NCBI GenBank assembly: GCA_963966185.1
Contig: CAWZYM010000283.1
Coordinates: 506,001 to 570,000 of the forward strand
Length of the DNA: 64,000 nt
Direction of reading: 5' to 3'
Source: Rhabditoides inermis
Taxonomy: Eukaryota; Nematoda; Chromadorea; Rhabditida; Rhabditidae
A model generated the notes under the pieces. The model worked only from the letters and a program-made list of their open reading frames with translations, ran no database searches and was not told where the DNA came from. Position 1 is the stretch's first letter; each line of letters begins with the position of its first letter. Below, in pieces: positions 1 through 64,000 of the stretch. The position numbers and the translations under genes are program-made.

Positions 1-250
1 CGCAGCGCACTAAATAAAGATTACCACCATTTTCTCAACTTTTTTGATTGCTACGATTAAGTGACGAATATGCGTCTAAATGCAGCAATAGCGAAAATGG
101 TGTAAATTTGTAACACGTGGAACATAAAAATTTATTTTTTCTGCATGATTGTTTTTTGTATTTAATTTTTTGTATTTTTTGTATTACTTATTATTACTTA
201 ATAATTACTTAACATTTAACCATCGTCGTCGCAATTGCGAGATTTCAGAC

Positions 251-856
251 ATGACCATGTCATATGCTTTGATTTGCTCAAAGTTCCGCCCTCCGCCGAA
301 ACCACCGCAAGTTGCCCTTTTTCCTCGATTCCAGGTTTGTTCTGATTTGATTCAATTTGAACAGATTATATTACTTTTTTTAAGATTTTTTTTAAAAGAT
401 TCCTAATATATTTTATGAATTCACTGAAACTTTGTTAGGAAGCCAAGATCGTTCTTCGTATCCAACTTCATTCCGTTGGAGCCGTTGTGGGTCGGCGGTT
501 CTTCCGACTGCGCCTGATGGAGGTATGTTCAATGGCCATTTGATTGCATGTTTAGATTCGCATCAAACTTTTTTGTTTATTGCAGGATGCTTTTCGTGTG
601 AACTTGTCGATTGACACGACGAACCTGCTTGTGAAGGGTCGTCGATGGATGGTAATTTAAATGTCATGCAGTTTATTTGGTTATGTTTCAGGTGACCCGT
701 TTCGTTGAATTTTTCGTCGAAGCGTATTCCACCTTCATTTCCACGGGGGAAGATCTGCAATGTAAGGTTCGTCGGCAGTGTGGTGGAGACATCGCTGAGC
801 AGAGGTGAGCATTGACGTCTACTTTGCACTACTCTGTTACCGACTGGTATTTCTTA

Positions 857-887
<31 letters not shown>

Positions 888-1182
888 TCAGTTTTGTTTT
901 TTGACGTGTCAGTGGTTATTGTATTGTAGGGACATGGAGGCTGATCAGACTCATACGATGTACCAGCGACTCGTACACGTGAACGGCAAGTTCGCAGGAC
1001 GATGCGGCTACACTAGGAGCTCCCCTGTGAGTGATATCGATTCGATCGTTTATTGTTGATGTTGTTGCTTCAGGTGTGCTCGCGTGGTGTGTACGTGAAG
1101 CTGCAGATGCACAAGAAGAAGCCAATGGAGCACCAGCGGATGAATCCTTATCATAGGTAAATCTCCGTTATCTTGTTAACGT

Positions 1183-1220
<38 letters not shown>

Positions 1221-1536
1221 CAACTGAACAACGAAACTTTTATGATGTACAGGGAAGCGCAAGTCGTGTCCAGTGTGCAGTCACAACCCCGCACTGTCGA
1301 TGATAGCGCTGCCGAGGACAAGGAGAAGGTGTTTAGTTTGTTTTATTCTTTTAATTCATTTTTTACGGTTATGTTGTTGTTTCAGGTGTGCTCGCGTAGT
1401 GTGGAGTGCATGGGGAAAGAGGCCGAGGAGAAGGACGTGAAGCTGCAGATGCCTTTCAGCGAGAAGAAGTCGGTGGAGCACCAGCGGATGAAGCCTATTC
1501 ACAGGTAAATATCCGTTATATATTTTTACGTATTCA

Positions 1537-1576
<40 letters not shown>

Positions 1577-1900
1577 CAGTAGAACAACTGAACAACGAAA
1601 CTTTTATGATGTACAGGGAAGCGCAAGTCGTGTCCAGTGTGCAGTCACAACCCCGCACTGTCGATGATAGCGCTGCCGAGGACAAGGAGAAGGTGTTTAG
1701 TTTGTTTTATTCTTTTAATTCATTTTTAACGGTCATGTTGTTGTTTCAGGTGTGCTCGCGTAGTGTGGAGTGCATGGGGAAAGAGGCCGAGGAGAAGGAC
1801 GTGAAGCTGCAGATGCCTTTCAGCGAGAAGAAGTCAGTGGAGCACCAGCAGATGAAGCCCATTCACAGGTAAATATCCGTTATATATTTTTACGTATTCA

Positions 1901-1948
<48 letters not shown>

Positions 1949-2064
1949 CAGTAGAACAACTGAACAACGAAACTTTTATGATGTACAGGGAAGCACAAGT
2001 CGTGTCCAGTGTGCAGTCACAACCCCGCACTGTCGATGATAGCGCTGCCGAGGACAAGGAGAAG
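251..2064 (+). CDS. Unrecognised multi-exon gene, 5' part of the interrupted plus-strand copy
   Basis: Eleven exons join in phase: 251-334, 439-522, 586-651, 692-804, 930-1026, 1074-1156, 1253-1328, 1386-1504, 1617-1692, 1750-1868 and 1989-2064. Acceptors are mostly TTTCAG/TTGCAG-like and donors GTRWRT-like. The start ATG at 251 lies two bases after a TTTCAG acceptor, so it may follow a trans-splice site or an intron in the leader; earlier exons outside the window cannot be excluded. The product begins MTMSYALICSKF and is basic, with a hydrophobic EFFVEAY stretch and a VHVNGKFAGRCGY segment. Exons 7-11 are tandem copies of an exon pair rich in E, K, Q and S. The gene continues at 9595 after the inverted insertion, which enlarges the intron after exon 11 to about 7.5 kb. 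I do not recognise the family. Confidence 0.6.
1253..2064 (+). repeat. Tandem exon-pair duplication with (TA)n in the intron
   Basis: A unit of about 364-372 bases is repeated. It contains a 76-base exon (EAQVVSSVQSQP...), a short intron, a 119-base exon (VCSRSVECMGKE...), and an intron holding a (TA)n tract of about 20-40 bases. Exon copies are nearly identical at the DNA level, with a few substitutions such as GCGCAAG/GCACAAG, and the introns are also nearly identical. This indicates recent duplication or ongoing homogenisation. The unit is derived from the exon at 1074-1156, which it resembles (VCSRG...EHQRM...HR). The mirrored array is at about 7112-8303, and one further unit lies at 9595-9906. 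Confidence 0.8.
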
Positions 2065-2305
2065 GTGTTTAGTTTGTTTTATTCTTTTAACTAGCGAACC
2101 AGCGAACCAAAACCTCTTCCCACATTTTCTAGGAAGAAATTTTCTTCTAACTTTTTCCCTCTTTAGATTATATTCGGCTCGCAGTTAGCTCATGATTTTT
2201 TTAATGAAAACATTATCGTAGATTTTGAATATACAGAATACTAAACGGAATGCAATGCAGATTTTCCATGGTGTTCATATTTCTATTTCGCTGATCATCT
2301 CACAT

Positions 2306-2407
2306 GACCACGTGGCGTAGTGGTGTTGCGTAGTGGCGTAGCGAGAGCGCTCTCGCTGACCAAGCACCCATGCGCAGGTTCGACTTTGGGTACCCTTGTC
2401 AAGTTTT
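2306..2407 (+). repeat. tRNA-like Pol III element (SINE or tRNA pseudogene candidate)
   Basis: TGGCGTAGTGG at 2313-2323 fits the tRNA A-box consensus TRGCNNAGTGG, and GGTTCGACTTT at 2377-2387 resembles the B box GGTTCGANTCC. They are 53 bases apart, a spacing seen in tRNAs with a long variable arm and in tRNA-derived SINEs. A TTTT run follows about 17 bases after the B box. A perfect 16-base palindrome, GCGAGAGCGCTCTCGC, lies between the boxes. I could not fold a convincing acceptor stem, so this is not called as a functional tRNA. Confidence 0.4.
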
Positions 2408-4132
2408 GTCAAGATGAAAAAACCATCCAACTGGTTCTGATCTTTGTATAACAATTCTGATGTCTCTCGTGAAAAGAGTTGATCTCTTTTGCGGGCTCAC
2501 CATAGATTCATGAAATGATTCATATTTTAGAATTTCATTCTTATGCATTGAAAATATAAAAGTTGTCATATCTTTGTTTCTTTATATGTGATCTTTTTGC
2601 TGATGGGCAGGGTGTCAAATGTGCTCTCATTTCTCTGCGCTCTCGCGCGCATATTGCTCCCACGATTCTTTCTTTCCCGCCGGCCGTCGTGTAGTCTAGC
2701 CGCTAACTAAGATTATTACTACGTGTGCTTCTTGTTTTTGGATGTATCATTACGTATTCAAGTGGTCTCTTCTAGTCCTCTCTGATTAAGAATGAAAACG
2801 CATTCACGTTTTGCTTCACAAGCTAGTGAATTTCACGGACCAATTTGGCATAACTAATTTGTCTAGTATCATATTGCTGTATTTTAATGAGTTTACAATT
2901 TCTTATCTACTGTCTAATGTCGGTCTGTCGAATTGGTAGGTAGTGATTGCGCGAGCTGACAAACTGTGCGCGTGTGTCTCCGTTACTGTGCCATCTTCTC
3001 TCGGCAAATCGATATTTGTGTTCACTGCCCCGCCACCCCTATTCGCACTGCCCTATTCATTCGCGCGGTCAGACAGGCAAACAGCGATTGTTGTGCGTGT
3101 TTTTCCCTCACTGGGCTCTCCTCTCTCGGAAATTCGATAAGCATCGCCCCATTCATTCGCGCCCGTTATTCTCAAATCCTATATTTTTCTGAAAGTGTTT
3201 ACAACTTTTTCACTTGGTATCACACGAATTTATAGGCACCAATCTCTCCCTCTCTCTGTTCAAATCGGTTCCGTGTGTTTGTGTGTTCGTTACCCAAACA
3301 CAATTCTTCACATTGTCTTGTTCATCGCGCGAATGTCGTTCACGATCATGTTTTTACTTATAATTCTGATTCAGGTGTGACGATCGTGTTCAATTTCTAC
3401 AAATATATATATGCTATATTTCTACCGTCATTTTCTATATTCCTTCGATACCAGCTGCTGGTTGCTCTGGACCGCACAAATTTTCTTGTTTTCTTTGTGA
3501 GAGGACGGAAGACATGTGTGGGCTAGAGCAATCAGCGGCACTTCACATCTGAATTGAAAAGGTATGTGATGTTTTGACGGGGCGTGACGAGATATGAAAA
3601 TTTGATTATAATTGCATTGAAAATATTATAATTTGTTATACACAAAAACAGATTTTAGGTTTTAGGTGGACGTTGGTGCCTCTCTTCCAATGCGGACTTT
3701 GACAACAATATGAGATATGACTATATAGCAATGTGAATTGTTATCATTTGACCCTAGTCGCTCTAATCGCTGGATCTGCTAGAAGATAACGAGAGGGTTC
3801 TAGTGGTTCGTCTCTTTTTTCAGCTGCTACATAAATCTTTGTCAGATGTGTTTCACTCCTGGTCTCTGTAATACTCCCTTTCTGTTTCATCTCTATCAAT
3901 CATTTCTGTCATGTGTTCGTTCATTTCATGCGTAAGTCATGTCGAACAGGTGTCTGATTACCTTTTTTTCTAACAAAAAATCAAAGGTCTCTGGTGGCAA
4001 AATGGAGCATATGCGATATGAGATAAGCATGCTATTTTGAGATTAGCATATTCTAAATAGTGGTAAACATTTTCCCATGATCCAAATCATTCACTTAATT
4101 TTACAAAAGTAACACATCGAATAACCTTCACA
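2408..4132. other. Gene-poor flank of the Nopp140-like gene, inverted copy
   Basis: I see no spliceable coding exon on either strand. The stretch is AT-rich, with a CG-richer patch at about 2940-3300 that contains short diverged repeats of ATTCATTCGCGC and CACTGCCC-type words. The reading frames there overlap in all three frames and have no splice logic. The mirrored plus-strand copy of this flank is 12886-14610. Confidence 0.6.
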
Positions 4133-4138
4133 TTTATT
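4133..4138 (-). terminator. Polyadenylation signal AATAAA
   Basis: TTTATT on the plus strand reads AATAAA on the minus strand, 14 bases after the stop codon of the minus-strand Nopp140-like gene. The distance is short, but it is the first canonical hexamer there. Confidence 0.6.
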
Positions 4139-4151
4139 GTGTTCACAACGT

Positions 4152-5812
4152 TTAAAACATGCTACGTTTACGCCAGTCAAAATATGTGATATTCTTGGGA
4201 GCCTCATCCTCGGAATCAGAATCCGACGAAGAAGAGTCCTTCTTGGCGGGCGCAGCCTTGACCGTGGTGGCCTTCACGAGAGCAGCCTGAAAAATCAAAT
4301 ACATCATGAAATGCAAATAAGACACTCTAATGTAACCTACTTACCTTTTTGGGAGCCTCATCCTCGGAGTCCGAATCCTTCTTGGCGGGCGCAGCCTTAG
4401 CTGGGGTCGCCTTCACGGGAGCAGCCTTCTTGGGGGCCACATCCTCAGAATCGGAATCCGACGAAGAAAAGTCCTTCTTGGCGGGCGCAGCCTTGACCGT
4501 GGTGGCCTTCACGGGAGCAGCCTGAAAAATCAAATACATCATGAAATGCAAATAATACACACTCAAATGCAACCTATTCACCTTTTTGGGAGCCTCTTTC
4601 TCGGAGTCCGAATCCTTCTTGGCGGGCGCAGCCTTAGCAGGGGTCGCCTTCACGGGAGCAGCCTTCTTGGGGGCCACATCCTCAGAATCGGAATCCGACG
4701 AAGAAAAGTCCTTCTTGGCGGGCGCAGCCTTGACCGTGGTGGCCTTCACGAGAGCAGCCTGAAAAATCAAATACATCATGAAATGCAAATAAGACACTCT
4801 AATGTAACCTATTCACCTTTTTGGGAGCCTCATTCTCGGAGTCCGAATCCTTCTTGGCGGGCGCAGCCTTAGCAGGGGTCGCCTTCACGGGAGCAGCCTT
4901 CTTGGGGGCCTCATCCTCAGAATCGGAATCCGACGAAGAAGAGTCCTTCTTGGCGGGCGCAGCCTTGACCGTGGTGGCCTTCACGGGAGCAGCCTGAAAA
5001 ATCAAATACATCATGAAATGCAAATAAGACACTCTAATGTAACCTATTCACCTTTTTGGGAGCCTCATCCTCGGAGTCCGAATCCTTCTTGGCGGGCGCA
5101 GCCTTAGCTGGGGTCGCCTTCACGGGAGCAGCCTTCTTGGGGGCCACATCCTCAGAATCGGAATCCGACGAAGAAGAGTCCTTCTTGGCGGGCGCAGCCT
5201 TGACCGTGGTGGCCTTCACGGGAGCAGCCTGAAAAATCAAATACATCATGAAATGCAAATAATACACACTCAAATGCAACCTATTCACCTTTTTGGGAGC
5301 CTCATTCTCGGAGTCCGAATCCTTCTTGGCGGGCGCAGCCTTAGCAGGGGTCGCCTTCACGGGAGCAGCCTTCTTGGGGGCCACATCCTCAGAATCGGAA
5401 TCCGACGAAGAAGAGTCCTTCTTGGCGGGCGCAGCCTTGACCGTGGTGGCCTTCACGGGAGCAGCCTGAAAAATCAAATACATCATGAAATGCAAATAAT
5501 ACACACTCAAATGCAACCTATTCACCTTTTTGGGAGCCTCATTCTCGGAGTCCGAATCCTTCTTGGCGGGCGCAGCCTTAGCAGGGGTCGCCTTCACGGG
5601 AGCAGCCTTCTTGGGGGCCTCATCCTCAGAATCGGAATCCGACGAAGAAGAGTCCATCTTGGCGGGCGCAGCCTTGACCGTGGTGGCCTTCACGGGAGCA
5701 GCCTGAAAAATCAAATACATCATGAAATGCAAATAAGACACAGACTTGTACAGACTTAAAATATCCTTACAGCGTGCTTGACACGTTGTTGGACTCTTGC
5801 ACGCAAAATAAC
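4152..5812 (-). CDS. Nopp140/nucleolin-like acidic-basic repeat protein, inverted copy
   Basis: On the minus strand, a 42-base exon (VILRARVQQRVKHA) is followed by six nearly identical 177-base exons and a last exon ending at 4152. Each 59-residue exon reads AAPVKATTVKAAPAKKD, then SSSSDSDSED, then (E/V)APKKAAPVKATPAKAAPAKKDSDSE(N/D/K)EAPKK. Alternating Lys/Ala/Pro blocks and Ser/Asp/Glu blocks are the hallmark of nucleolar chaperones of the Nopp140 group; the serine-acid runs are typical casein kinase 2 sites. The last exon replaces the final lysine with NITYFDWRKRSMF and a stop. I see no C-terminal domain of the SRP40 kind, so the call rests on composition alone. Histone H1-like or other disordered nuclear proteins are alternatives. 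No start codon is evident upstream of the VILRAR exon. Confidence 0.55.
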
Positions 5813-5865
5813 CTACAATTGGAAATGAATTAAATTCAATTGATGAAAAATTATCATTATTCAAA

Positions 5866-7227
5866 TTAATCATGGTTCATAGATGATATGCGCTCAAAGG
5901 CGATAATGTATTCGATCGGCTCAAGGCCATATAGTTCACAAACGGAAACAATAAATTCATTGAATATCGAGGAAACACATGACAATCGGCGAAAGGCATC
6001 TTGCAGTTGAACGCGTACAGCACCTCCCTTCCAACGGGCAACAGAGCACTAAAAATGGGTAATAACACGGTAGTATAGGTACGTCATAAAATTTTTGACT
6101 CACATTGATAGACGCTATGAGGCTGTTGATATTCTCGACGCATGTGAAAAGAGAAGGGATGATGAACTTCACAAGTTGAGAGCAATTCCGAATCGTTGAT
6201 ATCACATCGATCTGAAAGATATAATCGTTAAACAATATTGCTGGTTCGGCTAATTGAATACATAAAAAGAACTTTAAAACCTAATTTGATTAAAAATAAA
6301 GAAAGAGTGCATGAAATCGGAGAGTGGCAATATAAGAAAAAAATATTTCATTGATTGTTTTCATTGTACCCATCTGTTAAATGTTTTCCCCTTCCCTTTT
6401 CTTTCGCTTTTTGAATGCATCGGGGGGCTGCCGCCCCCCGCACCCCCCGCTTTTCTCTCGCTTTTTTAATGCATCGGGGGGCTGCCGCCCCCCGCACCCC
6501 CCGCTTTTCTCTCGCTTTTTTAATGCATCGGGGGGCTGCCGCCCCCCGCACCCCCCGCTTTTCTCTCGCTTTTTTATTGCATCGGGGGGCTGCCGCCCCC
6601 CGCACCCCCCGCTTTTCTCTCGCTTTTTTTATTGCATCGGGGGGCTGCCGCCCCCCGCACCCCCCGCTTTTCTCTCGCTTTTTTAATGCATCGGGGGGCT
6701 GCCGCCCCCCGCACCCCCCGCTTTTTTTATTGCATCGGGGAGCTGCCGCCCCCCGCACCCCCCGCATCACTTGTTTTGATCCACTATCTCCGCCATCCAA
6801 TCTCTCTCTCTCTCTCTCTCTCCCTCTCTCTCTCTCTCTACACTCTTCTCTAACTGTCTGTCTCTTTCCCAATGGATCGTCTTCCCACTAACAGGTCAGA
6901 TTTGCATTTGACCATACATACATTGCATCTCTCACGGCTCACACAAATAGCCGCTAGTAAAGTGTTCTCAAGTTCTGATCCGGCCAGCGGCAACCGGGAC
7001 ACATTTTGAACACATATAACCGATGACATCACGTAACTTTTTCATACACGCAATTTAATATTCCCAAAAGCTAAAAGAAGGTTAATTAAAAGAATAAAAC
7101 AAACTAAACACCTTCTCCTTGTCCTCGGCAGCGCTATCATCGACAGTGCGGGGTTGTGACTGCACACTGGACACGACTTGTGCTTCCCTGTACATCATAA
7201 AAGTTTCGTTGTTCAGTTGTTCTACTG

Positions 7228-7275
<48 letters not shown>

Positions 7276-7599
7276 TGAATACGTAAAAATATATAACGGA
7301 TATTTACCTGTGAATGGGCTTCATCTGCTGGTGCTCCACTGACTTCTTCTCGCTGAAAGGCATCTGCAGCTTCACGTCCTTCTCCTCGGCCTCTTTCCCC
7401 ATGCACTCCACACTACGCGAGCACACCTGAAACAACAACATGACCGTTAAAAATGAATTAAAAGAATAAAACAAACTAAACACCTTCTCCTTGTCCTCGG
7501 CAGCGCTATCATCGACAGTGCGGGGTTGTGACTGCACACTGGACACGACTTGTGCTTCCCTGTACATCATAAAAGTTTCGTTGTTCAGTTGTTCTACTG

Positions 7600-7657
<58 letters not shown>

Positions 7658-7981
7658 TGAATACGTAAAAATATATAACGGATATTTACCTGTGAATGGG
7701 CTTCATCTGCTGGTGCTCCACTGACTTCTTCTCGCTGAAAGGCATCTGCAGCTTCACGTCCTTCTCCTCGGCCTCTTTCCCCATGCACTCCACACTACGC
7801 GAGCACACCTGAAACAACAACATGACCGTTAAAAATGAATTAAAAGAATAAAACAAACTAAACACCTTCTCCTTGTCCTCGGCAGCGCTATCATCGACAG
7901 TGCGGGGTTGTGACTGCACACTGGACACGACTTGCGCTTCCCTGTACATCATAAAAGTTTCGTTGTTCAGTTGTTCTACTG

Positions 7982-8019
<38 letters not shown>

Positions 8020-8335
8020 TGAATACGTAAAAATATATAACGGATATTTACCTGTGAATAGGCTTCATCCGCTGGTGCTCCACCGACTTCTTCTCGCTGA
8101 AAGGCATCTGCAGCTTCACGTCCTTCTCCTCGGCCTCTTTCCCCATGCACTCCACACTACGCGAGCACACCTGAAACAACAACATAACCGTAAAAAATGA
8201 ATTAAAAGAATAAAACAAACTAAACACCTTCTCCTTGTCCTCGGCAGCGCTATCATCGACAGTGCGGGGTTGTGACTGCACACTGGACACGACTTGCGCT
8301 TCCCTGTACATCATAAAAGTTTCGTTGTTCAGTTG

Positions 8336-8373
<38 letters not shown>

Positions 8374-8668
8374 ACGTTAACAAGATAACGGAGATTTACC
8401 TATGATAAGGATTCATCCGCTGGTGCTCCATTGGCTTCTTCTTGTGCATCTGCAGCTTCACGTACACACCACGCGAGCACACCTGAAGCAACAACATCAA
8501 CAATAAACGATCGAATCGATATCACTCACAGGGGAGCTCCTAGTGTAGCCGCATCGTCCTGCGAACTTGCCGTTCACGTGTACGAGTCGCTGGTACATCG
8601 TATGAGTCTGATCAGCCTCCATGTCCCTACAATACAATAACCACTGACACGTCAAAAAACAAAACTGA

Positions 8669-8699
<31 letters not shown>

Positions 8700-9305
8700 T
8701 AAGAAATACCAGTCGGTAACAGAGTAGTGCAAAGTAGACGTCAATGCTCACCTCTGCTCAGCGATGTCTCCACCACACTGCCGACGAACCTTACATTGCA
8801 GATCTTCCCCCGTGGAAATGAAGGTGGAATACGCTTCGACGAAAAATTCAACGAAACGGGTCACCTGAAACATAACCAAATAAACTGCATGACATTTAAA
8901 TTACCATCCATCGACGACCCTTCACAAGCAGGTTCGTCGTGTCAATCGACAAGTTCACACGAAAAGCATCCTGCAATAAACAAAAAAGTTTGATGCGAAT
9001 CTAAACATGCAATCAAATGGCCATTGAACATACCTCCATCAGGCGCAGTCGGAAGAACCGCCGACCCACAACGGCTCCAACGGAATGAAGTTGGATACGA
9101 AGAACGATCTTGGCTTCCTAACAAAGTTTCAGTGAATTCATAAAATATATTAGGAATCTTTTAAAAAAAATCTTAAAAAAAGTAATATAATCTGTTCAAA
9201 TTGAATCAAATCAGAACAAACCTGGAATCGAGGAAAAAGGGCAACTTGCGGTGGTTTCGGCGGAGGGCGGAACTTTGAGCAAATCAAAGCATATGACATG
9301 GTCAT
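5866..9305 (-). CDS. Same unrecognised gene, complete copy inside the inverted block
   Basis: Read on the minus strand, this copy has the same start (9305) and the first eight exons mirrored at 9556-x. After further exon pairs it reaches an exon ending at 7112, then exons 6211-6104 and 6048-5866, ending in TAA. The exons total 1479 bases, giving 492 residues, with every junction in phase. The last two exons encode IDVISTIRN... and CSVARWKGGAVRVQLQ..., ending MNHD. They contain hydrophobic segments but no motif I can name. A short similarity between the N-terminal part (RLRLMEDAFRVNLS) and the C-terminal part (VRVQLQDAFRRLS) hints at a duplicated domain. Of the two copies this is the one whose exons are not split by an insertion. 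Its 3' neighbour on the same strand is the Nopp140-like gene. Function is unknown. Confidence 0.6.
6416..6764 (+). repeat. 54-bp G/C-run minisatellite, seven copies
   Basis: Seven units start at TGCATCGGGG (6416, 6470, 6524, 6578, 6633, 6687, 6731) with a 54-base period; the sixth unit is shortened to 44 bases. Each unit has GGGGGG, then GCTGCC, then two or three C6 runs, then a CTTTTCTCTCGC pyrimidine tract. The G6 and C6 runs can pair as a hairpin, and the C-run strand offers four or more G-runs on the opposite strand for quadruplex formation. It lies upstream of the 6211-6104 exon, inside an intron of the minus-strand gene. A (CT)n tract follows at about 6800-6840. Reading frames through it (RGAAAPRTPRFSLAF repeats) are repeat translations and not a gene. 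Confidence 0.85.
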
Positions 9306-9594
9306 GTCTGAAATCTCGCAATTGCGACGACGATGGTTAAATGTTAAGTAATTATTAAGTAATAATAAGTAATACAAAAAATACAAAAAATTAAATACAA
9401 AAAACAATCATGCAGAAAAAATAAATTTTTATGTTCCACGTGTTACAAATTTACACCATTTTCGCTATTGCTGCATTTAGACGCATATTCGTCACTTAAT
9501 CGTAGCAATCAAAAAAGTTGAGAAAATGGTGGTAATCTTTATTTAGTGCGCTGCGCGCACTAATTCATTTTTAACGGTCATGTTGTTGTTTCAG

Positions 9595-9744
9595 GTGTGC
9601 TCGCGTAGTGTGGAGTGCATGGGGAAAGAGGCCGAGGAGAAGGACGTGAAGCTGCAGATGCCTTTCAGCGAGAAGAAGTCAGTGGAGCACCAGCAGATGA
9701 AGCCCATTCACAGGTAAATATCCGTTATATATTTTTACGTATTC

Positions 9745-9790
<46 letters not shown>

Positions 9791-11152
9791 CAGTAGAACA
9801 ACTGAACAACGAAACTTTTATGATGTACAGGGAAGCACAAGTCGTGTCCAGTGTGCAGTCACAACCCCGCACTGTCGATGATAGCGCTGCCGAGGACAAG
9901 GAGAAGGTGTTTAGTTTGTTTTATTCTTTTAATTAACCTTCTTTTAGCTTTTGGGAATATTAAATTGCGTGTATGAAAAAGTTACGTGATGTCATCGGTT
10001 ATATGTGTTCAAAATGTGTCCCGGTTGCCGCTGGCCGGATCAGAACTTGAGAACACTTTACTAGCGGCTATTTGTGTGAGCCGTGAGAGATGCAATGTAT
10101 GTATGGTCAAATGCAAATCTGACCTGTTAGTGGGAAGACGATCCATTGGGAAAGAGACAGACAGTTAGAGAAGAGTGTAGAGAGAGAGAGAGAGGGAGAG
10201 AGAGAGAGAGAGAGAGATTGGATGGCGGAGATAGTGGATCAAAACAAGTGATGCGGGGGGTGCGGGGGGCGGCAGCTCCCCGATGCAATAAAAAAAGCGG
10301 GGGGTGCGGGGGGCGGCAGCCCCCCGATGCATTAAAAAAGCGAGAGAAAAGCGGGGGGTGCGGGGGGCGGCAGCCCCCCGATGCAATAAAAAAAGCGAGA
10401 GAAAAGCGGGGGGTGCGGGGGGCGGCAGCCCCCCGATGCAATAAAAAAGCGAGAGAAAAGCGGGGGGTGCGGGGGGCGGCAGCCCCCCGATGCATTAAAA
10501 AAGCGAGAGAAAAGCGGGGGGTGCGGGGGGCGGCAGCCCCCCGATGCATTAAAAAAGCGAGAGAAAAGCGGGGGGTGCGGGGGGCGGCAGCCCCCCGATG
10601 CATTCAAAAAGCGAAAGAAAAGGGAAGGGGAAAACATTTAACAGATGGGTACAATGAAAACAATCAATGAAATATTTTTTTCTTATATTGCCACTCTCCG
10701 ATTTCATGCACTCTTTCTTTATTTTTAATCAAATTAGGTTTTAAAGTTCTTTTTATGTATTCAATTAGCCGAACCAGCAATATTGTTTAACGATTATATC
10801 TTTCAGATCGATGTGATATCAACGATTCGGAATTGCTCTCAACTTGTGAAGTTCATCATCCCTTCTCTTTTCACATGCGTCGAGAATATCAACAGCCTCA
10901 TAGCGTCTATCAATGTGAGTCAAAAATTTTATGACGTACCTATACTACCGTGTTATTACCCATTTTTAGTGCTCTGTTGCCCGTTGGAAGGGAGGTGCTG
11001 TACGCGTTCAACTGCAAGATGCCTTTCGCCGATTGTCATGTGTTTCCTCGATATTCAATGAATTTATTGTTTCCGTTTGTGAACTATATGGCCTTGAGCC
11101 GATCGAATACATTATCGCCTTTGAGCGCATATCATCTATGAACCATGATTAA
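9595..11152 (+). CDS. Unrecognised gene, 3' part of the interrupted plus-strand copy
   Basis: Exons 9595-9713, 9831-9906, 10807-10914 and 10970-11152 (TAA at 11150) continue the frame left at 2064. If the intron 2065-9594 is removed, this gene has the same exon content as the minus-strand copy: four copies of the EAQVVSS exon and three of the VCSRSVECMG exon. Whether it is still spliced across an intron containing a complete inverted copy of itself is an open question. Such a transcript could form a very long hairpin, because the intron is complementary to most exons on either side. A candidate in-phase donor within the last exon (GCT|GTACGC near 10999) could join to the exon at 11206, but that is speculation. 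Confidence 0.5.
10254..10602 (-). repeat. 54-bp G/C-run minisatellite, mirrored copy
   Basis: This is the reverse complement of the repeat at 6416-6764, with the same seven units and the same shortened one. It lies in the intron between the exons at 9831-9906 and 10807-10914 of the plus-strand gene. Identical unit number in both copies argues that the inverted duplication is younger than any change in the minisatellite. Confidence 0.85.
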
Positions 11153-11205
11153 TTTGAATAATGATAATTTTTCATCAATTGAATTTAATTCATTTCCAAT
11201 TGTAG

Positions 11206-12866
11206 GTTATTTTGCGTGCAAGAGTCCAACAACGTGTCAAGCACGCTGTAAGGATATTTTAAGTCTGTACAAGTCTGTGTCTTATTTGCATTTCATGATG
11301 TATTTGATTTTTCAGGCTGCTCCCGTGAAGGCCACCACGGTCAAGGCTGCGCCCGCCAAGATGGACTCTTCTTCGTCGGATTCCGATTCTGAGGATGAGG
11401 CCCCCAAGAAGGCTGCTCCCGTGAAGGCGACCCCTGCTAAGGCTGCGCCCGCCAAGAAGGATTCGGACTCCGAGAATGAGGCTCCCAAAAAGGTGAATAG
11501 GTTGCATTTGAGTGTGTATTATTTGCATTTCATGATGTATTTGATTTTTCAGGCTGCTCCCGTGAAGGCCACCACGGTCAAGGCTGCGCCCGCCAAGAAG
11601 GACTCTTCTTCGTCGGATTCCGATTCTGAGGATGTGGCCCCCAAGAAGGCTGCTCCCGTGAAGGCGACCCCTGCTAAGGCTGCGCCCGCCAAGAAGGATT
11701 CGGACTCCGAGAATGAGGCTCCCAAAAAGGTGAATAGGTTGCATTTGAGTGTGTATTATTTGCATTTCATGATGTATTTGATTTTTCAGGCTGCTCCCGT
11801 GAAGGCCACCACGGTCAAGGCTGCGCCCGCCAAGAAGGACTCTTCTTCGTCGGATTCCGATTCTGAGGATGTGGCCCCCAAGAAGGCTGCTCCCGTGAAG
11901 GCGACCCCAGCTAAGGCTGCGCCCGCCAAGAAGGATTCGGACTCCGAGGATGAGGCTCCCAAAAAGGTGAATAGGTTACATTAGAGTGTCTTATTTGCAT
12001 TTCATGATGTATTTGATTTTTCAGGCTGCTCCCGTGAAGGCCACCACGGTCAAGGCTGCGCCCGCCAAGAAGGACTCTTCTTCGTCGGATTCCGATTCTG
12101 AGGATGAGGCCCCCAAGAAGGCTGCTCCCGTGAAGGCGACCCCTGCTAAGGCTGCGCCCGCCAAGAAGGATTCGGACTCCGAGAATGAGGCTCCCAAAAA
12201 GGTGAATAGGTTACATTAGAGTGTCTTATTTGCATTTCATGATGTATTTGATTTTTCAGGCTGCTCTCGTGAAGGCCACCACGGTCAAGGCTGCGCCCGC
12301 CAAGAAGGACTTTTCTTCGTCGGATTCCGATTCTGAGGATGTGGCCCCCAAGAAGGCTGCTCCCGTGAAGGCGACCCCTGCTAAGGCTGCGCCCGCCAAG
12401 AAGGATTCGGACTCCGAGAAAGAGGCTCCCAAAAAGGTGAATAGGTTGCATTTGAGTGTGTATTATTTGCATTTCATGATGTATTTGATTTTTCAGGCTG
12501 CTCCCGTGAAGGCCACCACGGTCAAGGCTGCGCCCGCCAAGAAGGACTTTTCTTCGTCGGATTCCGATTCTGAGGATGTGGCCCCCAAGAAGGCTGCTCC
12601 CGTGAAGGCGACCCCAGCTAAGGCTGCGCCCGCCAAGAAGGATTCGGACTCCGAGGATGAGGCTCCCAAAAAGGTAAGTAGGTTACATTAGAGTGTCTTA
12701 TTTGCATTTCATGATGTATTTGATTTTTCAGGCTGCTCTCGTGAAGGCCACCACGGTCAAGGCTGCGCCCGCCAAGAAGGACTCTTCTTCGTCGGATTCT
12801 GATTCCGAGGATGAGGCTCCCAAGAATATCACATATTTTGACTGGCGTAAACGTAGCATGTTTTAA
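11206..12866 (+). CDS. Nopp140/nucleolin-like acidic-basic repeat protein, plus-strand copy
   Basis: Exons are 11206-11247, 11316-11492, 11553-11729, 11790-11966, 12025-12201, 12260-12436, 12497-12673 and 12732-12866 (TAA at 12864). All internal exons are 177 bases and phase 0, so copy number can change without a frameshift. The introns (58-68 bases) are almost identical, ending GATTTTTCAG. From the VILRAR exon to the stop the product has 412 residues. Small differences separate the units (KMD in the first; DFSSSD in the fifth and sixth; SEN, SED or SEK before EAPKK). The start codon is unresolved: only 53 bases, with an acceptor but no ATG-bearing exon, separate this gene from the upstream stop. 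It may use an exon of the upstream gene or be trans-spliced. Confidence 0.55.
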
Positions 12867-12879
12867 ACGTTGTGAACAC

Positions 12880-12885
12880 AATAAA
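12880..12885 (+). terminator. Polyadenylation signal AATAAA
   Basis: AATAAA lies 14 bases after the TAA of the plus-strand Nopp140-like gene and mirrors the signal at 4133-4138. Confidence 0.6.
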
Positions 12886-14610
12886 TGTGAAGGTTATTCG
12901 ATGTGTTACTTTTGTAAAATTAAGTGAATGATTTGGATCATGGGAAAATGTTTACCACTATTTAGAATATGCTAATCTCAAAATAGCATGCTTATCTCAT
13001 ATCGCATATGCTCCATTTTGCCACCAGAGACCTTTGATTTTTTGTTAGAAAAAAAGGTAATCAGACACCTGTTCGACATGACTTACGCATGAAATGAACG
13101 AACACATGACAGAAATGATTGATAGAGATGAAACAGAAAGGGAGTATTACAGAGACCAGGAGTGAAACACATCTGACAAAGATTTATGTAGCAGCTGAAA
13201 AAAGAGACGAACCACTAGAACCCTCTCGTTATCTTCTAGCAGATCCAGCGATTAGAGCGACTAGGGTCAAATGATAACAATTCACATTGCTATATAGTCA
13301 TATCTCATATTGTTGTCAAAGTCCGCATTGGAAGAGAGGCACCAACGTCCACCTAAAACCTAAAATCTGTTTTTGTGTATAACAAATTATAATATTTTCA
13401 ATGCAATTATAATCAAATTTTCATATCTCGTCACGCCCCGTCAAAACATCACATACCTTTTCAATTCAGATGTGAAGTGCCGCTGATTGCTCTAGCCCAC
13501 ACATGTCTTCCGTCCTCTCACAAAGAAAACAAGAAAATTTGTGCGGTCCAGAGCAACCAGCAGCTGGTATCGAAGGAATATAGAAAATGACGGTAGAAAT
13601 ATAGCATATATATATTTGTAGAAATTGAACACGATCGTCACACCTGAATCAGAATTATAAGTAAAAACATGATCGTGAACGACATTCGCGCGATGAACAA
13701 GACAATGTGAAGAATTGTGTTTGGGTAACGAACACACAAACACACGGAACCGATTTGAACAGAGAGAGGGAGAGATTGGTGCCTATAAATTCGTGTGATA
13801 CCAAGTGAAAAAGTTGTAAACACTTTCAGAAAAATATAGGATTTGAGAATAACGGGCGCGAATGAATGGGGCGATGCTTATCGAATTTCCGAGAGAGGAG
13901 AGCCCAGTGAGGGAAAAACACGCACAACAATCGCTGTTTGCCTGTCTGACCGCGCGAATGAATAGGGCAGTGCGAATAGGGGTGGCGGGGCAGTGAACAC
14001 AAATATCGATTTGCCGAGAGAAGATGGCACAGTAACGGAGACACACGCGCACAGTTTGTCAGCTCGCGCAATCACTACCTACCAATTCGACAGACCGACA
14101 TTAGACAGTAGATAAGAAATTGTAAACTCATTAAAATACAGCAATATGATACTAGACAAATTAGTTATGCCAAATTGGTCCGTGAAATTCACTAGCTTGT
14201 GAAGCAAAACGTGAATGCGTTTTCATTCTTAATCAGAGAGGACTAGAAGAGACCACTTGAATACGTAATGATACATCCAAAAACAAGAAGCACACGTAGT
14301 AATAATCTTAGTTAGCGGCTAGACTACACGACGGCCGGCGGGAAAGAAAGAATCGTGGGAGCAATATGCGCGCGAGAGCGCAGAGAAATGAGAGCACATT
14401 TGACACCCTGCCCATCAGCAAAAAGATCACATATAAAGAAACAAAGATATGACAACTTTTATATTTTCAATGCATAAGAATGAAATTCTAAAATATGAAT
14501 CATTTCATGAATCTATGGTGAGCCCGCAAAAGAGATCAACTCTTTTCACGAGAGACATCAGAATTGTTATACAAAGATCAGAACCAGTTGGATGGTTTTT
14601 TCATCTTGAC
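12886..14610. other. Gene-poor flank of the Nopp140-like gene, plus-strand copy
   Basis: This is the mirror of 2408-4132. I see no coding exon with splice support. It ends at the tRNA-like element. Confidence 0.6.
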
Positions 14611-14712
14611 AAAACTTGACAAGGGTACCCAAAGTCGAACCTGCGCATGGGTGCTTGGTCAGCGAGAGCGCTCTCGCTACGCCACTACGCAACACCACTA
14701 CGCCACGTGGTC
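14611..14712 (-). repeat. tRNA-like Pol III element, mirrored copy
   Basis: This is the reverse complement of 2306-2407 with the same A box (14695-14705, minus strand) and B box (14631-14641). It lies about 215 bases inside the end of the duplicated locus at 14927. Confidence 0.4.
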
Positions 14713-14927
14713 ATGTGAGATGATCAGCGAAATAGAAATATGAACACCATGGAAAATCTGCATTGCATTCCGTTTAGTATTCTGTATATTCAAAATCTAC
14801 GATAATGTTTTCATTAAAAAAATCATGAGCTAACTGCGAGCCGAATATAATCTAAAGAGGGAAAAAGTTAGAAGAAAATTTCTTCCTAGAAAATGTGGGA
14901 AGAGGTTTTGGTTCGCTGGTTCGCTAG

Positions 14928-17900
14928 TAAATAAATAAAAAAAAGTTGAAAACACTGGACGTATTCATAGTGCATTCAAATTGGCGTCTCTTTTACAAAA
15001 CCATATGCGCGCGGCCGCCGCGAGTTCCGTTTTTGTAGGATAGGAGTACGTGATATTGCGTTTATTTACATTTTCTTTATGTTTATGTTATTTTTGTTCA
15101 TTGTATATGTTTATATTCATATGTTCCGGTTATTCAAATTAGTCAAAAATTGAATATATTCGTATTTTTTATGCGTTATGTGCTTCCTGCCGGATCTTAC
15201 AAAACGGGCGGGCCGTTCGCTCATCTAGAGAGTTTTGCTAAACGTCATTTGATTAGCAACATTTGTGCTTTTCTTTCACGCAAACTTGCTTTGTTTTATG
15301 CGGTGGGAGTGCCTGTTCACTCACATGATGCCTTCCAACTGCTCTGGCTTGCATATTCAGTTATCGCTACATAACAACGCGTCGGTTGCGCGACCACAAC
15401 TCACGAACTTACCTCACACCACACACTTTCACTCCACCTTGCCTCCTCCGCTCTGATTCTTGCTCTATTTTATACGCGGAACATGTGTTTCTTATGTGGT
15501 CGCTCCGTATTGCAAGCCGTTTGCGTTTGGCAAGTCTATCTTTGATCGAGACCCGCGTCTCGCGCTCGCTGACGCTGACTATACATGTATTGTTATAGCG
15601 AAGGTATTCGTGGTTATATGATTGTCATGATTCACGCCAATCAACAATCTGTTGATTGCTTGGCTGCTGCCCACTCTCTCAAAATGTTGCGCTACACTTT
15701 TACTGCTCGTGCTCTACAGATTTAAGGTTAGTTGCGTTTGCGATTCGCTATTCTCTCTTCCCATCTCTTCCCATTTCGCACTCTCTCTTCCCATTTGATA
15801 AATATCCTCTAATCTCACAATCTCTCTGTAGTATGTGTGAGAGTGATCACTGCCAGGTCCAACCTGTTTCGTTTCCGATTACCGCTTACTGCCCTGTTTC
15901 GATTGAACACACAATCCACCACTGATCAACATCATCAACCTGGAAAGTTATGTGTGCATTTAAACATTGCCGATTATCACATTGTTTCTGTTTTCAATTG
16001 TGACGAATAGCGCGATTGCGTTTTTTCTCGCGTCGGACCGCCTTTTGTAGCAATATATGAATATGCTGAAATTGTCGTTTATGGACGAGATTATGCCAAG
16101 GCTTGTGAAAGTGTATCAAGGCCGTCGCCGGTGGGTCTTCTTTTCTCGGCTCATCTCGCGAGAGTGTTTTGATTTACCCGAACATGCCATGCTGAAGGCC
16201 GTTCGCCATTATGCGGCTACCCAGCAACGCCCGCGAAACATTGTCCGTCCCGCGATGATCAAACATGCGACGCCGGGATGTATAGTGGTCCCTTTATCCT
16301 TTATTAGCTTATGATAGGCCTGCTGGAAAGAGCGCGCTCGCCGCTCGCTTGCGCAGCTGCCTTTTCATCTACATTGCAATGGGCGGCCCTCGGCCCACTG
16401 CCGCGCAACGCGCAAGTCAAACATAGAAACAGTCAGGATCACATACGCTAAACGCCCACAAAGCTTCATTCATTCAGCGGTCTGACCGCGTCTCCTTCCC
16501 TTACCATTATTCCCCTCTCTCCAGGCGCTATTTATCGCGCTTTGTGCGCGCCGTTGTTTAGAGAATTGTTGCGAGTTACGGCCGTTACGGGGTCAGTGCC
16601 AGTGACCACATGTCACCCTCAATACTCACTCCCGGAAACGTAAACATAAACAAATCCGTGTGCGACGGGGAGACAAGTCCGTTATTGACTTATTCGCATC
16701 TAATATTCACTATTCCATAACTAACAGGTGCATTGACGGCAATGTAGGTCGAGAGTGTGCGTTTGACCTTAGCCGGGCCTGCTTTCGTTTGTCACAGCCG
16801 GCTCTCTCGACTCGACTGTCATGTAATCTCTCAATCTCGACATTCTTCACTTGGCGACCCACAAGATGTCATCGCTTGTCGGCTTGTCCACTCAGCGCTT
16901 GTAATTGCGTTGTCTTCTTGCTTCTCAGTGCACCACAGGCCGCTTTCCGCAAAGGAACTTCATATTTGTGAAAGCCCCTCTCTACGCTGCGATTCGCTGT
17001 CCTTTCCATTCACTTCGGGCAGCTCTCGCGACTCGGTTCACCTTGGTTACCCCATCACTTTTTGTGCGCGCGTTTTGTCGGGGCGCGTTTCGTCTTGAGC
17101 CGCCGACGCGCGCCGTTTTTGTATTGTCTCTCTGCTCTTTTACAGGTGAGAACCCCCCCCCCCCCCTTCCGTATACGTATGCGTGTGTGAATCTCCACTA
17201 TGATCATTGCGATCAATACAATCGGTGCGCTGCCCGTAGGCATATCACCCTCTTTCAATAGGGTGCGCGCGCACCCCCCTCCTCCGCGGCTGTCGGGCAA
17301 TATAGTACAAGCAGGCCATGAAGCATGAAACTCTCGCGCGATCCGTATCCGTGCATAGCACTATTGTGCGCAATTCTGTGCACATTCACTGCTATTGCCT
17401 TATGTGCGTCTGTCGCTTTTCAGTCGCTCTCTCTTCCCATAATAGACGATATTGCCCGAAGCCGGAGCGCCGCTCGCTTTTTCTCTACGATCCTCCGATT
17501 TGCATTTGTATTCGATTCGTGTGATCGGCTCGACTTCTCCAGAGTGTCGCGAACCGCGCTTTTTCTGGATCTTTGAAGATCTTTTTTCACCGTCAATTTC
17601 CAATCGCCTTTGGAGTGAACACGGAATCGGCGGATGATTATCGCCGGAGCACATCTCCCGTGTGTTCCACATCTATGAATCAGATCTGACCTAAACTCGC
17701 GGCGCCTGCGCGGCGCCCGATGAACACAGCGACGGGCGATGAGTTTTCGTGCTTGAAAAACACGAATAAGATTAATGTAGTTTCGAAGAGGCTTTTAATT
17801 GCACTTCTGTTAATGCTTTTCGATTTCCTTTGTGAATCTCTCTGTGTGAATACATTGATCTCACGCCGACTGCTATTTTGTTTTATTGCACAGCATCGTC

Positions 17901-18086
17901 GTCTGTGTTGTCGATGAACGGTGTATGTATCTATTGAATGAGCGTGTTTCTTGCTATGCTAATGACGCATCATACTATAAACACGCGATATCACGCATGA
18001 CCCTTTCGGGTGTGTCGCGTACAAGTGTGCGTCGCAAATGTGTCATTTTGTGTTGTGATTGATTGATTGATCGAGCGTACTGATTA

Positions 18087-18123
<37 letters not shown>

Positions 18124-18126
18124 AGG
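14928..18126. other. Long upstream region of the bZIP gene, no gene called
   Basis: Homology to the inverted block stops at 14927/14928. The following 3.2 kb is GC-richer and contains several overlapping short reading frames, none with a consistent splice chain or recognisable product. Visible landmarks are a C14 run at 17153-17166 just after a possible donor (CAG|GTGAGA) and a (GATT)n tract at about 18088-18122 that runs into the acceptor of the first bZIP exon. It probably holds the promoter and any 5' untranslated exons of the bZIP gene. Confidence 0.5.
18088..18122 (+). repeat. (GATT)n microsatellite abutting an acceptor
   Basis: About eight GATT units run directly into TGTAG at 18121-18125, the acceptor before the ATG-bearing exon of the bZIP gene. 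The repeat takes the place of a pyrimidine tract. Confidence 0.85.
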
Positions 18127-21100
18127 ATGGAGGACGACTGGTCGGCTCCGATCCTGAAAAACGACTGTCTCTTTTCGTCGGCGGCCACCGGCGACGATGC
18201 AACACAGGTGATTTTTTGTTGTTGGAGTTTTTATATTTGCTGTTGTTGTTTTGAGCTGTTTTAATGGTTGATCATAATGGTATGCAGACAGACTGAGATG
18301 AATGAGTTCACGTTTGTGACAAGAGTTTATGGACGCGTTTATGTTTCGCTACCGATTATTAGATGAACTGGGTGTTATGGAAATGTGATTGGATTAAACA
18401 TTTGGTTATAAGTTGAAACATTGCATACATACAATCACATGTTTCACCTCCACAACAATATTAATGTAAGTTAAACTTATAATAACGATTCGGTGTGTTT
18501 GAATTGCTTAATCTCAATCGTTCGCGCTTCCCGCGGGCCCGCGGCCAAGATTTCCTCACCGTAGGATTGTGCGTACTAGCAGATCACCCATATTGCTAAC
18601 ATTGTGTGTCGGAATCAGATTGATATTCCTTTCTGTTTCGGTTGGCAAATCGCAATGATTCCGGATAATTGATTGATTGATTGATTGATTGTTTGCAGTT
18701 CGCGTCGCTGTCGGACGGTCTGTCTCTGGAGACGAGCAGCACGTACCTGGATCTGGGCGGGGGCGGACGACTCGCCGGCGGCGGAGGAGACGTCAAGACC
18801 GAGCTCGTCGACGATACCAGCGGTGCGTGCACGAAAATGGAATGTGGAATCAAATACACAAAACCTTGCAACTTGCAATGACACAACGTGCTGATCGTAG
18901 AATGCGCGCGCACTTCGCACATCGCATTATGTCAGTTTGTCATCTGTAGCACGTATGGAAACGGCGGGGTGTTTGACGTCAACTAACAGTTTTATCGGTT
19001 TTTGGCAAGTTTCAAGTTACAACGAGGTAATCGAATACAATTTATGCTGAAGCAGTTCAGCCCCATTTTTTAAAACGAGTTTACTGGCACATCTGTCATA
19101 CTCCCCAAAAATGTACACATTTTGAAACTATTTTTTACTCGGTTAGAAAGCCTTAATCAGACAAGAGTCCCTGGGCTGTCCGGTATTCGAGAAACACAGA
19201 GAGTGGTGATACATGGTTGGTTGACAGCTCTGACAGCTCTAGAGATTAACAGGGATTGATGGATTGTTACAAGTTGTTTCTTTCCTTCTCCTCCCTCCCC
19301 CCCTCTCCCTATCTCTTTCTTTTTGTGATCTCGCTGCGGTGCGGTGTGCGGACTAGTTCCTGTTTCTTTTTTGCCCTCTAAATTTCGGCTAACCGACATC
19401 TTTTCGGAGCCGCAACGACGTGCCGTCTCCTAGTAGCGCTGGAGCCATTTGCGCTCTCCACATAAAGCTCGCGCCGTAAAGGCACTTATGGATAGTGACA
19501 GGGATGGGATGGGGAGGTGAATGTGAGGGGGCGAGAAGGAGACGAATGAGAGAGACGGTAGCGACGACGCCTCCACTGATGTACCCACTCCCACCTGCAC
19601 CTGCATTGCATCACTTGACGCATCGTCTCACGCTCAGAATTCCGAAGTGTGCCCCCGCCGTCACCATATCGATGCAGAATGCAGTGCTTCTCTGGGGGGA
19701 ACAGTTGTTATCACCCACTCTCGCTGCTTTTCGATCACGGATTGGACTGTCTCGCCTCATTTTTCGGATTTTTTCCCGCCTTGCATGTCTCGTGCAGTGA
19801 AGCGGCGTTGTTGCTCTATCTCGCATGTTTACGTTCATGCGTTAAGCGAAGCCGGCCGCGCGAGCTTATCAGTGGTGATGAAGTTGTGATATGGAACAAG
19901 TGAGTGGAGAGAAAGAGAGAGGGAAGAGAGAGAGGAGTGCACGGGGCCAGATAGGTGCGTTCGCTGCTTCGCTCCACTTTGCTCCTGCAAAACGGATCGA
20001 TCGCTGAACTGTGTGTTATCGGTAGATATCACTACGGCAAGTCGGCAAGAAGCGAACATGACATAAGAAAAAGTCGTAAAAAAAGTATAATCTCAGCAGA
20101 TCTAATGAACGATGCACATTGAATGCGGGAAATGTGGTGAAATGGCGCGGAGCGTTGATGTCGATTTGGATCTCATCAGAACGACGATAATAGATTTAGG
20201 GTGTGGTGTGATAAGCATGGTTTTATCGTAGTGTTATCATGTTCGTCGTCGGACATCGGTACACATACACTTTGAAACTATTAACTTTTCGATGCACTCG
20301 ATTCGTCCTCTTTCTCCATCGTCTACGGTCTACGCGCTACTGATCGTGAGCTGAGAGGGCGGCACCCCTTTGGACCATCTCTCGCGGTAGCTCTCGCCTA
20401 TACCGTTTCCCCCGTTTCGCTCGGCTCCGGGCAGTCCAGGCAGTGCTGATAAGACCTTCTCTCGCGCGGGGCTCGGGGGTGTGTCCGCTCACCTGCCCTG
20501 CTTCACGCGCGAACCGTCCCGCCATCCTGCGGTTTATTGGATCTACTCTCTTTCTCAATCGACGACAAGAGGACATCAGCGATATTCTCTGCGAGCATGT
20601 TTGACGTCTCGATGTTTGACGACCTGGACTTTGATTTCGGCACCTCTGCCCCGACCGGCGCTTCGGTGCCGCACCCCAACTCGCTCAGTGTGCCGACCAT
20701 TGCCGGCGTTCACATCAAGACGGAGGTTGCAGGTACGCTCGCTGTCAGTCGCTCATTCTTCGCATTTCTGCAAGCTGCGTTGTTGTTGTGGGGCGATCGC
20801 ATTCCGAGAACTGTTATCAATGGCTCCGGTCCGGCGCCGCTCGATTTCTAGACTCTCGCATCATGCGTTTTTGTGTAGTTCCGGGAGATGTGAGGAGGAT
20901 GAATCACTCCTTGACTACTGTTCGAATCGGCCAGTCTGCCATCCTGCCATGGAGCATGTGAACATGAGCGCAAACAACTTTTTCGCGACCTGGAAATTTC
21001 AATTTCGCTCTGTTTGAGAGTTCGTATCGTAGGATCTCGATCGGCGGCGGCGAGTTTTTGCGGATCACAAACCGCGTCGCACAATACACGCTTATTGTTG

Positions 21101-23832
21101 TGGCTGCTTATTGACAAACTGCGCCCGCTATTGTCCAAGTTTCGGGAATCTCCAATTTGAGCTTTCATCGCTTGTTCCACAGTAGTGCTCGCGCCCCCTC
21201 TAGCACGGGGATTTTGTATGAATCCCGCGCACGATGCTCTCGTGCGACATGTTATTGTGTCTGCGCAGAGTGTGGGTGGGGGATGAAGCGATCTCTATTA
21301 TGTCCGGTGGCAGCCGGTGAATCGAGTCTGAACGCTCCGCACTCGCACTCAGCCGGCTGATACTATACGCACTATCTGTCTCTTCAGCGTCTCTCCGGTA
21401 CTTGTACTTTTGGAGGTGTGCCTCTCCCGAATTGGACACTGCTTCTCTTTCGATTCGCTTCTCTGTGTGATGATAGCTGTTGCTGCTCGGTACTGTGTGT
21501 TCGTTGTACGAAGCTCGCGTTTCGTTCTCTCTCTAGCATGTCGATGTCCGTTTGCGCATCTGCCGCGCGCCTCCGCTGCCGCACTGGCGTTTCGAGGTTT
21601 CATTCAGCGAATTCTAGTTTATTGGATTTGGATTGTCCCTCCCGATGTTCGATCAAATGCATCTTGGCTTTGCGCTGGGCGATCTCAACGACATTCACGC
21701 CAGCTTTATGGGTGAGTGTGCGAGTAAAGTGCGGAGGTGGAACCCCGATTCCCCCGATCTGTATCGCCTTCGCAGCGATCCACCGCCGACTTGTGACAAA
21801 TGACGTCGCTCTCACTACCTGTCGTTATCCGTGAAAGCACATTGATTAGAGTGTATGATCTGAGATAGCGACTTTCGCCGCCATAGCTTATCTAAGTGAG
21901 AGGGGGTGCTTTGCCTTTGCGGACGCTGCCTATCAACTGCAACTTGTAGAGCGCGGGGGGCGAGAAGATGGGGGAAAAGGGATCGATTGGCGCAAGTCGC
22001 TGTGAATACTGATCGAGACAGTGCAGTATACTATGACTCTCGACTAGAAGCCGCGCTTCCATGAGAGCCGGCGCCCGTTTTATGAACGGTGACAGACATT
22101 GCACATGGGAATATAGAAGTCGACGAGACGGATTATGGATTTTTTTTCCTATTTCCCTACTTATTTGAGCATTGCAGACTATCACGGCTCGTCGTCCGGC
22201 TCGCCGTCGTCCTCGCTCTCGTCTCCCATGGAGCTCAAGGAGCTCGGCGTCGACTTTAGGTGGGCGGAGCGTGCGGGGGCGGGGCTTATGGTGGACGTGT
22301 TCAGCTCGCCGCTGTGCGTGAACCCGTTTGGTGCGAATCATGGCGGCGGAGGACCGCACTCGTTCATGCACTCTCCAGCCAGTAGCAGTGGGTGAGTAGA
22401 GGAAGAGAGGAAGAGAGAGAGAGAGAAAGAAAGAGAGAGAGAGAGAGAGAGGGAAAGAGGGAGAGGGTGAGAGGGAGACCCTCTTCAGCTCTCCGTTCGG
22501 TATGTCGTTCCCGGCCTCGTCGGGTGCGTCTCCCCTCCCGCCCGTCTCGCACTTCTCGCAGTCGATGCTCCTCCACCAGCAGCGCGCGCATCCCGGACAG
22601 ATGATGCACGGCACGCCGGTCGACGCATTCCCCCAGTTCCAGTTTGATGGTGGGTAGTGGTGGTGCCTGGCAGTCTGGCAGTCTGGACTGGAGGAGTACA
22701 GATGCTATGATTTGTGATGTATATAGCCAGTTTTCGTTGTGTGAGTGGGAAATGGCGCGGTGGATTATTTTGATTTCAGAAAATGTTGGAGATTGCATTT
22801 TCATATTGGAACATTGTAAACTGAAAAATTTATGTTTCATAGTTTGGATATGTTTGCGATGATGTTTTTGTGATAATTCAGTTCTTTTTTCCCTTTTGAA
22901 TCCTATAAATGAACCAATCAATAGTTACGGAATCGTTATATCTGTCCTACAACATTGATATCTCGCAGACGTCGCCTCCACGTCTCCCTCTCCCTCTGAT
23001 GCCGGCTCCCCATCCGACGCCTTCGACTCGTCCTACCAGCAGCAGCTCGCCGCACAGCAGGTACGGTAGCGGATACGGTAGCCGAGAGAGTACTGTACCT
23101 TGCAGGCGGCCGCGCGCACTCGCAGCAAGATGCACGAGATGGCCGTGCGACAGCGGCTCATCACCGACCAGGTGCGGATAAATACGGGGGTCGGACGGGG
23201 CGCCCTGAAATTACGGGGCCTAATTTGACAATGTTTTAGGACCCACGCGCACAGGGCCAGGTACAGCTGTCACTCGAGGAGAAGCGCACGCTCGTTCAGG
23301 TACGGTGGGGTGGGGGGTACTGTAGGTTTTTGAATACTGTATTGTGAATTTTCTAGGAGGGCTACGCCGTCCCCACCCGACTCCCGCTCACCAAGGCTGA
23401 AGAGGAGGCGCTGAAGATTGTGCGGAGAAAGATTAAGAACAAGGTTGGTGGAGAGAGGGAGAGAGAGTGAGTGAGAGAGAGAGAGAGAGAGAGAGGTTAG
23501 AGAGATGACGTCACCCCGTTTGCAGCTGTCGGCGCAGGAGTCTCGCCGGAAGCGCAAGGAGTACATGGACACTCTGGAGGCGCGGGTGCAGGGCTACTTC
23601 TCCGAGAATGCGCAGCTCAAGGCGCGCGTCAAGCAGCTCGAGGCGGCCAATCGGTGGGTACTGTAGACTGAATAGGGATACCGTAGGGTAGCGATGAGTT
23701 CTGTAGAACGTACGGCAAATCGTTGACAAATTAGACGCTTTTCTGCTATGTGAATCATATTTTGAGATGTGTACATAACTTTCCTTTTTCAGCCAGCTGA
23801 CTGCGCAGATGCAGAAGATGCAGGATATGTGA
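18127..23832 (+). CDS. CREB3/OASIS-family bZIP transcription factor
   Basis: Ten in-phase exons: 18127-18207, 18699-18822, 22178-22391, 22489-22649, 22969-23060, 23106-23171, 23240-23299, 23357-23443, 23526-23653 and 23793-23832. They total 1053 bases and 350 residues. The N-terminal two thirds are Ser/Pro/Gly/Gln-rich, as in an activation domain. The bZIP follows [12 protein letters not shown]: basic region RRKIKNK plus [12 protein letters not shown], then a zipper with leucines at heptad spacing ([27 protein letters not shown]). The [18 protein letters not shown] form separates the CREB3 group from CREB1 and ATF. The protein stops about eight residues past the zipper, so the transmembrane segment and lumenal tail usual in CREB3 proteins are absent in this model. 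The C. elegans member of this group is crh-2, but orthology is inferred from the motif only. The ATG follows an acceptor by one base, so SL trans-splicing is possible. Confidence 0.85.
18669..18692 (+). repeat. (GATT)n microsatellite abutting a second acceptor
   Basis: A second GATT tract runs into GTTTGCAG, the acceptor of bZIP exon 2 (18699). It is the same motif in the same position relative to the splice site as the tract at 18088-18122. Confidence 0.8.
18823..20596. other. First large intron of the bZIP gene, likely internal promoter region
   Basis: I see no coding exon. The 19260-19330 stretch is pyrimidine-rich and 19905-19940 is a (GA)n-rich tract. The GC-richer last 300 bases before the exon at 20597 could be a promoter for the alternative first exon, but no unambiguous TATA box or initiator can be named. 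Confidence 0.4.
20597..20732 (+). CDS. Alternative first exon of the bZIP gene
   Basis: The frame [19 protein letters not shown]... ends in HIKTEVAG at a CAG|GTACGC-like donor (20732/20733). It leaves phase 1, the same phase as exon 2 of the long form (…[12 protein letters not shown], 18822). It can therefore splice to 22178 and would give a protein of 327 residues. Both exons end in a (V/I)KTE motif, as if they were diverged duplicates; the Phe/Asp-rich start resembles an acidic activation segment. A weak acceptor (ACATCAG, about 20578) is also in phase, so the exon could instead be internal. An in-frame upstream ATG at 20537 is a second possible start. Confidence 0.55.
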
Positions 23833-24881
23833 AGAGTTCCTGGCTGACGAACACCTTCTCATTCTATGCACGTCATCTGACAGGTGAGGAGAGAGAGAGA
23901 GAGATAGTAGATGTAGCAAGTCCAAAGGTCGTATTTGCTCACCGACTTTACGAGCTTTTATCGCTACATTTGGCACACCCGGAATGGTATTGTTTGGAAA
24001 TATTGCACTGGGGTCAGTGAGAATGACATGCATTTGCAGCATTTGCACAGCGCCTCTTGTCTCTCGTTTTTTTTTGTGACATTTTGTGACATTGTGTCCG
24101 GCTCGCAACCTGATAACGAGCGTTGTGCGTTTATGCGAAACATGGGAAGTAGTTTTGGGAGAGATAGGACAATCTCGAGTCTTCGTAGGCTTCTGTTATA
24201 GCAACAACGGAAAAGTACAGTAGTATTTGGCTGCCTCATTGTTTGAATATGCATCTTTCGATAGTGGCGGGCCGGCGGGGGTTCCGGGTGGGTAGTGATA
24301 AGGGCTACTTGAACGTGATGTTTGCTCGCACTATTACAAGGGAAATCCCGAATCAGCAGAAATAAAGATAACATCTAGGGGGAAATTGCTTGATTGCATT
24401 ATGTCGAAATTCGATGCGCGTTGTGTGATTTTGGGGAAAGTGACGAGATTTGTTTTCAGGTGTGCTCCCGCTTTTCCTTCTCTTCACTGCTCCTTCTCCG
24501 TCTCCTCCTCCTCCTCCGACTTCTCCTTCTCCTCTTCGTTATGTATGTACGCGCGGGCGGTGCGCTCGCCTGCGCCGCCCCATCTACCGTATACCATTCA
24601 CCCGGCACCTACCGTACCCCCGGGAGCGACTACCGTACCCTCTATGGCAGTGCGCACCGCCCGCCGCGTCTTTGTGGTCTGCTTGATGTGATGCCGGTAT
24701 CTATCCCCCACCCTCTCCCCCCGTTTTATTGATTTATCGATTAAATGATTTCTGAGTTTTAGTAAGTTATATTAGGCGTGAGTGATGCAAAGCTGTTTCA
24801 CGTACTTTTCCTGATAGTGCAATTTGTGTGTCAATGTGACTGCTGCCGTATGCTGCGATTTTGTAATGTGATATTATTTAT
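23833..24881 (+). other. 3' region of the bZIP gene
   Basis: This holds the presumed 3' untranslated region. AATAAA at 24361-24366 is a candidate polyadenylation signal about 530 bases after the stop. Downstream of a TTTTCAG acceptor at 24460, the three frames give a Ser-rich, a Pro-rich and a Leu-rich peptide from one CTCCTC-rich tract. The Leu-rich frame looks like a membrane helix, but I find no donor that puts it in frame with the zipper exon. Confidence 0.4.
24361..24366 (+). terminator. Candidate polyadenylation signal AATAAA
   Basis: This is a canonical hexamer downstream of the bZIP stop. Another occurs at 25692-25697, beyond the MITE. Confidence 0.4.
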
Positions 24882-25441
24882 TAGTGTTGGGCAGGATTAA
24901 TCCAAATTTGGATTAATCGTGGATTAATCGGATTAATCGGATTAATCCGAATCTTAATCCAAAATCTTAGAAATTTCGGATTTCAGATTAATCCGAAATC
25001 CAAAATCCAGTTTTTTGGGGATTTGGATTAATCCAAAATCCAAAATCCAGAAATCCGGGTTTTGGATTTTGGATTAATCTACTCGTTTACAAATTGTTAA
25101 AATAATGTTGTTTTAAATGATGAAATTTCACTTTATTTGAGCTTTTAATCTATAACGGCGCCTTTGTAACTTTACAGAAACATCAAAAACACCAAATTAT
25201 ACTATTAGTAAGGCATAAAGATGCCAAAAAGACAATGTAAAACTTGGATTAATCCAAAATCCAAAGTTTGGATTAATCTGAAAACCAAAATCCAAAAATT
25301 TTGGATTTTGGGTTAATCCAAAACCCGAAATCCACAATTTTGGATTACGGATTAATCCAAAATCCAAAACCCTGAATATCTGGGATTTTGATTAATCCAA
25401 AATCCAAAATCCAACTCGGATTAGGATTTTGCCCAACACTA
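24882..25441. mobile_element. 560-bp hAT-type MITE with GGATTAATCC arrays
   Basis: The ends are inverted repeats TAGTGTTGGGCA / TGCCCAACACTA. The flanks carry the 8-bp direct repeat TTATTTAT (24874-24881 and 25442-25449), which fits hAT target duplications and their nTnnnnAn preference. There is no coding capacity. The outer 200 bases on each side consist of repeated GGATTAATCC and AAAATCC words in both orientations, so the element can fold extensively. A non-repetitive core lies at about 25080-25245. Confidence 0.8.
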
Positions 25442-26272
25442 TTATTTATTGTGAGATCCCGGTTTCCCCTTCTATTTTATGATATAGTGATAGTTCCAAA
25501 TGACTTACCCACCGAGTTTCTAAACTCGCCAACAATCCATAGTTATTCCAATCTGTATGTGTTTTTATAGCAGCCGTTTTTTGCATATATGCTTTGTGTG
25601 ATCTATTTCAGGGCGCAAGTTTTGAGAGATGCGTAGTGTTTTTGATGAGAAAGAGAGGTTTTATACGTTTTCCCCCTTTTTGTATGCTCGTAATAAAGTG
25701 TGACGATGGCTGGTTGGATAGTCGTTTTTTTTTTGGGAATGATGCAATACGGATATCGGGATATGATTGGCAATGTTTTGTGTTGCATTCGGGAGGACTG
25801 GATTCTGCATTGTGTCGGGACACTTTCACTCTATATCGATAATACCATAATTGGAGCGGGGGGTGACTCAATGCGAGAGAGGCATGGGGTAAACTAGATG
25901 CGCGCGCGCTGGGTTGGCAGACTGGTACGAGAGGAGAGAGAGAGAGAGAGAAAGAGGGAAGGAGAGAGAGAGAGAGAGGAGTGATTTAGAACCGTTCACC
26001 CGCATCGTTCATAACCCTGACACCCCGAGAGTTTGAAAGGTGCGATTTTGTAGTACTCGAGACTCTCCATTCAATTAGCCGCGATTATGTTTTGAAGTTT
26101 TTATTTGCGCGCGCTATTATTCTCGACTTGAGGTCACGTTGCCAGTTGACTCATCACAAAGCCGAAGATTGTTGATGTTTGTTTGTCGAATAGTGTTTTA
26201 GAGATTATGGTATTTGATTGCAGAGTAACTCCGAGGTCTGTCATTTGTGAAGTCACATTTCATTTTCCAAGA
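25442..26272. other. Intergenic region between the bZIP and Cys-rich genes
   Basis: I see no supported exon. It contains a (GA)n-rich tract at about 25930-25980. The last 200 bases lead without a strong acceptor to the ATG of the next gene. Confidence 0.5.
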
Positions 26273-26457
26273 ATGCGTGCCAGCGACGTGGTTTTCGTGG
26301 CTGTTTGTGTAGAGTGAGTTTTCATATTTTTTTAATGTTTCATCGTGTCTTCTTATTGACAAACTTGCATGTTCAGGCTAGTCGGCGCTCAGTTCATGGG
26401 ATCCACTCTCTACTCGGCGCTATCTGGATACGCAGACGCTGATATGTGCAGGTTAAT

Positions 26458-26503
<46 letters not shown>

Positions 26504-27145
26504 CTATCTCCGTTCTCATTGTCCCTCATTCCGCCGTGTTGACGTTATTGTAGACATGAAACATATGCGATAGTCAAGTTTTCTTTTTCTTATTTTTCTT
26601 TTTCCAGATACATCGCGTGTCCGTTCGGTCAGTACTGCTGGAACGGCAACTGCATCTCCGGCGGCAGCGCACTGGCGGCGAGGTACTGTCAACTGTCATT
26701 TGTCAACTGTCATTTGTCCATTGTCAATGTCAACTGTCATTTGTCCATTGTCAATGTCAACTGTCATTTGTCAACTGACAAATGTCACCGGCACTGTTTT
26801 GCTATCGGTTATCGATTGCGAGCTTACAAATAACTCTTACACAACTATCAACTGTCACTTGTCACCGACACTATTAGTCTGTTTTGCTATCGATTATCGA
26901 TCGCAAGTCGGTGGACAATCACATAACTCTCACTCTACTGTTAACTGTTTTCAAACTGTGAGCTGTCAATTGTCAGCGACACCATCGGTCAGTCGTCTGT
27001 TTTGCGTAATCGCTGATCGATTGCATAACGGAGTGTAGTGGACAGAGTGGTACAAAGCGGCTTGAAATGGAGGAGAGGGGTGATGATCGGCGAGGATTAT
27101 CCAAGTATTTGTAGTGGGGCAGATAGACAGAATGACCGACGCAAA

Positions 27146-27191
<46 letters not shown>

Positions 27192-30100
27192 AAGAGTGGT
27201 GTTGCGAATTTGAAAATAAGCGAATCGACTCGGCTAAATTACATTGAAGTATTTTATTAAATTGCCACAACGTGTTTCCTTTCCCTCCGCAAGAGCGACC
27301 TATACAAGTCGTTCTCTCGTTTCTCGTTACGACCATGCGTTGGCGTTCTGCGCGACGCTGAAAAATATATTTTTTTTCGCACATAAAGCGTTGTAAAAAT
27401 CTCCGGGCCGTCTTTGCCGGGAATCCTAATCCCGACAAGTCAGACGATGAGTAGTTCAGTTTTTTTTTTTAAAGTTTATGGTTTTTGTATATTCTCTGAT
27501 GGATTTCTGTGACAATGTTTGATAGAGGTATGTCATTTGAATCCGTTTATACGGAGATCTTGGGGGATATCATTAGGATTTTTTTTGAAATTCATGAAAT
27601 GTTATTATTAATTATTATATTAGTATGTTACTCTATTAGAGAAGTATATCATATGTCCCTATTCCTACTTCCTCACTCACCCAGAGAGGAATTGGCTCGT
27701 AGACGGCTTTTTCTTTTTCTCAAACACGAAGTAGGACAACGCGTTTCACGTTTGTAGTTATTGTAATAATATTCAATGTATATGACGTGATTCCCATTTT
27801 TGCGGATCTAAGAAAGTGTGAATGACCAATGACCTCACTCGAATGCTAGTCGCTTACCATTTTCCAATTTTGGTTTCCTTTACCGCTTGCGACAATGTCC
27901 TTACAGTCCCGGAATAATGGTGGTCTGTATGCGGTATCGTGAACTGCATGTATGTAGGTTTTCGCTAAAACATTATCATTGATCTATATAAAAAATTACG
28001 AGCACAAGCGAAAAAAAACGTACCTTGAAAGTGTTTTACTTTTTTGTATTTCAAGTATGTAGCCATTTCCGGACGTATGCCAGTGCGCGCTTGTTTCCAA
28101 GAAATCCGTGAGTTACCCCTAGTGCACTTCCAACAGGCTTATTCGGCTCCTCCTTATCGTCTCACAGTGAACGGCTCCGGACATCGATCGATAACAGTGA
28201 CGTACTTCTCTTCCGGTCGCGGGTGCCGCCGTCGCCCTTCAGTTCGATTTCGCTTTGTACCTTCTTTTCCTCCAATCGAGAATCCGCGCTTCGCCCTACT
28301 AGTGCACTCCCAACAGGCTTAATCGGCGTCGCCTTATCGTCTCACAGTGAACGGCCTCAATTCGAGAATCAGTTGATACTCCACAGAAACTCATCTCCGA
28401 GCGGCGGCGGCGGTGACTTTCATTGTCGTCGGTTGGTCATTCGAGGGAGCGCGGGAAGGGGCGACCGCTCGCGGGGACGGGAAAATGAGAAGTCCATCCG
28501 TGACTTGCAGAGAGTGCGAGAGAGAGGTCACCGTCCCTCCCACTCACCCTCCAGCTGACATAGAGTGTAATGCTCCGTAGTTTATTGTCTAATCTTCGTG
28601 CCCCTTGGATAGAAGCTAACCTCATGTTTCACATCACACATGTTTCAATAAAAATTAAAGCGACAGTCAAAATCAGCTAAACATTTTCGTGAGGGACAAA
28701 ACATACGGATTTAAATGTCGTTTAATTTTTTTCACAGCGAGCTCGGCATGGGTCCGATGTCGGCCGGCGGTGGGCTAGGAGCGTTGACAGGGGCGGCGGG
28801 TGAGAGAACTCTCTTTCTCTCTCTCTCTCCCTCTCTCGCTTTCTCTCTCTCTCTATCTTTCTCCCTCCTCCTCCCCCTTCTCCCCCTTCTCTGTCCTCTC
28901 ATTCTCTCTCTCCCTCCCTCTCTCCTCCCAACTAGCTCTCCATCTCCCATTTCAGCTCTCTACGGCGGCGCTGCTCCAATGGGCGGACTTGGAATGGGTA
29001 TGGGCGGAGTCGGAATGGGCGGAGTCTCGCCGATGGGCCCGGTCGGACCGGGCAGTCTGGGCATCAATGGTGAGTTGCAGGCACTATAGTCACAATGAAA
29101 TGTGTACAGTTTCTGACCTCACACAGCACACCAACCAAAACCATGGTTTACATATCGTACTGTTCATTCACAATACTTCGCCGCACAAATACAATAAAGT
29201 AATGACTTTGCACCTCACGCTTCACACTCGCACCTAGGCTGGCCGTCGTATCCTTACTCCTCCTTCTCCCCCTACTCCTCCTCCTACTCCTCCCCCTACT
29301 CCCCGCACCGCTACGCGCCCTATGCGTATTGGGGCATGTTCAGCGACTACCCGGGCAGTCGCGGAAAGCGGAGCACAGGTCGCACTCGCACGCTTTATTG
29401 ATTGGTTATTGATTGAGTTCTGTACAACGAATATATTAACCATAATGATGATAAGTGGATTATATACAGTTCATGAAACGTACATTGTATATTGATCGAT
29501 TATCGATTTCAGGGATGCAGCCGTGCAATCTGATGCAGCAGTGCTTCAACGGACAGATCTGTGTCAACGGGTAGACGAGCAAAGCGAGAAATCGATAATC
29601 GATCAATAACCATTCGATTGCAGCTACTGCGCCAAGAGCAATGTCGCCTTTTCGGGAAGTCAAGCGGCGCCGAGGGAACAGTGTGAGGAGAGAGAGAGAG
29701 AGAGAAAGATGGAGAGAGAGAGACCCTCCTTCAGCCTGTATCACGGGCGCGGTCTGTCCAGTCGGTCAGTACTGTATCAACGGTGTTTGTCTACAGAACA
29801 GCTACAGTAGCACGTTCGGTGAGTTACTGTTACTTTTTGGCACGTCTTTCTTGAAATGACATTGGTTTTCGGTCGCTACAATGACATAACCATTGTTTTT
29901 GAAACGTACCTGAAATCTGTGATAATGTTTTCGTATTTTATGCATTTCTAAAACATAAACAATAAGTATTGTTTGCACAAAATGGACTGATTTCTTGATT
30001 GAATTTTGCTGGCATTATACTCTATAGCATGGAAAACCGCCCAAAACCTTAATATCACCACGCCATCAATCAATATCACCACGCCATCAATCAATAACAA

Positions 30101-30214
30101 TCAATACTCCCCTTTTCAGCCTGTCACAACGGCATTTCTTGTCCGATGGGTATGATGTGTCAGTTGGGGAGATGCATCGCAAATGGACTGCCAATGCTGG
30201 GAAGAAAGAAGTGA
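26273..30214 (+). CDS. Secreted Cys-rich protein with CPxGxxC repeats and a Gly/Met- and Tyr/Ser-rich middle
   Basis: Ten exons join in phase: 26273-26313, 26377-26451, 26608-26682, 28738-28799, 28956-29069, 29238-29378, 29513-29570, 29624-29682, 29735-29818 and 30120-30214 (TGA). They total 804 bases and 267 residues. The first residues ([18 protein letters not shown]) look like a signal peptide, though an internal Glu weakens it. One Cys module ([13 protein letters not shown]) comes early. A Gly/Met-rich stretch ([14 protein letters not shown]) and a Ser/Tyr/Pro-rich stretch follow. Then RGKR, a likely furin-type site, precedes three more Cys modules ([36 protein letters not shown]). Modules of this C-P-x-G-x-x-C-x-x-G-x-C kind occur in many nematode secreted proteins of unknown role. 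A cuticle or extracellular matrix role is possible from composition but is inference. The intron at 26683-28737 is 2.05 kb. Confidence 0.75.
26684..26790 (+). repeat. TGTCAACTGTCATTTGTC minisatellite in an intron
   Basis: Short words TGTCAACTGTCATTTGTC and CATTGTCAATGTC are repeated several times just after the donor at 26683. Diverged copies of the same words, with TTTTGCTATCG(G/A)TTATCGAT blocks, continue to about 27010, suggesting a larger duplicated unit of about 90-100 bases. Confidence 0.7.
28119..28354 (+). repeat. Intronic 56-bp direct repeat, 180 bp apart
   Basis: CTAGTGCACTTCCAACAGG... to CTCACAGTGAACGG at 28119-28174 recurs at 28299-28354 with a few substitutions. It lies inside the large intron of the Cys-rich gene. 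No coding use is evident. Confidence 0.7.
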
Positions 30215-30460
30215 AAGACCTAACAAACATCCATCTCTCGTCTTTATTGCCTCTCGCCTCCGAACAGAGTGACAGTAATTGGCTTTCTCTCTCTTTTACT
30301 TTATTCTCATCTAATGATTCTCTTTCATTGTATATGTATTTCGTGTTTTTGATACCTAATGATAGGAACCGAGATACATATTTCATGTCATGTACACAGG
30401 TGTTGTTGTATATCATATTCACAAATTGTGTACTTTGTATAAAAATGCGCACTGATAATG

Positions 30461-30466
30461 AATAAA
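30461..30466 (+). terminator. Polyadenylation signal AATAAA
   Basis: This hexamer lies 247 bases after the stop of the Cys-rich gene, in an AT-rich context. It is the first canonical hexamer after that stop. Confidence 0.6.
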
Positions 30467-30809
30467 GTTAGTATCAAACTCATATTTTTAACCCACATAT
30501 ATGCAACACGAAACATGAAAAATAAGTACAGTTCCCAAACCTCAAATAGAATTATTTTGAATTTTTTCGAGCATTTTATCTGCGAGAGAGGAAAAAACGA
30601 GAGGGAAGATTAATATCCGCATGATGCGTCACTGACAGTGGTATCCACGCCACGTCAATACAACACACACTCTACAGCTTCTACGAGTATCCACTGCCAG
30701 TATACCACTACGAGGATCTAGTATCCACTCTAGTATCCAGTATCCAGTATCTACTGCCAGCCTGTTTTACATCCGGCACTGATAGAGTGACGGGTCGCGA
30801 AAACGGTTC
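30467..30809. other. Junction between unique sequence and the satellite
   Basis: There is no gene. At about 30685-30765 the words (TAG)TATCCA(C/G) and CTGCCAG are repeated in a degenerate way. Satellite homology starts abruptly at about 30809-30810 (ACAAGCACACGTTG). Confidence 0.6.
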
Positions 30810-30977
30810 ACAAGCACACGTTGTAGATGTTCACAGGTTGTTTTGCCTGAAACCAGAACACCCCGCTTTCCACGCGACCCGACTCCCACTCTGTACCCGA
30901 GAAGATTCTTCACAAAGTTCATCCTCACAAGTTCTTTTATTGGACACGTTTCACGCGAGATCAGTGCCGGGCATGGC

Positions 30978-31026
30978 GCCGAAACATTGCGCCGAAAACT
31001 CTTATTTTCGGCGCGAATGTTTCGGC
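30978..31026 (+). other. Representative satellite hairpin (one per monomer)
   Basis: GCCGAAACATT plus GCGCCGAAAA pairs with TTTTCGGCGC, one bulged G, and AATGTTTCGGC around a CTCTTA loop. That is 21 base pairs with a single bulge. The next bases, TTTCGGCAGCCGAAA, form a second small palindrome, and ACACGTGT follows. The structure recurs every 371 bases across the array. Confidence 0.85.
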
Positions 31027-31106
31027 AGCCGAAAGCACAGACACGTGTGCGTCCGCATATCTCACGCCATCCGAAGAATCGCATTCAACCTGTCTCTCTG
31101 GCTTTG

Positions 31107-31172
31107 TGGCTAGGGTGGTCGATGATTGTTTGCCAGGCGCGGGCTCGATTCCGGCTGCCATCAAAATTTTTT
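31107..31172 (+). promoter_or_regulatory. Representative tRNA-like A box, B box and T-run in the satellite
   Basis: TGGCTAGGGTGG (31107-31118) is close to the A-box consensus TRGCNNAGYNGG. GGCTCGATTCC (31142-31152) matches the B box GGTTCGANTCC at all but one position. T6 (31167-31172) follows 14 bases later. A four-of-five-pair T-arm-like stem surrounds the B box (GCGGG/CCGGC). The boxes are 23 bases apart, shorter than in normal tRNAs, and no acceptor stem is evident. The satellite may therefore derive from a tRNA-related sequence; transcription by RNA polymerase III is possible but unproven. Confidence 0.4.
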
Positions 31173-34100
31173 GCCGCATAACAAGCACACGTTGTAGATG
31201 TTCACAGGTTGTTTTGCCTGAAACCAGAACACCCCGCTTTCCACGCGACCCGACTCCCACTCTGTACCCGAGAAGATTCTTCACAAAGTTCATCCTCACA
31301 AGTTCTTTTATTGGACACGTTTCACGCGAGATCAGTGCCGGGCATGGCGCCGAAACATTGCGCCGAAAACTCTTATTTTCGGCGCGAATGTTTCGGCAGC
31401 CGAAAGCACAGACACGTGTGCGTCCGCATATCTCACGCCATCCGAAGAATCGCATTCAACCTGTCTCTCTGGCTTTGTGGCTAGGGTGGTCGATGATTGT
31501 TTGCCAGGCGCGGGCTCGATTCCGGCTGCCATCAAAATTTTTTGCCGCATAACAAGCACACGTTGTAGATGTTCACAGGTTGTTTTGCCTGAAACCAGAA
31601 CACCCCGCTTTCCACGCGACCCGACTCCCACTCTGTACCCGAGAAGATTCTTCACAAAGTTCATCCTCACAAGTTGTTTTATTGGACACGTTTCACGCGA
31701 GATCAGTGCCGGGCATGGCGCCGAAACATTGCGCCGAAAACTCTTATTTTCGGCGCGAATGTTTCGGCAGCCAAAAGCACAGACACGTGTGCGTCCGCAT
31801 ATCTCACGCCATCCGAAAAATCGCATTCAACCTGTCTCTCTGGCCTTGTGGCTAGGGTGGTCGATGATTGTTTGCCAGGCGCGGGCTCGATTCCGGCTGC
31901 CATCAAATTTTTTTTGCCGCATAACAAGCACACGTTGTAGATGTTCACAGGTTGTTTTGCCTGAAACCAGAACACCCCGCTTTCCACGCGACCCGACTCT
32001 CACTCTGTGCCCGATAAGATTCTTCACAAAGTTCATCCTCACAAGTTGTTTTATTGGACACGTTTCACGCGAGATCAGTGCCGGGCATGGCGCCGAAACA
32101 TTGCGCCGAAAACTCTTATTTTCGGCGCGAAAGTTTCGGCAGCCGAAAGCACAGACACGTGTGCGTCCGCATATCTCACGCCATCCGAAGAATCGCATTC
32201 AACCTGTCTCTCTGGCCTTGTGGCTAGGGTGGTCGATGATTGTTTGCCAGGCGCGGACTCGATTCCGGCTGCCATCAAAATTTTTTGCCGCATAACAAGC
32301 ACACGTGTAGATGTTCACAAGTTGTTTTGCCTGAAACCAGAACACCCCGCTTTCCACGCGACCCGACTCCCACTCTGTACCCGAGAAGAGTCTTCACAAA
32401 GTTCATCCTCACAAGTTGTTTTATTGGACACGTTTCACGCGAGATCAGTGCCGGGCATGGCGCCGAAACATTGCGCCGAAAACTCTTATTTTCGGCGCGA
32501 ATGTTTCGGCAGCCGAAAGCACAGACACGTGTGCGTCCGCATATCTCACGCCATCCGAAGAATCGCATTCAACCTGTCTCTCTGGCCTTGTGGCTAGGGT
32601 GGTCGATGATTGTTTGCCAGGCGCGGACTCGATTCCGGCTGCCATCAAAATTTTTTGCCGCATAACAAGCACACGTTGTAGATGTTCACAAGTTGTTTTG
32701 CCTGAAACCAGAACACCCCGCTTTCCACGCGACCCGACTCCCACTCTGTACCCGAGAAGAGTCTTCACAAAGTTCATCCTCACAAGTTGTTTTATTGGAC
32801 ACGTTTCACGCGAGATCAGTGCCGGGCATGGCGCCGAAACATTGCGCCGAAAACTCTTATTTTCGGCGCGAATGTTTCGGCAGCCGAAAGCACAGACACG
32901 TGTGCGTCCACATATCTCACGCCATCCGAAGAATCGCATTCAACCTGTCTCTCTGGCCTTGTGGCTAGGGTGGTCGATGATTGTTTGCCAGGCGCGGACT
33001 CGATTCCGGCTGCCATCAAAATTTTTTGCCGCATAACAAGCACACGTGTAGATGTTCACAAGTTATTTTGCCTGAAACCAGAACACCCCGCTTTCCACGC
33101 GACCCGACTCCCACTCTGTACCGGAGAAGAGTCTTCACAAAGTTCATCCTCACAAGTTGTTTTATTGGACACGTTTCACGCGAGATCAGTGCCGGGCATG
33201 GCGCCGAAACATTGCGCCGAAAACTCTTATTTTCGGCGCGAATGTTTCGGCAGCCGAAAGCGTGTGCGTCCGCATATCTCACGCCATCCGAAGAATCGCA
33301 ATCAACCTGTCTCTCTGGCCTTGTGGGTAGGGTGGTCGACGATTGTTTGCCAGGCACGGGCTCGATTCCGGCTGCCATCATTTTTTTTGCCGCATAACAG
33401 GCACACGTTGTAGATGTTCACAAGTTTTTTTTTGCCTGAAACCAGAACACCTCGCTTTCCACGCGACCCGACTCCCACTCTGTACTCGAGAAGATTCTTC
33501 ACAAAGTTCATCCTCACAAGTTGTTTTATTGGACACGTTTCACGCGAGATCAGTGCCGGGCATGGCGCCGAAACATTGCGCCGAAAACTCTTATTTTCGG
33601 CGCGATTGTTTTGGCAGCCGAAAGCACAGACACGTGTGCGTCCGCATATCTCACGCCATCCGAAGAATCGCATTCAACCTGTCTCTCTGGCCTTGTGGCT
33701 AGGGTGGTCGATGATTGTTTGCCAGGCGCGGGCTCGATTCCGGCTGCCATCAAAATTTTTTGCCGCATAACAAGCACACGTTGTAGATGTTCACAGGTTG
33801 TTTTGCCTGAAACCAGAACACCCCGCTTTCCACGCGACCCGACTCCCACTCTGTACCCGAGAAGATTCTTCACAAAGTTCATCCTCACAAGTTGTTTTAT
33901 TGGACACGTTTCACGCGAGATCAGTGCCGGGCATGGCGCCGAAACATTGCGCCGAAAACTCTTATTTTCGGCGCGAATGTTTCGGCAGCCGAAAGCACAG
34001 ACACGTGTGCGTCCGCATATCTCACGCCATCCGAAGAATCGCATTCAACCTGTCTCTCTGGCCTTGTGGCTAGGGTGGTCGATGATTGTTTGCCAGGCGC

Positions 34101-37100
34101 GGGCTCGATTCCGGCTGCCATCAAAATTTTTTGCCGCATAACAAGCACACGTTGTAGATGTTCACAAGTTGTTTTGCCTGAAACCAGAACACCCCGCTTT
34201 CCACGCGACCCGACTCCCACTCTGTACCCGAGAAGATTCTTCACAAAGTTCATCCTCACAAGTTGTTTTATTGGACACGTTTCACGCGAGATCAGTGCCG
34301 GGCATGGCGCCGAAACATTGCGCCGAAAACTCTTATTTTCGGCGCGAATGTTTCGGCAGCCGAAAGCACAGACACGTGTGCGTCCGCATATCTCACGCCA
34401 TCCGAAGAATCGCATTCAACCTGTCTCTCTGGCCTTGTGGCTAGGGTGGTCGATGATTGTTTGCCAGGCGCGGGCTCGATTCCGGCTGCCATCAGAAGTT
34501 TTTGCCGCATAACAAGCACACGTTGTAGATGTTCACAAGTTGTTTTGCCTGAAACCAGAACACCCCGCTTTCCACGCGACCCGACTCCCACTCTGTACCC
34601 GAGAAGATTCTTCACAAAGTTCATCCTCACAAGTTGTTTTATTGGACACGTTTCACGCGAGATCAGTGCCGGGCATGGCGCCGAAACATTGCGCCGAAAA
34701 CTCTTATTTTCGGCGCGAATGTTTCGGCAGCCGAAAGCACAGACACGTGTGCGTCCGCATATCTCACGCCATCCGAAGAATCGCATTCAACCTGTCTCTC
34801 TGGCCTTGTGGCTAGGGTGGTCGATGATTGTTTGCCAGGCGCGGGCTCGATTCCGGCTGCCATCAAAAGTTTTTGCCGCATAACAAGCACACGTTGTAGA
34901 TGTTCACAAGTTGTTTTGCCTGAAACCAGAACACCCCGCTTTCCACGCGACCCGACTCCCACTCTGTACCCGAGAAGATTCTTCACAAAGTTCATCCTCA
35001 CAAGTTGTTTTATTGGACACGTTTCACGCGAGATCAGTGCCGGGCATGGCGCCGAAACATTGCGCCGAAAACTCTTATTTTCGGCGCGAATGTTTCGGCA
35101 GCCGAAAGCACAGACACGTGTGCGTCCGCATATCTCACGCCATCCGAAGAATCGCATTCAACCTGTCTCTCTGGCCTTGTGGCTAGGGTGGTCGATGAAT
35201 GTTTGCCAGGAGCGGGCTCGATTCCGACTGCCATCAAATTTTTTTGCCGCATAACAAGCACACGTTGTAGATGTTCACAGGTTGTTTTGCCTGAAACCAG
35301 AACACCCCGCTTTCCACGCGATCCGACTCCCACTCTGTACCCGAGAAGATCCTTCACAAAGTTCATCCTCACAAGTTGTTTTATTGGACACGTTTCACGC
35401 GAGATCAGTGCCGGGCATGGCGCCGAAACATTGCGCCTAAAACTCTTATTTTCGGCGCGAATGTTTCGGCAGCCGAAAGCACAGACACGTGTGCGTCCGC
35501 ATATCTCACGCCATCCGAAGAATCGCAATCAACCTGTCTCTCTGGCCTTGTGGCTAGGGTGGTCGACGATTGTTTGCCAGGCGCGGGCTCGATTCCGGCT
35601 GCCATCAAAAATTTTTGCCGCATAACAAGCACACGTTGTAGATGTTCACAAGTTGTTTTGCCTGAAACCAGAACACCCCGCTTTCCACGCGACCCGACTC
35701 CCACTCTGTACCCGAGAAGATTCTTCACAAAGTTCATCCTCACAAGTTGTTTTATTGGACACGTTTCACGCGAGATCAGTGCCGGGCATGGCGCCGAAAC
35801 ATTGCGCCGAAAACTCTTATTTTCGGCGCGAATGTTTCGGCAGCCGAAAGCACAGACACGTGTGCGTCCGCATATCTCACGCCATCCGAAGAATCGCAAT
35901 CAACCTGTCTCTCTGGCCTTGTGGCTAGGGTGGTCGACGATTGTTTGCCAGGCGCGGGCTCGATTCCGGCTGCCATCAAAAATTTTTGCCGCATAACAAG
36001 CACACGTTGTAGATGTTCACAAGTTGTTTTGCCTGAAACCAGAACACCCCGCTTTCCACGCGACCCGACTCCCACTCTGTACCCGAGAAGAGTCTTCACA
36101 AAGTTCATCCTCACAAGTTGTTTTATTGGACACGTTTCACGCGAGATCAGTGCCGGGCATGGCGCCGAAACATTGCGCCGAAAACTCTTATTTTCGGCGC
36201 GAATGTTTCGGCAGCCGAAAGCACAGACACGTGTGCGTCCGCATATCTCACGCCATCCGAAGAATCGCATTCAACCTGTCTCTCTGGCCTTGTGGCTAGG
36301 GTGGTCGATGATTGTTTGCCAGGCGCGGGCTCGATTCCGGCTGCCATCAGAAGTTTTTGCCGCATAACAAGCACACGTTGTAGATGTTCACAAGTTGTTT
36401 TGCCTGAAACCAGAACACCCCGCTTTCCACGCGACCCGACTCCCACTCTGTACCCGAGAAGATTCTTCACAAAGTTCATCCTCACAAGTTGTTTTATTGG
36501 ACACGTTTCACGCGAGATCAGTGCCGGGCATGGCGCCGAAACATTGCGCCGAAAACTCTTATTTTCGGCGCGAATGTTTCGGCAGCCGAAAGCACAGACA
36601 CGTGTGCGTCCGCATATCTCACGCCATCCGAAGAATCGCATTCAACCTGTCTCTCTGGCCTTGTGGCTAGGGTGGTCGATGAATGTTTGCCAGGAGCGGG
36701 CTCGATTCCGACTGCCATCAAATTTTTTTGCCGCATAACAAGCACACGTTGTAGATGTTCACAGGTTGTTTTGCCTGAAACCAGAACACCCCGCTTTCCA
36801 CGCGACCCGACTCCCACTCTGTACCCGAGAAGATTCTTCACAAAGTTCATCCTCACAAGTTGTTTTATTGGACACGTTTCACGCGAGATCAGTGCCGGGC
36901 ATGGCGCCGAAACATTGCGCCGAAAACTCTTATTTTCGGCGCGAATGTTTCGGCAGCCGAAAGCACAGACACGTGTGCGTCCGCATATCTCACGCCATCC
37001 GAAGAATCGCATTCAACCTGTCTCTCTGGCCTTGTGGCTAGGGTGGTCGATCATTGTTTGCCAGGCGCGGGCTCAATTCCGGCTGCCATCAAAATTTTTT

Positions 37101-40100
37101 GCCGCATAACAAGCACACGTTGTAGATGTTCACAAGTTGTTTTGCCTGAAACCAGAACACCCCGCTTTCCACGCGACCCGACTCCCACTCTGTACCCGAG
37201 AAGATTCTTCACAAAGTTCATCCTCACAAGTTGTTTTATTGGACACGTTTCACGCGAGATCAGTGCCGGGCATGGCGCCGAAACATTGCGCCGAAAACTC
37301 TTATTTTCGGCGCGAATGTTTCGGCAGCCGAAAGCACAGACACGTGTGCGTCCGCATATCTCACGCCATCCGAAGAATCGCAATCAACCTGTCTCTCTGG
37401 CCTTGTGGCTAGGGTGGTCGACGATTGTTTGCCAGGCGCGGGCTCGATTCCGGCTGCCATCAAAAATTTTTGCCGCATAACAAGCACACGTTGTAGATGT
37501 TCACAAGTTGTTTTGCCTGAAACCAGAACACCCCGCTTTCCACGCGACCCGACTCCCACTCTGTACCCGAGAAGATTCTTCACAAAGTTCATCCTCACAA
37601 GTTGTTTTATTGGACACGTTTCACGCGAGATCAGTGCCGGGCATGGCGCCGAAACATTGCGCCGAAAACTCTTATTTTCGGCGCGAATGTTTCGGCAGCC
37701 GAAAGCACAGACACGTGTGCGTCCGCATATCTCACGCCATCCGAAGAATCGCATTCAACCTGTCTCTCTGGCCTTGTGGCTAGGGTGGTCGATGAATGTT
37801 TGCCAGGAGCGGGCTCGATTCCGACTGCCATCAAAAATTTTTGCCGCATAACAAGCACACGTTGTAGATGTTCACAGGTTGTTTTGCCTGAAACCAGAAC
37901 ACCCCGCTTTCCACGCGACCCGACTCCCACTCTGTACCCGAGAAGATTCTTCACAAAGTTCATCCTCACAAGTTGTTTTATTGGACACGTTTCACGCGAG
38001 ATCAGTGCCGGGCATGGCGCCGAAACATTGCGCCGAAAACTCTTATTTTCGGCGCGAATGTTTCGGCAGCCGAAAGCACAGACACGTGTGCGTCCGCATA
38101 TCTCACGCCATCCGAAGAATCGCAATCAACCTGTCTCTCTGGCCTTGTGGCTAGGGTGGTCGACGATTGTTTGCCAGGCGCGGGCTCGATTCCGGCTGCC
38201 ATCAAAAATTTTTGCCGCATAACAAGCACACGTTGTAGATGTTCACAAGTTGTTTTGCCTGAAACCAGAACACCCCGCTTTCCACGCGACCCGACTCCCA
38301 CTCTGTACCCGAGAAGATTCTTCACAAAGTTCATCCTCACAAGTTGTTTTATTGGACACGTTTCACGCGAGATCAGTGCCGGGCATGGCGCCGAAACATT
38401 GCGCCGAAAACTCTTATTTTCGGCGCGAATGTTTCGGCAGCCGAAAGCACAGACACGTGTGCGTCCGCATATCTCACGCCATCCGAAGAATCGCATTCAA
38501 CCTGTCTCTCTGGCCTTGTGGCTAGGGTGGTCGATGATTGTTTGCCAGGCGCGGGCTCGATTCCGGCTGCCATCAAAAGTTTTTGCCGCATAACAAGCAC
38601 ACGTTGTAGATGTTCACAAGTTGTTTTGCCTGAAACCAGAACACCCCGCTTTCCACGCGACCCGACTCCCACTCTGTACCCGAGAAGATTCTTCACAAAG
38701 TTCATCCTCACAAGTTGTTTTATTGGACACGTTTCACGCGAGATCAGTGCCGGGCATGGCGCCGAAACATTGCGCCGAAAACTCTTATTTTCGGCGCGAA
38801 TGTTTCGGCAGCCGAAAGCACAGACACGTGTGCGTCCGCATATCTCACGCCATCCGAAGAATCGCATTCAACCTGTCTCTCTGGCCTTGTGGCTAGGGTG
38901 GTCGATGAATGTTTGCCAGGAGCGGGCTCGATTCCGACTGCCATCAAATTTTTTTGCCGCATAACAAGCACACGTTGTAGATGTTCACAGGTTGTTTTGC
39001 CTGAAACCAGAACACCCCGCTTTCCACGCGACCCGACTCCCACTCTGTACCCGAGAAGATTCTTCACAAAGTTCATCCTCACAAGTTGTTTTATTGGACA
39101 CGTTTCACGCGAGATCAGTGCCGGGCATGGCGCCGAAACATTGCGCCGAAAACTCTTATTTTCGGCGCGAATGTTTCGGCAGCCGAAAGCACAGACACGT
39201 GTGCGTCCGCATATCTCACGCCATCCGAAAAATCGCATTCAACCTATCTCTCTGGCCTTGTGGCTAGGGTGGTCGATCATTGTTTGCCAGGCGCGGGCTC
39301 AATTCCGGCTGCCATCAAAATTTTTTGCCGCATAACAAGCACACGTTGTAGATGTTCACAAGTTGTTTTGCCTGAAACCAGAACACCCCGCTTTCCACGC
39401 GACCCGACTCCCACTCTGTACCCGAGAAGATTCTTCACAAAGTTCATCCTCACAAGTTGTTTTATTGGACACGTTTCACGCGAGATCAGTGCCGGGCATG
39501 GCGCCGAAACATTGCGCCGAAAACTCTTATTTTCGGCGCGAATGTTTCGGCAGCCGAAAGCACAGACACGTGTGCGTCCGCATATCTCACGCCATCCGAA
39601 GAATCGCAATCAACCTGTCTCTCTGGCCTTGTGGCTAGGGTGGTCGACGATTGTTTGCCAGGCGCGGGCTCGATTCCGGCTGCCATCAAAAAATTTTGCC
39701 GCATAACAATCACACGTTGTAGATGTTCACAAGTTGTTTTGCCTGAAACCAGAACACCCCGCTTTCCACGCGACCCGACTCCCACTCTGTACCCGAGAAG
39801 ATTCTTCACAAAGTTCATCCTCACAAGTTGTTTTATTGGACACGTTTCACGCGAGATCAGTGCCGGGCATGGCGCCGAAACATTGCGCCGAAAACTCTTA
39901 TTTTCGGCGCGAATGTTTCGGCAGCCGAAAGCACAGACACGTGTGCGTCCGCATATCTCACGCCATCCGAAGAATCGCATTCAACCTGTCTCTCTGGCCT
40001 TGTGGCTAGGGTGGTCGATCATTGTTTGCCAGGCGCGGGCTCAATTCCGGCTGCCATCAAAAATTTTTGCCGCATAACAAGCACACGTTGTAGATGTTCA

Positions 40101-43100
40101 CAAGTTGTTTTGCCTGAAACCAGAACACCCCGCTTTCCACGCGACCCGACTCCCACTCTGTACCCGAGAAGATTCTTCACAAAGTTCATCCTCACAAGTT
40201 GTTTTATTGGACACGTTTCACGCGAGATCAGTGCCGGGCATGGCGCCGAAACATTGCGCCGAAAACTCTTATTTTCGGCGCGAATGTTTCGGCAGCCGAA
40301 AGCACAGACACGTGTGCGTCCGCATATCTCACGCCATCCGAAGAATCGCAATCAACCTGTCTCTCTGGCCTTGTGGCTAGGGTGGTCGACGATTGTTTGC
40401 CAGGCGCGGGCTCGATTCCGGCTGCCATCAAAAATTTTTGCCGCATAACAAGCACACGTTGTAGATGTTCACAAGTTGTTTTGCCTGAAACCAGAACACC
40501 CCGCTTTCCACGCGACCCGACTCCCACTCTGTACCCGAGAAGATTCTTCACAAAGTTCATCCTCACAAGTTGTTTTATTGGACACGTTTCACGCGAGATC
40601 AGTGCCGGGCATGGCGCCGAAACATTGCGCCGAAAACTCTTATTTTCGCCGCGAATGTTTCGGCAGCCGAAAGCACAGACACGTGTGCGTCCGCATATCT
40701 CACGCCATCCGAAGAATCGCATTCAACCTGTCTCTCTGGCCTTGTGGCTAGGGTGGTCGATGATTGTTTGCCAGGCGCGGGCTCGATTCCGGCTGCCATC
40801 AAAAGTTTTTGCCGCATAACAAGCACACGTTGTAGATGTTCACAAGTTGTTTTGCCTGAAACCAGAACACCCCGCTTTCCACGCGACCCGACTCCCACTC
40901 TGTACCCGAGAAGATTCTTCACAAAGTTCATCCTCACAAGTTGTTTTATTGGACACGTTTCACGCGAGATCAGTGCCGGGCATGGCGCCGAAACATTGCG
41001 CCGAAAACTCTTATTTTCGGCGCGAATGTTTCGGCAGCCGAAAGCACAGACACGTGTGCGTCCGCATATCTCACGCCATCCGAAGAATCGCATTCAACCT
41101 GTCTCTCTGGCCTTGTGGCTAGGGTGGTCGATGATTGTTTGCCAGGCGCGGGCTCGATTCCGGCTGCCATCAAAAGTTTTTGCCGCATAACAAGCACACG
41201 TTGTAGATGTTCACAAGTTGTTTTGCCTGAAACCAGAACACCCCGCTTTCCACGCGACCCGACTCCCACTCTGTACCCGAGAAGATTCTTCACAAAGTTC
41301 ATCCTCACAAGTTGTTTTATTGGACACGTTTCACGCGAGATCAGTGCCGGGCATGGCGCCGAAACATTGCGCCGAAAACTCTTATTTTCGGCGCGAATGT
41401 TTCGGCAGCCGAAAGCACAGACAAATGCGTCCGCATATCTCACGCCATCCGAAGAATCGCATTCAACCTGTCTCTCTGGCCTTGTGGCTAGGGTGGTCGA
41501 TGAATGTTTGCCAGGAGCGGGCTCGATTCCGACTGCCATCAAATTTTTTTGCCGCATAACAAGCACACGTTGTAGATGTTCACAGGTTGTTTTGCCTGAA
41601 ACCAGAACACCCCGCTTTCCACGCGACCCGACTCCCACTCTGTACCCGAGAAGATTCTTCACAAAGTTCATCCTCACAAGTTGTTTTATTGGACACGTTT
41701 CACGCGAGATCAGTGCCGGGCATGGCGCCGAAACATTGCGCCGAAAACTCTTATTTTCGGCGCGAATGTTTCGGCAGCCGAAAGCACAGACACGTGTGCG
41801 TCCGCATATCTCACGCCATCCGAAAAATCGCATTCAACCTATCTCTCTGGCCTTGTGGCTAGGGTGGTCGATCATTGTTTGCCAGGCGCGGGCTCAATTC
41901 CGGCTGCCATCAAAATTTTTTGCCGCATAACAAGCACACGTTGTAGATGTTCACAAGTTGTTTTGCCTGAAACCAGAACACCCCGCTTTCCACGCGACCC
42001 GACTCCCACTCTGTACCCGAGAAGATTCTTCACAAAGTTCATCCTCACAAGTTGTTTTATTGGACACGTTTCACGCGAGATCAGTGCCGGGCATGGCGCC
42101 GAAACATTGCGCCGAAAACTCTTATTTTCGGCGCGAATGTTTCGGCAGCCGAAAGCACAGACACGTGTGCGTCCGCATATCTCACGCCATCCGAAGAATC
42201 GCAATCAACCTGTCTCTCTGGCCTTGTGGCTAGGGTGGTCGACGATTGTTTGCCAGGCGCGGGCTCGATTCCGGCTGCCATCAAAAATTTTTGCCGCATA
42301 ACAAGCACACGTTGTAGATGTTCACAAGTTGTTTTGCCTGAAACCAGAACACCCCGCTTTCCACGCGACCCGACTCCCACTCTGTACCCGAGAAGATTCT
42401 TCACAAAGTTCATCCTCACAAGTTGTTTTATTGGACACGTTTCACGCGAGATCAGTGCCGGGCATGGCGCCGAAACATTGCGCCGAAAACTCTTATTTTC
42501 GGCGCGAATGTTTCGGCAGCCGAAAGCACAGACACGTGTGCGTCCGCCTATCTCACGCCATCCGAAGAATCGCATTCAACCTGTCTCTCTGGCCTTGTGG
42601 CTAGGATGGTCGATGATTGTTTGCCAGGCACGGACTCGATTCCGGCTGCCAACAAAATTTTTTGCCGCATAACAAGCACACGTTGTAGATGTTCACAAGT
42701 TGTTTTGCCTGAAACCAGAACACCCCGCTTTCCACGCGACCCGACTCCCACTCTGTACCCGAGAAGAGTCTTCACAAAGTTCATCCTCACAAGTTGTTTT
42801 ATTAGACACGTTTCACGCGAGATCAGTGCCGGGCATGGCGCCGAAACATTGCGCCGAAAACTCCTTTTTTCGGCGCGAGTGTTTCGGCAGCCGAAGGCAC
42901 AGACACGTGTGCGTCCGCATATCTCACGCCATCCAAAGAATCGCAATCAACCTGTCTCTCTGGCCTTGTGGCTAGGGTGGTCGATGATTGTTTGCCAGGC
43001 GCGGGCTCGATTCCGGCTGCCATCAAAATTTTTTGCCGCATAACAAGCACACGTTGTAGATGTTCACAGGTTGTTTTGCCTGAAACCAGAACACCCCGCT

Positions 43101-46100
43101 TTCCACGCGACCCGACTCCCACTCTGTACCCGAGAAGATTCTTCACAAAGCTCATCCTCACAAGTTGTTTTATTGGACACGTTTCACGCGAGATCAGTGC
43201 CGGGCATGGCGCCGAAACATTCCGCCGAAAACTCTTATTTTCGGCGCGAATGTTTCGGCAGCCGAAAGCACAGACACGTGTGCGTCCGCATATCTCACGC
43301 CATCCGAAGAATCGCATTCAACCTGTCTCTCTGGCCTTGTGGCTAGGGTGGTCGATGATTGTTTTCCAGGCGCGGGCTCGATTCCGGCTGCCATCAAATT
43401 TTTTGCCGCATAACAAGCACACGTTGTAGATGTTCACAAGTTGTTTTGCCTGAAACCAGAACACCCCGCTTTCCACGCGACCCGACTCCCACTCTGTACC
43501 CGAGAAGATTCTTCACAAAGTTCATCCTCACAAGTTGTTTTATTGGACACGTTTCACGCGAGATCAGTGCCGGGCATGGCGCCGAAACATTGCGCCGAAA
43601 ACTCTTATTTTCGGCGCGAATGTTTCGGCAGCCGAAAGCACAGACACGTGTGCGTCCGCATATCTCACGCCATCCGAAGAATCGCAATCAACCTGTCTCT
43701 CTGGCCTTGTGGCTAGGGTGGTCGTCGATTGTTTGCCAGGCGCGGGCTCGATTCCGGCTGCCATCAAAAATTTTTGCCGCATAACAAGCACACGTTGTAG
43801 ATGTTCACAAGTTGTTTTGCCTGAAACCAGAACACCCCGCTTTCCACGCGACCCGACTCCCACTCTGTACCCGAGAAGATTCTTCACAAAGTTCATCCTC
43901 ACAAGTTGTTTTATTGGACACGTTTCACGCGAGATCAGTGCCGGGCATGGCGCCGAAACATTGCGCCGAAAACTCTTATTTTCGGCGCGAATGTTTCGGC
44001 AGCCGAAAGCACAGACACGTGTGCGTCCGCCTATCTCACGCCATCCGAAGAATCGCATTCAACCTGTCTCTCTGGCCTTGTGGCTAGGATGGTCGATGAT
44101 TGTTTGCCAGGCACGGACTCGATTCCGGCTGCCAACAAAATTTTTTGCCGCATAACAAGCACACGTTGTAGATGTTCACAAGTTGTTTTGCCTGAAACCA
44201 GAACACCCCGCTTTCCACGCGACCCGACTCCCACTCTGTACCCGAGAAGAGTCTTCACAAAGTTCATCCTCACAAGTTGTTTTATTAGACACGTTTCACG
44301 CGAGATCAGTGCCGGGCATGGCGCCGAAACATTGCGCCGAAAACTCCTTTTTTCGGCGCGAGTGTTTCGGCAGCCGAAGGCACAGACACGTGTGCGTCCG
44401 CATATCTCACGCCATCCAAAGAATCGCAATCAACCTGTCTCTCTGGCCTTGTGGCTAGGGTGGTCGATGATTGTTTGCCAGGCGCGGGCTCGATTCCGGC
44501 TGCCATCAAAATTTTTTGCCGCATAACAAGCACACGTTGTAGATGTTCACAGGTTGTTTTGCCTGAAACCAGAACACCCCGCTTTCCACGCGACCCGACT
44601 CCCACTCTGTACCCGAGAAGATTCTTCACAAAGCTCATCCTCACAAGTTGTTTTATTGGACACGTTTCACGCGAGATCAGTGCCGGGCATGGCGCCGAAA
44701 CATTCCGCCGAAAACTCTTATTTTCGGCGCGAATGTTTCGGCAGCCGAAAGCACAGACACGTGTGCGTCCGCATATCTCACGCCATCCGAAGAATCGCAT
44801 TCAACCTGTCTCTCTGGCCTTGTGGCTAGGGTGGTCGATGATTGTTTTCCAGGCGCGGGCTCGATTCCGGCTGCCATCAAATTTTTTGCCGCATAACAAG
44901 CACACGTTGTAGATGTTCACAAGTTGTTTTGCCTGAAACCAGAACACCCCGCTTTCCACGCGACCCGACTCCCACTCTGTACCCGAGAAGATTCTTCACA
45001 AAGTTCATCCTCACAAGTTGTTTTATTGGACACGTTTCACGCGAGATCAGTGCCGGGCATGGCGCCGAAACATTGCGCCGAAAACTCCTTTTTTCGGCGC
45101 GAGTGTTTCGGCAGCCGAAAGCACAGACACGTGTGCGTCCGCATATCTCACGCCATCCGAAGAATCGCATTCAACCTGTCTCTCTGGCCTTGTGGCTAGG
45201 GTGGTCGATGATTGTTTGCCAGGCGCGGGCTCGATTCCGGCTGCCATGAAAATTTTTTGCCGCATAACAAGCACACGTTGTAGATGTTCACAGGTTGTTT
45301 TGCCTGAAACCAGAACACCCCGCTTTCCACGCGACCCGACTCCCACTCTGTACCCGAGAAGATTCTTCACAAAGTTCATCCTCACAAGTTGTTTTATTGG
45401 ACACGTTTCACGCGAGATCAGTGCCGGGCATGGCGGCGAAACATTGCGCCGAAAACTCTTATTTTCGGCGCGAATGTTTCGGCAGCCGAAAGCACAGACA
45501 CGTGTGCGTCCGCATATCTCACGCCATCCGAAAAAACGCATTCAACCTGTCTCTCTGGCCTTGTGGCTAGGGTGGTCGATGATTGTTTGCCAGGCGCGGG
45601 CTCGATTCCGGCTGCCATCAAAATTTTTTGCCGCATAACAAGCACACGTTGTAGATGTTCACAAGTTGTTTTGCCTGAAAGCAGAACACCCCGCTTTCCA
45701 CGCGACCCGACTCCCACTCTGTACCCGAGAAGATTCTTCACAAAGTTCATCCTCACAAGTTGTTTTATTGGACACGTTTCACGCGAGATCAGTGCCGGGC
45801 ATGGCGCCGAAACATTGCGCCGAAAACTCTTATTTTCGGCGCGAATGTTTCGGCAGCCGAAAGCACAGACACGTGTGCGTCCGCATATCTCACGCCATCC
45901 GAAGAAACGCATTCAACCTGTCTCTCTGGCCTTGTGGCTAGGGTGGTCGATGATTGTTTGCCAGGCGCGGGCTCGATTCCGGCTGCCATCAAATTTTTTG
46001 CCGCATAACAAGCACACGTTGTAGATGTTCACAAGTTGTTTTGCCTGAAACCAGAACACCCCGCTTTCCACGCGACCCGACTCCCACTCTGTACCCGAGA

Positions 46101-49100
46101 AGATTCTTCACAAAGTTCATCCTCACAAGTTGTTTTATTGGACACGTTTCACGCGAGATCAGTGCCGGGCATGGCGCCGAAACATTGCGCCGAAAACTCT
46201 TATTTTCGGCGCGAATGTTTCGGCAGCCGAAAGCACAGACACGTGTGCGTCCGCATATCTCACGCCATCCGAAGAATCGCATTCAACCTGTCTCTCTGGC
46301 CTTGTGGCTAGGGTGGTCGATGATTGTTTGCCAGGCGCGGGCTCGATTCCGGCTGCCATGAAAATTTTTTGCCGCATAACAAGCACACGTTGTAGATGTT
46401 CACAGGATGTTTTGCCTGAAAGCAGAACACCCCGCTTTCCACGCGACCCGACTCCCACTCTGTACCCGAGAAGATTCTTCACAAAGTTCATCCTCACAAG
46501 TTGTTTTATTGGACACGTTTCACGCGAGATCAGTGCCGGGCATGGCGCCGAAACATTGCGCCGAAAACTCTTAATTTCGGCGCGAATGTTTCGGCAGCCG
46601 AAAGCACAGACACGTGTGCGTCCGCATATCTCACGCCATCCGAAGAAACGCATTCAACCTGTCTCTCTGGCCTTGTGGCTAGGGTGGTCGATGATTGTTT
46701 GCCAGGCGCGGGCTCGATTCCGGCTGCCATCAAAATTTTTTGCCGCATAACAAGCACACGTTGTAGATGTTCACAAGTTGTTTTGCCTGAAACCAGAACA
46801 CCCCGCTTTCCACGCGACCCGACTCCCACTCTGTACCCGAGAAGATTCTTCCCAAAGTTCATTCTCACAAGTTGTTTTATTGGACACGTTTCACGCGAGA
46901 TCAGTGCCGGGCATGGCGCCGAAACATTGCGCCGAAAACTCTTATTTTCGGCGCAAATGTTTCGGCAGCCGGAAGCGTGTGCGTCCGCATATCTCACGCC
47001 ATCCGAAGAATCGCATTCAACCTGTCTCTCTGGCCTTGTGGCTAGGGTGGTCGATGATTGTTTGCCAGGCGCAAGCTCGATTCCGGCTGCCATTAAAAAA
47101 ATTTTGCCGCATAACAAGCACACGTTGTAGATGTTCACAAGTTGTTTTGCCTGAAACCAGAACACCCCGCTTTCCACGCGACCCGACTCCCACTCTGTAC
47201 CCGAGAAGATTCTTCACAAAGTTCATCCTCACAAGTTGTTTTATTGGACACGTTTCACGCGAGATCAGTGCCGGGCATGGCGCCGAAACATTGCGCCGAA
47301 AACTCTTATTTTCGGCGCGAATGTTTCGGCAGCCGAAAGCACAGACACGTGTGCGTCCGCATATCTCACGCCATCCGAAGAATCGCATTCAACCTGTCTC
47401 TCTGGCCTTGTGGCTAGGGTGGTCGATGATTGTTTGCCAGGCGCGGGCTCGATTCCGGCTGCCATGAAAATTTTTTGCCGCATAACAAGCACACGTTGTA
47501 GATGTTCACAGGATGTTTTGCCTGAAAGCAGAACACCCCGCTTTCCACGCGACCCGACTCCCACTCTGTACCCGAGAAGATTCTTCACAAAGTTCGTCCT
47601 CACAAGTTGTTTTATTGGACACGTTTCACGCGAGATCAGTGCCGGGCATGGCGCCGAAACATTGCGCCGAAAACTCTTATTTTCGGCGCGAATGTTTCGG
47701 CAGCCGAAAGCACAGACACGTGTGCGTCCGCATATCTCACGCCATCCGAAGAAACGCATTCAACCTGTCTCTCTGGCCTTGTGGCTAGGGTGGTCGATGA
47801 TTGTTTGCCAGGCGCGGGCTCGATTCCGGCTGCCATCAAAATTTTTTGCCGCATAACAAGCACACGTTGTAGATGTTCACAAGTTGTTTTGCCTGAAACC
47901 AGAACACCCCGCTTTCCACGCGACCCGACTCCCACTCTGTACCCGAGAAGATTCTTCCCAAAGTTCATTCTCACAAGTTGTTTTATTGGACACGTTTCAC
48001 GCGAGATCAGTGCCGGGCATGGCGCCGAAACATTGCGCCGAAAACTCTTATTTTCGGCGCAAATGTTTCGGCAGCCGGAAGCGTGTGCGTCCGCATATCT
48101 CACGCCATCCGAAGAATCGCAATCAACCTGTCTCTCTGGCCTTGTGGCTAGGGTGGTCGACGATTGTTTGCCAGGCGCGGGCTCGATTCCGGCTGCCATC
48201 AAAATTTTTTTGCCGCTTAACAAGCACACGTTGTAGATGTTCACAAGTTGTTTTGCCTGAAACCAGAACACCCCGCTTTCCACGCGACCCGACTCCCACT
48301 CTGTACCCGAGAAGATTCTTCACAAAGTTCATCCTCACAAGTTGTTTTATTGGACACGTTTCACGCGAGATCAGTGCCGGGCATGGCGCTGAAACGTTGC
48401 GCCGAAAACTCTTATTTTCGGCGCGAATGTTTCGGCAGCCGAAAGCACAGACACGTGTGCGTCCGCATATCTCACGCCATCCGAAGAATCGCATTCAACC
48501 TGTCTCTCTGGCCTTGTGGCTAGGGTGGTCGATGATTGTTTGCCAGGCGCGGGCTCGATTCCGGCTGCCATCAAATTTTTTTGCCGCATAACAAGCACAC
48601 GTTGTAGATGTTCACAAGTTGTTTTGCCTGAAACCAGAACACCCCGTTTTCTACGCGACCCGACTCCCACTCTGTACCCGAGAAGATTCTTCACAAAGTT
48701 CATCCTCACAAGTTGTTTTATTGGACACGTTTCACGCGAGATCAGTGCCGGGCATGGCGCCGAAACATTGCGCCGAAAACTCTTATTTTCGGCGCGAGTG
48801 TTTCGGCAGCCGAAAGCACAGACACGTGTGCGTCCGCATATCTCACGCCATCCGAAGAATCGCATTCAACTTGTCTCTCTGGCCTTGTGGCTAGGGTGGT
48901 CGATGATTGTTTGCCAGGCGCGGGCTCGATTCCGGCTGCCATCAAAATTTTTTGCCGCATAACAAGCACACGTTGTAGATGTTCACAAGTTGTTTTGCCT
49001 GAAACCAGAAAACCCCGCTTTCCACGCGACCCGACTCCCACTCTGTACCCGAGAAGATTCTTCACAAAGTTCATCCTCACAAGTTGTTTTATTGGACACG

Positions 49101-49862
49101 TTTCACGCGAGATCAGTGCCGGGCATGGCGCCGAAACATTGCGCCGAAAACTCTTATTTTCGGCGCGAATGTTTCGGCAGCCGAAAGCACAGACACGTGT
49201 GCGTCCGCATATCTCACGCCATCCGAAGATTCGCATTCAACCTGTCTCTCTGGCCTTGTGGCTAGGGTGGTCGATGATTGTTTGCCAGGCGCAAGCTCGA
49301 TTCCGGCTGCCATTAAAAAAATTTTGCCGCATAACAAGCACACGTTGTAGATGTTCACAAGTTGTTTTGCCTGAAACCAGAACACCCCGCTTTCCACGCG
49401 ACCCGACTCCCACTCTGTACCCGAGAAGATTCTTCACAAAGTTCATCCTCACAAGTTGTTTTATTGGACACGTTTCACGCGAGATCAGTGCCGGGCATGG
49501 CGCCGAAACATTGCGCCGAAAACTCTTATTTTCGGCGCGAATGTTTCGGCAGCCGAAAGCACAGACACGTGTGCGTCCGCATATCTCACGCCATCCGAAG
49601 AATCGCATTCAACCTGTCTCTCTGGCCTTGTGGCTAGGGTGGTCGATGATTTGTTTGCCAGGCGCGGGCTCGATTCCGGCTGCCATCAAATTTTTTTGCC
49701 GCATAAAAAGCACACGTTGTAGATGTTCACAAGTTGTTTTGCCTGAAACCAGAACACCCCGCTTTCCACGCGACCCGACTCTCACTCTGTACCCGAGAAG
49801 ATTCTTCACAAAGTTCATTCTCACAAGTTGTTTTATTGGACACGTTTCACGCGAGATCAGTG

Positions 49863-50251
49863 TAGGGATGTCAAGGGGAATTTTCAAGTGTTACGGACAT
49901 GTGCTTACTGTATATCAAAATGAAGTAAATTATATGTAGTTTTGAAATAGTATCATTTTAATTAGTTGTTTTCTTTCATTTCCTCGTTACGCGCATCGAA
50001 AGCGCGCGGTTTGAGGGCGCGCGCGGCACACAACTTCACAGAGAAAGGCTAAGCCACGCCCCTTTTTGACGTCATTTTCATAGGATCAAATCAATTTTTG
50101 TCAAAAATAATAGGTTATGACACGGTCCAGCGCCAAAAGGAAGGCACTACTAGATACAACTTTTTACGGCGCGTCGAATGGTGTATTCCGTTTGGCGCGG
50201 GAAGATGCCGCATATTTGTGCCATCAAAGCTCCGCCCACTTGACATCCCTA
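49863..50251. mobile_element. 389-bp hAT-type MITE inserted in the satellite
   Basis: The element starts TAGGGATGTCAAGGGG and ends CACTTGACATCCCTA, giving 13-bp perfect terminal inverted repeats. The satellite octamer GATCAGTG is duplicated on both sides (49855-49862 and 50252-50259), an 8-bp target duplication typical of hAT elements. There is no transposase; the interior holds a CGCGCGC-rich hairpin (about 50005-50030). The satellite on its right carries ATGCCGCC instead of ATGGCGCC, a marker shared with the truncated copies. Confidence 0.9.
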
Positions 50252-53200
50252 GATCAGTGCCGGGCATGCCGCCGAAACATTGCGCCGAAAACTCTTATTT
50301 TCGGCGCGAATGTTTCGGCAGCCGAAAGCACAGACACGTGTGCGTCCGCATATCTCACGCCATCCGAACAATCGCATTCAACCTGTCTCTCTGGCCTTGT
50401 GGCTAGGGTGGTCGATGATTGTTTGCCAGGCGCGGGCTCGATTCCGGCTGCCATGAAAATTTTTTGCCGCATAACAAGCACACGTTGTAGATGTTCACAG
50501 GTTGTTTTGCCTGAAAGCAGAACACCCCGCTTTCCACGCGACCCGACTCCCACTCTGTACCCGAGAAGATTCTTCACAAAGTTCATCCTCACAAGTTGTT
50601 TTATTGGACACGTTTCACGCGAGATCAGTGCCGGGCATGGCGCCGAAACATTGCGCCGAAAACTCTTATTTTCGGCGCGAATGTTTCGGCAGCCGAAAGC
50701 ACAGACACGTGTGCGTCCGCATATCTCACGCCATCCGAAGAAACGCATTCAACCTGTCTCTCTGGCCTTGTGGCTAGGGTGGTCGATGATTGTTTGCCAG
50801 GCGCGGGCTCGATTCCGGCTGCCATCAAAATTTTTTGCCGCATAACAAGCACACGTTGTAGATGTTCACAAGTTGTTTTGCCTGAAACCAGAACACCCCG
50901 CTTTCCACGCGACCCGACTCCCACTCTGTACCCGAGAAGATTCTTCACAAAGTTCATTCTCACAAGTTGTTTTATTGGACACGTTTCACGCGAGATCAGT
51001 GCCGGGCATGGCGCCGAATCATTGCGCCGAAAACTCTTATTTTCGGCGCAAATGTTTCGGCAGCCGAAAGCGTGTGCGTCCGCATATCTCACGCCATCCG
51101 AAGAATCGCAATCAACCTGTCTCTCTGGCCTTGTGGCTAGGGTGGTCGACGATTGTTTGCCAGGCGCGGGCTCGATTCCGGCTGCCATCAAAATTTTTTT
51201 GCCGCATAACAAGCACACGTTGTAGATGTTCACAAGTTGTTTTGCCTGAAACCAGAACACCCCGCTTTCCACGCGACCCGACTCCCACTCTGTACCCGAG
51301 AAGATTCTTCACAAAGTTCATCCTCACAAGTTGTTTTATTGGACACGTTTCACGCGAGATCAGTGCCGGGCATGGCGCCGAAACATTGCGCCGAAAACTC
51401 TTATTTTCGGCGCGAATGTTTCGGCAGCCGAAAGCACAGACACGTGTGCGTCCGCATATCTCACGCCATCCGAAGAATCGCATTCAACCTGTCTCTCTGG
51501 CCTTGTGGCTAGGGTGGTCGATGATTGTTTGCCAGGCGCGGGCTCGATTCCGGCTGCCATCAAATTTTTTTGCCGCATAACAAGCACACGTTGTAGATGT
51601 TCACAAGTTGTTTTGCCTGAAACCAGAACACCCCGCTTTCCACGCGACCCGACTCCCACTCTGTACCCGAGAAGATTCTTCACAAAGTTCATCCTCACAA
51701 GTTGTTTTATTGGACACGTTTCACGCGAGATCAGTGCCGGGCATGGCGCCGAAACATTGCGCCGAAAACTCTTATTTTCGGCGCGAATGTTTCGGCAGCC
51801 GAAAGCACAGACACGTGTGCGTCCGCATATCTCACGCCATCCGAAGAATCGCATTCAACCTGTCTCTCTGGCCTTGTGGCTAGGGTGGTCGATGATTGTT
51901 TGCCAGGCGCGGGCTCGATTCCGGCTGCCATGAAAATTTTTTGCCGCATAACAAGCACACGTTGTAGATGTTCACAGGTTGGTTTGCCTGAAAGCAGAAC
52001 ACCCCGCTTTCCACGCGACCCGACTCCCACTCTGTACCCGAGAAGATTCTTCACAAAGTTCATCCTCACAAGTTGTTTTATTGGACACGTTTCACGCGAG
52101 ATCAGTGCCGGGCATGGCGCCGAAACATTGCGCCGAAAACTCTTATTTTCGGCGCGAATGTTTCGGCAGCCGAAAGCACAGACACGTGTGCGTCCCCATA
52201 TCTCACGCCATCCGAAGAAACGCATTCAACCTGTCTCTCTGGCCTTGTGGCTAGGGTGGTCGATGATTGTTTGCCAGGCGCGGGCTCGATTCCGGCTGCC
52301 ATCAAAATTTTTTGCCGCATAACAAGCACACGTTGTAGATGTTCACAAGTTGTTTTGCCTGAAACCAGAACACCCCGCTTTCCACGCGACCCGACTCCCA
52401 CTCTGTACCCGAGAAGATTCTTCACAAAGTTCATTCTCACAAGTTGTTTTATTGGACACGTTTCACGCGAGATCAGTGCCGGGCATGGCGCCGAAACATT
52501 GCGCCGAAAACTCTTATTTTCGGCGCAAATGTTTCGGCAGCCGAAAGCGTGTGCGTCCGCATATCTCACGCCATCCGAAGAATCGCAATCAACCTGTCTC
52601 TCTGGCCTTGTGGCTAGGGTGGTCGACGATTGTTTGCCAGGCGCGGGCTCGATTCCGGCTGCCATCAAATTTTTTTGCCGCTTAACAAGCACACGTTGTA
52701 GATGTTCACAAGTTGTTTTGCCTGAAACCAGAACACCCCGCTTTCCACGCGACCCGACTCCCACTCTGTACCCGAGAAGATTCTTCACAAAGTTCATCCT
52801 CACAAGTTGTTTTATTGGACACGTTTCACGCGAGATCAGTGCCGGGCATGGCGCTGAAACATTGCGCCGAAAACTCTTATTTTCGGCGCGAATGTTTCGG
52901 CAGCCGAAAGCACAGACACGTGTGCGTCCGCATATCTCACGCCATCCGAAGAATCGCATTCAACCTGTCTCTCTGGCCTTGTGGCTAGGGTGGTCGATGA
53001 TTGTTTGCCAGGCGCGGGCTCGATTCCGGCTGCCATCAAAAATTTTTGCCGCATAACAAGCACACGTTGTAGATGTTCACAAGTTGTTTTGCCTGAAACC
53101 AGAACACCCCGTTTTCTACGCGACCCGACTCCCACTCTGTACCCGAGAAGATTCTTCACAAAGTTCATCCTCACAAGTTGTTTTATTGGACACGTTTCAC

Positions 53201-56200
53201 GCGAGATCAGTGCCGGGCATGGCGCCGAAACATTGCGCCGAAAACTCTTATTTTCGGCGCGAGTGTTTCGGCAGCCGAAAGCACAGACACGTGTGCGTCC
53301 GCATATCTCACGCCATCCGAAGAATCGCATTCAACCTGTCTCTCTGGCCTTGTGGCTAGGGTGGTCGATGATTGTTTGCCAGGCGCGGGCTCGATTCCGG
53401 CTGCCATCAAAATTTTTTGCCGCATAACAAGCACACGTTGTAGATGTTCACAAGTTGTTTTGCCTGAAACCAGAAAACCCCGCTTTCCACGCGACCCGAC
53501 TCCCACTCTGTACCCGAGAAGATTCTTCACAAAGTTCATCCTCACAAGTTGTTTTATTGGACACGTTTCACGCGAGATCAGTGCCGGGCATGGCGCCGAA
53601 ACATTGCGCCGAAAACTCTTATTTTCGGCGCGAATGTTTCGGCAGCCGAAAGCACAGACACGTGTGCGTCCGCATATCTCACGCCATCCGAAGATTCGCA
53701 TTCAACCTGTCTCTCTGGCCTTGTGGCTAGGGTGGTCGATGATTGTTTGCCAGGCGCAAGCTCGATTCCGGCTGCCATTAAAAAAATTTTGCCGCATAAC
53801 AAGCACACGTTGTAGATGTTCACAAGTTGTTTTGCCTGAAACCAGAACACCCCGCTTTCCACGCGACCCGACTCCCACTCTGTACCCGAGAAGATTCTTC
53901 ACAAAGTTCATCCTCACAAGTTGTTTTATTGGACACGTTTCACGCGAGATCAGTGCCGGGCATGGCGCCGAAACATTGCGCCGAAAACTCTTATTTTCGG
54001 CGCGAATGTTTCGGCAGCCGAAAGCACAGACACGTGTGCGTCCGCATATCTCACGCCATCCGAAGAAACGCATTCAACCTGTCTCTCTGGCCTTGTGGCT
54101 AGGGTGGTCGATGATTGTTTGCCAGGCGCGGGCTCGATTCCGGCTGCCATCAAAATTTTTTGCCGCATAACAAGCACACGTTGTAGATGTTCACAAGTTG
54201 TTTTGCCTGAAACCAGAACACCCCGCTTTCCACGCGACCCGACTCCCACTCTGTACCCGAGAAGATTCTTCACAAAGTTCATTCTCACAAGTTGTTTTAT
54301 TGGACACGTTTCACGCGAGATCAGTGCCGGGCATGGCGCCGAATCATTGCGCCGAAAACTCTTATTTTCGGCGCAAATGTTTCGGCAGCCGAAAGCGTGT
54401 GCGTCCGCATATCTCACGCCATCCGAAGAATCGCAATCAACCTGTCTCTCTGGCCTTGTGGCTAGGGTGGTCGACGATTGTTTGCCAGGCGCGGGCTCGA
54501 TTCCGGCTGCCATCAAAATTTTTTTGCCGCATAACAAGCACACGTTGTAGATGTTCACAAGTTGTTTTGCCTGAAACCAGAACACCCCGCTTTCCACGCG
54601 ACCCGACTCCCACTCTGTACCCGAGAAGATTCTTCACAAAGTTCATCCTCACAAGTTGTTTTATTGGACACGTTTCACGCGAGATCAGTGCCGGGCATGG
54701 CGCCGAAACATTGCGCCGAAAACTCTTATTTTCGGCGCGAATGTTTCGGCAGCCGAAAGCACAGACACGTGTGCGTCCGCATATCTCACGCCATCCGAAG
54801 AATCGCATTCAACCTGTCTCTCTGGCCTTGTGGCTAGGGTGGTCGATGATTGTTTGCCAGGCGCGGGCTCGATTCCGGCTGCCATCAAATTTTTTTGCCG
54901 CATAACAAGCACACGTTGTAGATGTTCACAAGTTGTTTTGCCTGAAACCAGAACACCCCGCTTTCCACGCGACCCGACTCCCACTCTGTACCCGAGAAGA
55001 TTCTTCACAAAGTTCATCCTCACAAGTTGTTTTATTGGACACGTTTCACGCGAGATCAGTGCCGGGCATGGCGCCGAAACATTGCGCCGAAAACTCTTAT
55101 TTTCGGCGCGAATGTTTCGGCAGCCGAAAGCACAGACACGTGTGCGTCCGCATATCTCACGCCATCCGAAGAATCGCATTCAACCTGTCTCTCTGGCCTT
55201 GTGGCTAGGGTGGTCGATGATTGTTTGCCAGGCGCGGGCTCGATTCCGGCTGCCATGAAATTTTTTTGCCGCATAACAAGCACACGTTGTAGATGTTCAC
55301 AGGTTGTTTTGCCTGAAAGCAGAACACCCCGCTTTCCACGCGACCCGACTCCCACTCTGTACCCGAGAAGATTCTTCACAAAGTTCATCCTCACAAGTTG
55401 TTTTATTGGACACGTTTCACGCGAGATCAGTGCCGGGCATGGCGCCGAAACATTGCGCCGAAAACTCTTATTTTCGGCGCGAATGTTTCGGCAGCCGAAA
55501 GCACAGACACGTGTGCGTCCCCATATCTCACGCCATCCGAAGAAACGCATTCAACCTGTCTCTCTGGCCTTGTGGCTAGGGTGGTCGATGATTGTTTGCC
55601 AGGCGCGGGCTCGATTCCGGCTGCCATCAAAATTTTTTGCCGCATAACAAGCACACGTTGTAGATGTTCACAAGTTGTTTTGCCTGAAACCAGAACACCC
55701 CGCTTTCCACGCGACCCGACTCCCACTCTGTACCCGAGAAGATTCTTCACAAAGTTCATTCTCACAAGTTGTTTTATTGGACACGTTTCACGCGAGATCA
55801 GTGCCGGGCATGGCGCCGAAACATTGCGCCGAAAACTCTTATTTTCGGCGCAAATGTTTCGGCAGCCGAAAGCGTGTGCGTCCGCATATCTCACGCCATC
55901 CGAAGAATCGCAATCAACCTGTCTCTCTGGCCTTGTGGCTAGGGTGGTCAACGATTGTTTGCCAGGCGCGGGCTCGATTCCGGCTGCCATCAAATTTTTT
56001 TGCCGCTTAACAAGCACACGTTGTAGATGTTCACAAGTTGTTTTGCCTGAAACCAGAACACCCCGCTTTCCACGCGACCCGACTCCCACTCTGTACCCGA
56101 GAAGATTCTTCACAAAGTTCATCCTCACAAGTTGTTTTATTGGACACGTTTCACGCGAGATCAGTGCCGGGCATGGCGCTGAAACATTGCGCCGAAAACT

Positions 56201-57629
56201 CTTATTTTCGGCGCGAATGTTTCGGCAGCCGAAAGCACAGACACGTGTGCGTCCGCATATCTCACGCCATCCGAAGAATCGCATTCAACCTGTCTCTCTG
56301 GCCTTGTGGCTAGGGTGGTCGATGATTGTTTGCCAGGCGCGGGCTCGATTCCGGCTGCCATCAAAAAATTTTGCCGCATAACAAGCACACGTTGTAGATG
56401 TTCACAAGTTGTTTTGCCTGAAACCAGAACACCCCGTTTTCTACGCGACCCGACTCCCACTCTGTACCCGAGAAGATTCTTCACAAAGTTCATCCTCACA
56501 AGTTGTTTTATTGGACACGTTTCACGCGAGATCAGTGCCGGGCATGGCGCCGAAACATTGCGCCGAAAACTCTTATTTTCGGCGCGAGTGTTTCGGCAGC
56601 CGAAAGCACAGACACGTGTGCGTCCGCATATCTCACGCCATCCGAAGAATCGCATTCAACCTGTCTCTCTGGCCTTGTGGCTAGGGTGGTCGATGATTGT
56701 TTGCCAGGCGCGGACTCGATTCCGGCTGCCATCAAAAAATTTGCCGCATAACAAGCAGACGTTGTAGATGTTCACAAGTTGTTTTGCCTGAAACCAGAAC
56801 ACCCCGCTTTCCACGCGATCCGACTCCCACTCTGTACCCGAGAAGATTCTTCACAAAGTTCATCCTCACAAGTTGTTTTATTGGACACGTTTCACGCGAG
56901 ATCAGTGCCGGGCATGGCGCCGAAACATTGCGCCGAAAACTCTTATTTTCGGCGCGAATGTTTCGGCAGCCGAAAGCACAGACACGTGTGCGTCCGCATA
57001 TCTCACGCCATCCGAAGAATCGCATTCAACCTGTCTCTCTGGCCTTGTGGCTAGGGTGGTCGACGATTGTTTGCCAGGCGCGGGCTCGATTCCGGCTGCC
57101 ATGAAAATTTTTTGCCGCATAACAAGCACACGTTGTAGATGTTCACTAGTTGTTTTGCCTGAAACCAGAACACCCCGCTTTCCACGCGACCCGACTCCCA
57201 CTCTGTACCCGAGAAGATTCTTCACAAAGTTCATCCTCACAAGTTGTTTTATTGGACACGTTTCACGCGAGATCAGTGCCGGGCATGGCGCCGAAACATT
57301 GCGCCGAAAACTCTTATTTTCGGCGCGAATGTTTCGGCAGCCGAAAGCACAGACACGTGTGCGTCCGCATATCTCACGCCATCCGAAGAATCGCATTCAA
57401 CCTGTCTCTCTGGCCTTGTGGCTAGGGTGGTCGATGATTGTTTGCCAGGCGCGGGCTCGATTCCGGCTGCCATGAAAATTTTTTGCCGCATAACAAGCAC
57501 ACGTTGTAGATGTTCACAGGTTGTTTTGCCTGAAAGCAGAACACCCCGCTTTCCACGCGACCCGACTCCCACTCTGTACCCGAGAAGATTCTTCACAAAG
57601 TTCATCCTCACAAGTTGTTTTATTGGACA

Positions 57630-57800
57630 TAGGATCAAATCAATTTTTGTCAAAAATAATAGGTTATGACACGGTCCAGCGCCAAAAGGAAGTCACTACT
57701 AGATACAACTTTTTACGGCGCGTCGAATGGTGTATTCCGTTTGGCGCGGGAAGATGCCGCATATTTGTGCCATCAAAGCTCCGCCCACTTGACATCCCTA
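57630..57800. mobile_element. Truncated copy of the satellite MITE (right 171 bp)
   Basis: This matches 50081-50251 with at least one difference (AAGTCACT against AAGGCACT). The left part of the MITE and some satellite were lost in a join at TTGGACA|TAGGATC. The right flank keeps GATCAGTG and ATGCCGCC, so this is a deletion derivative of the locus at 49863 and not a new insertion. Confidence 0.85.
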
Positions 57801-59642
57801 GATCAGTGCCGGGCATGCCGCCGAAACATTGCGCCGAAAACTCTTATTTTCGGCGCGAATGTTTCGGCAGCCGAAAGCACAGACACGTGTGCGTCCGCAT
57901 ATCTCACGCCATCCGAACAATCGCATTCAACCTGTCTCTCTGGCCTTGTGGCTAGGGTGGTCGATGATTGTTTGCCAGGCGCGGGCTCGATTCCGGCTGC
58001 CATGAAAATTTTTTGCCGCATAACAAGCACACGTTGTAGATGTTCACAAGTTGTTTTGCCTGAAACCAGAACACCCCGCTTTCCACGCGACCCGACTCCC
58101 ACTCTGTACCCGAGAAGATTCTTCACAAAGTTCATCCTCACAAGTTGTTTTATTGGACACGTTTCACGCGAGATCAGTGCCGGGCATGGCGCTGAAACAT
58201 TGCGCCGAAAACTCTTATTTTCGGCGCGAATGTTTCGGCAGCCGAAAGCACAGACACGTGTGCGTCCGCATATCTCACGCCATCCGAAGAATCGCATTCA
58301 ACCTGTCTCTCTGGCCTTGTGGCTAGGGTGGTCGATGATTGTTTGCCAGGCGCGGGCTCGATTCCGGCTGCCATCAAAAAATTTTGCCGCATAACAAGCA
58401 CACGTTGTAGATGTTCACAAGTTGTTTTGCCTGAAACCAGAACACCCCGTTTTCTACGCGACCCGACTCCCACTCTGTACCCGAGAAGATTCTTCACAAA
58501 GTTCATCCTCACAAGTTGTTTTATTGGACACGTTTCACGCGAGATCAGTGCCGGGCATGGCGCCGAAACATTGCGCCGAAAACTCTTATTTTCGGCGCGA
58601 GTGTTTCGGCAGCCGAAAGCACAGACACGTGTGCGTCCGCATATCTCACGCCATCCGAAGAATCGCATTCAACCTGTCTCTCTGGCCTTGTGGCTAGGGT
58701 GGTCGATGATTGTTTGCCAGGCGCGGACTCGATTCCGGCTGCCATCAAAAAATTTGCCGCATAACAAGCAGACGTTGTAGATGTTCACAAGTTGTTTTGC
58801 CTGAAACCAGAACACCCCGCTTTCCACGCGATCCGACTCCCACTCTGTACCCGAGAAGATTCTTCACAAAGTTCATCCTCACAAGTTGTTTTATTGGACA
58901 CGTTTCACGCGAGATCAGTGCCGGGCATGGCGCCGAAACATTGCGCCGAAAACTCTTATTTTCGGCGCGAATGTTTCGGCAGCCGAAAGCACAGACACGT
59001 GTGCGTCCGCATATCTCACGCCATCCGAAGAATCGCATTCAACCTGTCTCTCTGGCCTTGTGGCTAGGGTGGTCGACGATTGTTTGCCAGGCGCGGGCTC
59101 GATTCCGGCTGCCATGAAAATTTTTTGCCGCATAACAAGCACACGTTGTAGATGTTCACTAGTTGTTTTGCCTGAAACCAGAACACCCCGCTTTCCACGC
59201 GACCCGACTCCCACTCTGTACCCGAGAAGATTCTTCACAAAGTTCATCCTCACAAGTTGTTTTATTGGACACGTTTCACGCGAGATCAGTGCCGGGCATG
59301 GCGCCGAAACATTGCGCCGAAAACTCTTATTTTCGGCGCGAATGTTTCGGCAGCCGAAAGCACAGACACGTGTGCGTCCGCATATCTCACGCCATCCGAA
59401 GAATCGCATTCAACCTGTCTCTCTGGCCTTGTGGCTAGGGTGGTCGATGATTGTTTGCCAGGCGCGGGCTCGATTCCGGCTGCCATGAAAATTTTTTGCC
59501 GCATAACAAGCACACGTTGTAGATGTTCACAGGTTGTTTTGCCTGAAAGCAGAACACCCCGCTTTCCACGCGACCCGACTCCCACTCTGTACCCGAGAAG
59601 ATTCTTCACAAAGTTCATCCTCACAAGTTGTTTTATTGGACA

Positions 59643-59813
59643 TAGGATCAAATCAATTTTTGTCAAAAATAATAGGTTATGACACGGTCCAGCGCCAAAA
59701 GGAAGTCACTACTAGATACAACTTTTTACGGCGCGTCGAATGGTGTATTCCGTTTGGCGCGGGAAGATGCCGCATATTTGTGCCATCAAAGCTCCGCCCA
59801 CTTGACATCCCTA
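59643..59813. mobile_element. Second truncated MITE copy, amplified with the satellite
   Basis: It has the same truncation join, the same AAGTCACT difference and the same right flank as 57630-57800, exactly 2013 bases further on. It arose by tandem duplication of a 2013-base satellite block. Confidence 0.9.
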
Positions 59814-62800
59814 GATCAGTGCCGGGCATGCCGCCGAAACATTGCGCCGAAAACTCTTATTTTCGGCGCGAATGTTTCGGCAGCCGAAAGCACAGACACG
59901 TGTGCGTCCGCATATCTCACGCCATCCGAACAATCGCATTCAACCTGTCTCTCTGGCCTTGTGGCTAGGGTGGTCGATGATTGTTTGCCAGGCGCGGGCT
60001 CGATTCCGGCTGCCATGAAAATTTTTTGCCGCATAACAAGCACACGTTGTAGATGTTCACAGGTTGTTTTGCCTGAAAGCAGAACACCCCGCTTTCCACG
60101 CGACCCGACTCCCACTCTGTACCCGAGAAGATTCTTCACAAAGTTCATCCTCACAAGTTGTTTTATTGGACACGTTTCACGCGAGATCAGTGCCGGGCAT
60201 GGCGCCGAAACATTGCGCCGAAAACTCTTATTTTCGGCGCGAATGTTTCGGCAGCCGAAAGCACAGACACGTGTGCGTCCGCATATCTCACGCCATCCGA
60301 ACAATCGCATTCAACCTGTCTCTCTGGCCTTGTGGCTAGGGTGGTCGATGATTGTTTGCCAGGCGCGGGCTCGATTCCGGCTGCCATGAAAATTTTTTGC
60401 CGCATAACAAGCACACGTTGTAGATGTTCACAGGTTGTTTTGCCTGAAAGCAGAACACCCCGCTTTCCACGCGACCCGACTCCCACTCTGTACCCGAGAA
60501 GATTCTTCACAAAGTTCATCCTCACAAGTTGTTTTATTGGACACGTTTCACGCGAGATCAGTGCCGGGCATGGCGCCGAAACATTGCGCCGAAAACTCTT
60601 ATTTTCGGCGCGAATGTTTCGGCAGCCGAAAGCACAGACACGTGTGCGTCCGCATATCTCACGCCATCCGAAGAAACGCATTCAACCTGTCTCTCTGGCC
60701 TTGTGGCTAGGGTGGTCGATGATTGTTTGCCAGGCGCGGGCTCGATTCCGGCTGCCATCAAAATTTTTTGCCGCATAACAAGCACACGTTGTAGATGTTC
60801 ACAAGTTGTTTTGCCTGAAAACAGAACACCCCGCTTTCCACGCGACCCGACTCCCACTCTGTACCCGAGAAGATTCTTCACAAAGTTCATTCTCACAAGT
60901 TGTTTTATTGGACACGTTTCACGCGAGATCAGTGCCGGGCATGGCGCCGAAACATTGCGCCGAAAACTCTTATTTTCGGCGCAAATGTTTCGGCAGCCGA
61001 AAGCGTGTGCGTCCGCATATCTCACGCCATCCGAAGAATCGCATTCAACCTGTCTCTCTGGCCTTGTGGCTAGGGTGGTCGATGATTGTTTGCCAGGCGC
61101 GGGCTCGATTCCGGCTGCCATGAAAATTTTTTGCCGCATAACAAGCACACGTTGTAGATGTTCACAGGTTGTTTTGCCTGAAAGCAGAACACCCCGCTTT
61201 CCACGCGACCCGACTCCCACTCTGTACCCGAGAAGATTCTTCACAAAGTTCATCCTCACAAGTTGTTTTATTGGACACGTTTCACGCGAGATCAGTGCCG
61301 GGCATGGCGCCGAAACATTGCGCCGAAATCTCTTATTTTCGGCGCGAGTGTTTCGGCAGCCGAAAGCACAGACACGTGTGCGTCCGCATATCTCACGCCA
61401 TCCGAAGAATCGCATTCAACTTGTCTCTCTGGCCTTGTGGCTAGGGTGGTCGATGATTGTTTGCCAGGCGCGGGCTCGATTCCGGCTGCCATCAAAATTT
61501 TTTGCCGCATAACAAGCACACGTTGTAGATGTTCACAAGTTGTTTTGCCTGAAACCAGAACACCCCGCTTTCCACGCGACCCGACTCCCACTCTGTACCC
61601 GAGAAGATTCTTCACAAAGTTCATTCTCACAAGTTGTTTTATTGGACACGTTTCACGCGAGATCAGTGCCGGGCATGGCGCCGAAACATTGCGCCGAAAA
61701 CTCTTATTTTCGGCGCAAATGTTTCGGCAGCCGAAAGCGTGTGCGTCCGCATATCTCACGCCATCCGAAGAATCGCAATCAACCTGTCTCTCTGGCCTTG
61801 TGGCTAGGGTGGTCGACGATTGTTTGCCAGGCGCGGGCTCGATTCCGGCTGCCATCAAAAAAATTTTGCCGCATAACAAGCACACGTTGTAGATGTTCAC
61901 TAGTTGTTTTGCCTGAAACCAGAACACCCCGCTTTCCACGCGACCCGACTCCCACTCTGTACCCGAGAAGATTCTTCACAAAGTTCATTCTCACAAGTTG
62001 TTTTATTGGACACGTTTCACGCGAGATCAGTGCCGGGCATGGCGCCGAAACATTGCGCCGAAAACTCTTATTTTCGGCGCGAATGTTTCGGCAGCCGAAA
62101 GCACAGACACGTGTGCGTCCGCATATCTCACGCCATCCGAAGAATCGCATTCAACCTGTCTCTCTGGCCTTGTGGCTAGGGTGGTCGATGATTGTTTGCC
62201 AGGCGCGGGCTCGATTCCGGCTGCCATGAAAATTTTTTGCCGCATAACAAGCACACGTTGTAGATGTTCACAGGTTGTTTTGCCTGAAAGCAGAACACCC
62301 CGCTTTCCACGCGACCCGACTCCCACTCTGTACCCGAGAAGATTCTTCACAAAGTTCATCCTCACAAGTTGTTTTATTGGACACGTTTCACGCGAGATCA
62401 GTGCCGGGCATGGCGCCGAAACATTGCGCCGAAAACTCTTATTTTCGGCGCGAATGTTTCGGCAGCCGAAAGCACAGACACGTGTGCGTCCGCATATCTC
62501 ACGCCATCCGAAGAAACGCATTCAACCTGTCTCTCTGGCCTTGTGGCTAGGGTGGTCGATGATTGTTTGCCAGGCGCGGGCTCGATTCCGGCTGCCATCA
62601 AAATTTTTTGCCGCATAACAAGCACACGTTGTAGATGTTCACAAGTTGTTTTGCCTGAAACCAGAACACCCCGCTTTCCACGCGACCCGACTCCCACTCT
62701 GTACCCGAGAAGATTCTTCACAAAGTTCATTCTCACAAGTTGTTTTATTGGACACGTTTCACGCGAGATCAGTGCCGGGCATGGCGCCGAAACATTGCGC

Positions 62801-64000
62801 CGAAAACTCTTATTTTCGGCGCAAATGTTTCGGCAGCCGAAAGCGTGTGCGTCCGCATATCTCACGCCATCCGAAGAATCGCAATCAACCTGTCTCTCTG
62901 GCCTTGTGGCTAGGGTGGTCGACGATTGTTTGCCAGGCGCGGGCTCGATTCCGGCTGCCATCAAAAAATTTTTGCCGCATAACAAGCACACGTTGTAGAT
63001 GTTCACTAGTTGTTTTGCCTGAAACCAGAACACCCCGCTTTCCACGCGACCCGACTCCCACTCTGTACCCGAGAAGATTCTTCACAAAGTTCATCCTCAC
63101 AAGTTGTTTTATTGGACACGTTTCACGCGAGATCAGTGCCGGGCATGGCGCCGAAACATTGCGCCGAAAACTCTTTTTTTCAGCGCGAATGTTTCGGCAG
63201 CCGAAAGCACAGACACGTGTGCGTCCGCATATCTCACGCCATCCGAAGAATCGCATTCAACCTGTCTCTCTGGCCTTGTGGCTAGGGTGGTCGATGATTG
63301 TTTGCCAGGCGCGGGCTCGATTCCGGCTGCCATCAAATTTTTTTGCCGCATAACAAGCACACGTTGTAGATGTTCACAAGTTGTTTTGCCTGAAACCAGA
63401 ACACCCCGCTTTCCACGCGACCCGACTCCCACTCTGTACCCGAGAAGATTCTTCACAAAGTTCATTCTCACAAGTTGTTTTATTGGACACGTTTCACGCG
63501 AGATCAGTGCCGGGCATGGCGCCGAAACATTGCGCCGAAAACTCTTATTTTCGGCGCGAATGTTTCGGCAGCCGAAAGCACAGACACGTGTGCGTCCGCA
63601 TATCTCACGTCATCCGAAGAATCGCATTCAACCTGTATCTCTGGCCTTGTGGCCAGGGTGGTCGATGATTGTTTGCCAGGCGCGGACTCGATTCCGGCTG
63701 CCATCAAAAAATTTTGCCGCATAACAAGCACACGTTGTAGATGTTCACAAGTTGTTTTGCCTGAAACCAGAACACCCCGCTTTCCACGCGACCCGACTCC
63801 CACTCTGTACCCGAGAAGATTCTTCACAAAGTTCATCCTCACAAGTTGTTTTATTGGACACGTTTCACGCGAGATCAGTGCCGGGCATGGCGCCGAAACA
63901 TTGCGCCGAAAACTCTTATTTTCGGCGCGAATGTTTCGGCAGCCGAAAGCACAGACACGTGTGCGTCCGCATATCTCACGTCATCCGAAGAATCGCATTC

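What the first reader, a model, noticed from the sequence alone, without database searches (positions are those of the whole stretch)
1..14927. A locus inserted, inverted, into its own intron
What looks like an A-B-A'-B' inverted repeat is most simply one plus-strand locus (1-2090, 9561-14927) with a complete reverse-complement copy of itself (2091-9560) in an intron. The broken intron resumes at the same base, with a TAA triplet on each side. Exact resumption fits capture of a copied fragment at a break better than a simple foldback or strand-switch chimera, which would not return to its point of departure. Near identity implies a very recent event.
Basis: seen in the sequence. Interest (0 to 1): 0.8.

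Follow-up and report, generated by a model that had tools for sequence, protein, structure and literature searches.

The report
Helitron transposon inserted into itself
The strange mirror-image duplication is a rolling-circle jumping gene (a Helitron) that landed, backwards, inside another copy of itself; it is a clean, very young example of a known kind of event.

Summary
In detail: window 2091-9563 is a 7,473-bp reverse-complement copy of the unit around it (1-2090 plus 9564-14927), and the host intron resumes at the next base. But the "locus" is a transposable element. Its termini occur at 22 and 20 places in this 172.6-Mb eukaryotic genome. In all 15 copies that I paired end to end it sits between A and T without target-site duplication; the "TAA on each side" is the element's own end plus a chance TTA in the target. 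A 22-kb copy has an uninterrupted 2,852-residue frame with Helitron Rep and PIF1-type helicase, preceded by Ulp1-type domains; the window unit is an internally deleted derivative. So this is Helitron self-insertion in opposite orientation, not break capture. A 5-bp deletion found only in insert and host copy (13 other right ends lack it, 5 cannot be scored) makes the host copy, or its direct parent, the likely source. Self-insertion is already described for fungal and maize Helitrons, and 5'-end hairpins for fungal ones. Less ordinary: a perfect 21-nt palindrome instead of 5'-TC, and a very young family with an apparently intact coding copy. The genome search became unreachable, so some counts are missing.

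The parts
1..2090 (+). Outer (host) Helitron copy, left part; its first 8 bases (TTAGTGCG) lie just left of the window
2091..9563 (-). Inserted Helitron copy, 7,473 bp, opposite orientation; CTAG end at 2091-2094, palindromic TTAG end at 9543-9563
9564..14927 (+). Outer (host) Helitron copy, right part, ending ...GGTTCGCTAG, followed by T
2090..2091 (.). Insertion junction 1: target A joined to the element's CTAG end
9563..9564 (.). Insertion junction 2: element ...CTAA joined to target TTCATTT; TAA 9561-9563 belongs to the element
9543..9563 (-). Perfect 21-nt terminal palindrome TTAGTGCGC-GCA-GCGCACTAA of the insert (9-bp stem, 3-nt loop)
   Evidence: z -4.5, 0 of 200 shuffles as good
251..2090 (+). 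Cargo gene of the outer copy, left part (continues at 9564-9905), predicted by hand: short GT-AG introns, exon pairs repeated in 364-bp tandem units; the insertion lies in one of its introns
   Evidence: (spliced on the inner copy; 13 exons, in frame)
11273..11273 (+). Internal-deletion junction of the window-type unit (outer copy): about 14.5 kb net of the 22-kb copy, with nearly all of RepHel, is missing; the start of the RepHel frame is retained just upstream. The right side lies in the 237-bp array, so the exact partner is ambiguous
11277..12826 (+). Tandem 237-bp units with exons encoding Lys/Ala/Ser-Asp-rich repeats, SRP40/Nopp140-like (likeness recalled; no family search of it was answered), outer copy

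Best explanation
A non-autonomous, internally deleted Helitron was copied by rolling-circle transposition and the copy integrated, in reverse orientation, between A and T in an intron of the cargo gene of another copy of the same element, most likely its own parent copy. The enzyme would be supplied by full-length relatives such as the 22-kb copy on C516, which has an uninterrupted RepHel frame. Shown: element identity, termini, A^T target, no duplication, exact empty site, RepHel motifs, shared private deletion. Inferred: that this RepHel moved it, that the intermediate was a peeled or circular copy, and that the donor was the host copy itself (same or sister chromatid).
For: Left terminus at 22 exact places, right terminus at 20 exact places of the genome. 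The base before TTAG is A at 21 of 22 exact left ends and the base after CTAG is T at 20 of 20 exact right ends; 15 of 15 hand-paired two-ended copies are A^T. The empty intron is present in other copies. The C516 copy has a 2,852-aa frame without stops matching PIF1 (1.5e-58), Helitron_like_N (6.7e-36) and Peptidase_C48 (5.6e-27); HUH, tyrosine-pair and helicase motifs align with Helitron-type proteins. A 5-bp deletion: 2 of 20 right ends (insert and host copy) have it, 13 do not, 5 lack the site. The CTAG-side flank is 80% A+T over 20 bp (19 ends) against 66% on the other side (22 ends) and 51% for the window; Helraiser prefers A+T-rich targets, most on the 3' side (PMC4778049, passages).
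Against: The 5' end is TTAG with a palindrome, not the canonical TC, and the predicted 3' hairpin is weak (z -1.5, 13 of 200 shuffles as good). One of 22 exact left ends (C95:17056) is not preceded by A. How many copies share the internal deletion could not be counted (genome search did not complete), so a copy of the same subtype that lacks an exact right end in the assembly could be the donor. No reads were available to confirm the junctions.
Confidence: 0.95

Rival explanations
1. A copied fragment of a unique locus was captured at a double-strand break in its own intron.
For: Exact resumption and near identity.
Against: Both junctions are the termini of a multi-copy element and A^T is the target in 15 of 15 paired copies; break capture would not pick the same ends each time.
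Confidence: 0.02
2. Assembly or amplification chimera.
For: Near-identical repeats are assembly-prone; several copies lie in contigs of 23-43 kb.
Against: The junctions fall exactly on element termini at a legal A^T target; the composite lies inside a 3.05-Mb contig with different flanking sequence on its two sides (uniqueness of those flanks was not tested); the two copies differ in (TA)n lengths.
Confidence: 0.03
3. A DNA transposon with a 3-bp TAA/TTA target duplication (PIF/Harbinger-like; its duplication is recalled).
For: TTA on both sides of the insert.
Against: TTA on the right in only 2 of 15 paired copies; no exact inverted word longer than 6 bp between the first 40 and last 150 bases; the coding copy has Rep and PIF1-type helicase.
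Confidence: 0.01
4. Helitron insertion, but the donor was another copy of the same deleted subtype rather than the host copy.
For: A young family with several deletion subtypes; copies on C72 and C371 are of similar length (7,368 bp between termini), their interiors not fetched.
Against: The right ends of C72 and C371 lack the 5-bp deletion; of 15 scorable right ends only the insert and its host have it.
Confidence: 0.25

Closest known systems
Helitron (RepHel rolling-circle) transposons, e.g. Helraiser/Helibat1 (PMC4778049, passages)
   Same: 3'-CTAG followed by T, insertion into AT, no target duplication, HUH Rep plus helicase, A+T-rich surroundings most marked on the 3' side
   Different: 5' terminus TTAG in a perfect 21-nt palindrome instead of TC; no strong hairpin 11 nt from the 3' end; N-terminal Ulp1-type domains; 22 kb
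FoHeli Helitrons of Fusarium oxysporum (PMC5148889, passages)
   Same: One case of a non-autonomous Helitron nested in a putative autonomous one; insertion in opposite orientation is proposed there to explain reversed genes; a hairpin at the 5' terminus, in FoHeli3-5 without one at the 3' end
   Different: FoHelis have asymmetric terminal inverted repeats; no exact inverted word longer than 6 bp was found here; other termini and insertion contexts
Nested maize Helitrons (PMC3288121, passages)
   Same: Preference to insert near or inside other Helitrons, giving multiple termini; loss of internal sequence
   Different: Plant elements, autonomous forms with RPA-type domains; no Ulp1-type domain mentioned in the passages seen
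Ulp1-bearing RepHel proteins of Ancylostoma duodenale (P0002, P0004)
   Same: Domain order Peptidase_C48, Helitron_like_N, PIF1; 36% and 35% identity over Rep and helicase
   Different: A search with residues 1-1500 of our frame, which hold the C48 stretches, found no homologue at E 0.001, these two included

Membership tests
Helitron | Rep (HUH, two tyrosines) fused to a PIF1-type helicase in the autonomous relative | tested here: met
   (C516 copy, L058:101-8656:-); the window units themselves lack it
Helitron | Insertion between A and T without target-site duplication | tested here: met
   15 of 15 copies paired end to end by hand; 21 of 22 left and 20 of 20 right exact ends
Helitron | 3'-CTRR terminus | tested here: met
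   CTAG then T at 20 of 20 exact right ends; the search pattern itself ended in CTAG, and the one further hit, with 2 mismatches (L053), ends CTGT
Helitron (canonical, Helitron1) | 5'-TC terminus | tested here: not met
   TTAG
Helitron (canonical, Helitron1) | Hairpin about 10-12 nt from the 3' end | tested here: inconclusive
   A predicted stem 13 nt from the CTAG end is weak (z -1.5); the strong palindrome is at the other end
Helitron2/Helentron | Asymmetric terminal inverted repeats | tested here: not met
   Longest exact inverted word 6 bp between first 40 and last 150 bases; imperfect repeats were not tested
Helentron | C-terminal AP-type endonuclease domain | tested here: not met
   No such Pfam match in the 2,852-aa frame at E 0.01; the rest of the 22-kb copy was not scanned
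Helitron | Rolling-circle mechanism with circular intermediate | not testable with these tools
   needs DNA from the organism

The most novel reading that the evidence does not exclude
This family is a Helitron lineage with canonical A^T/CTAG insertion in which the strong terminal palindrome sits at the end upstream of RepHel instead of at the 3' terminator, so either the termini are used with reversed polarity relative to the gene or the hairpin serves initiation. One copy whose palindrome is extended by fold-back (C95:17047-17079) would be a trace of single-stranded snap-back at that end. The family also re-enters its own copies, a parent receiving its own daughter in reverse.
Probability: 0.2. 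Interest if true: 0.45.

Novelty: new member of a known kind. Interest (0 to 1): 0.33.

Why it matters
It gives a base-exact, very young case of Helitron self-insertion in opposite orientation, with parent and daughter recognisable by a private deletion, in a genome that still holds an apparently intact RepHel copy. Such composites are the proposed source of Helitrons with multiple termini and of reversed gene orientation. A young family with an intact coding copy is a practical place to look for natural Helitron activity in an animal. It also warns against reading nested repeats as break-repair events.

Tried and rejected
Considered and rejected: PIF/Harbinger-type TAA duplication (TTA on both sides in only 2 of 15 copies); break capture; chimera. 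A spliced model of the cargo gene (266 residues of it) gave no Pfam family at its cut-off (one sub-threshold hit at E 0.13) and no homologue at E 1 (110 candidates), so its origin is unknown. Residues 1-1500 of the RepHel frame gave no homologue at E 0.001 (1,318 candidates). No tRNA by ARAGORN and no Rfam family at the gathering score in the window. PADLOC gave two hits of 28-30 bits to candidate defence models, taken as shared helicase motifs. Literature: one search found no paper; one search listed two papers, not opened; led to PMC5148889 (passages); led to PMC4778049 and PMC3288121 (passages); PMC9741609 (from; passages) describes deubiquitinase domains in Helentrons, related in spirit only; one search was seen as a listing only. 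The host species was not identified; nematode is a guess from intron ends (recalled consensus) and the hookworm relatives. The polarity of the element (which end is 3') is not settled: RepHel direction and the A+T-rich flank favour CTAG as 3'; the hairpin plus CTAA favours the other end. On re-check I lowered the interest of the novel reading from 0.5 to 0.45, because hairpins at the 5' end are already described for Fusarium Helitrons.
Full report
Observation. The geometry is as described. Self-comparison pairs 1-2090 with 9555-7458 and 2073-7460 with 14944-9561, both inverted. Aligned end to end, insert and rejoined host copy differ by 1 substitution and 15 gap columns in 7,467, all in or next to three (TA)n tracts. 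The base-exact insert is 2091-9563; the host reads CTTTTAA^TTCATTTTTA across it.

What it is. A 701-base piece of the unit gave 205 matches, many of them tandem units or (TA)n; those longer than about 500 bases lie at about 20 places in the window's own genome (172.6 Mb, 599 contigs) at 93-100% identity. The left terminus GTGCGCGCAGCGCACTAAATAAAG occurs at 22 places exactly and in 2 further hits with 3 mismatches, one of which overlaps an exact hit. The right terminus ...GGTTCGCTAG occurs at 20 places exactly and in 1 hit with 2 mismatches. Three of the 22 left ends (L025, L028, L029) share only the first 62-105 bases and so look like sister elements, leaving 19 of this family. Some places look like one site in two contigs: C34 and C96 share a left flank, C57 and C58, and C305 and C306, share right flanks.

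Boundaries and target. Exact left ends are preceded by ATTA in 21 of 22 and TTTA in 1; exact right ends are followed by T in 20 of 20. I paired 15 copies by hand whose two ends lie on one contig in one orientation; single ends and the composites on C95 and C69:323,982-335,560 were left out. The flanks are A and T in 15 of 15, and TTA recurs on the right side in 2 of 15. So TTA is the start of the element and there is no target duplication. The unoccupied target of the insert, the corresponding intron, is intact in the insert itself and in the 10 other places named under the observation check.

Coding copy. The copy on C516 spans 22,022 bases from GTGC to CTAG, 22,025 with TTA. Its frame L058:101-8656:- has 2,852 residues and no stop. 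Pfam finds Peptidase_C48 (three stretches), Helitron_like_N, PIF1 and Pif1_2B. I aligned it with 13 proteins chosen from the 120 listed of 303 hits. PHxH is present in 13 of 13, both tyrosines of YxxxY in 12 of 13 (not P0018), GKT or GKTx of the Walker motif in 12 of 13 by the form GxGKT or GCGKT and in P0018 as GTGKT, and GDxxQxxP in 13 of 13; P0002 does not align at the TALSRV position. Nearest hits by score are proteins named for Ephemera danica (34% identity), Ancylostoma duodenale (36% and 35%) and the pseudoscorpion Cordylochernes (32%). The two hookworm proteins and an unnamed one (P0103) have the order C48, Rep, helicase; a maize one (P0044) has C48 last. The window unit matches the C516 copy on both arms and lacks about 14.5 kb net between them; other copies carry other internal deletions.

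Age and parentage. Of 19 family left ends compared without gaps over 850 bases (the three sister ends left out), 14 are identical, 2 differ by one base and 3 go out of register as indels would. Of 19 right ends over 1,400 bases (L037 left out as too short), 12 are identical, 1 differs by one base, 4 carry a shared deletion of about 740 bp and 2, the window copies, a 5-bp deletion. The family is therefore very young. The 5-bp deletion, about 700 bases from the right end, is present in insert and host copy, absent in 13 other right ends (two of which may be one site), and not scorable in 5. The plain reading is that the host copy, or a copy directly ancestral to it, gave rise to the insert.

How it works. 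By what is known of Helitrons (Helraiser, PMC4778049, passages), Rep nicks one end, the helicase unwinds, a circle can form, and the copy is joined into an AT target without duplication. All steps before the final structure are inferred here. Two polarities of the element are possible. RepHel direction and the A+T-rich flank at the CTAG side (80% against 66%) favour CTAG as 3'. The strong 21-nt palindrome (z -4.5) lies at the other end, where canonical elements have TC and no hairpin; Fusarium Helitrons with a 5' hairpin are known (PMC5148889, passages).

What is known. Self-insertion is discussed for Fusarium Helitrons, including opposite orientation (PMC5148889, passages), and nesting for maize (PMC3288121, passages). 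Searches for Helitron with nematode and RepHel and with Pristionchus were seen as listings, with passages of one paper. I did not meet this family there, but that is no exhaustive search. I file it as a new member of a known kind.

Limits. No reads were available.

Noticed in passing
window 30810-64000: A long array of a 371-bp satellite (72.4, 5.0 and 11.3 copies in three blocks) fills the right half of the window.
   Followed up: no
L018 (C95:15556-18579), about 1470-1530: A second Helitron copy abuts position 9702 of another copy, with its terminal palindrome extended by fold-back to a 15-bp stem; the junction is not the usual A^T.
   Followed up: partly
L031 (C69:327420-330443), about 1390-1510: Composite: element 3472-4870, then about 20213-20326, then a copy that starts at element base 7.
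   Followed up: partly
L058:101-8656 (minus strand): RepHel frame with three Ulp1/C48-type stretches by Pfam; residues 1-1500 have no homologue detected.
   Followed up: partly
window 251-2090 and 9564-9905 (outer copy): Cargo gene with exon pairs multiplied in 364-bp tandem units; the number of units appears to vary between copies; no homologue detected.
   Followed up: partly
L025, L028, L029: Different sequence behind the same 62-105 terminal bases, pointing to sister Helitron families.
   Followed up: no
L067 (C41:151000-160600): 5,000 of 9,601 bases read N, gap or withheld stretch, next to a Helitron right end.
   Followed up: no
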